Source: Myxococcales bacterium (lineage in GTDB: Bacteria; Myxococcota_A; Polyangia; Polyangiales; Houyiibacteriaceae). Taken from it: a stretch of DNA of 53,348 nucleotides. The position numbers and the translations under genes are program-made. The stretch is from NCBI GenBank assembly GCA_019637115.1, contig JAHBWH010000037.1:1-53348 (forward strand), given 5' to 3'. Under the pieces are notes generated by a model. It saw only the letters and a list, made by a program, of their open reading frames with translations, made no database searches and was not told the origin of the DNA. Of the stretch, positions 1-53,348 are shown one piece after another; the first letter of the stretch is position 1, and every line of letters starts with the position of its first letter.

Positions 1-327
1 CTCGGCCGAATCAACTTCCGTTCCAGGGATCGCGCTCGAATGATCTCAACCACTTGGATGCGATGACCTTGGCGGATTGGCGGCGGATCCGCCGCCAATC
101 CCTGGCGGCCGCCAGATGGGGGAGCGCGACCACACCCTCTTTGAGGGGGTACGCGCGCTGCCATCCACTCCGGCATGAACATCGCCTGAGCGACATCACA
201 CCGAACCCACGTCGTGTGCTCTTCGCCCCCACCCTCGACGACGTCTCGATCTGAGCAACGCTCGGTACCGACTGGACATCGGAGATCGGCCACAAGCGCA
301 TCCTCATCGTCGAGGGCCGCGACCTCG
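1..327. other. Region without an intact gene
   Basis: No complete gene is supported here. One plus-strand frame reads SAESTSVPGIALE before a stop at about 43 and could be the tail of a gene lying outside the window. Another frame ends at 335 with the peptide IGHKRILIVEGRDLVT, which looks protein-like but has no start or recognisable domain. A third frame from 54 to 254 is open but unrecognised. These may be remains of a degraded gene. The stretch also holds the palindrome at 74-101. Confidence 0.4.
74..101. repeat. 28-bp perfect palindrome
   Basis: The 14 bases from 74 to 87 are exactly complementary to 88-101, with the axis inside GGATCC. The core half-site is ATTGGCGGCGGA. There is no loop, so it suits a dimeric protein-binding site or a cruciform better than a classic terminator. 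A further related GGCGGCCGCC palindrome follows at about 104. No gene is adjacent on either side that would make it an obvious operator. Confidence 0.6.
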
Positions 328-2172
328 TCACGTGACGACGCTGCGCGCGCGCCAAGCTGAGAGCGGCACCGTCGCGAGCGCGATCACGCCCGCCCCCGCG
401 AACAACGCCTGGATTGCGTCGGGAACGACGGTGGCGGCGAAGGCGGCACCGAAGCACGCCGCCACCCCGACCCAAAGCAGCCGCAAGGCGAACACAGCCC
501 CCGCCGCGGACGCGAGGCCGAGGAGCACGAGCTCGTGGGTCAGCATGACGCTGACGGGGGTGTCCAAGAGCACGCCGATGACGCGGTCGACGACGAGCGC
601 GACTGCCGCGACGACGTACCAGACCGCGAGCCGTCGGTTGAAGGGATGCGCCCAGAGGCGACGGCCGAAGGTCACGAGGAAGAGGAGGCCGCCGACGAGG
701 ACCGCGACCCCGACGCCCAGCACGTCGGTCGACGAGATGTTCGCGCGCCCCCCCGTGAGCCCGGCGACCACCGACGAGAACGCCGCGAGCCCGGCGATCG
801 CCAGCGCCCCGGCGATGAGCCGGGAGCGTCGCCCTCGCGAGCTATCCGAGACCTCCGCGAGCGCTCGAAGCCGCGCCCCTTCCTGCGCTTCGTTCGCGAG
901 CTCTCGCTCGAGCGCCTCGAGTCGCGACCGCCACGCGGCCGCGCCCTCCCCCAACGCTTCGAGCTTCGCGCGCGCAGCCGGCGCGTCGCGACGCGCGAGC
1001 TCGATGTCGACCGCAAGCTCGTCGCATGCGCGTACCCCAGGACGGACGGCGTCGTTCCCGGGCCACTCTCGCGCTGCGGCGTCGTAGCCGAAGCGAGCCT
1101 CCGCCAGCAGGGCGTAGAGCCTCGAGACGTCATCGAGGTCGCCCGCGTCGAGGCGCTCCGCGAGCGTGGCTCGGACCTCGTCGGCTCGAACAGAGAGCGC
1201 GCGAGAGGCGCGATGTCGAGCGTACGCGCGCAACGCGTCCCCGAGCTCGAGCGCGCTGGCGAAGCGCTCTGCGGGGTCTCGGCGCATCGCGCGGGCCGCG
1301 ATCGCGGCCAGGAAGGGATCGATCTCGGGCCCGTAGGTCGGCGGCGCGGCCTCGTGCGCCTGCGCGAGCACCGCGTAGAGCGTCGGTCCCGAATGGGGCG
1401 GCGCGCCACAGAGCACCTCGTGGAGGGTCGCGCCGACCAGGAATACATCGGTGCGTGCGTCGCTCGGGCCCCCGGCGGCCATCTCGGGGGCCATGTAGAG
1501 CGGAGTGCCGACGAGTGACCCGTCGGTCTCGGCGCCGATCCGGTCCGCGATTCCCCAGTCGACGAGGTAGACCTCGCCGAACCCGCCAACCATCACGTTC
1601 TCGGGCTTCATGTCTCGGTGGACGACGCCGCGGCTGTGCGCGAACGCGAGCGCATCACAGACGCGGACCAGCACCTCGACGTGGAAAGAGAGCCGATCTT
1701 CGGCGCCCCCTCGAACCGTGTCCCACGCGGGGCTCCTCGGGTCGGAGAGGAGCGCCGCCCAGCTCGTCCCTTCGACGCGCTTCATGACGAGCACGGGGCT
1801 CCCGTCGGAGCCGATCGCGAGCTGATGCACCGGGACGATCCCCGGGTGCTCGAGATGTCCGGTGACCACCGCCTCCGAGCACAGCGCCGCGGCCGCGGTC
1901 GCCGAGTGAGGATCCCGCGTCGTCTTGATGGCGACCTCGCGGTCGAGCGAGCGCTGGACCGCGAGGTGTACGCAGCCCATCCCACCTTCGCCCAAGAGCG
2001 AGAGCACCTCGAAATCGCGGTCGATCTCGATGCGAGGGAGCGGCCCCGGCGCGCTCGTGGACCTCGCTCGGCCGAGCGACTCTCGGGTGATGGTCGCGTC
2101 CAGCGCGAGGTCGTGGTCGCTCCGCAGGCCGGAGGATTCGAGCGTCGCGGCGATCGGATCGGTGTCGCGCAT
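328..2172 (-). CDS. Membrane-anchored Ser/Thr protein kinase (Hanks type), DWG variant
   Basis: 614 residues. The kinase domain runs from about residue 54 to 325. It has the glycine loop GEGGMG (61-66), the ATP lysine in VAIK (83), the catalytic HRDMKPEN (185-192) and the activation-segment sequence GTPLYMAPE. The metal-binding motif is DWG (205-207) rather than DFG; the essential Asp is kept. A charged linker follows, then four or five hydrophobic segments from about residue 450 to the end, so the kinase domain sits in the cytoplasm in front of a membrane domain. Start ATG 2172 lies 6 nt after TAGCAT and lacks a Shine-Dalgarno, so it may be leaderless. It lies 20 bp downstream of the Cys-rich lipoprotein gene. 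The substrate is unknown. Confidence 0.93.
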   Translation of the reverse strand: MRDTDPIAATLESSGLRSDHDLALDATITRESLGRARSTSAPGPLPRIEIDRDFEVLSLLGEGGMGCVHLAVQRSLDREVAIKTTRDPHSATAAAALCSEAVVTGHLEHPGIVPVHQLAIGSDGSPVLVMKRVEGTSWAALLSDPRSPAWDTVRGGAEDRLSFHVEVLVRVCDALAFAHSRGVVHRDMKPENVMVGGFGEVYLVDWGIADRIGAETDGSLVGTPLYMAPEMAAGGPSDARTDVFLVGATLHEVLCGAPPHSGPTLYAVLAQAHEAAPPTYGPEIDPFLAAIAARAMRRDPAERFASALELGDALRAYARHRASRALSVRADEVRATLAERLDAGDLDDVSRLYALLAEARFGYDAAAREWPGNDAVRPGVRACDELAVDIELARRDAPAARAKLEALGEGAAAWRSRLEALERELANEAQEGARLRALAEVSDSSRGRRSRLIAGALAIAGLAAFSSVVAGLTGGRANISSTDVLGVGVAVLVGGLLFLVTFGRRLWAHPFNRRLAVWYVVAAVALVVDRVIGVLLDTPVSVMLTHELVLLGLASAAGAVFALRLLWVGVAACFGAAFAATVVPDAIQALFAGAGVIALATVPLSAWRARSVVT

Positions 2173-2192
2173 TCACCGATGCTACCCCGCGC

Positions 2193-3524
2193 TCAGTCGG
2201 CCGTGGTGCTGCAGCAGGGCCCGCCGAGGCAGGCGTCGTCGAAGGCGATGCAGGTCTGGAACTCGAGGCTCCCAGCGTTCAGGCAGCAATAGCCGCGCGA
2301 GCACTGCTCGTCGCGCTCGCAGCCGCTCACGCAACGCCCCGCGTCGCACGTCCCCGCGCAATCGCAGATCCCGTTGCCGTTGCAGTCCTGAAGCCCGGCC
2401 TCGCAGAGGCTCCCGACCACGCACGCGCCGTCGGCGCACATGCCCGTCTGAACGCCCATCCCGATCGTGATCGTGCACGCGGTCCCGTTCGACGCATTCG
2501 TCGTCGTGCACCCCGCGGGCCCGCAGATACCCACCTGGCAGGGCCGCGAGACCGAGCAGTCGACCGCGACGCCCCCCCGACAGACCCCACCGCTGCACAT
2601 ATCGCCCGTGGTGCAGGGGTCCGCATCGGAGCACGAGGCCCCGTCGTTGTTCACGGTCCCGCACGTGCCCGTGGCAGGGTCGCACGTGGGACGCACGCAG
2701 ACGTTGGCCCCCACGGGGCACGCTGGCCCCCCACGACAGACGCCCTCGATGCAGCGGTCGGCGGTAGTGCAGCGATCACCGTCGTCGCAACCTCGCGCGT
2801 GCGCCACGTGCTGGCAGCCGCGCGCGTCATCACAGAAGTCGTCCGTGCACACGTTCCCGTCGTCGCATCCGAGCGGCGCGCACTCCCCCGCGCAGCACGC
2901 TCGCCCCGCTGGGCACTCCATCCGGCTGCGCACACAGCGGTCCCCTTCGCAGCGAGCGACTTGGCACGGGTTCAAGGGCCGACACGTCTCGTCCGAGCAG
3001 GTCGGGTATTGGCAGTCGTCCTCGTCGTCGCATTCGCCTCCGGGCGCCGCGTCGCAGAGCTCGTCGTTCTCCTCGTGCTTGCACTCCCCCTCGTCGCAGA
3101 AGTCGCGCGTGCACGCGACGCCGTCGTCACAGCGCAGCGGCGGGCCGAACGTGCAACCGACCGAAGGATCGCAGTAGCCGAGCCCCGTGCACGGATCGCC
3201 CTCGGGGCATCGCGGAGCGGACACCTCGCGCGTGCACTCCCCCGTCGCCGGCTCGCACTCGAAGCTCGTCTCGCAGCGGTCTTCGACGGGACAGACGACC
3301 GACTCCCCGGAGACGCAGCGCCCCTCGTCGCAGCGCTCGAGGCCGTTGCAACGGTCGCCGTCGTCGCACTCGAGGTCGGTCCGGCATCGCCCGCCGTCGA
3401 CGCTCGCGTCGCGACCACCACCATCGACGACCTGCAGATCGGGCGGCGAGAGGTCGAGGGTCAGCCCACACCCCCCGAGCGCGACCGCGACCCAACCGCA
3501 CCACCCAAGCCAAGTCCCACGCAT
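2193..3524 (-). CDS. Cys-rich CDDG-repeat lipoprotein
   Basis: 443 residues from ATG 3524; a GTG at 3539 is possible. The N-terminus WVAVALGGC is a signal peptide with a lipobox. The rest is built of Cys-rich repeats with a CDDG-x2-CT-x2-x-C pattern (for example CDDGVACTRDFC, CDDGNVCTDDFC and CDDGDRCTTADRC), rich in Asp and Gly. Such repeats are common in surface or periplasmic proteins of myxobacteria and are probably disulfide-linked and perhaps Ca-binding; that is inference. The sequence CATACT lies 6 nt before the chosen start. It is followed after 20 bp by the kinase gene and could share a transcript with it. No function is assigned. Confidence 0.85.
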   Translation of the reverse strand: MRGTWLGWCGWVAVALGGCGLTLDLSPPDLQVVDGGGRDASVDGGRCRTDLECDDGDRCNGLERCDEGRCVSGESVVCPVEDRCETSFECEPATGECTREVSAPRCPEGDPCTGLGYCDPSVGCTFGPPLRCDDGVACTRDFCDEGECKHEENDELCDAAPGGECDDEDDCQYPTCSDETCRPLNPCQVARCEGDRCVRSRMECPAGRACCAGECAPLGCDDGNVCTDDFCDDARGCQHVAHARGCDDGDRCTTADRCIEGVCRGGPACPVGANVCVRPTCDPATGTCGTVNNDGASCSDADPCTTGDMCSGGVCRGGVAVDCSVSRPCQVGICGPAGCTTTNASNGTACTITIGMGVQTGMCADGACVVGSLCEAGLQDCNGNGICDCAGTCDAGRCVSGCERDEQCSRGYCCLNAGSLEFQTCIAFDDACLGGPCCSTTAD

Positions 3525-3604
3525 GTCGCAAGTATGCACCGTCTACGGGGCATCCCGCACCAACGACCCCGCGCGCCGTCAGGGGCCGCCCCGACGTGGG
3601 ACGC

Positions 3605-5356
3605 TCAGCTCTCCTGCTCGAGGCGCACGAAGAGCTCACGGAGCACACGCTGGCCGCGGAGGCGATCGCAGAGGTCGGTCGCCATCTGGATGAGCGCCTG
3701 CTCGCGCTCTTGCGCCTCTCCGCTGCCCTGCGAGAGCGCGGCCTCCGACGACTCCTTCTTGCCCAAGTACTCGTTCTCGGTGCGCTCGAGGTTGCCGCGG
3801 AGCGTCCGCACCTGCAGCTCGAGGTCGGCGACCTCCTGCTCCTTCGACTCGACCCAGCGCCGCGCCTTCTCGGCCGCGCCGCGCGAGAGCCCCCAGCGGT
3901 CGAGCGCGTCGGCGAGCTCGTGCAGCGTCTTCGCGAACGCCTCGTCCGGCGCCTCGAGCACGCGATAGCCGCCGAGCTGCGCGAGCTTCGCCTGGCCCTG
4001 CGCGTACGCGGCGCGCGCCTGATCGTCGGCGTCGAAATAGGGCTGCACCTCCTGCTTGGCCTGCCGGACCGCCTCGCGCGCGAGCGAGAGATCCTCGGCG
4101 AGGCTCTGCACGGCGAAGCCGAGCCGCGCGCGGTTGTCCCGCGCTTCGCGCTCGAGCTCCTCCAAGTGGCGCTGCACCTTCAGGCCCTCGCTGCGGATCT
4201 CGTGCACCCGGCGCAGCGCGCCGCGGATTCCATCGAGGAGCCGGCGAAGGTCCTCTGGCGGGCTGCCGTCGGGATACGCCTGCAGCAACATCTGCTCGAA
4301 GATCGCCGTGCGCCTCGCCCAGCGCTCGAGCGTGGTCGGCGGGAGCGTCGGCGCCGCGATCGGGCGGCTCGGGGTCGCCACCGGCGGCGCGACGACCGGC
4401 CCGGACGCCGGCACGAGCGCCTGCAGCTCCTTGATGACGGCGTGCGCGTCGACCGGGCGCTCCTCGGGCTTCTTCGCGAGGAGCTTCAAGATGAGCTCCT
4501 CGAGCCGGCGCGGACATTGAGGCGCGAGCTCCGATGGTCGGGGCGGCGGCTGCTGCATGTGCGCGATGAAGAAGCCCGTGAGCTCCTGCGACTCGAAGGG
4601 AAGCCGCCCAGTCAACATCTCGAAGAGGATGCAACCGAGCGCGTAGAGGTCGGCGGCGGGCCCCGCGTCGATGCTCGTGATGCGCTCGGGTGCCATGTAC
4701 TGCGGCGTGCCGAAGATCTCGCCCGCGTTGGTGAGCCGCGAGTCGTGCATCGAGCGCGCGATGCCGAAGTCGAGGAGCTTCACGAGCTCTCGCGGGCCCG
4801 CTTGGCTGACGAAGATGTTCTCGGGCTTGAGGTCGCGGTGGATGACCTCGAAGTCGTGGGCGCGCGCGAGGCCTTGCGCGATCTGCAGCCCCAGCGAGGC
4901 GACGCGGCCGGGGTCGAGCGCGCCACGGCTGATGTGGTCCGCGAGCGGCGCGCCGCTGAGCAGCTCCATCACCAGGAAGACCGCGCCGTCGTCGGTCTCG
5001 CCGTAGTCGTAGATCTCGATGATGTTCGGGTGCGCGAGCGCGGCGGCGTTCTTCGCCTCGCGCCGGAAGCGCTCCCGGAGCGATTGATCGCGGGCGAGCC
5101 GGGGGCTCATGATCTTCACCGCGACGGGCCGGTCGACGAGCGTGTGCCGCGCTCGATAGACGGTGGCCATGCCGCCCTCGCCGATCGGCTGCTCGACGAG
5201 GTAGCGCCCCGCGAGCGTCTTGCCGATCCATGGATCGCTCATCGGCTCGAGGACCGCGTCGTCGACGAAGCACCGCTCGTGCTCGTCCTGGTACTGGAGC
5301 CCACAGACCGGGCAAGCCTTCATCTGCACCCCGCCACGGGGCGCAGCATACATCAT
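3605..5356 (-). CDS. Cytosolic Ser/Thr protein kinase with N-terminal zinc-ribbon-like motif and C-terminal coiled coil
   Basis: 583 residues from ATG 5356, which has AGGAG 6 nt upstream; ATG 5323 is an alternative. The N-terminus has CPVCGLQYQDEHERC, a Cys cluster of zinc-ribbon type but with only three Cys visible. The kinase domain (about residues 47-315) has GEGGMATVY, VAVKIM, HRDLKPEN, DFG and GTPQYMAPE, all intact. A Pro-rich linker leads into about 230 residues of Glu/Arg/Leu-rich coiled coil with no membrane segment, so this kinase is soluble, unlike the one at 328. It diverges from the hydrolase/sirtuin pair across about 43 bp. The coiled coil may mediate dimerisation or bind a partner. 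Confidence 0.93.
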   Translation of the reverse strand: MMYAAPRGGVQMKACPVCGLQYQDEHERCFVDDAVLEPMSDPWIGKTLAGRYLVEQPIGEGGMATVYRARHTLVDRPVAVKIMSPRLARDQSLRERFRREAKNAAALAHPNIIEIYDYGETDDGAVFLVMELLSGAPLADHISRGALDPGRVASLGLQIAQGLARAHDFEVIHRDLKPENIFVSQAGPRELVKLLDFGIARSMHDSRLTNAGEIFGTPQYMAPERITSIDAGPAADLYALGCILFEMLTGRLPFESQELTGFFIAHMQQPPPRPSELAPQCPRRLEELILKLLAKKPEERPVDAHAVIKELQALVPASGPVVAPPVATPSRPIAAPTLPPTTLERWARRTAIFEQMLLQAYPDGSPPEDLRRLLDGIRGALRRVHEIRSEGLKVQRHLEELEREARDNRARLGFAVQSLAEDLSLAREAVRQAKQEVQPYFDADDQARAAYAQGQAKLAQLGGYRVLEAPDEAFAKTLHELADALDRWGLSRGAAEKARRWVESKEQEVADLELQVRTLRGNLERTENEYLGKKESSEAALSQGSGEAQEREQALIQMATDLCDRLRGQRVLRELFVRLEQES

Positions 5357-5399
5357 TCCACTCCTGCGCGATCTCTCGTGCTGCGCTATGGTCGCGCCC

Positions 5400-6242
5400 G
5401 TGCGCGCCCGACGCATGCGGTGGCTCTTCGCGACGACGCTCCTCTGCGCCCTCTGCGCCCTCGGCGGCTCGGGCTGCGGCGAGCGCGAGGCGGCGCCCGC
5501 CGCCGAACCCACCGTGCGCGTCCCCGAGCGCCCCGCGCAGACGGCGCCCGACCCGCTGCGAGTCACGACGCCCAACGGCGTCACGTTGGTCGGCAACCTG
5601 TGGCGAGGGGGCCGCGACCGGCCCGCCGTCGTCCTGCTGCACCAGCTCGGGGCCGAACGCCGCGAGTGGACCCAGGTCGCCGAGGCGCTCGTTCGCGCCG
5701 GGCACACGGTCGTCGCGTACGACCACCGAGGCCACGGCGAGAGCCGCCTTGGGCCGGGCGGCGCGCTGCTCCAATGGCGGACCTTCTCGGATTCCGAGTG
5801 GACGAAGCTCGCGGACGACCTCGACGCGGTGCTCGAGTGGCTGAAGCGGCAGCCCTTCGCGCCCGATACCTTCGTCCTCGGCGGCTCGTCCATCGGCGGC
5901 TCCGCGGCGATCGTGGCGGCGTCTCGCCGCACCGACGTCGCGGGCGTCTTCGTGCTCTCGCCGGGGCGCGCCTACCGCGGCGTCGACGTGCTCCGCCCCG
6001 CGGCGTCCGTGCAGGCGCCGCTGCTCGCGTTCGTCGCCGAGGGCGAGGCGCCATCGCTCGAGACCGCGGAGGACTTGGCGCGCGTCGCCCCCCGTGGCCG
6101 GGCTCGCGTGCTAGAGGGGAGCGCGCACGGGCTGCGGATGCTACCCGCCAACCCCTCGCTCCTGGCCGAGCTCGTGGCGTTCGCCGCGAGCCCGCGCGAA
6201 GCGAACGAGGCGCGCCCGACCGAGACGATGGAGAACGAATGA
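5400..6242 (+). CDS. Exported alpha/beta hydrolase lipoprotein
   Basis: 280 residues from GTG 5400. TATGGT lies 7 nt before it and there is no Shine-Dalgarno; ATG 5388 is an alternative. The signal peptide ends in a lipobox (ALGGSGC). The alpha/beta hydrolase core shows the oxyanion region LLHQLGAERREW, the strand VVAYDHRGHGESR and the nucleophile elbow GGSSIGG, with a candidate catalytic His in GSAHGL. The usual acid position sits in AEGEAPSLE and is not a clear Asp. It resembles Ser hydrolases/esterases of the dienelactone-hydrolase type; the substrate is unknown. Its stop overlaps the sirtuin start (ATGA), so the two are translationally coupled. Confidence 0.85.
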   Translation: MRARRMRWLFATTLLCALCALGGSGCGEREAAPAAEPTVRVPERPAQTAPDPLRVTTPNGVTLVGNLWRGGRDRPAVVLLHQLGAERREWTQVAEALVRAGHTVVAYDHRGHGESRLGPGGALLQWRTFSDSEWTKLADDLDAVLEWLKRQPFAPDTFVLGGSSIGGSAAIVAASRRTDVAGVFVLSPGRAYRGVDVLRPAASVQAPLLAFVAEGEAPSLETAEDLARVAPRGRARVLEGSAHGLRMLPANPSLLAELVAFAASPREANEARPTETMENE

Positions 6243-6994
6243 CCGAAGTCGCGAAGCTCGCCGTATTGCTGGAGGACGCCCGCCACGCGGTCGCGCTGAC
6301 CGGGGCTGGCGTCTCGACCGAGAGCGGCATCCCAGACTTCCGGAGCGACGCGGGGATCTGGAAGGACACCGACCCGATGGCGGTCGCCAGCATCGACGGC
6401 TTCCTCGCCGACCCGCTCCGCTTCTACCAGTTCTGGCGCCAGAAGTTCGCGGCGCTCGCGACCGCGCCCATCAACGCGACGCACCGGCTGCTCGCGGGGC
6501 TCGAGACGCGGGGCCGCATCCAAGCGGTCATCACGCAGAACATCGACGGGCTCCACCAACGCGCGGGCTCGCACCGCGTCTTCGAGGTGCACGGCACCTT
6601 CCGTCGGCTCCGCTGCCTCGACTGCCAGGCGGAGGAGTCGATCGAGAGCCTCTTCTCGCGCTTCGGCGAGCGCGACCAGACGGAGCCGCCGCGCTGCATG
6701 CGCTGCGGGAGCACTCACCTCAAGCCCGACGTCGTGCTCTTCGGCGAGCAGCTCCCGCCCACCTTCCAAGAGGCCGAGGCCGAGGTCCGGGCGGCGGACG
6801 TCTTCCTCGTGATGGGCTCGAGCCTCGAGGTCTATCCGGTGGCGGGGCTCGTCCCGATGGCCAAGCGCCACGGCGCGAAGGTGGTGATCCTCAACCGCCA
6901 GCCGACCCCCTTCGACGACGACGTCGACCTCGTCATCCGCGGGGAGCTGGGGCACCTCAGCCGCGAGCTGATGTCGATGCTCGGCGTGGGCTGA
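6239..6994 (+). CDS. cobB: NAD-dependent protein deacylase, sirtuin (SIR2/CobB family)
   Basis: 251 residues, the usual size for bacterial sirtuins. Motifs in order are [15 protein letters not shown] (NAD binding), QNIDGLH, the catalytic His in FEVHGTF, a structural zinc site LRCLDC and PRCMRCG, and GSSLEVYP for NAD ribose. The Tyr/Arg pair that marks class III desuccinylases is not evident after GIPDFRS, so deacetylase activity is more likely; that is inference. The enzyme removes acyl groups from lysines, using NAD and releasing nicotinamide and O-acyl-ADP-ribose. It is cytoplasmic. The ATGA overlap with an exported hydrolase is unusual, as the two act in different compartments. Confidence 0.95.
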
Positions 6995-7109
6995 GCCCGA
7001 ATTTCGCGCTCGCGGCGGGGTGGTGCGACGATCACCGCACGCGCCGCCGTACTTCCCGCGTCACGCTGACCCCACGCTCCGGGACACGATCCCTCACCGC
7101 GGAGGCCTC

Positions 7110-8537
7110 ATGGACCTCGACCCCGTCGCCCTGTCGCGCGCGCAGTTCGCGCTGACGGTGATGTTTCACTACCTCTTCCCGCCGCTCTCGATCGGCCTCG
7201 GCGCGATCATGGTGATCCTCGAGGGCGCTTATCTGCGCACGCGGGACCATCGCTACGAGGCCGCCGTCCGCTTCTTCACGAAGCTCTTCGCCGTGAACTT
7301 CGCGGTCGGCGTCGCGAGCGGCATCGTCATGGAGTTCCAGTTCGGGACGAACTGGGCGACCTACTCGCGCTTCGTCGGCGACGTCTTCGGCTCCGCGCTC
7401 GCCGCCGAGGGCATCTTCGCCTTCTTCCTCGAGAGCGGCTTCCTCGCCATCCTCGTCTTCGGCTGGGACCGCGTCGGGCCGAAGATGCACTTCTTCTCGA
7501 CGCTGATGGTCTTCCTCGGCTCGTGCTTCAGCGCGGTCTGGATCGTGATCGCCAACAGCTGGCAGCACACCCCGGCCGGTTTCCACCTCGTGGGCGAAGG
7601 CGCCGATCTGCGCGCCGAGATCACCGACTTCTGGGAGATGGTCTTCAACCCCTCGTCGATGCACCGCCTCAACCACGTGCTGCTCGGCTCGTTCCTGCAG
7701 GGGAGCTTCTTCGTGACGAGCGTGAGCGCCTGGTACCTCCTGAAGAAGCGCCACGTCGAGATCGCCAAGCGCAGCTTCACGGTGGCGCTCGCGCTCGGCG
7801 CTTTCTCGTCGGTCGCGATCCTCGTCAGCGGTCACGCCCAGGCGGTCGCGGTCTCCGAGAACCAGCCCGCGAAGCTCGCGGCCTTCGAGGCGCACTACGA
7901 GACCGGGCCCGGCGACCTCGTGCTCTTCGGCTGGCCCAACGACGACGCGGGGCGCGTCGACTACGCGCTCGCCATCCCCGGTATGCTCAGCTTCCTCGTC
8001 CACGGCGACGCGGACGCGCCGGTGCGCGGCCTGCACGACTTCCCCGAGGACGAGCGCCCGCCCGTCGCGGTGCCCTTCGTGACCTATCACCTGATGGTCG
8101 CGCTCGGCACGTTCTTCATCGCGCTCACGCTCTTCGGGCTGCTACAGCGCATCCGCGGCAAGCTCTGGGACCAGCGCTGGTTGCTCTGGATCTTCGTCGT
8201 CTCGGTCGTCGGGCCCTACGTGGCCAACCAGGCCGGCTGGGTCGCCACCGAGGTGGGCCGACAGCCGTGGGTGGTCTACGGCCTACTGAAGACCGCCGAC
8301 GCCGCGTCACCGAGCGTGAAGGGCGCCGAGGTGCTCACGTCGATCATCCTCTTCGGCCTGATCTACACCGCGCTCTTCGCGCTCTGGGTCTTCGTGCTCA
8401 ACGAGAAGATCAAGCACGGGCCCGACGATCCCGACGAGCTGGCGACGCGCCACAAGACGAAGGCCGGCTTCGTCGACGCCGCAGCGGACGCCGAGTCACA
8501 CTCGCTGACCGAGTCCGAGCATCCGCAGGGAGCCTGA
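7110..8537 (+). CDS. cydA: Cytochrome bd quinol oxidase subunit I
   Basis: 475 residues. ATG 7110 has GGAGG 5 nt upstream. The start [20 protein letters not shown] is typical, with His20 the likely axial ligand equivalent to E. coli His19. [10 protein letters not shown] holds the ligand equivalent to His186 (here 189), and [12 protein letters not shown] is the family signature. The periplasmic Q-loop between SENQPAK and PVRGLHDF is short, as in non-enterobacterial forms. The subunit binds quinol and hemes b558, b595 and d and reduces O2 to water with high affinity. cydB follows after 1 bp. Confidence 0.97.
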
Positions 8538-8538
8538 G

Positions 8539-9564
8539 ATGGACCTCACCGACCTCCACGTCTTCTGGTTCGCCCTCCTCGGCGTGCTCATCACGGGCTA
8601 CGCGATCCTCGACGGCTTCGATCTCGGGGTCGGGATCGTACATCCGCTCGTCCGCGGCGATCGCGAGCGCCGCCTCGTCCTCAACAGCATCGGGCCGCTC
8701 TGGGACGGCAACGAGGTCTGGCTCGTCACCTTCGGCGGCGCGCTCTTCGCGGCCTTCCCCAAAGCCTACGCCTCGCTCTTCTCGGCGTTCTACCTGCCCT
8801 TCATGTTCTTGCTCTTCGCGCTCATCGGCCGCGCGATCTCGATCGAGTTCCGGAGCAAGACGAAGTCACGCTTCTGGCGCACCTATTGGGACCACAGCTT
8901 CGCCTTCTCGTCGCTCGTCGTGACGCTGCTCTTCGGCGTGGCCGCCGGGAACGCCATCGCCGGCATCCCGCTCGACGCCCGCGGCGACATGCAGGGGAGC
9001 GTGCTCGAGCTCCTGGGCCCCTACCCGCTCGCGGTCGGCGGGCTCGCCGTCGTCACGGCGGCGCTCCACGGTACGCTCTACCTGCACCTCAAGACCGAGG
9101 GCGCGCTCCAGGAGCGGATCGGCGGATGGCGGTGGCCGCTCTTCGGCGCATTCCTCGTCGCGTACCTCGGCGTGACGATCGCGACGCTCGCGCTCGTGCC
9201 GCACGCCACGAAGAACTTCGACCGCTTCCCGCTGGCTTGGGGCGTGGTCGCGCTCAACGTGCTCGCGGTCGCCAACGTCCCGCGCGCCATCCACCACGGC
9301 AAGCCCGGCCAAGCCTTCCTGAGCAGCTGCGCGCTCATCGCCGCGCTGGTCTTCCTCTTCGGCATGGCGCTCTTCCCCAAGCTCGCCGTCTCGAGCCTCG
9401 ACCCCGCCTTCGACCTCGACGTCTGGAACGCCGCGAGCAGCGAGGCGACGCTCCGCCTCATGCGCACGATCGCCTTCCTCGGGATGCCCTTCGTGCTCAC
9501 CTACACCGCGATCGTCTACTGGGTCTTCCGCGGCAAGACCAAGCTCGACGACTTCAGCTACTGA
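8539..9564 (+). CDS. cydB: Cytochrome bd quinol oxidase subunit II
   Basis: 341 residues with about eight membrane helices. The N-terminus WFALLGVLITGYAILDGFDL and the following GPLWDGNEVWL are the CydB signatures. It forms the membrane heterodimer with CydA and stabilises the hemes. Start ATG 8539 lies 1 bp after the cydA stop, so it is translationally coupled. No CydX-like small subunit is evident immediately downstream. The window holds no cydDC exporter. Confidence 0.97.
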   Translation: MDLTDLHVFWFALLGVLITGYAILDGFDLGVGIVHPLVRGDRERRLVLNSIGPLWDGNEVWLVTFGGALFAAFPKAYASLFSAFYLPFMFLLFALIGRAISIEFRSKTKSRFWRTYWDHSFAFSSLVVTLLFGVAAGNAIAGIPLDARGDMQGSVLELLGPYPLAVGGLAVVTAALHGTLYLHLKTEGALQERIGGWRWPLFGAFLVAYLGVTIATLALVPHATKNFDRFPLAWGVVALNVLAVANVPRAIHHGKPGQAFLSSCALIAALVFLFGMALFPKLAVSSLDPAFDLDVWNAASSEATLRLMRTIAFLGMPFVLTYTAIVYWVFRGKTKLDDFSY

Positions 9565-9602
9565 GTTCACCTGCCCGCTCTTCGCGGCTATGCTCGACCG
9601 TC

Positions 9603-10778
9603 GTGACGGCGAGCGCGCACACGATGGCAGCCCTCCTGCCCGACGCGCCGAGCGCGCCGCGTTCGTGGCGTCATGGGCTGGTCGAGCTCGCGATGGTCGG
9701 AGGCGTCACGCTCCTCCTCTACCCGCTCTCGTGGCTCGTTCGGCAGGTCGTCGACCTCGACGCCGCCGAGCTCGCCATCGGCTTCACGGCCTTCCACGCG
9801 GCGCACCTCGTCAACGACCCGCACTTCGCCGTCACCTACTTCCTCTTCTACGAGGACGGCCGACGTCGCGCGCTCGGCGACGCCTTCCCGCGCTCGCTGC
9901 GGTGGCGTTGGTGGCTCGCCGGCGTCGTCACGCCCCTCGCCCTCGGCGCCTGGGCGCTCGGCGCCGTGCTGACGCAGTCGAACCAAGCGCTCGGCGCGAT
10001 GGTGCAGCTGATGTTCCTCCTGGTCGGCTGGCACTACGGCAAGCAGGGCTTCGGGGTGATGAGCGTGCTCGCGGCGCGACGGGGCGTGCGCTTCACCCCG
10101 TGGGAGCGACGCGCGCTCCTCGCGCATTGCTACGCGGGCTGGCTCTACGCGTGGTCGAGCCCCCACGACCCCGGCGGCCTCCGCGTCCACAAGGGCGTCT
10201 TCTATGACACCCTCGAGCACCCGACCTGGCTCGAGCCCGTCGCGCTCGCGGCCCTCGTCGCGAGCTGCGTCGCGCTCCTCGCCGCGCTCTGGACGAAGAC
10301 ACGGCGCGAAGGGCGGCTGCCGCTCACGACGCCGCTCGTGGCCTTCCTGGTGAGCCTCTGGGCGTGGCTCATCTACTCGAGCGTCGATCCGCTCGTCCGC
10401 TACGTCACGCCTGCCCTTCACGCGGTGCAATACCTCTACTTCGTGCGGCTGCTGAAGACGAACGAGTCGCGGGCGCGCGAGGCCGAGCTGCTCGGCTCGG
10501 CCAAGACCCGCGTGCGCGCGCTCGCGGTCGGCGCGCTCTTGCTCGGCGTCGTGCTCTTCGACCTCTTGCCCGAGAGCCTCGACGCCTTCGCCGCGCCCGC
10601 GGGCGGGTGGGAGAACCGCCTGCTCGGCGCGACCCCGTGGTTCGCGGCCCTCTATGTCTTCGTCAACCTGCACCACTACGCGATGGACGCCGTCATCTGG
10701 CGCCGCGAGAACCCCGCGACCCGCCACCTCGTCGTCGACGTCCCCCCGCCCGCGGGGCCCGGGGAGGTCGAGACCTGA
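9603..10778 (+). CDS. His-rich polytopic membrane protein of unknown function
   Basis: 391 residues from GTG 9603, with TATGCT 8 nt before it and a possible -35 TTCACC with a 17-nt spacer; ATG 9624 is an alternative. About nine hydrophobic segments are visible. Conserved-looking His motifs lie at or near membrane edges: FTAFHAAHLVNDPHF, GWHYGKQGFGV, AHCYAGW, and the C-terminal NLHHYAMDAVIWR. The spacing of His residues resembles a membrane metal or heme site, but no known enzyme motif is complete. It follows cydAB in the same direction by 38 bp and overlaps the next lipoprotein gene (TGATG), so it may belong to respiration. No function is assigned. Confidence 0.8.
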   Translation: MTASAHTMAALLPDAPSAPRSWRHGLVELAMVGGVTLLLYPLSWLVRQVVDLDAAELAIGFTAFHAAHLVNDPHFAVTYFLFYEDGRRRALGDAFPRSLRWRWWLAGVVTPLALGAWALGAVLTQSNQALGAMVQLMFLLVGWHYGKQGFGVMSVLAARRGVRFTPWERRALLAHCYAGWLYAWSSPHDPGGLRVHKGVFYDTLEHPTWLEPVALAALVASCVALLAALWTKTRREGRLPLTTPLVAFLVSLWAWLIYSSVDPLVRYVTPALHAVQYLYFVRLLKTNESRAREAELLGSAKTRVRALAVGALLLGVVLFDLLPESLDAFAAPAGGWENRLLGATPWFAALYVFVNLHHYAMDAVIWRRENPATRHLVVDVPPPAGPGEVET

Positions 10779-12115
10779 TGCGCTCTACGGGGCGGGTCGT
10801 CGTCATCTCGATGTTCCTCCTCGCGAGCTGCTACCGCAGCCACGAGCTGGAGCCGGACGCCGGTCTGGACTCACGCGTGCCTCGCGAGCCTGGGCCACGG
10901 TACGACGACACGCTCGACTGTGATGACCCCGAGCTCTGGCGACGGCCGGGGGAGCGTTGGGGTCCTGCGTCGAGTCCGGTCGAGTGCGAACCCTTCGCGA
11001 TGCCGCTCCACCAGTTCTGGCTGCATTTCGGCGGCGGCGAGGGGCGACGGACGTGTCTGCGCGTGACGGAGGCCGCGCCCGGGAGTGGGTGGGAGGTCGG
11101 CCAGATCCTCGAGGTCGAGCCCGGGTACGTGCGCGGGTACGTGCGCGGTGGAGATTGGCCCTTCGTGCGGTGGGAAGTTCGGTACCAGCACGAGGACGGA
11201 CGGTTGAGCTACGGACCCGCGGAGTACGAGCCGCGCCCAGGGAGCTCGATCGGGCGCGCGCTGCGGCGGATGTCCTCGCGACCGCTCGCGATCACGAGGA
11301 CGTTCTATGCCGACGCGGAGGGGCTGCACTACTTCGCGAGCCCGATGGAGCACGTCGCGGTGCCAGGGCTGATGACGGCCGCCCCCATACACAATTCGAG
11401 CATCGTGGCGTGGGTCGCGGAGCCCTCGGCCGGCGTTCGCGTGCTGGGGCTGCGCTGGCGCCAGCCGGGCGCGGGACATCGAGTGATGGAGCTCGCGCTC
11501 GCCCCCGATCCCCCGCTCCACCTCGCGGTCGTGAGGAACGCTGTCATCGCCACCGCCGGACGGGAGGTCCTCGTCGCGCAGTTGGAGTGGATGGATGAGC
11601 TGCGCGCGGTGGAGCGGCGGTTCTCCCTGACTGGGATCCCCGCTGGAGTCGTCGTGACGGGTGGGCTCGTCGTCGCGGCGATCGACGGCGCGGTGCGCGC
11701 GTGGACGCTCGAGGGCACCCCCGCCCCCGTCGCGATCACGGACCCCGTCGTCGGCGCCGTGCCGGGAGACTACCTGCGCCTCGCCGATGGGCGCATCGGC
11801 ACGCCCGAGGTGGTCGACGGCGCGGTCACTGGGTGGCGCAGGATCTTCGACGTCGATCCGACGATCGGCGACGTGCTCCGGGTGTACTCCACTTGGGTGG
11901 GGAACGAAGGGATCCTGTGGGTCGGCACGGAGGGCTTCGAGCGTCCGCCGCTCCTCGGACCGACGAGCGCGAGCGCCCGGGCGCTCTTCGGCGGCCCGAT
12001 CGTCCTCACGGGCGCAGACTCCAACGACCTCCCGCGCTTCGTGGTCGAGGACGCCGAGGGAGCCGCGGACGTCGTCGTCTACGAGCTCGACCCGAGCTTC
12101 GAAGGCTGTGACTGA
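10778..12115 (+). CDS. Lipoprotein of unknown function
   Basis: 445 residues. The signal peptide MRSTGRVVVISMFLLASC ends in a good lipobox (LLASC). After an Asp/Pro-rich linker, the mature part is rich in beta-strand with repeated short GxxxAVD/VxDGAVxxW blocks, suggesting a propeller-like fold of modest regularity. No enzyme motif is visible. Its start overlaps the previous membrane-protein stop, so the two are probably co-translated. It converges with the FG-GAP lipoprotein gene; a small hairpin (GAGCC-cggg-GGCTC, about 12185-12198) lies in the 80-bp gap and overlaps the stop of the opposite gene. Confidence 0.75.
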   Translation: MRSTGRVVVISMFLLASCYRSHELEPDAGLDSRVPREPGPRYDDTLDCDDPELWRRPGERWGPASSPVECEPFAMPLHQFWLHFGGGEGRRTCLRVTEAAPGSGWEVGQILEVEPGYVRGYVRGGDWPFVRWEVRYQHEDGRLSYGPAEYEPRPGSSIGRALRRMSSRPLAITRTFYADAEGLHYFASPMEHVAVPGLMTAAPIHNSSIVAWVAEPSAGVRVLGLRWRQPGAGHRVMELALAPDPPLHLAVVRNAVIATAGREVLVAQLEWMDELRAVERRFSLTGIPAGVVVTGGLVVAAIDGAVRAWTLEGTPAPVAITDPVVGAVPGDYLRLADGRIGTPEVVDGAVTGWRRIFDVDPTIGDVLRVYSTWVGNEGILWVGTEGFERPPLLGPTSASARALFGGPIVLTGADSNDLPRFVVEDAEGAADVVVYELDPSFEGCD

Positions 12116-12195
12116 GTCGAGGAGGTCGGCGAGCGAGGTCGGTGCGCGTCGAGGCCGCGCACACACGACGAACTTCGGGTAGGGAGCCCGGGGGC

Positions 12196-14382
12196 TCAGA
12201 GACAACCTGCGCGGAAGACGTCCGCCCTGCCGTCCCCGTCGAAGTCGCCGAACGCGAGCTCGCGCAGGGGCTCGCTCGCGACGCGCAGGGTGTCCCACCG
12301 CGAGCGGCCTGCCCACGAGACGCGCCAGCGCGTCCCGTCGGTGGTGATCACGTCCGCGCGCCCGTCGCCGTCGAGATCGGCGAACGCGAGCGCGTCGACG
12401 CGGTGACTCGAGGCGTTGAGCGTCATCCAGCTCCCGCTCGCGCTGCGCGACAGCCGCCACTCGCTCCCCGTCGCCGAGAAGACATCGGTCCGTCCGTCGC
12501 CGTCGAAGTCCGCGAACGCGAGCTGCGCGACGGACGCGCTCGAGTTGTTCACGCGCTGCCACGCGCCCGTGCCCCCCGACGACACGAACCACCCGCCGGC
12601 CTCCGACTTGAAGACGTCGGTCCGGCCATCACCGTCGAAGTCGCCGAAGCCGAGCTCCGAGACGCGCTCGGTCGCCGCGCGCAGCCGCGTCCACGAGCCG
12701 CTGCCGCCGCGCGAGTAGGACCACTCCGTCCCGGTCGCTCGAAAGACGTCGGTGCGACCGTCACCGTCGAAGTCCGCGAGCACGAGGCCCACGAGCCCAT
12801 GGCTCGAGGTGTTCAGCGTCGCCCACGAGCCCGTCCCCGCCGAGAGCCAATGCCACCGCTCGCCGTCGGCGCGGAAGACGTCCGTCCGCCCGTCGCCGTC
12901 GAAGTCGCCGAAGGCGAGCGACGAGAGCCCCACGCTGGAGGCCGCGCGGAGCTGGCGGGGGCCCGCGCCGCCCGCGTGCGTGCAGAACCGCACCGTCTCG
13001 CAGTCGCGCGCGGCGCGACCGTAGCGGTTCGACGACGCGCCCGAGGGTGAGCGATCCACGTAGAAGTTGCCGAAGAAGTGACGCTGCAACGCCGCCGTCG
13101 TCGCCGAGGTCCGCGCGAGGCAGTTGTCGTAGAGCCACGAGCCCTCGAAGGGCCGACCGCGCACGACGAGCGCGTAGTGGTCGCTCGGGAGCACCGTGTT
13201 GCCGTGGACCAAGATGGTGTGCCCGGCGTAGGGGCTGCCGTTGTTGGTGTTCTCGTTGTGACCGTGGACGTCGAAGACGTGCCCGTTCGCGTGCGGGAGG
13301 ACGAGGTTGTTCCGCGCGGTGTAGCTGGTCGCGGGCTCGCCGCTCGCCGCCACCGCGTGCCGGTTGTAGTCGAAGACGTTCCACTCGATGAGCGCGAAGG
13401 CGGGGGCCTCGTCGCGCCCGAAGACGACGCCGTAGCCGAGCCCCTGTCGCTGGTTGTGGTGGATGTCGTTGTGGTGGATGTGGTTGCCGACCGAGTCGTT
13501 GATCGAGATGGCCGCCGAGCTGAAGCCCGCGATCTCGCAGTTGTCGATCTCCGTGCGGTGACGCCTTCGGATGAGGATCCCCGAGGTCTTCGCGGCGCAG
13601 TCGCGGCAGTTGACGCCCCCGGTCCGATCCTCGAGCGGGCACGAGCCCGGATACTCGGGCGGGCACTGCCAAGGGTCCGCGCCCAGGATGCGCAGCCCCG
13701 TGATGCGCGCGTCGTCGCCGCAGACGCTCATCATCGTCCGCGCGACGCGCTCGCTCGTGAAGAGCAGCGCCCCCGCGGAGCCTCGGCGGCCGCGCCCGCT
13801 CGCCAGCGTCACCCCCGCGGGCACACAAGGAGACGAGCCGCGCAGGTCGATCTCGACGTCATCGTCGACGTAGACGACGTGCCCCGGCTCGGCGGCAGCG
13901 AGCGCCGCGTCGAGCTCGGCGCGAGTCCGGACGCGCGTCGTACAGGGCCCATCGGGGGGCACGAGGTCCGGATAGCCGACCCCGCCGCCGACCCGCCAGC
14001 TGCTCGACGCGCTGGGAGAGGACCGATCTCCACGCACCACGCCGCAGGGCACCGGCCCCGCGTCCACGCTGGCGTCCGGAGGGTCGACGCCCGCGTCGTC
14101 CACGTTGTCGACGTCCGCGTCGTCGGCGGCCGCGTCGTCGCGCGCTGGCGCGTCGTCGGACGGCGCGTCGGCGCGAGGCGCTCCGTCGCGTGACACTGCC
14201 GCGTCCCCGCCCGGCTCGGCGCTCGCGCTGCACGCCAGAAGACCCCACGCGAGCGCGGCGGCGAGGGAGGGGACCTGTCGAGAGAGGCCCCGTCGAGAGA
14301 GGCCCCGTCGAGAGGGGCCCCGTCGAGAGGGGCCCCGTCGAGAGAGGTCCTGTCGAGAGAGAAGGCGTTCGTGCGGCTCCAC
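12196..14382 (-). CDS. Beta-helix and FG-GAP/VCBS-repeat surface lipoprotein
   Basis: About 728 residues from GTG 14382; the start is uncertain and a TTG at 14502 also fits. An Arg/Ser-rich N-region encoded by 15-bp tandem repeats precedes SLAAALAWGLLAC (lipobox). An Asp/Ala-rich linker follows. The middle (about residues 190-440) has right-handed beta-helix character: VVYVDDDVEIDLRG, then IHHNDIHHNQ, YTARNNLV and similar turns, as in polysaccharide-binding or lyase proteins. The C-terminal 260 residues are seven FG-GAP repeats of the form LAFGDFDGDGRTDVF, each with a DxDxDG Ca-binding loop. It is probably a cell-surface lipoprotein. No catalytic residues could be assigned. Confidence 0.88.
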   Translation of the reverse strand: MEPHERLLSRQDLSRRGPSRRGPSRRGLSRRGLSRQVPSLAAALAWGLLACSASAEPGGDAAVSRDGAPRADAPSDDAPARDDAAADDADVDNVDDAGVDPPDASVDAGPVPCGVVRGDRSSPSASSSWRVGGGVGYPDLVPPDGPCTTRVRTRAELDAALAAAEPGHVVYVDDDVEIDLRGSSPCVPAGVTLASGRGRRGSAGALLFTSERVARTMMSVCGDDARITGLRILGADPWQCPPEYPGSCPLEDRTGGVNCRDCAAKTSGILIRRRHRTEIDNCEIAGFSSAAISINDSVGNHIHHNDIHHNQRQGLGYGVVFGRDEAPAFALIEWNVFDYNRHAVAASGEPATSYTARNNLVLPHANGHVFDVHGHNENTNNGSPYAGHTILVHGNTVLPSDHYALVVRGRPFEGSWLYDNCLARTSATTAALQRHFFGNFYVDRSPSGASSNRYGRAARDCETVRFCTHAGGAGPRQLRAASSVGLSSLAFGDFDGDGRTDVFRADGERWHWLSAGTGSWATLNTSSHGLVGLVLADFDGDGRTDVFRATGTEWSYSRGGSGSWTRLRAATERVSELGFGDFDGDGRTDVFKSEAGGWFVSSGGTGAWQRVNNSSASVAQLAFADFDGDGRTDVFSATGSEWRLSRSASGSWMTLNASSHRVDALAFADLDGDGRADVITTDGTRWRVSWAGRSRWDTLRVASEPLRELAFGDFDGDGRADVFRAGCL
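14272..14361. repeat. Six 15-bp tandem repeats
   Basis: Six contiguous 15-bp units with consensus GCCCCGTCGAGAGAG occupy 14272-14286, 14287-14301, 14302-14316, 14317-14331, 14332-14346 and 14347-14361. The outer units diverge at the first bases (gacct, gtcct). On the minus strand they encode the five-residue unit S-R-R-G-P/L directly before the hydrophobic core of the lipoprotein signal peptide. Copy-number change would stay in frame and alter only the length of the basic N-region. Confidence 0.9.
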
Positions 14383-14520
14383 AGGTGAACGCCGTTTGCA
14401 AACCGTGGACCACGGACGCGCGGGTGTGGTTGATCCGGAGTTTGGCCAGTTCCGCGGGTTCGCCGCCGGATTCGCGCCGTCCTGTCGCGCCGGGGCGTCC
14501 AAGGCCTGGACTCGACCCGC

Positions 14521-14889
14521 TCAGTCGGCCTCCGAGACCAACGTGTACTGGCACACGACCCCCGCGTGCGTGTCGGTCAAGCGCTCGGAGCCGAAGTCGG
14601 CGGTGAAGGTCGGGATCGCGCCGTCGACGCAGGAGCACTCCCCCCACACCATGCTGCACGTGGCGTCCGGTCGCTCGCTCGATTCACAAGTGAGGTGGAG
14701 CCCATGGCCAGCCCAGATCCAACAACGTCCGTATCGAGCACATGCCTCTGGGTTGTCGGCGTCGGGGACGAGGCTCCACGACCCACCAGGGCGCTCGCAC
14801 GCCGCGGCCGCGTCGGAGTCCGAGAGCAGGTGGTGGTCGTAGCAACCGAGGACGAGAGCCAAACCGCCGATGAGCGCACGATGCTTCAC
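14521..14889 (-). CDS. Small Cys-rich lipoprotein
   Basis: 122 residues from GTG 14889, which has GGAGGGA about 5 nt upstream and so decides the start. The signal peptide HRALIGGLALVLGC ends in a lipobox. The mature part has about eight further Cys, with short motifs PGGSWSLVPDADN and CSMVWGECSCVDG, suggesting a compact disulfide-rich fold. No family is recognised. It is divergent from the SspB/ClpX-ZBD fusion gene, with 107 bp between the two starts. Confidence 0.75.
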   Translation of the reverse strand: MKHRALIGGLALVLGCYDHHLLSDSDAAAACERPGGSWSLVPDADNPEACARYGRCWIWAGHGLHLTCESSERPDATCSMVWGECSCVDGAIPTFTADFGSERLTDTHAGVVCQYTLVSEAD

Positions 14890-14996
14890 TTGGTCCCTCC
14901 GAACGGTCGCGAACGGTAGCGCACGCCACGACACGACCACGACGCATGACGCGCCTCCACGTACGCACATCGCGTCATCGGGGTAGGCTGCGCGCG

Positions 14997-15494
14997 ATGA
15001 CCGTCTCCACCGCTGCCGCCTTCGCCCGCTCGGTCGTCGCGGCGGGGCATCCCCTTCGACTCTGGGTCGACGGTCGCCGTCGCGACGTGCTCGTGCCCGC
15101 CGGCGTTCGCGCCGACCACGGGCTCAACCTCTTCCTCGACGTGGCGCCGACCAACTCAGCGGCCGTCGACGTTCAAGACGAAGGGCTCGCGGCAGACCTC
15201 TCGTTCAGTGGCCACGCATTTCGCGTGTGGGTCCCGTGGATCGCCGTGCAGCTCTTGGTCGACCTCGCGACGGGTGCGGAGACGGCGTTCCCCGAGCACG
15301 CGCCGCCGCCCGAGCTCCCAGCGGACCTCGCGACCGATCCGTGGTCGATGTGCAGCTTCTGCGGGATGGACCCTCGCGACCGCGCGGTGGTGGTCGGAGG
15401 GGTCGAGGCCCGCATCTGCGACGTGTGCGTCGCGGCGGCCGCCGAGGTCGTGGCCGCCCAGCGCGCGTCCTCGGCCCCCGATCGCGAAACCTGA
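14997..15494 (+). CDS. SspB-like domain fused to a ClpX-type zinc-binding domain
   Basis: 165 residues from ATG 14997 (TAGGCT lies 7 nt upstream; ATG 14946 is an alternative). Residues 18-100 align by eye with the SspB fold: HPLRLWVD, VLVPAGV, NLFLDVAP, GLAADLSFSG, FRVWVPWIAV and FPE match the order and spacing of the E. coli ClpXP adaptor SspB. A Pro-rich linker leads to residues 117-152, a C4 zinc finger CSFCG-x17-CDVC (Cys 119, 122, 141, 144). Its 18-residue gap between Cys pairs equals that of the ClpX N-terminal domain. SspB delivers ssrA-tagged proteins to ClpXP by docking on exactly this ClpX domain. The fused form is therefore likely a ClpX-interacting adaptor or decoy; that part is inference. 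Confidence 0.82.
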   Translation: MTVSTAAAFARSVVAAGHPLRLWVDGRRRDVLVPAGVRADHGLNLFLDVAPTNSAAVDVQDEGLAADLSFSGHAFRVWVPWIAVQLLVDLATGAETAFPEHAPPPELPADLATDPWSMCSFCGMDPRDRAVVVGGVEARICDVCVAAAAEVVAAQRASSAPDRET

Positions 15495-15509
15495 TCAGCC
15501 CCGCCCGGA

Positions 15510-18503
15510 TCAGCCCCCGCACTGCGTCGGCCGATACGAGTCGCCACAGGCGATCGCGGCCTCGGAGTGGTCGTTGAGGCAACCCATGCCGGGGCACCAG
15601 CCGCAGAAGCCGTTGGCCACGCACGCGCCGCACTCCGTGAGCGCCGCGCAGTCCACGCACGAGCTGGGGGAGCCGCGCCAATCACCGCCGCAGGTCGCCC
15701 GCTGGCTGTCGGAGACACACTCGCCGGTCGCGCCGCAGAAGCCGCAGCCGACGGCGCGGTTGCAGCTCCCGCAGTCGGTGTGCGCCGAGCACGGATCCTC
15801 TGCATCGACGCCGCAGCCGCCGTGGACGTTCGCGGGGTTGATGTCCGAGCAATCGTCGACCTCCTCGGACTCGGCCTCGCTCATCTCCCGCAGCTCGCGT
15901 GGCAGCCAGCGCACGCCGTCGCGATCGGCGTCGCTCGGCTCGTTGCCGCAGAGCAGCCACTGCGAGCACGCCGCCGCGGCCTGCGCGCTCGGCGTGCTTC
16001 CGGGGCGACCATAGAGCGACTCGTGCGGCGCGCCGCGCTGGTAGACGCCGTCCTCGCGGAGGACCTCGCTCGCGCCGACGGCGTGCTGATAGAGCGTGCC
16101 GACGAAGTCGAGCGGGCCGGTCGCGGGCCGCGGCCCGAGCGAGTCCGCCCCGCTCGTCGCCACGCTGCAGAAGGGCACGGGGACCCCCAGGACGCGGCAG
16201 GGCTCGAAGCCGAGCTCTCCGACCTCCGAGGGGAACGCCCGCGCGCCGATCGCGCCTCGCCCGGCGATCTCCATTTGCTTGCCGAGCTCCTTGGTGAGCT
16301 CGAGCGCGGCGATGCCGTTCGACGCGAGCGCCGGGTCCGTGAAGAGCATCGCGTAGCCGACCGGGTCGCTCGCGACCCGCGCGGGCTCGCCGCGCAGCGC
16401 GTCGAGGACGTCGTCGTCGAGGTCGAGCTCGCCGAAGGGCGTCGGGAGGCGCCAGTCGAGCCGGTCTCCGCTCCTCACGAGGTCCACGATCACGCGGCTG
16501 AGCGTCTCGAGGTGCGGCTGCGGCAGCGCGTCGAGCGCGTAGCCGACGGCCGCTCGGCCCGCGGTGCTCCACGGCACGTTCGCGGCGAGCATGCCCGCGT
16601 AGCGCGCCGTGAAGACGAAGGCGACGAGCGGCTTCTCGACCCCGCCACCACGCACGTAGACGTGCTCGACGAGGCCATGACCGGGCGCGATCTCGGCGAG
16701 CAGCCGCGCGTGCTCCGGCGCGAGCTGCAGGATCGCGCCGACGCCCTCGCGGTGCAGGCGCGCGACCTCCTCTCGGTTCGAGACGCACGCGAGGAGAAAC
16801 GCGACGCGGCGCAGCCCGAGCTCGGAGGACGCCAGGCGATAGTCCGCGCAAGCGGGCACCTCCTCGGGCTCCTCGGGCTCCTCGGGGGTCGCCACGGGCG
16901 CGCAGCGCTCCGGCCGGAAACACGCGCCGCCGCCGCCGCTGCGCCAGCACGTCATCGCGGCCTCGCAGACCTCGGGTGCGCCGCCGCAGGGCGTGAAGCA
17001 GGCGTCGCCACCGTCGCGCCCGCCGCACGAGAGCACGTCCGCGTGCTCGTCGAAGCAGGCGAGCCCTCCGAGGCCCTCGAGGCAGGGGATGAGACCCCCG
17101 CAGCTCGCGGGATCTTCCGGCATCGCCGTCGGCGCCTCGTCCATCGGCAGCGGCGTCGCGGGCCCGCAGCCGGTGCGCGCGAAGCCCGCCATCGGCGTGC
17201 GGAGCAAGCGCGCCTCGGTCTGCGGACCCCAGACGCCGTCCTCGGCGATCCGGTCACCGGGGTTGTTCAGGTTCCAGAGGTTCTGGAAGGCGCGCACCGA
17301 GCGTGCGCGCTGGTCGGGGCCCGGTCCGTCGAAGTGCACCTGGTCGGCCGCGCCGTACCAGCGCAGGCCCGCGCGAGTCATCGCCGGCCGCGCGGCGCTC
17401 CAGTTCTGCAGATCGACGGCGCGGCCGCCGTTGTGGTTGCTGCGACCCGGCGCCGCCACGATGCCGCAGCCGCCTCGACGGAGCAGCGCGAACTGGTCCG
17501 AGACCGGTCGGAAGGCGCTGTTGACCTGCAGGCGCGTGGAGTCCGCCGCGCGACGCAGCGCGGCGGCCGACTCCGGCACCATGAAGAGGTGGACGCGACC
17601 CGAGCTCGTGGAGATGTTCGGATGCCGCACCTCGACGAACTGCCCGGGGAACATGCACGCCTGGTGCTGCGCGAGCTGCCGCGAGAGGGTCTCGAACCCG
17701 GCGGTCGTGCACCCGCCGCGGTTCTGCCGGATGCCCTCGGCCACCGTGGGGCCCGTCGGCGCAGGCGCGGGCGGCACGCGCGGATCGACGGTCTCCTCGT
17801 CGAAGCTGCCGGCGGCGCCCGTGTCCCAGAAGCCCGCGCCCATCTCGCGGTACATGTTGCGCGCGAAGCTCTCGTAGCGCCCCGAGCGCTCGGCGTAGCA
17901 GCCCCAGCCGGGCCGACAGCCGTTGTAGAGGTGCGTGACCGTCTTCACCCAGTTCGCGAACTGCGGATGGCTGGGCGAGTCGATCGCGTTCATCCAGCGC
18001 ACGGCGTCCTCGCGCGTGCGGACGCCGGTCGTGTAGGGAGAGCGGATCAGCATGTCGAGCACGAAGGCGATCGACTGCCGGATGTTGCCCTGCAGGTCGA
18101 GGACGTGGCGCCCGTCGCGCGCGAGTGTCTGGTCGTAGTTCCCCGCGTCGAACTGGAACATCCCGAGGCCGCCTTGCCGCGCCGAGCAGGGGCCGTCACC
18201 CGCGCCCGCGAGCACGGGGCCGCCGCAATAGTCCGAGTGAGGCCCCGAGCAGCCGTTACGCTCCCAATAGGCGGTCTCGCCGTTGCGGCAGTGCGTCATC
18301 ATCGTCTCGGCGTCCGCGAGGCCAGCGGCGAGCCAGCCGCTCGTGATGCCCTGCGCGGCGTAGAGATCGCGGATCAGCCCCGCGCGCTCGCGGCGCTGCG
18401 AGGCGGAGAGCGCCTGCGTCGCCTCGGCGACGTCGAAGGCGGGCGCGCCGGCGTCGCAAGCGAGCAGCGCGAGCGAGACGAGAGCGCGGACGGCGCGGTT
18501 CAC
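15510..18503 (-). CDS. Composite cell-wall hydrolase lipoprotein (transglycosylase-like, M15 peptidase, peptidoglycan-binding, Cys-rich tail)
   Basis: 997 residues from GTG 18503. The signal peptide ends in the lipobox LALLAC. Residues about 35-225 look like a lysozyme/transglycosylase domain (candidate Glu in ADAETMM, then GGLGMFQFDAGNYDQTL). Residues about 310-395 are a VanY-type M15 D,D-peptidase: FRPVSDQF, then SNHNGGRAVD (His357, Asp364) and VHFDGPG (His390), the zinc ligands. Residues 402-438 match a peptidoglycan-binding repeat (GVWGPQTEARLL). A Cys-rich patch, an unrecognised block (about 555-880) and a C-terminal tail with PSI-like CGSC/CGFC/CVDC/CGWC Cys pairs follow. The start overlaps the upstream lipoprotein stop (GTGA). 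Confidence 0.85.
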   Translation of the reverse strand: MNRAVRALVSLALLACDAGAPAFDVAEATQALSASQRRERAGLIRDLYAAQGITSGWLAAGLADAETMMTHCRNGETAYWERNGCSGPHSDYCGGPVLAGAGDGPCSARQGGLGMFQFDAGNYDQTLARDGRHVLDLQGNIRQSIAFVLDMLIRSPYTTGVRTREDAVRWMNAIDSPSHPQFANWVKTVTHLYNGCRPGWGCYAERSGRYESFARNMYREMGAGFWDTGAAGSFDEETVDPRVPPAPAPTGPTVAEGIRQNRGGCTTAGFETLSRQLAQHQACMFPGQFVEVRHPNISTSSGRVHLFMVPESAAALRRAADSTRLQVNSAFRPVSDQFALLRRGGCGIVAAPGRSNHNGGRAVDLQNWSAARPAMTRAGLRWYGAADQVHFDGPGPDQRARSVRAFQNLWNLNNPGDRIAEDGVWGPQTEARLLRTPMAGFARTGCGPATPLPMDEAPTAMPEDPASCGGLIPCLEGLGGLACFDEHADVLSCGGRDGGDACFTPCGGAPEVCEAAMTCWRSGGGGACFRPERCAPVATPEEPEEPEEVPACADYRLASSELGLRRVAFLLACVSNREEVARLHREGVGAILQLAPEHARLLAEIAPGHGLVEHVYVRGGGVEKPLVAFVFTARYAGMLAANVPWSTAGRAAVGYALDALPQPHLETLSRVIVDLVRSGDRLDWRLPTPFGELDLDDDVLDALRGEPARVASDPVGYAMLFTDPALASNGIAALELTKELGKQMEIAGRGAIGARAFPSEVGELGFEPCRVLGVPVPFCSVATSGADSLGPRPATGPLDFVGTLYQHAVGASEVLREDGVYQRGAPHESLYGRPGSTPSAQAAAACSQWLLCGNEPSDADRDGVRWLPRELREMSEAESEEVDDCSDINPANVHGGCGVDAEDPCSAHTDCGSCNRAVGCGFCGATGECVSDSQRATCGGDWRGSPSSCVDCAALTECGACVANGFCGWCPGMGCLNDHSEAAIACGDSYRPTQCGG

Positions 18504-19105
18504 GGGGCACCTCGCTCGTCGTCGACGGGGAGCGCGGCGACCGAGAGCAGCGCGGTCGCGCGATCGAGCGCGTCGCGATCCACGATCTCACCGAGCTCCG
18601 TTCCCGAGGGGCTTCGCCCCTCCCCCGTCGGGCCAAGCCCTCCGGGGCCCCCACCCGGTCGCTCGTGCGGACGCATGAGCTCGACCTCCCGCGCGTCGAT
18701 CGCGTCCAGGAAGTCTCGCGCGCTCAGCACGACCTCGCGCCGGTCGGCGCGCCACTGCGCGAGCGCCCGGTCCGCGGGATGCCCCGTGCGATCGACGCTC
18801 GCCTCGGCGACCAGCCCGGCGAGCTCGTCGTCCGCGAGGCCCGCCTCTCGCAGTGCGTCGGCGAGCGGCGCGAAGCGAGGGTCGCCGAGCACCGCGTCCG
18901 CCATGCGCTCGGGCTGGTCGTCGGGCACGTCGACCTGGAAGGGCGGGTCGTCGGCGGCGACGAGGAGCGGCACCCGCGACTCCGCGGAAGGGGGGCGCTG
19001 AGGGTCGAGGAGCTCGTGGAGCTCGTCGTCGCTGGTCATCCCACCCGGCGCGCAGGCCATCAGGCCGAGCGCGATGTAGGCGGCGAGGTGCGTGGGTGCT
19101 CGCAT
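18500..19105 (-). CDS. Lipoprotein coupled to the cell-wall hydrolase
   Basis: 201 residues. The signal peptide THLAAYIALGLMAC ends in a lipobox. The mature part is acidic, Asp/Glu/Ala-rich and largely helical, with short segments such as LREAGLADDELAGLVAEA, plus a Gly/Pro loop. No family is recognised. The stop codon overlaps the GTG of the hydrolase gene, so translation is coupled; an inhibitor, chaperone or partner role for the hydrolase is possible but is inference. Upstream (about 19106-19160, minus strand) is an AT-richer stretch with TTGATA and TACGAA that could be the promoter. Confidence 0.75.
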   Translation of the reverse strand: MRAPTHLAAYIALGLMACAPGGMTSDDELHELLDPQRPPSAESRVPLLVAADDPPFQVDVPDDQPERMADAVLGDPRFAPLADALREAGLADDELAGLVAEASVDRTGHPADRALAQWRADRREVVLSARDFLDAIDAREVELMRPHERPGGGPGGLGPTGEGRSPSGTELGEIVDRDALDRATALLSVAALPVDDERGAP

Positions 19106-19234
19106 GCCCCACGAGTGAGCAACGTTCGTACCGCTACAAACCCCTGCAATATCAAGACGGCAAGCCGAGGACGTCTGACCCCGGAGGGAGCCTGCGCGGC
19201 GCGATGGTGGGGTTCAGAGTTCCCGTCTGCGATG

Positions 19235-20083
19235 TCAGCGCGGGCGGGTGCCGCGGACGACGTACTGATCGGGCAGCGTCTCGTCGGCGATGATCTCAGC
19301 TACGAGACCACCGGCCTGGAGCTCCTGCACGACGACGTCCGGCGCGATGCGCGCGCCAACCGGCGGGCCCTGATCGGTTTCGAGCGTGAAGTCGACGACG
19401 AGCAGGACACCGCCGGGTCGCAGCGCCTCGCGCAGGCGCGCGGCGTATTGGGCGCGCTCGGGGATGTGGTGCCACGTGTCGACGATCAAGATCGCGTCGA
19501 CCGAGCTCGCCTCGAGGCCCGGGTCGCCCTCGGCGACCGCCCTGGCCTCGACGACGCGGAGCCCCTCGCGCTCGGCCCGACGCTGCATGTGAGCGACCAT
19601 GGCGGCCTCGCTGTCGAGCGCGATAACCCGCCCAGTCGGTCCAACGGCGGCGGCGAGGTAGGGCAGGAAGTACCCCGTGCCCGCGCCGAGGTCGACGACG
19701 GTCTTCCCGGGAGCCGCGCCGAGCAGCCCGACGACCTCGACGGGCCGCTGCCAGCGCGCGCGGCCGGGCGCGTCGAAGATGCGCTCGAAGCGCCGTACGT
19801 CCGAGAAGTCGTGGGTCATGCCCTCGCCGTGGTGGCGCCCGTCTCCGTGGCCGTGCCCGTGCCCGTGACCATGGCCTCGGTGACCACGCTCTCCGCGGCG
19901 CCGATCGCCACGTCGCCCGTCGCGGTCGCGCCGGCGCTCACGGTCACGGCACGCGCACTCGCCGCCCGCCGTCCCATCCGACGACGACATCTCCGAGGAC
20001 GACATCGTCTCGGTCGGCGACGCCGCTCGAGGAGCACACCCCAGAAGACCCGAGAAGAGAGAGGCGATCAGCAACGCGCGCAT
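19235..20083 (-). CDS. Exported class I SAM-dependent methyltransferase lipoprotein with His-rich linker
   Basis: 282 residues. The N-terminus MRALLIASLFSGLLGC is a lipoprotein signal. A Ser-rich then Arg/Asp-rich stretch leads to a His-Gly run (HGHGHGHGHGDGRHHG, about residues 70-86). The rest is a Rossmann methyltransferase: motif I VVDLGAGTGYFLPYL, acidic end of beta2 IALDSE, then VDTWHHIPE and LRPGGVLLVVDF. Exported SAM methyltransferases with this layout occur in several bacteria, but SAM supply outside the cytoplasm is unexplained. The His-rich run probably binds metal ions. The substrate is unknown. The gene stands alone, with a weak TAGGCC box 6 nt before the start. Confidence 0.85.
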   Translation of the reverse strand: MRALLIASLFSGLLGCAPRAASPTETMSSSEMSSSDGTAGGECACRDRERRRDRDGRRGDRRRGERGHRGHGHGHGHGHGDGRHHGEGMTHDFSDVRRFERIFDAPGRARWQRPVEVVGLLGAAPGKTVVDLGAGTGYFLPYLAAAVGPTGRVIALDSEAAMVAHMQRRAEREGLRVVEARAVAEGDPGLEASSVDAILIVDTWHHIPERAQYAARLREALRPGGVLLVVDFTLETDQGPPVGARIAPDVVVQELQAGGLVAEIIADETLPDQYVVRGTRPR

Positions 20084-20271
20084 GAGCGAGGCCTAACGCG
20101 CCGCTGCACCCAGTGGCAACCCTCGTGAGGCCGCGAACGAACGTCGGACGTGATCCACGAACCGCTCGCAGAGGGGACCGCGCACACCCGGTCGCGGGGG
20201 CAAAACGCAGCCAAGATGCGGCGCACGCCCCACGCGCGAAGACGATCGAGCGACGGCGCTTCCAACGCGCC

Positions 20272-21210
20272 TCAGCGGGTCGCCTCGGCGCGCGCGACGA
20301 GGCGCGGGGTGGCCACGGGGGAGTCGGCGAGGCCGAGCGTCGCGGCGGCGGGGGGCGGGATCAGGAAGAAGCGCAGGCTGACCTCGGCGCTCGCGGCGGC
20401 CGCGGGGACCTCGAAGCGCAGCGTGCGCGTCTCGCCCGGCGCGAGGCGCGAGTCGCGCGCGAGGGCCGCGGCGAAGGGCGGCATCGTCGGGGCGCCCTCG
20501 GCGTCGACGTAGGTCCGCATCAACATGGTCTCCGGGCGCTCGCTCGCCTGCTCGCGCCACGCACGCCAGACCTCGTCACCGGCCGCGTCGCGCGCGATCG
20601 CCTGGACGACCGCGAGGCGGCCCGGGTAGCCCGTGGGGAAACCATGCGCCGCGCGGCCCGCGGGGTTGTGGGCTTCGCCGTGGCACGCGAGGCAGAGCGT
20701 CTGGCCGTCGGCGAAGTGCGACCGAGCAGGCCCCGTTCCGTGGACCGGCGAAGCGTCGGCGGCGAGATCGAGCGCACCGTGGAGCGCGCGCCCCTCGTCG
20801 TAGACGAGCGCCTCGTGACCCGAGCCGTCGGGCTTCACCTCGGCGACGCCGTGGCACGAGCGGCAGCCCACCCCTTGCGCCGCCAGCGGCGTGTCGGGCT
20901 CACGCGCCGCGAGCGGGTGGTGGCAGCTCCCGCACTCGGCCGCGATTTGCTCGCCTTGGCGCTCCATGCGAAGCGCCCGGAGCGCCGCGAAGATCGGATC
21001 GTTCGAGTGATGGGCGCTCGCGTGCATCGAGGTCCGCCACTCGTCCACGACGGTCGCGTGGCACGCCGCGCACGCGCTCGGATCGTCGAGGTCGACGGTC
21101 GCGACCGCGGCCGTTGCGGGCGCCGTCGGCTCGGGGTGGCTGACGCAGTCCCCGCACCCGACGGCGAAGCCCCAGAAGACGTGGAGCACACAGACCGAAT
21201 CCCGGCACAT
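20272..21210 (-). CDS. Tetraheme c-type cytochrome, cytochrome c554-like
   Basis: 312 residues with four CxxCH heme sites: CAACH, CGSCH, CRSCH and CLACH, within the first 190 residues. Nearby His (for example HASAHHSND) could be distal ligands. The N-terminus is hydrophobic and ends AVGC, a weak lipobox, so the protein is probably exported and perhaps lipid-anchored. The C-terminal 90 residues lack heme sites and read as a beta-rich domain (ETRTLRFEVPAAAASAEVSLRF). It resembles multiheme cytochromes of the c554/NapC-associated type that shuttle electrons in the periplasm. It would depend on the ccm genes at 40231-45298 for heme attachment. The electron partner is unknown. Confidence 0.87.
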   Translation of the reverse strand: MCRDSVCVLHVFWGFAVGCGDCVSHPEPTAPATAAVATVDLDDPSACAACHATVVDEWRTSMHASAHHSNDPIFAALRALRMERQGEQIAAECGSCHHPLAAREPDTPLAAQGVGCRSCHGVAEVKPDGSGHEALVYDEGRALHGALDLAADASPVHGTGPARSHFADGQTLCLACHGEAHNPAGRAAHGFPTGYPGRLAVVQAIARDAAGDEVWRAWREQASERPETMLMRTYVDAEGAPTMPPFAAALARDSRLAPGETRTLRFEVPAAAASAEVSLRFFLIPPPAAATLGLADSPVATPRLVARAEATR

Positions 21211-21266
21211 GCCGTGAGGGTCTCAGCGAACGCGACGCGAGGCCAGCCCGCGCCGCGTCCGTTCGC

Positions 21267-21458
21267 TCACCCGCCCTCGCAGCGACCCACCGGGTTGTCG
21301 TTCGTGAACGTGCAGATCCCGCAGCACTCCGCCGAGCTCGTGCACGATTGGCCGGCGGCCTTGCACTGCGCGCCAGCTTGGCTCGACCTGGACGCGAACC
21401 CCGCGCCGAGGCCCAACGCGAAGACCGCCACCCCGATCCACAGCTTCATCTTCTTCAT
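21267..21458 (-). CDS. Secreted knottin-like Cys-rich peptide
   Basis: 63 residues from ATG 21458. A signal peptide MKKMKLWIGVAVFALGLGAG is followed by a 35-40-residue mature part with six Cys in the order C-x6-C-x5-C-C-x2-C-x10-C and a short EGG tail. The C-C-CC-C-C order with these gaps is the inhibitor cystine knot (knottin) pattern. The gene has a GGGGTG ribosome site and a promoter-like TTGGAA-17 nt-TATTCT at 21529-21501, so it is unlikely to be a chance frame. Knottins act as protease inhibitors, toxins or binding peptides; the role here is unknown. The disulfide pairing is inferred only from spacing. Confidence 0.78.
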   Translation of the reverse strand: MKKMKLWIGVAVFALGLGAGFASRSSQAGAQCKAAGQSCTSSAECCGICTFTNDNPVGRCEGG

Positions 21459-21500
21459 CTCGCACCCCGTTGGTTTGTGGTCGTCGTCGCGACGCCTGAC

Positions 21501-21529
21501 AGAATAGGTCGCGACGCGAAGCATTCCAA
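21501..21529 (-). promoter_or_regulatory. Promoter of the knottin-like gene
   Basis: On the minus strand the sequence TTGGAA (21529-21524) is followed by a 17-nt spacer and TATTCT (21506-21501). The expected start of transcription is near 21494, giving a leader of about 36 nt that includes GGGGTG before ATG 21458. Confidence 0.6.
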
Positions 21530-21604
21530 AGCACGTTTCGAGCCAAGGCACGGGACGACGCCTCGTGGCCCAAACGGACGAAGCCATGGGACGGAGACCA
21601 CAAA

Positions 21605-21638
21605 CGTAGGGCCCAGCCTACGAGGGCTACACCCTACG
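21605..21638 (-). terminator. Hairpin after the amidohydrolase gene
   Basis: CGTAGGG (21605-21611) pairs with CCCTACG (21632-21638), with a GGGCC/GGGC-type inner pairing possible in the loop. It lies 6 bp past the amidohydrolase stop on the minus strand. No U-run follows, as is common in very GC-rich genomes. Confidence 0.45.
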
Positions 21639-21643
21639 GGCGG

Positions 21644-22525
<882 letters not shown>

Positions 22526-22592
22526 GGTGTCCTCTCTCGCGATCACTCCGAGGATACGCGCGCCGCCGGCGAGGCTGCTACAACCGCGCCCC

Positions 22593-24080
22593 ATGTCCGC
22601 CCACCCGGTCTCGATGCCCAGCGCCAAGCTCGGTCGCGCCTTCTGGATGCTCTGCACGATGGAGATGTGGGAGCGCCTCGCCTACTACGGGATGCGGGTG
22701 GTCGTCGGCATCTACATCATGCAGGCCGACGAGCCGGGGGGTCTGCACTTCAGCGCCGCCGACAAGGGGCTCATCTACGCCTGGTGGTTCGTCTTCCAGT
22801 CGTTCCTCCCGACCTTCACGGGGGGACTCGCGGACCGCTACGGCTACAAGAACACCATCGCCGCCTCCGTGGCGCTGAAGATCGTCGGCTACGTGCTGAT
22901 GGCGACGCAGCGGAGCTTCTGGGGCTTCTTCATCGGCACGATGGTGCTCGCCGTCGGCACCGCTCAGTTCAAGCCCGGCATCCAGGGCTCGCTCGCGCAG
23001 CACATGCGCGCCGAGAACGCGAGCAAGGGCTGGGGCATCTTCTACTGGCTCGTGAACGTCGGGGCCGTGATCGGGCCGCCGCTCGCGGGCGTGCTGCGAG
23101 GTTGGAGCTGGGATTGGGTCTTCTACGGCTGCGCAGCCATCGTCTCGCTGAACTTCCTCATGCTCTTCACCTACGAAGAGAAGACGCACGGGCAGGCCGA
23201 CACGCGCGGCCTCGGCGAGGTCTTCTGGGTGACGCTCAAGGACTTCTTCCAGCCTCGGCTGCTCGCCTTCCTCGTCATCATGAGCGGGTTCTGGCTGATG
23301 ATGTATCAGCTCTGGGATCTGCACCCGAACTTCCTCAGCGACTGGGTCTACAGCGGCTCGGTCGCCGAGACGCTGCCCATCCCCGAGAGCTGGACCGAGC
23401 TGAAGTCGCACGGGCTGCTCGTGAAGCAGGAGAACCTCCTCAACCTGAACGCAGCCCTGATCGTGCTCTTCGTCATCCCGATGAGCGTGGCGGTGGCGCG
23501 CATGCGGACGCTGAGCGCGATGCTCGGCGGCATGGTGGTGGCGACCATCGGCATCCTCGTCGCGGGGCTGACACAGAGCGGATGGGTCTTCCTGGCTGGC
23601 GTGGTCTTCTTCTCCATCGGCGAGATGCTGACGGGCCCGAAGAAGAACCAATACCTCGCGCTCATCGCCCCGCCCGACAAGAAGGGCCAGTACCTCGGCT
23701 ACGTGAACATCCCGGTCGGCCTCGGGGGCTTCGTCGGCTCGCTCCTCGCCGGGCACCTCTACGGGACCCGCGGCGACAAGGCCGTGCTCGCGCAGCGCTA
23801 CCTCGCCGAGCACACGAGCTACCTCCGGGCGCGCGAGCTCGGCGCGTGGGACGGCGAGCTCGACTCGCTCGAGCGCACGCTCGGCGTCGCGCGGCCCGAG
23901 GCCTTCAAGACCCTGATGAGCGAGCTCGGACAGAGCGGCGCGGACGTCACGAACCTGCTCTGGGAGACCTACCAGCCCTTCACGATCTGGTACGTCTTCG
24001 CGGCCATCGGCGGCGCCTCGGTCGTCGCGCTCTACTTCTACAACCGCGCCGCCCGGAGCTGGGGCCACCTGAACCAATGA
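22593..24080 (+). CDS. POT/PTR-type proton-dependent oligopeptide transporter (MFS)
   Basis: 495 residues from ATG 22593, with TACAAC 8 nt before it. About twelve to fourteen membrane helices are visible. The first helix has MEMWERLAYYGMR, the ExxERxxYYG motif that couples protons in POT transporters. The loop GGLADRYGYKNT is the MFS signature, and FKPGIQGSLAQHM is typical of the family. An insertion of about 75 residues rich in charged residues lies between the last helices (near RGDKAVLAQRY). It would import di- or tripeptides or related compounds with protons. It is divergent from the amidohydrolase gene. Confidence 0.9.
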   Translation: MSAHPVSMPSAKLGRAFWMLCTMEMWERLAYYGMRVVVGIYIMQADEPGGLHFSAADKGLIYAWWFVFQSFLPTFTGGLADRYGYKNTIAASVALKIVGYVLMATQRSFWGFFIGTMVLAVGTAQFKPGIQGSLAQHMRAENASKGWGIFYWLVNVGAVIGPPLAGVLRGWSWDWVFYGCAAIVSLNFLMLFTYEEKTHGQADTRGLGEVFWVTLKDFFQPRLLAFLVIMSGFWLMMYQLWDLHPNFLSDWVYSGSVAETLPIPESWTELKSHGLLVKQENLLNLNAALIVLFVIPMSVAVARMRTLSAMLGGMVVATIGILVAGLTQSGWVFLAGVVFFSIGEMLTGPKKNQYLALIAPPDKKGQYLGYVNIPVGLGGFVGSLLAGHLYGTRGDKAVLAQRYLAEHTSYLRARELGAWDGELDSLERTLGVARPEAFKTLMSELGQSGADVTNLLWETYQPFTIWYVFAAIGGASVVALYFYNRAARSWGHLNQ

Positions 24081-24149
24081 GCCAGCCCGTCGACGCGTTC
24101 ACCCCGCCGGGGGTTGAAACGCTGCCAAGATTCGGCGCGGGGGGGCCCG

Positions 24150-24193
24150 TCGACGTCCACGTAGAAGGGCGTCGACGGCCACGTAGAAGGGCG
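24150..24193. repeat. Two 22-bp direct repeats
   Basis: Two adjacent copies of a 22-bp unit, TCGACGTCCACGTAGAAGGG plus CG, lie at 24150-24171 and 24172-24193, differing by one base (gacgtcc or gacggcc). They sit in the gap between the converging transporter and SPFH genes. A small hairpin GACCC-tcgc-GGGTC follows at about 24199-24212 and could act in termination. Confidence 0.8.
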
Positions 24194-24251
24194 CCGAGAC
24201 CCTCGCGGGTCGCGACGCCCTCTCCAGTTCCGGCGTGCGCGTGGGCGCGCG

Positions 24252-25079
24252 TCAGAGCCCGAGGACGACCGGTCCGGCCCCCGAGTCGCTCGTGGGCGCC
24301 GCGATGATCGTGACGCGCTGAGAGCGCGAGAGCTTCATGAAGCCCTCGAGCATCTCGTGCTGCACGTAGAGCGGCGTGAGCGTCTCGTTGACGATGCGCT
24401 GCGCCGCCGCTCGGCCGCGCGCGTTCGTCACGACGATCTGCGCCTCCTGCTCGGCGATCTGCCGCTCGCGCGACATGCGCTCGAGGTCCTGCTCGGCCGC
24501 GAGCTTGCGCTGAATCTCGGCGTTGATGGCCGGCGGGTAGGCGATGTTGCCGATCGAGATCGACTCGAACTCGATCGGCGTGTCTGCGTACTCGTCCCGC
24601 AGGCGCTGGAGGATCTGGACGCTGATCTCCTGCGTCTTGGTCTGGATGTCGTAAGCGTCGAACTCGTGCACGACGTCGCGGACGGCGCTTCGGTAGGGCT
24701 GCCGGACCGAGCGCAGGTACCACTCTGGCCAGTCGTTCGGCCCCGAGGGGTCGCTCGTGCCCATCTCCTCGATGAGCGCGCGCACGGCCGCGGCGCGGAC
24801 CGCGATCCGCGCGTGACACTCGAAGCCGACCATGAGGTTGTCGCGGCTGAGGATGTGGAACTCCTCGGTGTAGTTCTTCGCGCGGACGTCGACGTTGATG
24901 ACGAACTGCCGCCAGACGACGCCCGTCGAGGTCGGGCCGACCTGCGTGTCCACGAACGCCGCCTTCCCGAAGACGAGCGGGATGTGGTGGACGTAGCCGA
25001 CGTAGCCCTCGGGCGTCGACTCGTTGGAGCACCCGACGAGACCGCCGAGCGCGACCAGCAAGAGCATGAGCCGCTTCAT
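24252..25079 (-). CDS. Exported SPFH/prohibitin-like lipoprotein, second of a pair
   Basis: 275 residues. The signal peptide MLLLVALGGLVGC ends in a lipobox. The SPFH (band-7) domain begins EGYVGYVHHIPLVFG and includes the beta-rich block ending FECHARIAV, then the helical YLRSVRQPYRSAVRDVV and the FESISIGNIAYPPAINAEI motif. A helical coiled stretch EQDLERMSRERQIAEQEAQ follows. The layout is that of HflC/prohibitin proteins, which oligomerise into rings and often control membrane proteases, but here the lipobox places the protein on the outer face. Its start overlaps the stop of the paralogous upstream gene (ATGA). Confidence 0.87.
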   Translation of the reverse strand: MKRLMLLLVALGGLVGCSNESTPEGYVGYVHHIPLVFGKAAFVDTQVGPTSTGVVWRQFVINVDVRAKNYTEEFHILSRDNLMVGFECHARIAVRAAAVRALIEEMGTSDPSGPNDWPEWYLRSVRQPYRSAVRDVVHEFDAYDIQTKTQEISVQILQRLRDEYADTPIEFESISIGNIAYPPAINAEIQRKLAAEQDLERMSRERQIAEQEAQIVVTNARGRAAAQRIVNETLTPLYVQHEMLEGFMKLSRSQRVTIIAAPTSDSGAGPVVLGL

Positions 25080-25990
25080 CGTCCGCCTCCCTGGTAGATG
25101 CGGGGCACGCCGGCCCGATCGGTCTGCGTGGGCATCACGACCACGACGCGCGCGCGCGCGACGCCGTCGTCGTCGTCGACCTCGTCGGCGAGCACGCGGT
25201 AGAGCTCCGCCGCCTCGTGCTGGACGAAGAGCGGCGTCAGCGTCTCCTGCTCGATCTGCTGCGCTTCGGCCTCGCCGCGCGCGCGGATCTCGCGGATCTC
25301 GGCGTTCGCCTCCGCGATCTGCCGCTCGACCTCTCGGCGCTGACGCCGCTGCTCGGCGGCGAGGTTCGCGACGACGCGCTCGGTGACCGAGTCCGGGTAG
25401 TCGATGTTGCCGATCGAGAGCGAGAGGAACTCGAAGGGCTTGTCGGCGTACTCCTCACGCAGACGCGCGAGGATGGCCTCGCCGATCGCCACGCTGTTGT
25501 CCTTGATGGCGAAGGCCTCGTGCTGGCGCACCGTCTCGCGGGTCGCCGTGACGTAGGGACGCCGTACGTTGGTCGCGTACCAATCCGACCCGCTGAAGCG
25601 CTCGATGACCTCGCGCGCGGTGCCCGGCTTGAGCCGGATGCGCGCGTGGACCTCGAAGCTCACCTCGAGGTTGTCGCGGCTGAAGATCTGCATGTCTTCG
25701 GTGTAGGTCGCGACACGCATGTCGAGGTTCGTGACGTATTGCCGCCACCGCCAGCCGGTGGAGATCGGCCCCTGCTGCACCTCGATGAACTCGCGCTGCC
25801 CGAACGCGAGCGGCTGGTGGTAGACGTAGCCTTCGGAGCCAGCGGGGGTGTAGGCGTTGGTGCCGCCGAGGCCGTGCACGACGGCGGCGGCCATCACCGC
25901 GACGAGCGCGAGCCCGACGAACGAGAGCGCGCGGGGCATCGCGTCGCCGGGCGGCGCTTGCCGTCGCCCTTGCGGGGGGACTTGAACCAT
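25076..25990 (-). CDS. Exported SPFH/prohibitin-like protein, first of a pair
   Basis: 304 residues. ATG 25990 has GGAGG 7 nt upstream. A single N-terminal membrane segment (LSFVGLALVAVMAAAVVHGL) anchors the protein. The SPFH domain begins EGYVYHQPLAFG, with DNLEVSFEVHARIRL, VRRPYVTATRETV and FEFLSLSIGNIDYPDSV. The helical region RRQRREVERQIAEANAEI and the C-terminal LTPLFVQHEAAELYR match the partner gene at 24252, with which it shares about 35-40 percent of residues by eye. The two probably form a heteromeric ring like HflK/HflC or prohibitin 1/2. No FtsH or NfeD gene is nearby in this window. Confidence 0.87.
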   Translation of the reverse strand: MVQVPPQGRRQAPPGDAMPRALSFVGLALVAVMAAAVVHGLGGTNAYTPAGSEGYVYHQPLAFGQREFIEVQQGPISTGWRWRQYVTNLDMRVATYTEDMQIFSRDNLEVSFEVHARIRLKPGTAREVIERFSGSDWYATNVRRPYVTATRETVRQHEAFAIKDNSVAIGEAILARLREEYADKPFEFLSLSIGNIDYPDSVTERVVANLAAEQRRQRREVERQIAEANAEIREIRARGEAEAQQIEQETLTPLFVQHEAAELYRVLADEVDDDDGVARARVVVVMPTQTDRAGVPRIYQGGGR

Positions 25991-26075
25991 GACGTTTCCT
26001 CCGGGCGCGTCGCGCGCCGCGCCGCACCTTAGCAGCTATTCGCCGGCTTCCAGCCGAGCCACCGACCGCCGGGGC

Positions 26076-26627
26076 TCAGCCCCGCGGCTTGAAGAACGCC
26101 TGCCGGTAATAACGGAGCTCCTCGAGCGACTCGCGGATGTCGTCCATCGCGCGATGTTGCGCGCGCTTGTTCGGGCGCCCGTCGTACTCGCGCGGGTACC
26201 AGCGGCTCCCGAGCTCCTTGATGGTGGAGACGTCGACGATTCGGTAGTGCAGGAAGTCGTCGAGCTTCGGCATGTAGCGACGCAAGAAGCGGCGATCCTG
26301 GTGGACCGAGTTACCCGCGAGCGGGGCGCTCTTCGGGGCGCAATGCTCGCTGAGGAAGGCGAGCACCTGCGCCTCCGCCTCGGTCTCGGTCACCGTCGAG
26401 GCGCGCACGCGCTCGGTGAGGCCGGAGTCTCCGTGGTGCTTGGTGTTCCACTCGTCCATGCCCGCGAGGACCTCGTCGCTCTGGTGGACGACGAGGCTCG
26501 GCCCCTCCGCGATCACCTCCAGCTCACCGTCCGTCACGAGCACCGCAATCTCGAGGATGCGCTCGCGCTCCGCGTCGAGCCCGCTCATCTCCATGTCGAT
26601 CCACACCAAATTTCCGCCCACAGCCAT
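26076..26627 (-). CDS. orn: Oligoribonuclease
   Basis: 183 residues, the normal length. It carries the DEDDh exonuclease residues: Asp and Glu in WIDMEMSGL, Asp in HQDRRFLRRYMP, and His and Asp in HRAMDDIRES. The motif VDVSTIKEL and the C-terminal RYYRQAFF are also typical. It degrades 2-5-nt RNAs and pGpG to nucleotides in the cytoplasm. TAGAAC lies 6 nt before the start, suggesting its own promoter. The stop codon lies in a small hairpin (CGGGGC-TCA-GCCCCG, 26070-26084). Confidence 0.96.
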   Translation of the reverse strand: MAVGGNLVWIDMEMSGLDAERERILEIAVLVTDGELEVIAEGPSLVVHQSDEVLAGMDEWNTKHHGDSGLTERVRASTVTETEAEAQVLAFLSEHCAPKSAPLAGNSVHQDRRFLRRYMPKLDDFLHYRIVDVSTIKELGSRWYPREYDGRPNKRAQHRAMDDIRESLEELRYYRQAFFKPRG

Positions 26628-26696
26628 GCGTGGGTTCTATCACGTGTGCCCCGAGTCCAGAAGCGCGCAGAGGTCCGACCCACCGCGCGGAGGTCG

Positions 26697-27656
26697 TCAG
26701 GTCACGTAGATGACGACGACGACCGCGGCGACCCAGAGGAGCAGGTTCAACAGGAAGGGCCAGTCCTTGAGCATCTGCTCGGTCGGGCTGTCCGCGTCCG
26801 ATTTGTTCCGCACGAGGTCGAGGAAGCGGAGCACGCCGAACTCCGTGAAGACGATGGTCGCGGCGAGGTAATCGGTGCCGAAGAACGCGCGCGTGTCGGG
26901 GTCGAGCGTGTAGACCACGTAGGTGCCCGTCGTGGCGAGCGCCGTGAGCTGCAGCAGGGCGACCAGCGTCTTCTCGCTGTAGCGGGTGAGCGCCGCGCGC
27001 TGCTTCTCCTTGGCGTCGTCGGTCCCCGCCTGGTGCAGCTCGTGGAGGCGCTTACCGAAGCCGAGGAAGAGCGAGAGCAGGAGCGTGACGACGAGCAGAT
27101 AGATCGAGGGCTGCACGTTGAGCGCGAAGCTTCCGCAGAGCACCCGCAGCTCGAAGCCCGCTGCGATGCAGAGGACGTCGACGTACGCGATCTTCTTGAG
27201 CCGGAACGTGTAGGCGACCTGCAGTACGAAGTAGCCGAGCACGGTCGCGAAGGTCGCGACGCCGAGCGTGAAGCTCCCGGCGAGCGCCACCATCGCGAGC
27301 CCCATCGCGAGCTTGCGGGCCGCCGACTCGGTGACCTTCCCGCTCGCGATCGGGCGGTGCCGCTTCTTGGGGTGCTCCCGATCTGCCTCGACGTCCGCGA
27401 GGTCGTTCATCAGGTAGATGGCGCTCGCCGCGAACGAGAAGCAGAAGAACGCCGCCGCGGACCGCCCCATCGCCTCGACGTCGCCGAGCCCCTTCGCGAA
27501 CACGAGGGGCGCGACGACGAACCCGTTCTTGACCCACTGATGGGGCCGCATGGCTTTGAGGGCTCCCCCGATCACGGCGAAGCGCTCGTAGCATGCTTCG
27601 CGCGAGAGGTCAGGAGACTCGCTCGCGTCTGGCCGGGGGGGCGGTGCACGACTCAT
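26697..27656 (-). CDS. UbiA-family prenyltransferase, polyprenyl-phosphate phosphoribosyltransferase-like
   Basis: 319 residues from ATG 27656, with about eight membrane helices. The sequence KAMRPHQWVKNGFVVAPLVFA and the Mg-binding NDLADVEADREHPKKRHRPI (the DxxxD motif) are typical of the subgroup that includes the decaprenyl-phosphate phosphoribosyltransferase of mycobacteria. A second acidic motif lies in AYVDVLCIAAGFELRVL. It probably joins a polyprenyl phosphate to a sugar phosphate donor in the membrane; a quinone-pathway role is less likely from the motif. The partners DprE1/DprE2 are not in the window. It lies 41 bp downstream of recF. Confidence 0.83.
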   Translation of the reverse strand: MSRAPPPRPDASESPDLSREACYERFAVIGGALKAMRPHQWVKNGFVVAPLVFAKGLGDVEAMGRSAAAFFCFSFAASAIYLMNDLADVEADREHPKKRHRPIASGKVTESAARKLAMGLAMVALAGSFTLGVATFATVLGYFVLQVAYTFRLKKIAYVDVLCIAAGFELRVLCGSFALNVQPSIYLLVVTLLLSLFLGFGKRLHELHQAGTDDAKEKQRAALTRYSEKTLVALLQLTALATTGTYVVYTLDPDTRAFFGTDYLAATIVFTEFGVLRFLDLVRNKSDADSPTEQMLKDWPFLLNLLLWVAAVVVVIYVT

Positions 27657-27697
27657 GCACACCGTCCCCGCTTGGCCCCCCGCTTGGACGGGCGCGA

Positions 27698-28801
27698 TCA
27701 GCGCGAGCGGCGGTAGGTCCCGCCCGAGACCGCGAAGTCGACCCGGTCGTCCTCGAGCAGGATGAGCTCGGCGTGGGTGGTCGTGAGGAAGACCTGGCCC
27801 CCGAGCCGCGCGAGGAGCGCGAAGAGGCGACGGTTGCGCGCGCGGTCGAGCTCGCTCGTGACGTCGTCCAAGAGGAGGATCGGCGTCCGACCGAGCCGGC
27901 TGCCGAGCACATCGAGCTCGGCGACCTTCAGCGCGAGCACGATCGCGCGGTGCTGGCCCTGGGAGGCGTGGTGCTTCGCGGCGACCGAGGCGCGCTCGCG
28001 GCAGATCCGGACCGAGAGCTCGTCGGCGTGCGGTCCCTCGGCGGTGAAGCCACGCGCGCGGTCCTTGTCGTAGCTCCGCTCGAGCGCGGCGCGGATCGCG
28101 GCGGGGGTCGGCTCGACGCGCGGCGCGTAGCGGATCTCGAGCGGCAGCTCGACGCCGGCCACCTCGGCGAACGCGCGCTCGGCCCGCGGCGCGAGGTCCT
28201 CGACCAGCCGGGCGCGGGTCTGCCCGACGATGGCGCCTGCGTCGGCGAGCAGGGCGTCGAAGGCGACCACGCTCCGCCGGTCGACCTGCTCTCGCTTCAG
28301 CAGGCGGTTCCGGCTCCGCACCGCCTTCTGGTATTGCGCGAGCGTGGCCGCGTAGGTCGCGTCCATCTGCTCGAGGATGCGGTCGAGGTACGCCCGCCGC
28401 GGCTCCGGCGGGCCCATCGCGAGCGCCGCGTCGCCCGGGTGGAAGAGCACCATCGGGACCGCCGTCATCCACTGCGCCACCGACCGCGGTCGCTTGCCGT
28501 CGAGGCCGAGCCGCCGGGCGGTCCCCCGCCCGAGGTGGGCTTCGAGGGTCCGCGGGATGGCGTCCCCCGTCACCCGCATCTGCAGGTGCGCGCTCTCGGC
28601 GTCCTGCGCGACGAGGTCTTCGGCCTTCGCGCCGCGGAAACTCTTGAGCGCGCCGAGGTAGTGGATCGCCTCGAGGAGGTTCGACTTCCCTGCGCCGTTG
28701 TCGCCGTGCAGCACGTTGAAGTGCGGCCCCGGCTCGAGCCTCGAGGGCTCGAGGTTCCGGAAGCCCTTGGTCAACAGAGCCTGGACGCGCACGGCGGTCA
28801 C
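27698..28801 (-). CDS. recF: DNA recombination/repair protein RecF
   Basis: 367 residues from GTG 28801; GTG 28792 also fits and no Shine-Dalgarno settles it. The N-terminus ALLTKGFRNLEPSRLEPG is the RecF start. The Walker A motif is GDNGAGKSNLLEAIHYLG, the ABC signature is SQGQHRAIVLALK and Walker B is ILLLDDVTSELD. The protein binds gapped DNA with RecR and helps load RecA. The usual neighbour dnaN is absent upstream; a 277-bp stretch and the divergent DUF1015 gene lie there instead. Confidence 0.95.
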   Translation of the reverse strand: MTAVRVQALLTKGFRNLEPSRLEPGPHFNVLHGDNGAGKSNLLEAIHYLGALKSFRGAKAEDLVAQDAESAHLQMRVTGDAIPRTLEAHLGRGTARRLGLDGKRPRSVAQWMTAVPMVLFHPGDAALAMGPPEPRRAYLDRILEQMDATYAATLAQYQKAVRSRNRLLKREQVDRRSVVAFDALLADAGAIVGQTRARLVEDLAPRAERAFAEVAGVELPLEIRYAPRVEPTPAAIRAALERSYDKDRARGFTAEGPHADELSVRICRERASVAAKHHASQGQHRAIVLALKVAELDVLGSRLGRTPILLLDDVTSELDRARNRRLFALLARLGGQVFLTTTHAELILLEDDRVDFAVSGGTYRRSR

Positions 28802-29078
28802 GACGTGGGCTCGTAGCCCGGCTGCCTCGCCGGGACCAGGAGGCGTGTGCGAAGAAGGGCACCGGGAGCGGCTCCTCGTTCGGGGAGATCGGGCGGCCGT
28901 TGCGTGCATGCCCCACCGAGCATCGAGCTCAGCTGGGCTGGCGCGTGCGCGCGGCAGCGTGCGAGGTGGGTGGATGGGATCGCACCAGGGACCCGCGCCA
29001 CGTGCGGCCCCGCACGGCAGCGCCGGGACCGACCGAAGTAGGTTCGCTCCACGCCGGGTCGGCGCAGGAGGTTCGTCG

Positions 29079-30248
29079 ATGGTCGCCGTTCGTGGGCTCG
29101 TTGGTCTTCGTCCCTCACCCTCCGAGGTCGCGAGGGTGACGTGTCCGCCGTACGACGTCGTGAAGGAAGGCAGCCCGCTCTGGGGGCGGCTCTTCGCGAA
29201 CGACCGCTCGCTCGTCCACGTCACGCTCGGCGCGACGCCGAAGGCATCACTCGACGAGCTCGTCGCTCGCGGCGCGCTCGTGCCCGACGACGAGCCTTCG
29301 TTCTACGTCTACGAGCAGCGGTGGAGCGCGGATGGCGCGACCCACGAGCGCGTCGGCGTCTTCGTCGCGGTCGAGGTCACGGACTACGCCGCTCGCCAAG
29401 TCATTCGCCACGAGAAGACCTTCGACGACAAGGTCCGCGGCCGCGTCGCGCTCGCGCGCGAGACCGCCCACAACATCGGCCCGGTCTTCCTGCTCACCAA
29501 GGCGTCTCTCGACGAGCTCTTCGCCGTCGTCCGCCGCGGCGAGCCGACCTACGCCTTCGAGACTGACTTCGGCGGCGGCACCGACCTTCACGCCGTCGCG
29601 AGCCGCGTCTGGAAGGTGCCCGCCGCGAGCGCTCCCGGCGCCGGGCTCGTCGAGGCCCTCGCCCCGGAGGCGCTCTACATCGCCGACGGCCACCACCGCT
29701 ACCACGCGGCCCTCAAGGGCGGGCAGACGCACGCGCTCGCCTACGTCACGAGCGGCGCGACGATTCTGGCTTACAACCGCGTGCTCAACGGGGTCCGCGC
29801 GTTCGCGAACGTCCGAGGCGCGCTCCCCCTCGAGCCCGCGGAGGCCTTCACGACGCCCGAGAAGCACTCGTTCCGTCTCTACTCGCGCGAGGGCTGCTGG
29901 ACCCTGCGCGCGAAGGACGTGCCGAGCGACGTCGTCGGGCGCCTCGACTGCTCGATCCTCGAGCGCGAGCTCTACGGCCACCTCGGCCTCGAGCACCGGC
30001 ACATCGTCGACCCCGCGCACTTCGACTACTACCCCGCGTCGGCGCTCGACGAGATGAAGGCCGCCGTCGACGCGGGCCGTTACGAGCTCGCGATCGCGCT
30101 CCACCCGGTCTCGCCCGACGAGCTGATGGCCGTCGCGGACGCGGGCCTCGACGACCCTGACGTCGTCATGCCGGAGAAGAGCACCTTCTTCAGCCCCAAG
30201 ATCCTCACGGGGCTCGTCCTCTACCGCCACGACTACCACCCCCGCTGA
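29079..30248 (+). CDS. DUF1015 family protein
   Basis: 389 residues from ATG 29079, with AGGAGG 8 nt upstream. The order of motifs is that of DUF1015/COG4198: VTCPPYDVV near the start, VFVAVEV, RHEKTFDDK, the central YIADGHHRYHAAL (about residues 205-217) and the C-terminal MPEKSTFFSPKILTGLVLY. The DGHHR motif suggests a nucleotide or serine-binding active site, but the function is not settled. It is divergent from recF and is followed by a hairpin (30293-30307). Confidence 0.88.
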   Translation: MVAVRGLVGLRPSPSEVARVTCPPYDVVKEGSPLWGRLFANDRSLVHVTLGATPKASLDELVARGALVPDDEPSFYVYEQRWSADGATHERVGVFVAVEVTDYAARQVIRHEKTFDDKVRGRVALARETAHNIGPVFLLTKASLDELFAVVRRGEPTYAFETDFGGGTDLHAVASRVWKVPAASAPGAGLVEALAPEALYIADGHHRYHAALKGGQTHALAYVTSGATILAYNRVLNGVRAFANVRGALPLEPAEAFTTPEKHSFRLYSREGCWTLRAKDVPSDVVGRLDCSILERELYGHLGLEHRHIVDPAHFDYYPASALDEMKAAVDAGRYELAIALHPVSPDELMAVADAGLDDPDVVMPEKSTFFSPKILTGLVLYRHDYHPR

Positions 30249-30292
30249 GCCGAACTTCGTCGGGCGTGAAGATTCGTCAAAACGTCGCCCTA

Positions 30293-30307
30293 CCCCCTTG
30301 GAGGGGG
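30293..30307 (+). terminator. Hairpin after the DUF1015 gene
   Basis: CCCCCT (30293-30298), a TGG loop and AGGGGG (30302-30307) form a perfect six-pair stem 45 bp past the DUF1015 stop and 36 bp before the next start. No T-run follows. Confidence 0.4.
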
Positions 30308-30342
30308 CGGTCGCGAGCGGCCGACGCTGCTAGCGTCGACCC

Positions 30343-31470
30343 GTGCTCCACTCGCTCCGCCCGCTCCGCTCGTGGATCCTCGCGGTCGTCGTCTTCGGCA
30401 CCGGCTGTTTCCAACACACCTACCGCGTGTCGGCCACCGAGCTCGATCGGCTCGCGCAGCTGCCAGCGAAGGATCGAGGTGAGCGGATCCGCGCCCTCCA
30501 GCACGTGATCCGCCACGTCGAGGCCGCGCCCCCAGATCGCACGCTCGAGGGCCCGCGCGAGGTCGTCGACGACGACGTCGCGGACGACCTCGTCACGCGC
30601 ATCGTGATCGCGCATTGCCTGATCCACGTCGACTGCGGGATCGCACCCGGACCGGTCCCGCACCTGCGCTTCACGCGCCAGGGCCGGGCGACGACGACCC
30701 GCGTGCCCCGCGGCGGGGCGCCCCCGCGCGGCGGGCGAGGGAGCAGCGGCGGGAGCGGAGGCGGCGATGGCGGCGACGGCGGTGGCCTCGGCGAGGCCGG
30801 CATCGCGATCGCGGTCGCGGCTGCCGTTGCCGTCGCCGCGAGCGTCGCCGTCGTCGCGACGATCGAGGGTAAGCGCCACGACGGCTGGGTCCACGTCGGC
30901 GCCGCCCACCCCATCCACCTCTACAACCGCGCGGGCGAGTGGCTCACCGTGCCCGCTTATGCGCTCGAGCCCGAGCTCGCCGCGTGGGCTGACGGCGCCA
31001 TCCTCGACGCCGAGGACGGCGAGCTCTCGCACCTCGAGCGCGCCCCGCTGAATCGCCGCGGCTTCTCGCTCGGCTACGGCGGGGGCCTCATGGGCATCGG
31101 AGGCGACGAGCGCCCCTTCGGCGGCGGCGCGCGCCTCGAGCTCGGCGGCTTCCCCCACCACAACCTCGGCCTCGGCCTCTTCGTCGACTTCGCCATGAGC
31201 TCGCGCCGCTCGCTCGTCCGCTACGGCGGCGAGGCGCAGGTCTTCGCGCCGAGCCTCCGCGGGGTCCACCTCGGCGCATACTTCCAGGGAGGGCGAGCGG
31301 TGCACCGCGACCACCTCGAGGCGTGGCGCGACCCGCGCCCCTTCCTCGGCGCCGGCGGCCTCCTGCAGGTCGAGATCACGACGCGCCTCGCCCTGCACCT
31401 GCGCGGCGGCGCGTGGACGGGCCACGGCGCCTGGCGTCCCGAGGCGTGGGTGGGCCTCGCGGTCTATTGA
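30343..31470 (+). CDS. Lipoprotein with Gly-rich linker and predicted outer-membrane beta domain
   Basis: 375 residues from GTG 30343. TAGCGT lies 6 nt before the start and there is no Shine-Dalgarno. The signal peptide SWILAVVVFGTGC ends in a lipobox. A Gly/Pro/Arg-rich stretch (about residues 120-145) precedes a hydrophobic Ala/Val segment (AIAVAAAVAVAASVAVVATI). The C-terminal 140 residues are alternating beta-type (GFSLGYGGGLMGIGG, GLGLFVDFAMS, LALHLRGGAW, ending VGLAVY) with a terminal aromatic residue, as in small beta-barrel proteins. No known family is recognised. The last 118 bp are tandemly duplicated just downstream. Confidence 0.78.
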   Translation: MLHSLRPLRSWILAVVVFGTGCFQHTYRVSATELDRLAQLPAKDRGERIRALQHVIRHVEAAPPDRTLEGPREVVDDDVADDLVTRIVIAHCLIHVDCGIAPGPVPHLRFTRQGRATTTRVPRGGAPPRGGRGSSGGSGGGDGGDGGGLGEAGIAIAVAAAVAVAASVAVVATIEGKRHDGWVHVGAAHPIHLYNRAGEWLTVPAYALEPELAAWADGAILDAEDGELSHLERAPLNRRGFSLGYGGGLMGIGGDERPFGGGARLELGGFPHHNLGLGLFVDFAMSSRRSLVRYGGEAQVFAPSLRGVHLGAYFQGGRAVHRDHLEAWRDPRPFLGAGGLLQVEITTRLALHLRGGAWTGHGAWRPEAWVGLAVY

Positions 31471-31489
31471 GGTTGCTCGCGTGCTCGAC

Positions 31490-31607
31490 CTGCAGATCGA
31501 GATCACGACGCGCTTCGCCCTGCACCTCCGCGCAGCGTAGTCGGGCCATGGCGCCTGGCGCCGCGAGGCGTGGGTGGGCCTCGCGGTCTAATGAGCTCGT
31601 TGCTCGC
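31490..31607 (+). pseudogene. Degenerate tandem copy of the 3' end of the preceding gene
   Basis: 31490-31607 repeats 31363-31480, the last part of the lipoprotein gene and its first untranslated bases, at an offset of 127 bp. The copy reads DLQIEITTRFALHLRAA, then a stop, then SGHGAWRREAWVGLAV, against LLQVEITTRLALHLRGG and TGHGAWRPEAWVGLAVY in the gene. Identity is high (about 85 percent by eye) with small indels. It has no start of its own. Confidence 0.85.
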
Positions 31608-31621
31608 CGGGCGCGGCGCGG

Positions 31622-34600
31622 TCAGTCGGGCTCGTACACGCAGAGGACGCCCGTCCGGAGGCTCCGCTCGAGGTGGCGACCGAGCGCAGGGTCTTGCTCT
31701 CCGATCCGTCGCGTCGCGTCGCGCAGGCGCCGCTGCACGTTCACCCGCGCGCGCTCCACCGTGGCCCCCGCCGCGCGGGTCCTCCCCCCGAGCCCGAGCG
31801 CGCGCCGGAGCTCGGCCTCGAGCGCCTCGAGCTCCTCCCTCGCGCGCTCGCTCGCGCCGAGGTCCGCGCGCTCCTCCGCGTCCTCGAGCCGCTCGCGGAG
31901 CGCACGAGCGCGCGCCGCGTAGGCCGCGCGGGCGCGCCCGTCGAGGATCTCTCCGGCATCCCCCGCGCTCCCCGGCGCCCGAGCCCCCGTCTCGCTCGCG
32001 AGATCGAGCACGTGGCGCTCGCGCCCTGGCTCGCCGACGAGCTGCGCCAAGAGCCGCATCCCCTTCGTGTCCGCGAGGAGGAAGCTGTGCCCGGCGTGCG
32101 TCACGCGCCAGAGCTCCCCGTCGCGTGCGAGTGACCACCGCCGCGATGCCTCACGCGGCCTGATCGGCTCGCGCGGCGCTCCGCGACGGGTCTCGGGGAG
32201 CTCGACACCCAGATCCCGGGCGCGACGCGCCGCCGCCTCGAGACGCTCGGCCGCGCTCGGGTCGCCCTCCTCCACGTCGAGGAGCGCGCGCTCGAGGGCG
32301 ATCCACGCTGCCTCGACCCGGGCGCCCGCCGCGAGCGCCCGCGCCTCGGCCCGGGCGAGCCCCCGTCGCGCCAGCTCTCGCTCGCCGAGGACCCACCGGA
32401 CGAGCGCCAGATCGCGCGCGATCGGTCCCCCGACCGCCATCGCGTACGCGCCGAAGCTCACGAAGAGCGCCTCGTGCGCCACGAGCTTCTCCGCCAGCTC
32501 GGCGGCGAGCCCTCGATCGGCCGACGCGAACGCGAGCTCGGCCACGAGGTGCCACAGGGATCGGTCCGCGAAGGCGAGCGCGCGCGCGAAGACCTCCGGC
32601 GCGTGCGCCGGGGCCGCCCAGGCGCCGACGCCCGAGGCGATCACCGCGGACCGCGCGCTGGCGACGAAGCCGAGGAGCTCGGCCATGTCGCGGTGGAAGC
32701 CCTCGGCGCCGCTCGCCGCGAGCGCCGCCGACCGCGCCTCGGCCTCGGCGAAGCGCCCACGGCGGATCGCGCGCACGATCGCCTGTAGGCTCGTCGCGCG
32801 GCGCGCGTTGGGGTCGCCCGCCCGCGTCGCGAGCGCCATCGCGGCCTCCGCCGCGCGCTCGGCGCTTTCGAACGCCCCCACCCGGTCGAGCTCGACGCTC
32901 TCGAGCGCGCGCGCGACCCAGGCGTGATGAGGCAGCCCGATCCGGGCCGCCACCCTCGCCACCTCCTCGCAGGCCTCGCGCGCCAACGCCGCGTCCCCGA
33001 GCTCGTGGGCGTCGAAGAAGAGGCGCCGCCACCCCTGGTGCTCGGCGCCGAGATCCTCGAGCCGTCGCGCCAACGCGACCTGCTCGCGGTTCAGCGCGAG
33101 CCGCTCGGCGGGCGGCGCGAGGTCCATCATCGCCGCGACCGCCGAGCCCAAGGTCTCGAGCAGCAGTCGCTCGTCGCCGAGCGCGCGGGCGCGCGTAATC
33201 GCCTCTCTCGCGAGCACCATCGGCGCCTCGGGATCGAGGCTCGGCTGCATGGCGCTCGCGAGCCGCGCGAGGACCGCGACGGCGAGCGACGACGACGTGT
33301 CTCCGAGCCGCTCGCGGGCCTCGCGGAGCACCGCGACGAGGGCCGGGTCGACCTCCGCGTAGTGGAGCGCCGCCCCCACGACGAGCGCCGCCCGGGCGAA
33401 GCACGCGGCGTCGCCCCGCGCCCGCGCGTCGTCGAGGAGCGCGAGGGCGCGCGCCCTGCCCTGCTCCAGCGCGCCGATCCGGACGCAGAGCTCGGCCGCC
33501 CAGAGGCGCGCGCTCGGGTCCTCGACCTCGTGGAGGTCGACCTCTTTCAACCACCTCAGCGCCTCTTCGGGCGCGTGCCGCCCCGCCGCCTCCTCCGCCG
33601 CCTCGCGCGCGGCCCTCACGACGCGGGGCGCCTCGCGCGCTCCCGCACGCAGCCAATGGTGGGCGACCTCCGCGCGCGTCCCCCCTTCCGCCTCGAGCGC
33701 GCTCGCGATCGCGGCATGCAGCCGCTCGCGCTGGGCGGGGGGCGTCGCCTCGTAGATCGCGTCCCGCGCGAGCACGTGACGGAAGACCCAACGCCCCTCG
33801 GGGGTGGCGGCGCCGAGGCCTCGCTCGGCCGCCGCCGCGAGGGCGTCCTCGACGCGCGCGACGCCCGCGCCGTCGCCCGAGGGACCCGTCAGCGAGGTGT
33901 GCGTCCGCACGAGCCAGCGCGAGCCGACCTCCCGCCCGCAGGCCGCCGCGAGCGCCACGATCTCGCGATGCTCGTCCGCCAACGCGTCGAAGGCCGCGAG
34001 GTAGGCCGCGCCCACGCTGGGAGGGACCCGGCTGGGGCTCGGCGAGCCGCTCGACGAGCCGCGCCGCAACCACCGCACGACCTCGTCGAGGTAGAGCGGG
34101 TGCCCCTCGGTGCGCTCCCAGACCTGCTGGACGAAGGCCTCGTCCTCGCCCGCGAGGAAACGCGCGACCTCGTCGCGCCCGAGGCGCGCGAGCGGCAGCC
34201 GGCGCAGCCCACGCAAGAGCGAGGGATCGGGCAAGCGCAGCTCTCGGTCGCGCCAGGTCGCCAGCGCGACGAGCGGGAGCGTCGGCGCGGTGCTCGCGAG
34301 CAGCTCGAGCTGCAAGATGGACGAGGCGTCGCTCGCGTGGAGATCCTCGATCACGACGAGGAGCGGCTCTTGGCGGGCAGCGTCCGCGAGCGTCCGGCAG
34401 ACGGCGTCGAGGAGGAGGAACCGGGCCTCGGCCGCCGTCAGCGAAGCGTCGCCGTGGACATCCGCGCGCTCGGGCGTCGCGAGCTCGGGCAAGAGGCGCG
34501 TGAGGATCGGCGCGCGGCCCGCGAGCGCCTCGGGGTCGAGCCCAAGCCCGCGCAGGGCCTGGATCCAAGGCCAGTGCGTCGGCGCGCCCCCGACCTCCCA

Positions 34601-34801
34601 GCAGCGCCCGAAGAGCACGCGAAAGCCCTTCGCGCGGGCCTCATCGGCGACGCGGAGCGCGAGCTCGCTCTTGCCGATGCCGGGCTCGCCCGTCAGCGCC
34701 CACGCGCTGCCCTGGCCACCGCGAGCGCGCGTAAGCGCGCCGCTCAACGCGTCGAGCTCCTCCCCACGACCGACCAGCTCGGGCCCCACGCGGCGGAGCA
34801 T
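31622..34801 (-). CDS. STAND-type AAA ATPase regulator with helical (TPR-like) repeats
   Basis: 1059 residues from ATG 34801; a GTG at 34867 is possible. The N-terminal NTPase has VGRGEELDAL, Walker A GEPGIGKSELAL (about 38-49) and Walker B LLVVIEDLHASD (about 150-160), as in MalT/LuxR-type and adenylate-cyclase-linked STAND proteins. A long helical Ala/Arg/Leu-rich region (about 330-850) looks like TPR repeats. Near the C-terminus WRVTHAGHSFLLADTKGMRLLAQL is a module seen in actinobacterial and myxobacterial regulators. The last 45 residues (RVNVQRRLRDATRRI, GRHLERSLRTG) look like a small DNA-binding winged helix. It is probably a signal-responsive transcription regulator; the ligand is unknown. 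Confidence 0.85.
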   Translation of the reverse strand: MLRRVGPELVGRGEELDALSGALTRARGGQGSAWALTGEPGIGKSELALRVADEARAKGFRVLFGRCWEVGGAPTHWPWIQALRGLGLDPEALAGRAPILTRLLPELATPERADVHGDASLTAAEARFLLLDAVCRTLADAARQEPLLVVIEDLHASDASSILQLELLASTAPTLPLVALATWRDRELRLPDPSLLRGLRRLPLARLGRDEVARFLAGEDEAFVQQVWERTEGHPLYLDEVVRWLRRGSSSGSPSPSRVPPSVGAAYLAAFDALADEHREIVALAAACGREVGSRWLVRTHTSLTGPSGDGAGVARVEDALAAAAERGLGAATPEGRWVFRHVLARDAIYEATPPAQRERLHAAIASALEAEGGTRAEVAHHWLRAGAREAPRVVRAAREAAEEAAGRHAPEEALRWLKEVDLHEVEDPSARLWAAELCVRIGALEQGRARALALLDDARARGDAACFARAALVVGAALHYAEVDPALVAVLREARERLGDTSSSLAVAVLARLASAMQPSLDPEAPMVLAREAITRARALGDERLLLETLGSAVAAMMDLAPPAERLALNREQVALARRLEDLGAEHQGWRRLFFDAHELGDAALAREACEEVARVAARIGLPHHAWVARALESVELDRVGAFESAERAAEAAMALATRAGDPNARRATSLQAIVRAIRRGRFAEAEARSAALAASGAEGFHRDMAELLGFVASARSAVIASGVGAWAAPAHAPEVFARALAFADRSLWHLVAELAFASADRGLAAELAEKLVAHEALFVSFGAYAMAVGGPIARDLALVRWVLGERELARRGLARAEARALAAGARVEAAWIALERALLDVEEGDPSAAERLEAAARRARDLGVELPETRRGAPREPIRPREASRRWSLARDGELWRVTHAGHSFLLADTKGMRLLAQLVGEPGRERHVLDLASETGARAPGSAGDAGEILDGRARAAYAARARALRERLEDAEERADLGASERAREELEALEAELRRALGLGGRTRAAGATVERARVNVQRRLRDATRRIGEQDPALGRHLERSLRTGVLCVYEPD

Positions 34802-34928
34802 GTCACGTCTGGTTGGGCCGCTCACGCGAGACGCTCGCGGCCCCCTTCCCTGCCCCGCCACCCCCACGTAGAGTCGGCCCTCATCAGTGTGACGAGGACG
34901 GCCATTCGCGCGGAGAGAGGGGTCGACG

Positions 34929-35957
34929 ATGAGCTTCTTCGAGCAACTCTTCGGGTTCGAAGAGGACGGCTACGAGGCGACCCGCGCGCGCTTCGTGCTC
35001 GGTCGCGACGACGACGGCTGGAGCGAGACGCTCACCTCGACCGTCAACGGGCGCCGCTTCGGCGTGGGCCGCTTCGAGACCCCTTCCCTCGCGTCGCTCC
35101 GTGATCGCACGCGCGACCAGCGCCGCGGGCAGCTGCGGCTGCACCACGAAGTGGTCGGCGACGCGCTGGAGCTCCACGCGCTCGCGGAGAACGAGCACGC
35201 GCTCTTCCAGGTGGCCTCGCAGCTCAACTGCCTCGAGTTCGCCGACCCGCGCGAGATCCCCGAGAACGGGATCACCCCTTACGCCTCCGACCCCACGCAG
35301 GGCCCCGCCTGCGCCCTCGCGGCGGCCGCTGCTACCGTCTACCGCAACTACTTCGTCGAGGTCGGCGGGCAGCGCGGACAGACCCGCGACCGTCAGATCG
35401 ACAACCTCGCGGACGTCCGCGCGCTCCTGGGCGACGCGGGCGCGCTCGTCGACGTCCGCAACGGCTACACGTTCTCCTCGCCCGAGCGCCTCGCGGCGCT
35501 CGGTGAGGTGCTCGCCGCGGCGGACCGCGAGGCGTTGATGGGCGCGCTCCGGATCGGCCTGCAGACGGGCGTCGAGGTCACCTTCGCGCGCCGCTTCGAG
35601 CCCCCAGACGCCCCGCGGCGGGTCTCGCAGGCCTTCTGCTCGGCGCTCTCGTGCGGCTACGCGAGCGGGAGCCTCGCCCTCTGGCGCCCGCTCGCCATGC
35701 TCGTGCTCGACGGCGCCTACGAGGCCACCTTGCGCGCCGCGATCCTCGACGCCGAAGAGCGCGTAGGCTCCGGCAAGGTCTGGCTCACCTTCCTCGGCGG
35801 CGGCGCGTTCGGCAACGCGCCCGAGTGGATCGCGAGCGCGATCGGCCGCGCCCTGGCGCTCCTGCACGATCGCGACCTCGACGTCCACGTCGCGCACTAC
35901 CGGCGGCTCGACGAGGACATGGTCCGAGGGATCGAGGCAGCACGCCACCGCCCATGA
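34929..35957 (+). CDS. Conserved-looking protein, possibly macro-domain-like
   Basis: 342 residues from ATG 34929; GAGAGAGGGG lies 7 nt upstream and TAGAGT at 34869. No signal peptide or membrane segment. Features that look conserved are SQLNCLEFADP, TQGPACALAAAAATVYRNYF, QTGVEVTF, VSQAFCSALSCGY and VWLTFLGGGAFGNAPEWI. The last block, a hydrophobic strand followed by GGGAFGN and an Ala-rich helix, resembles the phosphate-binding end of macro domains, and LNCLEF could be the counterpart of their N-terminal strand. ADP-ribose or NAD-derivative binding is therefore possible, but this is inference from motif shape. The adjacent RES toxin consumes NAD. Confidence 0.6.
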   Translation: MSFFEQLFGFEEDGYEATRARFVLGRDDDGWSETLTSTVNGRRFGVGRFETPSLASLRDRTRDQRRGQLRLHHEVVGDALELHALAENEHALFQVASQLNCLEFADPREIPENGITPYASDPTQGPACALAAAAATVYRNYFVEVGGQRGQTRDRQIDNLADVRALLGDAGALVDVRNGYTFSSPERLAALGEVLAAADREALMGALRIGLQTGVEVTFARRFEPPDAPRRVSQAFCSALSCGYASGSLALWRPLAMLVLDGAYEATLRAAILDAEERVGSGKVWLTFLGGGAFGNAPEWIASAIGRALALLHDRDLDVHVAHYRRLDEDMVRGIEAARHRP

Positions 35958-35997
35958 CACACACGCCCACGACACGACGCCCAAGACGCTGGCGGTG

Positions 35998-36726
35998 TCA
36001 CGACGCCGGGCTCGGGAGCCGACCATCGACGAGGAAGAGCTCACGCGCGAAGCGGTGCGCCTCGGGTGACGCGAGGGGATCGATCCGACGTAGCTCGACG
36101 CTCGCGCGGCTCGCGACGCAGAGCCAGCGCTGCAGCTCCGTCGGCGCCGGCGCCGCGAACGCGCTCGGCTCGATGACGGCCACGTTGGCCCCGCGGCGCC
36201 CGCGCGCGTCGGCCGGCGCGCGCGCCGATCGGAAGACGAAGAGCTCGACGCCAGCCGCGCGCATCGACGCGCCGAGCGCCTGACACGCCGAATAGTCGGT
36301 CGGCGACGCGAGCTGGGCTTCGAACGCGTCGAAGGGCGCGCGCGTCAGGTCGACGGCGCGTCGCGCGCGGAGCTTCACCTGGAACACGCTGAGCTCGACC
36401 ATCAGCGGGTCGTCGAAGGTCGCGGCGGTCCCCTCGAGGAAGAGCAGGCGATAGAACGCCACCTCCGCGAAACACGTCGCGCGCTCGCGCGACGCATAGA
36501 AGAGGCCGCGCTCGCTGCGGGTCCCGAAGCGTGAGCCCCAGCGGAGCGGTGGGTAGCGGAAGGGCGTGAAGAGCAGGTAGTGCAGGTGCGCGACATCCGG
36601 CGCGACCGGCGGCTTGCTGGCGTCGAGCAGCTCCTCGAGCACCTGCTGGGCGTCGTCGGAGTCGACCAGCTTCCGCGTCGAGATCACGTGCTGGCCCTCG
36701 ACCGCGCGCCACGGCTCGAGCCGCAT
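35998..36726 (-). CDS. RES-domain toxin of a type II toxin-antitoxin system
   Basis: 242 residues from ATG 36726; ATG 36807 would overlap the antitoxin by 41 bp but has no ribosome site. The start WRAVEGQHVISTRKLVDS and LEELLDASKPP are typical RES-family openings. The active-site region GTRSERGLFYAS, then RATCFAEVAFYRLLF, carries the Arg, Tyr and Glu used by RES enzymes such as MbcT and ParT. These proteins degrade or transfer NAD and arrest growth. The partner antitoxin is directly upstream with a 40-bp gap. The order antitoxin then toxin is the usual one. Confidence 0.88.
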   Translation of the reverse strand: MRLEPWRAVEGQHVISTRKLVDSDDAQQVLEELLDASKPPVAPDVAHLHYLLFTPFRYPPLRWGSRFGTRSERGLFYASRERATCFAEVAFYRLLFLEGTAATFDDPLMVELSVFQVKLRARRAVDLTRAPFDAFEAQLASPTDYSACQALGASMRAAGVELFVFRSARAPADARGRRGANVAVIEPSAFAAPAPTELQRWLCVASRASVELRRIDPLASPEAHRFARELFLVDGRLPSPAS

Positions 36727-36766
36727 CGGGCGGATCGGGCTGGGTGTCGCGCCGGCCTCGACGGGC

Positions 36767-37150
36767 TCAGAGGTGCCCGCGCATCGCGTCCAGATATCCG
36801 ACGACATCGACCAAGCCTTGGACCGTGCGGAGCCGCTCGCGGGGCACGCCGCCGAGGTGGGTGTTCTCGGCGTCGAGCCACGCGCGAGCCTTCGCCTCGT
36901 CCCCGCCCACGAGCGCGTCGAGGCTCCGAAAGACCCGGACGAGGAGGACGGCGAGCTCCCCCTCCTTGCGCGTCGGGTCGATCGTCCGGCCGCGCCCCAG
37001 GCGGGAGAGCGTCGCGGGGCTCACGCCGAGGATGTCGGAGAGCGCGCGCTGGCTCAAGCCGAGCTTGGCCGCCACGCGCAGGGTGGCGGTCGTCAGCACC
37101 TCCGCCGGGTCCGGGCGCTCGCTCGCGTCTGCGTGGGGGATCGAGGCCAT
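36767..37150 (-). CDS. Xre/MbcA/ParS-type antitoxin
   Basis: 127 residues. The N-terminal half has a helix-turn-helix (LSQRALSDILGVSPATLSRL). The C-terminal half has the MbcA/ParS/Xre toxin-binding domain, seen in ELAVLLVRVFRSLDALVGG, ARAWLDAENTHLGG and the ending LRTVQGLVDVVGYLDAMRG. The antitoxin binds and blocks the RES toxin and represses its own promoter. The inverted repeat at 37151-37164 abuts the start codon and overlaps the -10 box, in keeping with autoregulation. Confidence 0.9.
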   Translation of the reverse strand: MASIPHADASERPDPAEVLTTATLRVAAKLGLSQRALSDILGVSPATLSRLGRGRTIDPTRKEGELAVLLVRVFRSLDALVGGDEAKARAWLDAENTHLGGVPRERLRTVQGLVDVVGYLDAMRGHL

Positions 37151-37192
37151 GTTTCAAATGAAACGCTAGCAGGCGCAGCGCATCGTCTGCAA
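37151..37192 (-). promoter_or_regulatory. Antitoxin promoter and operator
   Basis: On the minus strand TTGCAG (37192-37187), an 18-nt spacer and TAGCGT (37168-37163) form a promoter. GTTTCA-nn-TGAAAC (37151-37164) is an inverted repeat, AT-rich against the genome, that overlaps the end of the -10 box and runs up to the ATG. The leader would be about 5 nt, so the mRNA is nearly leaderless. The site is the likely binding site for the Xre antitoxin. Confidence 0.6.
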
Positions 37193-37224
37193 GCCGCTGG
37201 ACGGCGCGACCGACCCCTCGTCGT

Positions 37225-38052
37225 TCAGGCACGCCGGGACGACCACGAGATCCCGGCCGGGCCCCAGCTCGACCGCCGGTGGGACGGTCGAAAGCCCGCG
37301 CGCACCAGGTTGTCGTACGAGGGCTGGGCCTCCCCCGGCACGGCCTCACCCGTCGCGGAGGCGAAGTACGTGGCCCCGCGCGCGAGCCCTCGCGCGACGC
37401 GCGCGTGCACCAGCGCGCGCTGGAGACCACGGCGGCGATGCGAAGGTCGCGTCGCGCCCATCGCGAGGTACGCGCCGTCGCCGACGAAGGAGCAGCCCGC
37501 CGCGACGACCTCGTCCCCGTCGAGCGAGACCACGACGTCCCAACTCGGCCGTCCGACCAGCGCCGCGAGGGGCGCGCCCGCCTCGTCGGGGAGATCGAAC
37601 GCCCGGAGGAGGAGCCCCGCCGCCTCGTCGGCGTGCGCGAAGCTCGCCTCGCGCGCGGGCGGAGCCTCGCTCGGCCCGAGCCGGGCGCCGCCGCGCTCCA
37701 GGTCGACCCACGCGCGGTGGAAGCGATGGAGCCCGAGCTCGTCGGAGAGCCAGGGCGCGAGCGAGGGCTCGAGCTCGTCCCCCACGTGCACGAAGAAGCG
37801 CCCGACGCCGTCTCGCTCGAAGTCACGGACGATCGCCCGCACGACCACGGGGGAGGCCTGGGGGTGGAGACCGAGGACGCGGTTGAAGAGAGGGTGGTCG
37901 ATCCCGGGGGCACGCAGGACGGTCATTCCGTCGCGCGACTCGACCTTCAGACCGAGGGCATGGCGGGTGGTGACCCCAGGGGCCGCGAAGAGGTCCGCCC
38001 AGGCGGCCGCCTCGAGGCCCTCGGCGCGGTGGGAGGGTGTGGAGGTGCTCAT
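37225..38052 (-). CDS. GNAT-family N-acetyltransferase
   Basis: 275 residues; ATG 38052 has GAGGGG close upstream. The N-terminal half (VTTRHALGLKVESRDG, GIDHPLFNRVLGL) is a degenerate domain. The C-terminal half has the GNAT core: VVVSLDGDEVVAAGCSFV (beta4 region), then YLAMGATRPSHRRRGLQRAL, which holds the acetyl-CoA pyrophosphate loop (RRRGLQ) and helix 3, and ends with the YDNLVRAGFRP strand. The two-domain layout is common in bacterial GNATs. The substrate is unknown. The gene is transcribed towards the toxin-antitoxin pair but starts in the opposite direction to the next gene. Confidence 0.85.
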   Translation of the reverse strand: MSTSTPSHRAEGLEAAAWADLFAAPGVTTRHALGLKVESRDGMTVLRAPGIDHPLFNRVLGLHPQASPVVVRAIVRDFERDGVGRFFVHVGDELEPSLAPWLSDELGLHRFHRAWVDLERGGARLGPSEAPPAREASFAHADEAAGLLLRAFDLPDEAGAPLAALVGRPSWDVVVSLDGDEVVAAGCSFVGDGAYLAMGATRPSHRRRGLQRALVHARVARGLARGATYFASATGEAVPGEAQPSYDNLVRAGFRPSHRRSSWGPAGISWSSRRA

Positions 38053-38068
38053 GCCCCCTCGGCGTGCG

Positions 38069-38095
38069 GGTCGACGGAACGTCGTTCCGTCGACC
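38069..38095. promoter_or_regulatory. 27-bp inverted repeat between divergent genes
   Basis: GGTCGACGGAAC (38069-38080), a GTC loop and GTTCCGTCGACC (38084-38095) are perfect 12-bp arms. The 11-mer CGTTCCGTCGA occurs at 38083-38093, inverted at 38071-38081, and again at 38128-38138. It lies in the 137-bp gap between the GNAT gene (-) and the desaturase-type gene (+), so it fits an operator for either or both. Confidence 0.6.
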
Positions 38096-38189
38096 GCTCC
38101 CCATCCCGTCGCCCGCCAGGCGCACGACGTTCCGTCGAACGGACCGCCCCTCGGTCGAGGCTCCGCGGAGCCCGAAAGGAGATCCCCGC

Positions 38190-38990
38190 ATGTCCATCGA
38201 CACGACCCTCGAGCTCTTCGTCACCTGGGGAGTGGTCGCGACCTATCTCGGGCTCATCGCCCTCGACCTCTTCCGCCCCGCGCGCGCGTACCCGCACGTC
38301 CGCGGCTGGCGCGCGATCGGCGTCGCCTCGTTCGTGATGTTCAACGCGATCGGGATGACCGCGCCCTTCCTCTGGGACGAGCTGCTCGCCACGCATCGGC
38401 TCGTCGACCTCAGCGCCCTCCCCTTCGGGGCGCAGGCGCTCGTCGGGCTGCTCGCCTACGAGCTGCTCGGCTACGGCTGGCACCGCCTGCTGCACGGCGT
38501 GCCGGCGCTCTGGCGCATCCACCAGACCCACCACGCGGCCGAGCGCGTCGACGTCTTCGGCGCGTTCTTCTTCCACCCCCTCGGCGCCCTCGGGTGGACG
38601 CTGATCACGAGCCTCGCCCTCGTGTGGATGGTGGGCCTCGTCCCCGAGGCCGCGCTCGTCGCAGCCACGGTCACGGGCATCCTCGCCACCTTCCAGCACG
38701 CGAACCTCCGCACCCCGCGGTGGCTCGGTTACCTCATCGCGCGCCCCGAGATGCACGCGCTCCACCACGCGCGCGGCGTGCACCGCCACAACTACGGCGA
38801 CATCGCCCTCTTCGACATGATCTTCGGCACCTGGCAGAACCCCGCGTCGGTCGATGGTGTCGAGGCCGGCCTCGTCGACGGCGGCTCCCTGCGCTTGACC
38901 GACCTGCTGCTCGGGCGCGATCTGCTCGCGGAGCGAGCGCCCGCGGACGAGAAGAACGAGGCGCGCCCGAGCCGAGTGCCCGCGACGTGA
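38190..38990 (+). CDS. Fatty acid hydroxylase / sterol desaturase superfamily membrane protein
   Basis: 266 residues from ATG 38190, with AAGGAGA 8 nt upstream. About five hydrophobic segments carry three His clusters typical of diiron membrane hydroxylases: HRLLHG (HxxxH), IHQTHH (HxxHH) and HALHHARGVHRHNYG, with FFFHPLGAL between. These bind two irons and hydroxylate or desaturate lipid or carotenoid chains using O2. The N-terminus FVTWGVVATYLGLIALDLF is a membrane helix. The substrate is not determined by the sequence. Confidence 0.88.
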   Translation: MSIDTTLELFVTWGVVATYLGLIALDLFRPARAYPHVRGWRAIGVASFVMFNAIGMTAPFLWDELLATHRLVDLSALPFGAQALVGLLAYELLGYGWHRLLHGVPALWRIHQTHHAAERVDVFGAFFFHPLGALGWTLITSLALVWMVGLVPEAALVAATVTGILATFQHANLRTPRWLGYLIARPEMHALHHARGVHRHNYGDIALFDMIFGTWQNPASVDGVEAGLVDGGSLRLTDLLLGRDLLAERAPADEKNEARPSRVPAT

Positions 38991-39042
38991 GCGGCGCGCC
39001 CCGCGGGCTTGCGGGGCGGAGGGAGTGCGCGAGAGTCGAGGC

Positions 39043-39987
39043 ATGCTCACGGTCCGCGACGCGCTCGGGCGCGCCGTCTCCCTCGCCGCGCCTGCGCGCC
39101 GCGTCGTCTCCCTCGTCCCGAGCGAGACCCACGCGGTCGCCACCCTCGGCGGTCCCGCCCGCCTCGTCGGCCGAACCCGGTACTGTATCGCGCCGGCCCT
39201 CCCAGAGGTCCCGGTGGTCGGCGGCACGAAGGACGTGGACGTCGACGCCGTCGCGGCGCTGGGGCCCGACCTCGTCCTCGCCAACCAGGAGGAGAACGCG
39301 CGGCCCGCGGTCGAGGCGATGATCGCCCGCGGGCTCCCGGTGCACGTGAGCTTCCCACGGACGGTCGCCGAATCCGTCGCCTACCTACGCGATCTCGCGA
39401 CCCTCCTCGGCGTCCGGCCCATGCACGCCGAAGCGCTCTCTCGCCTGCACGACGAGCTCGCGTATGGCCACGACCACCGCGACGGACGCGACGGACGCGA
39501 CGGACGCGACGGACACGACGCCGCCGAGCGCGCGCGACCGCGGGTCTTCGTTCCGATCTGGGTCGACCCCTGGATGACCTTCGACGGCCACGCGCTCGCG
39601 AGCGACGTGCTCGAGCTCGCCGGCGGCGTGAACGTCTTCGCCGACCGACCGCGCCGCTACCCCCTGGCCGCCGACCTCGGCCGCCGAGCGCCACTCCCGC
39701 CCGAGCGCGTCGAGGGGCGCGACACCCGTTACCCCCGCGTCACCCTCGACGAGATCGTGGCGCGCGCCCCCGAGCTCGTGCTGCTCCCCGACGAGCCGCA
39801 CGAGTTCACCGAGGCGGACGCGCAGACCCTCGCCCGCGCCGGCATCCCCCGCCCGCGTATCATCTTCGCGAGCGGCCAGGACCTCTTCTGGTACGGCGCG
39901 TGGATGCTCGAGGGCCTGCCCCGCCTCCGCGAAGCGCTCTCGTCGGCGGCGGCCGCCGTGGGCGCGGGCCCCCGCGCGAGCGGGTGA
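39043..39987 (+). CDS. Helical-backbone metal-receptor protein (BtuF/cobalamin-binding-like)
   Basis: 314 residues from ATG 39043; a GTG at 39025 is possible. The domain starts directly with RVVSLVPSETHAVATLG, as in BtuF/FepB-type substrate-binding proteins, and continues with VVGGTKDVDVDAVAALGPDL and TLDEIVARAPELVLLP. No signal peptide is visible, which is unusual, because such receptors act in the periplasm; related cytoplasmic forms exist in some bacteria. A (CGC GAC GGA)4 repeat at 39478-39513 encodes RDG x4 in a surface loop. No ABC permease or ATPase is nearby. Confidence 0.82.
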   Translation: MLTVRDALGRAVSLAAPARRVVSLVPSETHAVATLGGPARLVGRTRYCIAPALPEVPVVGGTKDVDVDAVAALGPDLVLANQEENARPAVEAMIARGLPVHVSFPRTVAESVAYLRDLATLLGVRPMHAEALSRLHDELAYGHDHRDGRDGRDGRDGHDAAERARPRVFVPIWVDPWMTFDGHALASDVLELAGGVNVFADRPRRYPLAADLGRRAPLPPERVEGRDTRYPRVTLDEIVARAPELVLLPDEPHEFTEADAQTLARAGIPRPRIIFASGQDLFWYGAWMLEGLPRLREALSSAAAAVGAGPRASG

Positions 39988-40230
39988 TCGCGACCTTCTG
40001 TCGCAGATCGGGCGTCCACGCTCGGAGGAACGTCGCGCCGGCACCTCGAGTCGCCGATCCCCGAATGGTGGGCCCTCGAGCCGAAGAACGTCGTACTTCT
40101 TCGAGCATGAGGGGATGGCGCCCGCCGGAGCGCCAGCAGCGTGGACCCCGCGCGAGCGTCTTCTGCCGCCCGCTGGGCATTTCTTGGCGGGACGATCCCC
40201 CCTGCTTGCCCTAGAGTCGGACGCAGGTTC

Positions 40231-42972
40231 ATGCCGACCATCGACATCCCCTTCTACGGGAACCTGGCGCTCTGCCTCATCCTGGTCTCGGCGGCGTATG
40301 CGTTCGCGATGGCGCTCGGGGCTGCGCGCGGCCGCCCGCACCTCCTGGTGTCGGCCCGCTACGCCACCTACGCCACCTGCGCGCTGGTGCTCCTCGCGGT
40401 CTGCATCCTCGCGTACGCCTTCCAGACGCACGACTTCCGGATCCGCTACGTCGCCCGCTACAGCGACCGCTCGATGCCGTGGTGGTACCTCATCACCTCG
40501 CTCTGGGGCGGCCAGGACGGCTCGCTGCTCTGGTGGGCGTTCCTGCTCGCGGGCTACACGACCGGCGTCACGCGCTGGCTGCGCGGCCGCTACCTCGAGC
40601 TGCAGCCGATCGTGCTGGCGACCCTCGCGAGCATCCTCGCGTTCTTCGTCGTCCTGATGCTCTTCGCCGCCAACCCCTTCGCGACGACGGTCGCGGCGGC
40701 GCCGCCCGACGGCGAGGGCCTCAACCCGCTCCTGCAGAACTACTGGATGGTCATCCATCCACCGGCGCTCTACCTCGGCTTCGTCGGCTGGGCGGTGCCC
40801 TTCGCCTTCGTCGTGGCCGCGCTCGCGACCGGCCGCCTGCACGACGAGTGGATCCGCGCGGCGCGCCTGTGGGCCATGATCGCGTGGACCTGGCTCAGCA
40901 TCGGCCTGCTCCTCGGCTGCCTCTGGAGCTACGAGGAGCTCGGCTGGGGCGGCTATTGGGCGTGGGATCCGGTCGAGAACGCGAGCTTCCACCCATGGCT
41001 CGTCGGCACCGCCTATCTCCACTCGGCGATCGTCCAAGAGCGCTACGGCATGCTCAAGGTCTGGAACGTCTTCCTGATGTGCCTGACCTTCCTGCTGACG
41101 ATCTTCGGCACGATGCTCACGCGCGCCGGGCTCATCTCGTCCGTCCACGCCTTCGCGCGGAGCGACATCGGCATCTACTTCGTCTGGTACCTCGTCCTGA
41201 TGACGGCGATCTGCATCGGCCTGACGATCTGGCGTCTGCCGAAGCTCCGCGCCGATCACCAGATCGAGTCGCTCCTCAGCCGCGAGTTCCTCTTCCTGCT
41301 CAACAACTGGGTGTTGCTCGGGATGATGCTCTTCGTGCTCGTCTCGACGACGTGGCCGCTCATCAGCGAGTGGCTCCGCGGGCAGGAGCTCACGGTCGGC
41401 CCCGGCTTCTACAACCAGTGGATGGTGCCCTTCGGCTTCATCCTGCTCTTCTTGACCGGGCTCGGGCCGCTCGTCGCGTGGCGTAAGGCGACGGGCGCCA
41501 ACCTCGGCCGCGCGCTCGCGGCGCCCATCGGCGCGGCGGCCACCATCTTCTTCCTGCACCTGCTCCTCGGCGAGTCGGCCGGCTTCGCGCCCTTCGTCGA
41601 GACCGACGCGATCTACGACACGCTGACCGGCGAGATCCTCGGCGCCGTCCAATCCGCCGCGCCCATCGTCTCGAGCACGCTCTGCGCGTTCGTGCTCGTC
41701 GGCATCGGGCAGGAGTTCTGGCGTGGCGCGCGGGTGCGGATGCGCCGCGGCGAGAACGCGCTCGTCGCCCTCGGCCGGCTCGTCAGCCGCGCCCGACGCC
41801 GCTACGGCGGCTACATCGTCCACGTCGGGATCGTCTTCATGTACATCGGCTTCACCGGCGCGGCCTACGACGTGGAGCGCGAGGCCGCGCTGCGGCCCGG
41901 CAGCTCGCTCGAGATCGAGGGCTACTCGCTGCGCTACGACCGGCCGCGCATGGAGAGCGACCCGAACAAGCGCATGATCTTCACGGACATGACGGTGCAC
42001 GACTCGCGCGGCGCCGTGATCGGCCGCGTGGCGCCGGCGAAGTTCATCTACCGCACGATGCCCGACATGCCGACCACCGAGGTCGCCATCCGCAGCAACC
42101 TGCGCGAGGACCTCTACGTCATCATGAGCACGGTCGACTCGCAGACGCGGCGCGCGACCTTCCGCGTGGTCGTGCGGCCGCTCGTAAGCTGGATCTGGTT
42201 CGGCGGCATCATCCTGGTCCTCGGCGCGGTCCTCTCGATGTGGCCGCAGGCCCGCGACCTCATCGCCCGCCAAGAGGCGCTCGCGCGGCGGCGCGCGTCG
42301 CGCGGCGGGCCCAAGCCGGGGGGATCCGGCGGTGGGCCGACTGGGCCGAGCGGGCCGAAACCGCGTGAGCCCGGCGCCCCGGGTCGCAAACGCGACGACC
42401 CGACCCCCGTCGAACGCAAGCGGCCCTCGGGCGCCCCGGCGGCCGGGGCGATCCTCCTGCTGGCGGCCATCTTCGGCGCCCCCGTCGCCAGCGCGTCGGT
42501 GGCGCACGCGCAGGACAGCAGCTCGCTGCACGCGGGCACGGTGGAGATCCAGGACCCGACCGAGCGGCGGCTCTTCGGGCGCCTGCTCTGCCAATGCGGG
42601 AGCTGCGCGCGCCTGCCGCTGGACACCTGCGGCTGCGATTGGGCCGAGCAGCGCCGCGCCGACCTGCGCACCCGACTCGCCGCGGGCGCGGACCCCGACG
42701 ACCTCATCGCGGTGTTCCGTGCGCAATATGGCCCGGCGGCGATCTCGATCCCCTCGGACGAGGGCTTCGACCGCGCGATGTGGGCGCTGCCCGTCGCCGT
42801 ACTGCTCGTGGTCGGAGGCGGCATCTTCGCCCTCGGACGGCGCTGGCGGCGACGCGGCGAGGCCTCACCCAAGAGCTCCAGCCGCTCGGACGCGCAGCCC
42901 GAGAGCGACACAGACCGGGACTACGACGCAATGCTCGAAGACGAGCTTCGACGCTTGGAGGGCGACCGATGA
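40231..42972 (+). CDS. ccmF: Fusion of cytochrome c heme lyase CcmF and CcmH-like thioreductase
   Basis: 913 residues from ATG 40231. Residues 1-690 are CcmF with about fourteen helices: WWYLITSLWGGQDGSLLWW, NYWMVIHPPALYLG and the WWD heme-handling segment WGGYWAWDPVENASFHPW (about 239-256). A linker (about 690-735) precedes a second hydrophobic, signal-like segment AAGAILLLAAIFGAPVASAS. Residues about 765-845 are CcmH-like: RLFGRLLCQCGSCARL and TCGCDWAEQ hold the Cys for thiol chemistry, then a helix LRTRLAAGADPDDLIAVF, and a last membrane helix. CcmF joins heme to apocytochromes and CcmH reduces their CxxCH. In most bacteria these are separate genes. Confidence 0.9.
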   Translation: MPTIDIPFYGNLALCLILVSAAYAFAMALGAARGRPHLLVSARYATYATCALVLLAVCILAYAFQTHDFRIRYVARYSDRSMPWWYLITSLWGGQDGSLLWWAFLLAGYTTGVTRWLRGRYLELQPIVLATLASILAFFVVLMLFAANPFATTVAAAPPDGEGLNPLLQNYWMVIHPPALYLGFVGWAVPFAFVVAALATGRLHDEWIRAARLWAMIAWTWLSIGLLLGCLWSYEELGWGGYWAWDPVENASFHPWLVGTAYLHSAIVQERYGMLKVWNVFLMCLTFLLTIFGTMLTRAGLISSVHAFARSDIGIYFVWYLVLMTAICIGLTIWRLPKLRADHQIESLLSREFLFLLNNWVLLGMMLFVLVSTTWPLISEWLRGQELTVGPGFYNQWMVPFGFILLFLTGLGPLVAWRKATGANLGRALAAPIGAAATIFFLHLLLGESAGFAPFVETDAIYDTLTGEILGAVQSAAPIVSSTLCAFVLVGIGQEFWRGARVRMRRGENALVALGRLVSRARRRYGGYIVHVGIVFMYIGFTGAAYDVEREAALRPGSSLEIEGYSLRYDRPRMESDPNKRMIFTDMTVHDSRGAVIGRVAPAKFIYRTMPDMPTTEVAIRSNLREDLYVIMSTVDSQTRRATFRVVVRPLVSWIWFGGIILVLGAVLSMWPQARDLIARQEALARRRASRGGPKPGGSGGGPTGPSGPKPREPGAPGRKRDDPTPVERKRPSGAPAAGAILLLAAIFGAPVASASVAHAQDSSSLHAGTVEIQDPTERRLFGRLLCQCGSCARLPLDTCGCDWAEQRRADLRTRLAAGADPDDLIAVFRAQYGPAAISIPSDEGFDRAMWALPVAVLLVVGGGIFALGRRWRRRGEASPKSSSRSDAQPESDTDRDYDAMLEDELRRLEGDR

Positions 42973-43658
42973 ACCAAGCGCTGCCCTGGATCTTCGCGAC
43001 GGTCGCCTCGGGGGCGCTCTTCGGCGCGCTCTACGCGCTGTGGGCGAGCGTCCGCGCCGCGCTCGTCGGCGCGGCCGACATCGAGCTCGGCACCGACCTC
43101 GACTCCGACGCGATCCATCGCCTCTCGGAGGAGAAGGACGCGCTGCTGCAGAACCTCCGCGACCTGCGCTTCGACCACGAGGCGGGCAAGCTCTCGGACG
43201 CGGACTTCAGCCGCGTCGAGGGCAAGCTCCGCCAGCGCGCGAAGATCGTGATGCGGTTGCTCGACGAGGAGGTCGAGCCCTTCGTCGAGGAGGCCGAGCG
43301 GCTCGTCGCCGAGCGCCTCGGGGGCAAGACCCGCGACGCCTACCGCCAAGCCGCCCCCGACGCCCCGAGCGCGGCGACGAAGGACGACGTCGCGAGAGAG
43401 ACCCCCGCGAAGGAGACCCCCGTGAAGGAGAGCGCAGCGAAGAGAGCCGCGCGCCGGGAGCGGGAGCGCCGCGACACCTTGGGGCAGACGCCCCGCACCA
43501 AGAGCCAGCCGCCGCCCCCGGAAGGACCGGAGGCGAAGAGCAAGGCCTGCCCGAGCTGCGACGCCTCGAACGACGCGGACGCCGTGTTCTGCAAGAAGTG
43601 CGGCCATCGCTTCGACGCGCCCGCGGTCGAAGCCGCGCCGGAGGAGGTGGACCGATGA
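42969..43658 (+). CDS. CcmI-like protein with C-terminal zinc ribbon
   Basis: 229 residues from ATG 42969, overlapping the CcmF-CcmH stop (ATGA). One N-terminal membrane helix (LPWIFATVASGALFGALYAL) is followed by helices SEEKDALLQNLRDLRFDHEAG and KLSDADFSRVEGKLRQR, much like the N-terminal part of CcmI/CycH. A Lys/Glu/Ala/Pro-rich linker leads to a C-terminal zinc ribbon CPSCDAS-x9-CKKCGHRF. CcmI holds apocytochromes for heme attachment. The zinc ribbon end is unusual for this family. Position and overlap support a role in cytochrome c maturation. Confidence 0.78.
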   Translation: MNQALPWIFATVASGALFGALYALWASVRAALVGAADIELGTDLDSDAIHRLSEEKDALLQNLRDLRFDHEAGKLSDADFSRVEGKLRQRAKIVMRLLDEEVEPFVEEAERLVAERLGGKTRDAYRQAAPDAPSAATKDDVARETPAKETPVKESAAKRAARRERERRDTLGQTPRTKSQPPPPEGPEAKSKACPSCDASNDADAVFCKKCGHRFDAPAVEAAPEEVDR

Positions 43659-45298
43659 GCAGGCGCTCCTTCATCTCCATCTCGATGTCCGCGTCCGGGT
43701 CCGAGTCCGAGTCCGCGTTCGAGTCCGAGTCCGAGTCCGAGTTCGAGTCCGAGTCCGAGTTCGTGTCCGAGTCCGTGTCCGAGTCCGAGTCCGAGTCCGT
43801 GTCCGTGTCCGAGTCCGTGTCGCTGTCCGGGTCCGAGTCCATGTCCGTGTCGCTCTCGAAGTCCGCGTTGGTGTCCGTGTCGGGGTCCGCGTCCGTATCG
43901 GGGTCCGCGTCCGTCTCGGTCTCCACGTCCGTGTCGGTCTCCACGTCGAGGCCCGGAGCTGGGCCAGAGTCCGGGTCGACGTCGAGGCCCGGAGCTCGGT
44001 CGAGGCCCGGAGCTCGGTCGTGGCGCGTCGGCGCGTGGGCGCTCACGATCGCGGGGCTCTTCGCGGCGCCGACGTCCGCGCAGCAGCCGCGAGGGCCCGC
44101 CGAGATCATCTCCGGCGCCCGGGAGGCGGCCGCGGCGCAGCGCAGCGAGCGCGCGATGGGCAGCGTCCCGGACGAGGCGGCGGTGCGACGCGCGCTCGGC
44201 GAGCCGCTCGAGCTGGCGAGCGCCTCGGCGACGCTCTCCGTCCCCACCGGCACGATCCGCGTCGAGGTGGTCGACGAGAACACGAACCCGATCCCGAACG
44301 CCCCGATCCGCATCGGCGTGATGAAGGCCGATGGCGGCCGGGACAACCTCGAGGGACGCACGGACGCCGGCGGCGTCCTCGTGCTCAGCGACCTCGCGAC
44401 GGGATCGGGGCAATCATACCGCGTCAACGTCCCGTACCAAGGCGCGACCTACTCCTCGACGCCCTTCCGGCTCGAGCCCGACCGCGGCCATCTGGTGCGG
44501 GTCGCGGCGCTCTCGACGACGCGCGACACCCGCGCGCTGCTGCAGACGCTCGGCCAGACCCACCTCGAGTACCGCGACGAGCGCGTGCACGTGACGATGC
44601 AGGCGCAGCTCACGAACCTCGGGAGCGAGACCGTCGTCTTCTCCGAGGAGGGGCTCCGCGTGCGCCTCCCGCACGGCTTCACGGCGTTCCAATCGCCCCA
44701 GCAGATGACCGACCAGCGCCTCGTGCCCGACGACGACGGCTTCCGCCTGAAGGGCTCGATCCCGCCGGGCCGCACGACGCTCGCGTGGGCCTTCGACGTC
44801 CCCCTGAAGAGCCGCGACATCGTCATCGCGATGCCGATGCCGTTTCGGACCTACCGGTATCGCGTGCTCAGCGACGCCTCACCCGGGATGACGCTCGAGG
44901 TCGACGGCTTCGACGAGAGCTTCGAGCACGAGGCGAGCGGACGGCGCTTCTTGGTCGCGCAGACGGAGCGGCGCCCCGAGGATCCGCAGCTCGACACCAT
45001 CGCGATCCACATCCGCGGCATCCCGGGCCCCGGCCCCTTGCGCTTCGTGGCCGTCGGTGCCGCGCTCATCCTCGCGCTCTTCGGCTTCTTGCTGGTGACG
45101 CGGGGCGGTGATCGCGAGGGCACCCTCGCGAAGGCCCGCGCCGCCCGCAAGACGGAGCTCCTCGACGAGGCGGCCGAGCTCGAGCGGCTCTACGCCGCCA
45201 GCGAGGTCGGCCCGAATTTCCACGCCCGCCGGATGCAGGAGCTCATCCGAGAGCTTGCGGCCCTGCTCCGGGCCGAAGGCGCCGCGGCGAAACGCTGA
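43655..45298 (+). CDS. Membrane protein with N-terminal Ser-rich repeat and transthyretin-like domain
   Basis: 547 residues from ATG 43655, overlapping the previous stop (ATGA). The first 100 residues are Ser/Glu/Val repeats from a hexanucleotide array. A second repeat of SRPGAR-type units follows, then a signal-like segment GAWALTIAGLFAAPTSAQ at about residue 130. The mature part has a transthyretin/carboxypeptidase-regulatory-like region (GTIRVEVVDENTNPIPNAPI), a beta-rich middle (VHVTMQAQLTNLGSETVVF) and one helix near the end (FVAVGAALILALFGFLLV), then a cytoplasmic Arg/Glu-rich tail. The start may lie inside the repeat. It closes the ccm cluster, so a role in assembly is possible. The function is unknown. 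Confidence 0.75.
   Translation: MSRRSFISISMSASGSESESAFESESESEFESESEFVSESVSESESESVSVSESVSLSGSESMSVSLSKSALVSVSGSASVSGSASVSVSTSVSVSTSRPGAGPESGSTSRPGARSRPGARSWRVGAWALTIAGLFAAPTSAQQPRGPAEIISGAREAAAAQRSERAMGSVPDEAAVRRALGEPLELASASATLSVPTGTIRVEVVDENTNPIPNAPIRIGVMKADGGRDNLEGRTDAGGVLVLSDLATGSGQSYRVNVPYQGATYSSTPFRLEPDRGHLVRVAALSTTRDTRALLQTLGQTHLEYRDERVHVTMQAQLTNLGSETVVFSEEGLRVRLPHGFTAFQSPQQMTDQRLVPDDDGFRLKGSIPPGRTTLAWAFDVPLKSRDIVIAMPMPFRTYRYRVLSDASPGMTLEVDGFDESFEHEASGRRFLVAQTERRPEDPQLDTIAIHIRGIPGPGPLRFVAVGAALILALFGFLLVTRGGDREGTLAKARAARKTELLDEAAELERLYAASEVGPNFHARRMQELIRELAALLRAEGAAAKR
43688..43946. repeat. Hexanucleotide repeat array (TCCGAG/TCCGTG and variants)
   Basis: A long run of 6-bp units of the form TCCGnG, mainly TCCGAG and TCCGTG, with TCCGCG, TTCGAG and TCGGTCTC variants, occupies 43688-43946. 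On the plus strand it encodes Ser-Glu, Ser-Val and Ser-Ala pairs; on the minus strand it encodes Asp-Ser and Asp-Thr pairs. A following set of four GTCGAGGCCCGGAGCT-like units spans about 43945-44025. Both can change length without changing frame. Confidence 0.85.
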
Positions 45299-45320
45299 GT
45301 CCGGGAGACCCCCGAACCCG

Positions 45321-45349
45321 TTGGCAAGGCTCGGGACCCCGGCTAGGGT
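45321..45349 (+). promoter_or_regulatory. Promoter upstream of ssb
   Basis: TTGGCA (45321-45326), a 17-nt spacer and TAGGGT (45344-45349) match a vegetative sigma-70-type promoter. It is embedded in GC-rich inverted sequence (GGGACCCCGG, GGTCCGGGACCC). The leader to the ssb start would be about 145 nt. A further TAGGCT lies at about 45411. Confidence 0.55.
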
Positions 45350-45502
45350 CCGGGACCCGGCGTCCGGGTCCACGGGCCAGACGTCGCGGCTAGACGTCAC
45401 ACAGGCGTACTAGGCTCGACCCGACGCTCACGAGGGCAACGCAAGACGCGCCGCGCACGAAACCGAGCAGCAGCCCAGCCGATACAGCAGCAGGAGGATC
45501 TC

Positions 45503-46030
45503 ATGAACACACTTTGCGCCATCGGGCGGCTCGGCGCCGACCCCGAGATGAAGACCACCCGCTCGGGCATGTCCGTCCTGGAGCTCCGCATCGCCATCGA
45601 CGCCCGCACGAAGAAGGGCGAGGAGTGGGTCTCGGTGACGACCTGGTGCCGCGCGTCGCTCTTCGGCCGCCGGGCCGAGGCGCTGCAGCGCCAGCTCGGC
45701 AAGGGCGATCGCGTCGGCGTCACCGGCGCGCTCCACGTCCGCGAGTTCGAGCGGAACGACGGCAGCCGCGGCTACTCGGTCGAGATCCTCAACGCGGACA
45801 TCACGCTCCTCGGAGGGCGCGGAGCCGGCGGTGGTGGCGGCGGCGGCCGCGACTTCGGCGGCGGCGGCGGTGGTGGCGGCTTCGGCGGCGGCGGTGGCGG
45901 CGGCTACGACGACTTCGGCGGCGGCGGTGGTGGCGGCCGAAGCGGCGGCGGCGGTGGTGGCGGCGGTGGTGGCGGCGGCTACGACGACTTCCCCGCCGAC
46001 GACTTCGGCGAGGACGACATCCCGTTCTGA
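45503..46030 (+). CDS. ssb: Single-stranded DNA-binding protein
   Basis: 175 residues; ATG 45503 has GGAGG 6 nt upstream. Residues 1-105 are the OB fold (MNTLCAIGRLGADPEM, WVSVTTWCRASLFGRRAEAL, GDRVGVTGALHVREFE). A long Gly-rich linker (about 108-160) holds two YDDF islands. The C-terminal acidic tip ends DDIPF, the site that binds partner proteins. It coats single-stranded DNA in replication, recombination and repair. The Gly-rich linker is longer and purer than in E. coli. Confidence 0.97.
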   Translation: MNTLCAIGRLGADPEMKTTRSGMSVLELRIAIDARTKKGEEWVSVTTWCRASLFGRRAEALQRQLGKGDRVGVTGALHVREFERNDGSRGYSVEILNADITLLGGRGAGGGGGGGRDFGGGGGGGGFGGGGGGGYDDFGGGGGGGRSGGGGGGGGGGGGYDDFPADDFGEDDIPF

Positions 46031-46098
46031 ACCACGTTCCGGGCAGAGCCACCCGCGCCGCTCGCTCTGTGCAAGGCGTCGAGGCGACGGGGGCTCGC

Positions 46099-46159
46099 CG
46101 CGCCGCCCGGAGGCGGCCAGGCCTGCGCGCGCGAGCAGCTCGCGTTCGAGCGCTGGCGA
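46099..46159 (-). pseudogene. Degenerate tandem copy of the 3' end of the YtxH-domain gene
   Basis: 46099-46159 repeats 46160-46220, the last 14 codons of the YtxH gene and its trailer, at an offset of 61 bp with one small indel and several substitutions (about 85-90 percent identity by eye). It lies just past the stop codon of that gene. It has no open frame of its own worth calling. Confidence 0.8.
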
Positions 46160-46178
46160 CGCGCCGCCCGGAGGCGGG

Positions 46179-46538
46179 TCAGGCGTGCGCGCGCGAGCCG
46201 GTCGAGTTCGAGCGCTCGCGCTCTTGCGTGGTCGGCATCGGGCGCTCCTCGGGGGCCTCCTCGTCGTGCGAGCCCATCGTGCGCGCGAGTAGATCCTCCG
46301 CCTTCTCGCGGATCACGCGCCGCGTCTCCTCCCCCTTCGTGGGAGCGAAGAGCACGCCGAGGCCCGCGCCGACGGCCATGCCGATCGCGAACGAGCCGAC
46401 CATCGGCAAGAGCCCGTAGCCGTGGGAGCTCGCGCGCGCGAGCCCGACGCGCGAGAGCATCGCGTCGACGTCGACGCCGCGCGCTTCGAGCCGATCGAGG
46501 AGGTTGGAGGCATCGCGGAGGAAAGACGGGGTCTTCAT
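46179..46538 (-). CDS. YtxH-domain small protein
   Basis: 119 residues from ATG 46538, with AAAGGA 8 nt upstream. After an amphipathic N-terminal half (SFLRDASNLLDRLEARG), residues about 45-78 form the YtxH membrane-associated motif VGSFAIGMAVGAGLGVLFAP followed by TKGEETRRVIREKAEDLL. The C-terminus is polar. YtxH-type proteins are found in stress responses of many bacteria; the molecular role is unknown. The 3' end is duplicated downstream (46099-46159). Confidence 0.83.
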   Translation of the reverse strand: MKTPSFLRDASNLLDRLEARGVDVDAMLSRVGLARASSHGYGLLPMVGSFAIGMAVGAGLGVLFAPTKGEETRRVIREKAEDLLARTMGSHDEEAPEERPMPTTQERERSNSTGSRAHA

Positions 46539-46711
46539 GGGAGATCCTTTCGTGGGAGGTTGGGAGGCGTCGGGCGAGCAGTGCTCCGCCCGCTCAGCGT
46601 GTGGAGTTGCAGCGAGCGTGCCGACGCGCGGCCGCCGCGCGCGCCGAGATCCACGGCCCTCGCGACCGGCCGACGCGTGGCGAAAACCCTCGGTCGTGGC
46701 GACCTCGCCGC

Positions 46712-47398
46712 TCAGCGGCGCTCTTCGCCGCTGGAAGCTCTCGCCGCTCGCCGCCCCAGCGCTGGCGTCGACGGCGCGCGACGCCCTCGAGACTCGCGGC
46801 GAGCGTGCGCCGCGATGCGCGAGCCCTCGCGCCGCATCCAGACGTACGCGAGCCCCGCGCTCAGCGCGCCCCCGGCGACTGGGACGAGCTTGACGGCGAC
46901 TCGCCGTGCGATGAAGCGCGCGCTGCGGCGGAGGAGCTCGTCGACGAGCGCGCGCTTCGCGACGTCGTCGAGCGCGTCGGCGTCCTCCGGGAGCGCGTAC
47001 GCCGCGCGCACCACGCGACGCCTCCACGCGGGGTCGTCGAAGAGCGCGGGATCTTCGCGCAACAGCAGCACCGCCGCGAGCTCCGTGCGCAACGCGATCG
47101 TGCCTCCGGCGTCGAGGAGGCCCGCGAGCGGCGCGAAGACGCCGCCGGGCATCCCGAGCACGAACGCCCGCAGCGCGGCCCTGCGGGCATAGCGCTCGCA
47201 CGTGGCGTCCACCGCCCCGCGCCGAACCGGCCGTCGACCCGCCGCGCTCTTCTTCGCGAGGGGCCAGCGGAGCCTCGACGGCGCGTCGGCCCCCGCCGAG
47301 CGCTTCGAGTGGCTCGACGGTGTTCGCGCGCGAGCGCGGACGCGCGCGGGGTCGACGGTCTCGGTGAGGAACGAGTGAAGGAGTCTTTCGAGTCTCAT
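46712..47398 (-). CDS. EcsC-family-like protein
   Basis: 228 residues from ATG 47398; no clear ribosome site. A basic N-terminal third (rich in Arg/Ser) precedes a helical domain: ERYARRAALRAFVLGMPGG, PLAGLLDAGGTIALRTEL, then ALVDELLRRSARFIARRVAVK and LVPVAGGALSAGLAYVWMRR. The last part, with Pro-Val-Ala-Gly-Gly followed by a hydrophobic stretch, is the pattern of EcsC proteins. The role is uncertain; EcsC members associate with membranes. Three 54-bp repeats lie upstream of the start. Confidence 0.65.
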   Translation of the reverse strand: MRLERLLHSFLTETVDPARVRARARTPSSHSKRSAGADAPSRLRWPLAKKSAAGRRPVRRGAVDATCERYARRAALRAFVLGMPGGVFAPLAGLLDAGGTIALRTELAAVLLLREDPALFDDPAWRRRVVRAAYALPEDADALDDVAKRALVDELLRRSARFIARRVAVKLVPVAGGALSAGLAYVWMRREGSRIAAHARRESRGRRAPSTPALGRRAARASSGEERR

Positions 47399-47742
47399 GC
47401 GGTCGCGCGTTGCAGCACACGTGCCTCGCGCGGCTCGTTCACCGGCCTCGCCCCGGCGCGATCGATACGCACACATGCCTCGCGCGACTCGTCACCGGCC
47501 TCGCCCCGCACGATCGGCATACGCACACATGCCTCGCGCGACTCGTTACCGGCCTCGCAGCGGCGCGAGCGGCATACGTCGAGGGGACGGCGGTTCGTGT
47601 GAGAGCTCCGAACAACTGAGTGTCGTCCTCGCGCGAGGGAAGAGGTCGCCTCGAGATGACGTAGGTTCGCGGTACTTTCCGGTCGGGCCAGGTCATGGTA
47701 CGCCCGGCCACCGGGTCAGAACAGGCCCCAGGAGGTTTCGAG
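47399..47742. other. Divergent intergenic region with 54-bp repeats
   Basis: 344 bp between the EcsC-like gene (-) and the lipoprotein gene (+). The first half holds three 54-bp tandem repeats. The second half (about 47578-47742) has no repeat or ORF that can be supported. It contains AGGAGG at 47730-47735 ahead of ATG 47743, and a TAGGTT at about 47664 that could be a -10 box. Confidence 0.6.
47415..47577. repeat. Three tandem 54-bp repeats
   Basis: Copies start at 47415, 47469 and 47523, each beginning GCACACATGCCTCGCGCGAC (first copy GCACACGTGCC) and continuing TCGTCACCGGCCTCGC. Period 54 bp. Because 54 is a multiple of three, several frames stay open through them (18-residue repeats), but no gene start or ribosome site supports coding. 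Confidence 0.9.
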
Positions 47743-48297
47743 ATGAGCTGGATCAAGTGGATGTGCGCGCTGGCGCTCGTGGGCGCGGTCGCCTGCGGCG
47801 GCGGCAACGAAGAAGAGGCGCAGCGCCAAGCCGAGGAGCTCGCGGCGCAGCTCGAGGGCGCGCTCAACATGGCGGCCGAGCAGCTCGAGCAGGCCAACGA
47901 GGCGACGGCCGAGGCGGCGGGTGACATCGCCGAGGCGACCACGCCCGGCGCGCCCGGCGCGGGCGGCCTCGAGGAGCTCGGCGCGGCGCTCGGCGCAGCG
48001 CTCGAGGCGGCGGGCAACGCGGAGGGCGGCGAGCCGTGCGAGCAGGCCTACAATGGCGCGGTGGCGATGATCGCCGCGCTCTCGAAGAACATGCCGGGCG
48101 GCATGGGCGGCCCGAACATGCCCTCGCGGGACACCTACCTCTCGGCGTGCCGCCAGCTCCCGGCGGACGCGCAGCAGTGCTCCGTGCCCGCGTACGCGAT
48201 GGCCAACCAGGAGACCTGCCAGACGGTCATGCAGCGCCCCGACGTGCAGCAGAAGATCGCCGAGCTCCAGCGGATCATGCAGGGCGGCGGCAACTGA
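47743..48297 (+). CDS. Lipoprotein of unknown function
   Basis: 184 residues from ATG 47743, with AGGAGG 7 nt upstream. The signal peptide MCALALVGAVAC ends in a lipobox, followed by Gly-Gly-Gly and an acidic helical stretch of Glu/Ala/Gln residues (about 25-85), Gly/Ala-rich. The C-terminal domain has six Cys in pairs (GEPCEQAY, LSACRQL, AQQCSVPAY, ETCQTVM) and is largely helical. No function is assigned. A strong hairpin follows. Confidence 0.78.
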   Translation: MSWIKWMCALALVGAVACGGGNEEEAQRQAEELAAQLEGALNMAAEQLEQANEATAEAAGDIAEATTPGAPGAGGLEELGAALGAALEAAGNAEGGEPCEQAYNGAVAMIAALSKNMPGGMGGPNMPSRDTYLSACRQLPADAQQCSVPAYAMANQETCQTVMQRPDVQQKIAELQRIMQGGGN

Positions 48298-48336
48298 ACC
48301 AGACGTGACGTCACGCGTCGCGTGCGTCGACCAGGT

Positions 48337-48369
48337 CGAAGGGCGTCCCTCACGAGGGGGCGCCCTTCG
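48337..48369. terminator. Bidirectional terminator hairpin
   Basis: CGAAGGGCG pairs with CGCCCTTCG and CCCTC with GAGGG inside (48337-48369), with one bulge and an ACG loop. It lies 39 bp past the lipoprotein stop and 22 bp past the stop of the converging lipid-kinase gene. Its symmetry suits both directions. Confidence 0.7.
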
Positions 48370-48391
48370 TCCGTTCGAGTCCAACGACCCG

Positions 48392-49447
48392 TCAAGGCCG
48401 GGCGATGGCGACTGGCGGGCCCGGGCGGACCTCGAGGCGACGAACGCCCGGATAGATCTCGCCGTCGAGGACCGGCGCGAGCGGCTCCCGAGTCGCCTCG
48501 ATCACCATCTCGCGGCCGGGCGTCTCCACCAGCCCCTTGGCGCTCATGAGCCTCCCGGCGGCGAGCTGCGGCAGGTTCTTGAGCAGCTCCCAAGGCGAGG
48601 GATCTCCCGCGTGCAGGTGGAGCACGCCGGGCTCGCGCGCGAGCGGGAAGACGCGCACCACGCCCCCGAGGTCGACGTCGAAGGCGCCCGCGTGCAGCGC
48701 CGAGTGCTCGACGCTCGGGACGTCCTCGCCGTCGATGCGCACGCGCGCGACGGTCGGCCGGAACACCCGCTCGCTCGCCGAGGTCCAGCGCTCGCCCAGC
48801 GGCAGGCCGAGCGAGCGGACGGTCTGCGAAGCGAGCACGCGGCCGATCACCGTGACGACGCCGAGCGCGTTCGGATCGCGGAGCGCGTAGAACTGCTCGA
48901 AGAAGCGCTGGCCCACGCCGCCCGCGGCGAGCGCGAAGCCGAGGAGGTCGAAGGGCCCCTCGGTGGCCACGCTCGCGCCGCGCACCACCCCCGCCTTGCT
49001 GACGAAGTCGGCGTCCGTGCGCACCCGCTCGCCGACGAGCGAGAGCGAGGGCAGCGTGATCTGCTCGACGGCGCCGCGGTCGAGCGCCCGCCGCAAGCGC
49101 GCGAGGATGTCCATCGTGCCGCCGCGCAGGCCGACGCGCTTGGCGACGAAGTCGATGGTGCCGCCGTTCGTTGGGACGAGCGGCGGAAGCGCGAAGGATG
49201 GATCCGCGAGGCGCCGCGCGTGCAGCACGTTCAGGAGGTGGTGCAGCGCGCCGTCGCCGCCCGCCGCCACCAGGACCTCCGCGCCGCCCGCCATCATCTC
49301 GTCGACGGCCGTCGGGAGCTCGTCGAGCGACGAGGTCACACGGACGACACCGCCCGCGCCGATCGTCTCGGAGACCTCGCGCGCCCGCAGGGGACGACGC
49401 CGGTTCTTGCGCGAGTTGGCGTTGATGATGACGCCGATGCGAGCCAC
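48392..49447 (-). CDS. Diacylglycerol-kinase-fold lipid kinase
   Basis: 351 residues from GTG 49447 (TAGGAT lies 7 nt before it); ATG 49456 also fits. The N-terminal half has the DAGK catalytic fold: IGVIINANSRKNRRRP, and the nucleotide motif LVAAGGDGALHHLLNVL with GGDG. PPLVPTNGGTIDFVAKRVGL is the substrate loop. The C-terminal half is the beta-sandwich found in YegS/DgkB proteins, with DPNALGVVTVIG and ARVRIDGEDVPSVE. It phosphorylates a membrane lipid such as diacylglycerol or a sphingoid base. It is divergent from the LeuA-like gene across 218 bp. Confidence 0.86.
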   Translation of the reverse strand: MARIGVIINANSRKNRRRPLRAREVSETIGAGGVVRVTSSLDELPTAVDEMMAGGAEVLVAAGGDGALHHLLNVLHARRLADPSFALPPLVPTNGGTIDFVAKRVGLRGGTMDILARLRRALDRGAVEQITLPSLSLVGERVRTDADFVSKAGVVRGASVATEGPFDLLGFALAAGGVGQRFFEQFYALRDPNALGVVTVIGRVLASQTVRSLGLPLGERWTSASERVFRPTVARVRIDGEDVPSVEHSALHAGAFDVDLGGVVRVFPLAREPGVLHLHAGDPSPWELLKNLPQLAAGRLMSAKGLVETPGREMVIEATREPLAPVLDGEIYPGVRRLEVRPGPPVAIARP

Positions 49448-49665
49448 GGCGCGCATCCTACGACGCGCGGATGCGCGCAGCCCGCCGAAATACGGCTCAC
49501 GTTCCGTGCGCGCGACGAAGCGTCGGACTGGCGCGCGTGGAGACGCGACGCGGCGAAGGCCATGGGTGATCGATCGCAAACCATCGGATCCACGAGAAAA
49601 TGTCGTTCCCCCATGTGAGCTAGCTCCGTGGAGCGCCCCCCACGGTCGCGGGTAGAGTGTCGGCG

Positions 49666-51036
49666 ATGGACTCCGACGAGCTGATCTACGACTGGAACGA
49701 GGCCGAGCGCCGCGGACCGATCTTCCCGCGCGCCTTCGAGCTTCACGACGAGACGCTGCGAGATGGCATCCAGAACCCGTCGGTGGTCGACCCGGGCATC
49801 GGCGACAAGCTCGAGATCTTGCATCTCCTCGACGAGGTCGGCGTGGAGAGCACCGACGTAGGGCTGCCGGGCGCCGGCCCCCGCGCGTTCGAGGACGTCC
49901 TCACGCTCTGCAAGGAGATCGCCTCCCAGAAGCTGAACATCCGCGCGACCTGCGCGGGCCGCACGCTCGAGGCCGACATCGCGCCGATGGTCGAGGTCAG
50001 CCAGAAGGCGGGCATCCCCGTCGAGGTGATGACCTTCATCGGGAGCTCGCCGATCCGCCAATACGCCGAGGGCTGGACGACCGAGAAGATCATCGAGCTC
50101 AGCGTGAAGGCGATCCGCTTCGCGGTGAAGGAGGGGCTGCCGGTCACCTTCGTCACGGAGGACACGACGCGCTCGCGCCCGGACTTCCTCACCGACCTCT
50201 TCCGCGCGGCCATCGAGGCGGGCGCCACGCGCCTCTGCCTTTGCGACACGGTCGGTCACGTCACGCCGGACGGCGTGAAGAACCTCATCCACTTCACCCG
50301 CCACGTGATCTCGGGCACCGGCGTCGACGTACAGATCGACTGGCACGGGCACAACGATCGCGGCCTCGCGCTCGCCAACAGCCTCTTCGCGCTCGAGCAC
50401 GGCGCGGACCGCGTGCATGGCTGCGTGCTCGGCATCGGCGAGCGGGTCGGCAACGCGCCGCTCGACCTCCTGCTCATCAACCTCAAGCTCCTCGGCGCGC
50501 TACAGGATCGGGACCTCTCGAAGCTCGCCGCCCTCGCGCGCAAGGTGAGCGCCGCGACCCGCTTCCCGATCCCGATCAACTACCCGGTGGTCGGCGACGA
50601 CGCCTTCCGCACCGCGACGGGCGTGCACGCGGCGGCGATCATCAAGGCGCACAAGAAGGGCGACGAGTGGCTCGCCGACCGCGTCTACAGCGGCGTCCCC
50701 GCGGCGATGTTCGGCCGCGAGCAGGAGATCGTCATCGGTCCGATGAGCGGCATCTCGAACGTGACGCACTGGCTCGAGCGGCACGGCATCGAGGCGAAGG
50801 GGACGCTCATCAAGGCGGTGCTCCTCGTCGCGAAGGCCTCCGACCACAACCTCGCGACCGAGGAGGTCCTGGCGGTGGTGGATCGACACCGAAAGCAAGA
50901 GGCCGCGCAGGTTGCGAAGGAGGCGGCCGCGAAGGCCGCGCAACCGTCGGCGGAGCCCGCACAGCCCGCAGAGCCCCCCGCGGCCGCGAAAGAGGCCGAC
51001 GAGCCCAAGACGAACGGCAAGCCGATCGAGGCCTGA
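49666..51036 (+). CDS. 2-isopropylmalate synthase-like (LeuA/HMGL family) enzyme
   Basis: 456 residues from ATG 49666 (TAGAGT lies 7 nt before it); GTG 49657 is possible. It is a DRE-TIM barrel: HDETLRDGIQNP gives the Arg/Asp pair, DWHGHNDRGLALANS the metal-binding HxH, and GIGERVGNAPLDLLL the signature motif. It would condense acetyl-CoA (or a relative) with a 2-oxoacid, as in leucine, citramalate or homocitrate synthesis. The C-terminal allosteric leucine-binding domain of true LeuA is absent; instead a helical subdomain and an Ala/Pro/Lys/Glu tail end the protein. No leuB or leuCD is nearby. The precise substrate is undetermined. Its 3' end is followed by decayed repeat copies. Confidence 0.83.
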   Translation: MDSDELIYDWNEAERRGPIFPRAFELHDETLRDGIQNPSVVDPGIGDKLEILHLLDEVGVESTDVGLPGAGPRAFEDVLTLCKEIASQKLNIRATCAGRTLEADIAPMVEVSQKAGIPVEVMTFIGSSPIRQYAEGWTTEKIIELSVKAIRFAVKEGLPVTFVTEDTTRSRPDFLTDLFRAAIEAGATRLCLCDTVGHVTPDGVKNLIHFTRHVISGTGVDVQIDWHGHNDRGLALANSLFALEHGADRVHGCVLGIGERVGNAPLDLLLINLKLLGALQDRDLSKLAALARKVSAATRFPIPINYPVVGDDAFRTATGVHAAAIIKAHKKGDEWLADRVYSGVPAAMFGREQEIVIGPMSGISNVTHWLERHGIEAKGTLIKAVLLVAKASDHNLATEEVLAVVDRHRKQEAAQVAKEAAAKAAQPSAEPAQPAEPPAAAKEADEPKTNGKPIEA

Positions 51037-51214
51037 GCGCGGCTCCGCGGCCACGACGACGACCGCGAGACGAACGGCAAGTCGATCGAGGCTCGAGCGC
51101 GGCTCCGCGACCGCGATTGAGGTCGACGAGCCCAAGACGAAGGGCAAGTCGATCGAGGCTCGAGCGCGGCCGAACGAGACGGACGAGCCAAAGACGACGG
51201 AACGAGGCCTGAGG
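51037..51214 (+). pseudogene. Degenerate tandem copies of the 3' end of the LeuA-like gene
   Basis: The gene's last bases (GAGCCCAAGACGAACGGCAA then GCCGATCGAGGCCTGAGCGC) reappear at 51061-51120 (offset 60 bp), at about 51125-51180 (offset 124-127 bp) and, as a decayed fragment, at about 51182-51214. Copies differ by substitutions (AACGGCAAGTCG, AAGGGCAAGTCG) and lose the original stop codon. They lie in the gap before the converging M50 gene. Confidence 0.8.
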
Positions 51215-51233
51215 TCGGCTCTCGGCTGTGGGC

Positions 51234-51926
51234 TCAGCTCCGTCGGCGCGCGGACTCCAGCGCCTCGCGCGCCAAACGCTGCGCTGCGGCCGCCGGATCC
51301 TCGGCGTCCGCGCCGTTCGGGCGGGGCGCGGCGGTCTTCGTCGCTGCGGCCTTGGTCGCCACGGCCTTCGTCGCGGCGGCCTTCGTCTTCGTGGCCGGGC
51401 TCGCGGGCGGGGGCGGCGCGCGGTGGCCGGTCTTGCGTCGCGCGCGGCGCTGCCACCAGAGCTTCGGCAGGGTCCACGCCTTGGCGCCATCCAGCGGCGG
51501 GATGGGCAAGAGGTTCAACGCCGCGATCCACAGGTTCACGGCTGTGAACGCGTGCAGCATCTCCACCCAGAAGAGCTCGCGCGGCGGCGCGAGTCGAGCG
51601 AGGACGAGCGCTGGCACGAAGAGCACGAGCATCTGCGCGAGCACACCGCCCCACGCGATGATCGCGCCGTCGTAGGCGCTGCCGCTGCGGTGGATGCACA
51701 CGCCGCCGAAGCCGTGCACGCGCACCTCGTAGACCTCGAGGCGCCGCGCCCGCGCGAGCGCGGCGTGCCCGAGCTCGTGGACGATGACGAGCAGGACGAA
51801 GCCGAGCCAGAACCCCGGCACGAACCGGAACCCACCGAAGAGGAGCGCGCCGAGCGGGATCGACCAATGCAGCCGAATCGGCACCCCCCGCCAACGCCCG
51901 ATGGTCCAAAAGCCGGTCTCGAACAC
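51234..51926 (-). CDS. M50-family membrane metalloprotease (site-2-type)
   Basis: 230 residues from GTG 51926, with GGGAG 8 nt upstream. Membrane helices carry the zinc motif VLLVIVHELGHAALARARR (HExxH) and the second motif NLLPIPPLDGAKAW (the LDG element). The loop GFGGVCIHRSGSAYDG and IAWGGVLAQMLVL fit the family. It is a short site-2 protease of the type that lacks PDZ domains. The C-terminus is a long Ala/Lys/Thr-rich tail (TKTKAAATKAVATKAAATK) of repeat character. The substrate may be a membrane regulator; that is inference. Confidence 0.88.
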   Translation of the reverse strand: MFETGFWTIGRWRGVPIRLHWSIPLGALLFGGFRFVPGFWLGFVLLVIVHELGHAALARARRLEVYEVRVHGFGGVCIHRSGSAYDGAIIAWGGVLAQMLVLFVPALVLARLAPPRELFWVEMLHAFTAVNLWIAALNLLPIPPLDGAKAWTLPKLWWQRRARRKTGHRAPPPPASPATKTKAAATKAVATKAAATKTAAPRPNGADAEDPAAAAQRLAREALESARRRS

Positions 51927-52121
51927 GCGTCGTCTCCCGCTCGAAAGGTAGCAGCCCGGAAGACGCCCGCGAGGGCGGTGTGTTCCCGCGGCCGCCACTT
52001 CGCGGCGCTCAATCGCGGAACGGCCCCACGTCGATGCGCGACGCGGGCCCGGGCCAGAGCCGAAGCGCGCGCTCGCGGAGCGCCGAAGGCAGAATGCGGG
52101 CGGAGTGACGTGAGCCCTACC

Positions 52122-52748
52122 TCACCACCCGAGGCCCATCTGGATCCCGAAGTCGAGCTCCTGCGTGCGCGGGGCGAGCGGGATCCGCGGGCGATGGGCC
52201 GCGCCGAAGAAGAGCTGCGCGAAGAACTGGTCGCGAGCGATGCCCACGGCGAGGCGACCTCGCCGGAGCGAGCGCAGGCGTTTGCTCTCCGGATCGATGA
52301 GGCCCGCCCGCGTCCACTGCTGGTGCAGCAGCACGCCGGGCTGCCAGACCAGGCTCGCCAAGAGCCCCACGGGTCTGCCGACCACCCGAAGCACGGCGCC
52401 GAGCTGGCCGTAGACGTGCACGAAGCGCTCTCGACGTTCGGGCAGTCCGTACATGCCCATCGCGAAGTCACCGCCAGCGCCGAGCCCGAGCGCGAGTCGA
52501 GCGCGCGAGGACGCTTTGCCGCTCGCGATCAACGGCGCCAGGACCCCGAGCGTGAACCCTCTCGCGCTGCGGGAGTCGATCTCGCCGGACTGGGGGGTCC
52601 GGAGAACCTGCACGCGGAACCCCGCGCTGATGATGGGTCTCCAGCCCGGCTCGAGGAACGTCGCGGTGGCCACGGGCTCCTGTGCTCGTGCGCTCACACA
52701 GAGCGACGTGAGGAAGAAGGCGAAGAGCGGGATCAATCGTCGAAGCAC
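52122..52748 (-). CDS. Probable outer-membrane beta-rich protein
   Basis: 208 residues from GTG 52748. The signal peptide RRLIPLFAFFLTSLCVSARA ends before QEP. The mature part alternates hydrophobic and polar residues, with Gly/Leu-rich strands (GFRVQVLRTP, LALGLGAGGDFAMGMYG, FVHVYGQLGAVLRVVG, DQFFAQLFFGAAH) and ends FGIQMGLGW with a C-terminal Trp, a usual feature of outer-membrane barrels. No family is recognised. It is upstream of and converges with nothing on the plus strand; a 123-bp gap separates it from the M50 gene. Confidence 0.72.
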   Translation of the reverse strand: MLRRLIPLFAFFLTSLCVSARAQEPVATATFLEPGWRPIISAGFRVQVLRTPQSGEIDSRSARGFTLGVLAPLIASGKASSRARLALGLGAGGDFAMGMYGLPERRERFVHVYGQLGAVLRVVGRPVGLLASLVWQPGVLLHQQWTRAGLIDPESKRLRSLRRGRLAVGIARDQFFAQLFFGAAHRPRIPLAPRTQELDFGIQMGLGW

Positions 52749-52843
52749 GCGCGCACCATGACCCAACTCCGCGCGAAGCGCCCTCGCGAGGACGGAAGGT
52801 GCCTGGGCATCTCGTGCCCAGTCGGATCTACTCGCCTCGAGGC

Positions 52844-52990
52844 TCAACGGACGGTGGCTCGACGCCGATCGAGCGCGCGGCGCGCACGACGCTGGCGGCG
52901 ATGCGCGACGGCGAGCAGGACGAGCGCGCCGAGCGCCTGGGGCGCGCCCGAGCGATCCGTCTCGACGCCGCACGGACCCAGACGGACATT
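52844..52990 (-). other. Orphan frame resembling a MYXO-CTERM-type C-terminal tail
   Basis: Minus-strand frame reading CGVETDRSGAPQ, then ALGALVLLAVA, then RRQRRARR before a stop at 52844-52846. A Cys-containing element, a short hydrophobic helix and a basic end are the order of MYXO-CTERM sorting signals. It has no start and runs into the dehydrogenase gene in another frame. It may be the remnant of a lost gene or a chance. Confidence 0.35.
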
Positions 52991-53348
52991 ACGGGCCGAC
53001 CGGGGTGAGCGGAGGCTCTCCGGCCAGGACCGCTCGCACGTTGGCGAGCGCGATCTCCGCCATGCGGCGCCGCGTGTGGGTCGTGGCGCTGCCGACGTGG
53101 GGTAGCAGCATGACGTCGTCGCGCCCGAGCAGCCGCGGGTGGACGCGGGGCTCGTGCTCGTACACGTCGAGGCCGGCGCCGCGCAGGTGCCCTCGCTCGA
53201 GCGCGCGCACGAGCGCCTCCTCGTCGACGATCGGCCCGCGCGCCGCGTTCACGAGGATCGCGCCGGGCTTCATGGTCGAGAACGCGCGCGCGTCGAAGGC
53301 GTGTCGCGTCGCGTCCGTGAGCGGCGCGGCGATCGCCACGACGTCGCT
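52989..53348 (-). CDS. D-isomer-specific 2-hydroxyacid dehydrogenase, C-terminal part
   Basis: The last about 119 codons, truncated by the window end at 53348, so the N-terminus is missing. The reading is in frame from SDVVAIAAPLTDATRH. It has the catalytic Arg in NAARGPIVDEEAL, Glu in DVYEHEP, and His in LPHVGSATTHTRR, with the fold order of glyoxylate/hydroxypyruvate reductases and phosphoglycerate dehydrogenases. It reduces 2-oxoacids with NAD(P)H. The stop TAA is at 52989-52991. The NAD-binding GxGxxG motif lies outside the window. Confidence 0.93.
   Translation of the reverse strand, partial: SDVVAIAAPLTDATRHAFDARAFSTMKPGAILVNAARGPIVDEEALVRALERGHLRGAGLDVYEHEPRVHPRLLGRDDVMLLPHVGSATTHTRRRMAEIALANVRAVLAGEPPLTPVGP

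Follow-up and report, generated by a model that had tools for sequence, protein, structure and literature searches.

Introduction

The protease adaptor SspB holds on to tagged proteins, and ClpX is a protease motor that receives adaptors at its zinc finger. Docking takes place when the flexible tail of the adaptor meets the zinc-domain dimer of ClpX. Known SspB adaptors (PF04386) include those of E. coli and H. influenzae and Caulobacter SspB-alpha; the ClpX zinc domain (PF06689) is represented by structures 1ovx and 2ds5–2ds8.

In E. coli, a tail peptide binds the ClpX zinc domain at tens of nM (PMC12373786). Residues F16 and I46 of the zinc domain (ClpX numbering here excludes the first methionine, so that F16 is the F of CSFC) are required for trigger-factor stimulation, and the region around them binds trigger factor, SspB and RssB (PMC7804408). 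Fingers like the ClpX zinc domain, dimeric and of treble-clef fold, are not confined to ClpX: one is found in the anti-sigma factor CsfB/Gin of B. subtilis. CsfB is about 20% identical to ClpX, has no SspB domain and binds sigma factors, which shows that a dimeric treble clef of this kind can have a function away from ClpX (PMC5890618).

Here we describe P0001, a gene that joins an SspB domain to a finger of the ClpX type. No protein of this composition was found in the literature searched, which agrees with the sequence-only reading that no adaptor of such architecture has been characterised. Both domains are of known kinds; their combination and the exchange of tail for finger appear to be new. 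The fusion is a rare design and may represent a novel means of controlling protein degradation.

Results and Discussion

P0001 is a fusion of two domains

The window, the whole stretch of DNA analysed (53,348 nucleotides), belongs to a genome of 8.9 Mb in 434 contigs that is 98% complete. Its order is deduced to be Polyangiales (Myxococcota), because the SspB protein L060 of a Sandaracinaceae MAG (of the SspB2 clade, see below) matches L084 of G175, a genome of the same order as this one, both in sequence and in profile score. P0001 is read in one frame of 165 amino acids with no internal stop, at the coordinates at which it had been proposed from the letters. Its parts are as follows.

14997..15494, plus strand: whole gene P0001; relatives L010 and L012 align from about this start
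14997..15308, plus strand: SspB domain, residues 1–104; leave-one-out profile of its closest clade (SspB2, see below) and structural model
15309..15347, plus strand: linker, residues 105–117, predicted to be disordered (pLDDT below 50 from 110 to 121)
15348..15461, plus strand: ClpX-type C4 zinc domain, residues 118–155; Pfam zf-C4_ClpX above cut-off, model on 2ds8
15462..15491, plus strand: C-terminal end, residues 156–165 (ASSAPDRET), with neither an LRVVK nor a VIDGG tail

Translation could also begin at an in-frame ATG upstream, at 14946, but this is less likely. The G+C content by codon position (0.77/0.54/0.86) is compatible with coding, but since an antisense frame has a similar third-position G+C, it is homology that decides the coding status of P0001. 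Chance or artefact as the origin of the gene can be dismissed, given the independent profiles, the two predicted folds and the intact frame. On the strength of sequence profiles and predicted folds, we identify P0001 as a naturally occurring protein in which an SspB adaptor domain is fused to a zinc-binding domain of the ClpX type, as the sequence-only reading had proposed.

The N-terminal half has the SspB fold

The Pfam SspB family scores P0001 at 21.5 bits (E = 2.6e-4), below the cut-off of 27, and Pfam alone would thus not settle its identity. The deciding evidence comes from a profile of SspB2 relatives from which P0001 itself was left out and against which it scores 53 bits (E = 1.9e-14 for 20,000 sequences), and from the predicted structure. 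The final predictions were made in two separate runs, so that alignments of SspB relatives and of ClpX fingers were not mixed in one block. The model has a pLDDT of 81–94 across the SspB half and of 78 overall. Its best 12 PDB matches are all SspB, with Z-scores of 11.1–13.6 over 99–102 residues, and are led by 1ou8, SspB with a bound degradation tag (Z = 13.6). The next match, a designed small barrel, has a Z-score of 8.1; a family missing from such lists is not thereby shown to be absent. Foldseek agrees with SspB (E about 1e-6).

The SspB-like half claimed from the sequence thus extends over residues 1–104 and retains the N-terminal helix, and P0001 is closest to those SspB structures that hold a degradation tag. 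It differs from members of PF04386 in its sub-threshold Pfam score, in the missing ClpX-binding tail and in the added zinc domain. P0001 also departs from three residues that are conserved in both SspB clades, carrying S54 (for P), V57 (for L) and V77 (for C). In the literature on point mutants of the ssrA groove of SspB, none was found with both mutations.

The C-terminal finger is of the ClpX type

Cysteines C119, C122, C141 and C144 form a CX2CX18CX2C motif whose two inner cysteines enclose exactly 18 residues, the ClpX gap noted in the earlier reading. Pfam zf-C4_ClpX (PF06689) matches residues 119–152 at 29.5 bits, above the cut-off of 27 (E = 7e-7), and a phmmer search of PDB sequences places the ClpX zinc domain on top (1ovx, E = 0.0027). 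With ClpX fingers as the alignment, AlphaFold predicts a hairpin followed by a long helix (mean pLDDT 77). ClpX entries occupy ranks 1–5 among the structure matches of this model, which superposes with 1.5 Å over 41 residues (Z = 5.2) on 2ds8, the E. coli ClpX zinc domain in complex with the SspB tail.

P0001 thus shares with ClpX the cysteine spacing and the treble-clef fold, and of the two pocket residues, F16 is kept as F121 and I46 is replaced by V151. Unlike that of ClpX, its finger is C-terminal and is not joined to an AAA+ domain, the protein ending 21 residues after C144. The finger also differs from ClpX at V24 (R129), L42 (A147), K19 (M124) and Y34 (R139), of which V24 and L42 are well-conserved positions. 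Identity is 28–30% to the ClpX fingers of E. coli and of the same genome, whereas certain accessory ones of the order reach 40–47%, a comparison that is a weak argument because the sequences are short. As the finger is nearer to some of these accessory fingers than to those of ClpX, docking on ClpX is not a given; "ClpX-type" here names a fold, and docking is a hypothesis.

Accessory ClpX-type fingers of the order occur with helical repeats (L047, L048, L246), with HTH-like ends (L051, L054), alone in short proteins (L055, L056) and in pairs (L057, L058).

The finger could instead serve Polyangiales as a generic module for dimerisation or binding with no tie to ClpX, and P0001 be an SspB-fold peptide binder with an output other than ClpXP. 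The variety of accessory architectures and their higher identity to the P0001 finger are in line with this, and CsfB provides a precedent. However, the choice of SspB as partner, apparently more than once, together with the loss of just that tail which such a finger binds, would be hard to explain without ClpXP, and we regard this alternative as fairly unlikely.

P0001 lacks the ClpX-docking tail

Nearly all complete SspB proteins sampled carry an LRVVK-like or VIDGG tail at their end. P0001 ends in ASSAPDRET; the ClpX-docking tail is absent and a zinc domain of the ClpX type stands in its place. The same genome encodes an ordinary SspB with the C-terminus PPYLRVVK (contig C399), an ordinary ClpX with an ordinary finger (contig C146) and a tmRNA whose tag ends in ANDNALALAA.

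P0001 is related to a divergent SspB clade

Our search for SspB covered 377 genomes from the phylum and 183 from the order, and the species genomes were scanned in addition. The scan of species-genome contigs gave no match with P0001 alone and 22 named loci with an alignment of SspB2, a divergent clade of Polyangia that we name here. SspB2 is found in Nannocystis, Enhygromyxa, Plesiocystis, a Sandaracinaceae MAG and relatives, and its members end in RRxAF(R/K)VIDGG; the ordinary SspBs of the phylum (SspB1) mostly have LRVVK-like tails. The nearest sequence relatives of the N-terminal half of P0001 are SspB2 proteins (38% identity to L010), and a phylogeny of 88 SspB domains places P0001, on a long branch, as the sister of this clade (support 99/97). 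SspB2 proteins have the RRxAFRVIDGG end and no finger, whereas P0001 has the finger and no such end.

In the Sandaracinaceae-like genomes G174, G175 and G180–G182, SspB2 is the only SspB match at the threshold used. Ordinary SspB may thus have been replaced there, with SspB2 standing in for it.

The RRxAF(R/K)VIDGG end of SspB2 (L010–L018, L059–L080) is perhaps a variant ClpX-binding tail. Some Enhygromyxa and Plesiocystis genomes have two copies of SspB2. L099 (G125:C580:8878-9168), a second SspB in its genome, has neither docking tail nor finger.

A second fusion in another family

A genome of another family of the same order, G073, encodes a similar protein (L090, L111), in which an SspB domain is followed by a short linker and ClpX-type finger, again with no tail. 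Unlike P0001, it has two fingers (zf-C4_ClpX matches two stretches with 50.2 bits; SspB scores 20.6 bits), and the tree assigns its SspB half to the ordinary type, SspB1. Another SspB is present in G073, on contig C174.

A profile of both fusions found no third protein spanning both domains in 317 genomes of the class, and a draw of 377 genomes from the phylum gave no further fusion of SspB and finger. Since both fusions are rows of the search profile, their own scores prove nothing and only the lack of others is informative. Placing P0001 and L090 together, as a single origin would require, costs 9.5 units of lnL and is not rejected (AU p = 0.29). We nevertheless favour separate origins, because the two fusions fall with SspB2 and SspB1, respectively, in the tree and differ in finger number.

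The three ClpX-type finger matches of G073 are the two of the fusion and one in the finger-repeat protein L246. No ClpX finger is among the finger matches listed for this genome, so its ClpX would be either broken across contigs or fingerless.

A possible role in ClpXP regulation

Our leading proposal, to which we give slightly less than an even chance, is that P0001 is a tail-less SspB-like regulator that acts on ClpXP and is tied to it through the finger. Degrons at protein C-termini would be the ligands of the SspB half, perhaps another set than that of the resident SspB, given the departures from both clades at residues 54, 57 and 77. The finger would tie P0001 to the delivery route in one of two ways. 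It could pair with the ClpX zinc domain, making P0001 a delivery adaptor that needs no tail, or P0001 could form a zinc-domain dimer that grips the resident SspB by its LRVVK tail and acts as an anti-adaptor, which is physically reasonable given the binding of the E. coli tail peptide at tens of nM (PMC12373786). We lean slightly towards delivery over sequestration.

In favour of the regulator proposal, the two domains were identified independently; a resident SspB with an LRVVK tail, an ordinary ClpX and tmRNA are available; the tail is missing from P0001 and from a second, probably separate, fusion of another family; and the pocket residues F16 and I46 appear as F121 and V151. Against it count the low identity of the finger to that of ClpX, including the changes of V24 to R129 and L42 to A147, its greater similarity to accessory fingers not known to be linked to ClpX, and a locus with no Clp genes nearby whose gene looks accessory, being missing at the same place in a sister species (see below). 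The mechanisms offered by the sequence-only reading, insertion into ClpX zinc-domain dimers or action as a decoy, likewise draw on the loss of the tail and on the second tail-less fusion, and are weakened by the other ClpX-type finger proteins of the order, which have no evident link to ClpX and some of which the P0001 finger resembles more.

P0001 might also be an anti-adaptor only, its finger-mediated dimer capturing the resident SspB by its LRVVK tail and keeping it off ClpX while the SspB half holds back tagged substrate. The ligand tail is indeed present on the resident SspB, the pocket residues are retained as F121 and V151, and the predicted beta-hairpin of the finger is as in 2ds8, where the SspB tail is bound. 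The changes at the V24, L42 and Y34 positions nevertheless argue against tail binding of this kind, and the accessory nature of the gene favours neither direction; we consider an exclusively antagonistic role unlikely.

A broader proposal builds on the regulator reading and is more doubtful, though possible: P0001 and the G073 protein would define a new class of ClpXP regulators, adaptors with the docking domain of their receptor, in which tail-less SspBs either pair with the zinc domain of ClpX or hold ordinary SspB by its tail, and which would have arisen more than once in Polyangia. The exchange of tail for zinc domain would show whether zinc domains can be traded between the ClpX ring and proteins outside it or, alternatively, whether adaptors are checked by decoy zinc domains. 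P0001 is possibly also a ready part for targeted-degradation tools.

The locus and its sister-species counterpart

P0001 is flanked by a divergent gene of lipoprotein-like type and by a convergent one whose 997-residue product looks exported. The neighbourhood comprises lipoprotein-like, exported and methyltransferase genes, with no Clp or tmRNA genes among them, and a promoter and terminator scan gave no match, a result that carries no information. Carriage by a phage, plasmid or virus was rejected, as there was no match in the phage, plasmid and viral-contig collections searched, to which this result is confined. In the sister species G007 (89% complete), the convergent neighbour is conserved (72%) and a different gene occupies the place of P0001, which therefore looks accessory; no SspB match was found in that genome.

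A gene in decay or out of use, derived from a copy of SspB2 to which a finger was added by chance and on which selection is weak, would account for the absence of P0001 from the sister species and from the corresponding place there, for its long branch and for the altered clade-conserved residues. The intact frame, the four cysteines at exact spacing and the confidently predicted folds of both halves speak against decay, which we regard as very improbable.

On the minus strand of the window, 12196–14502 encodes an exported protein with a right-handed beta helix and FG-GAP repeats, and near-identical short repeats of the SRRG type form a run near its start.
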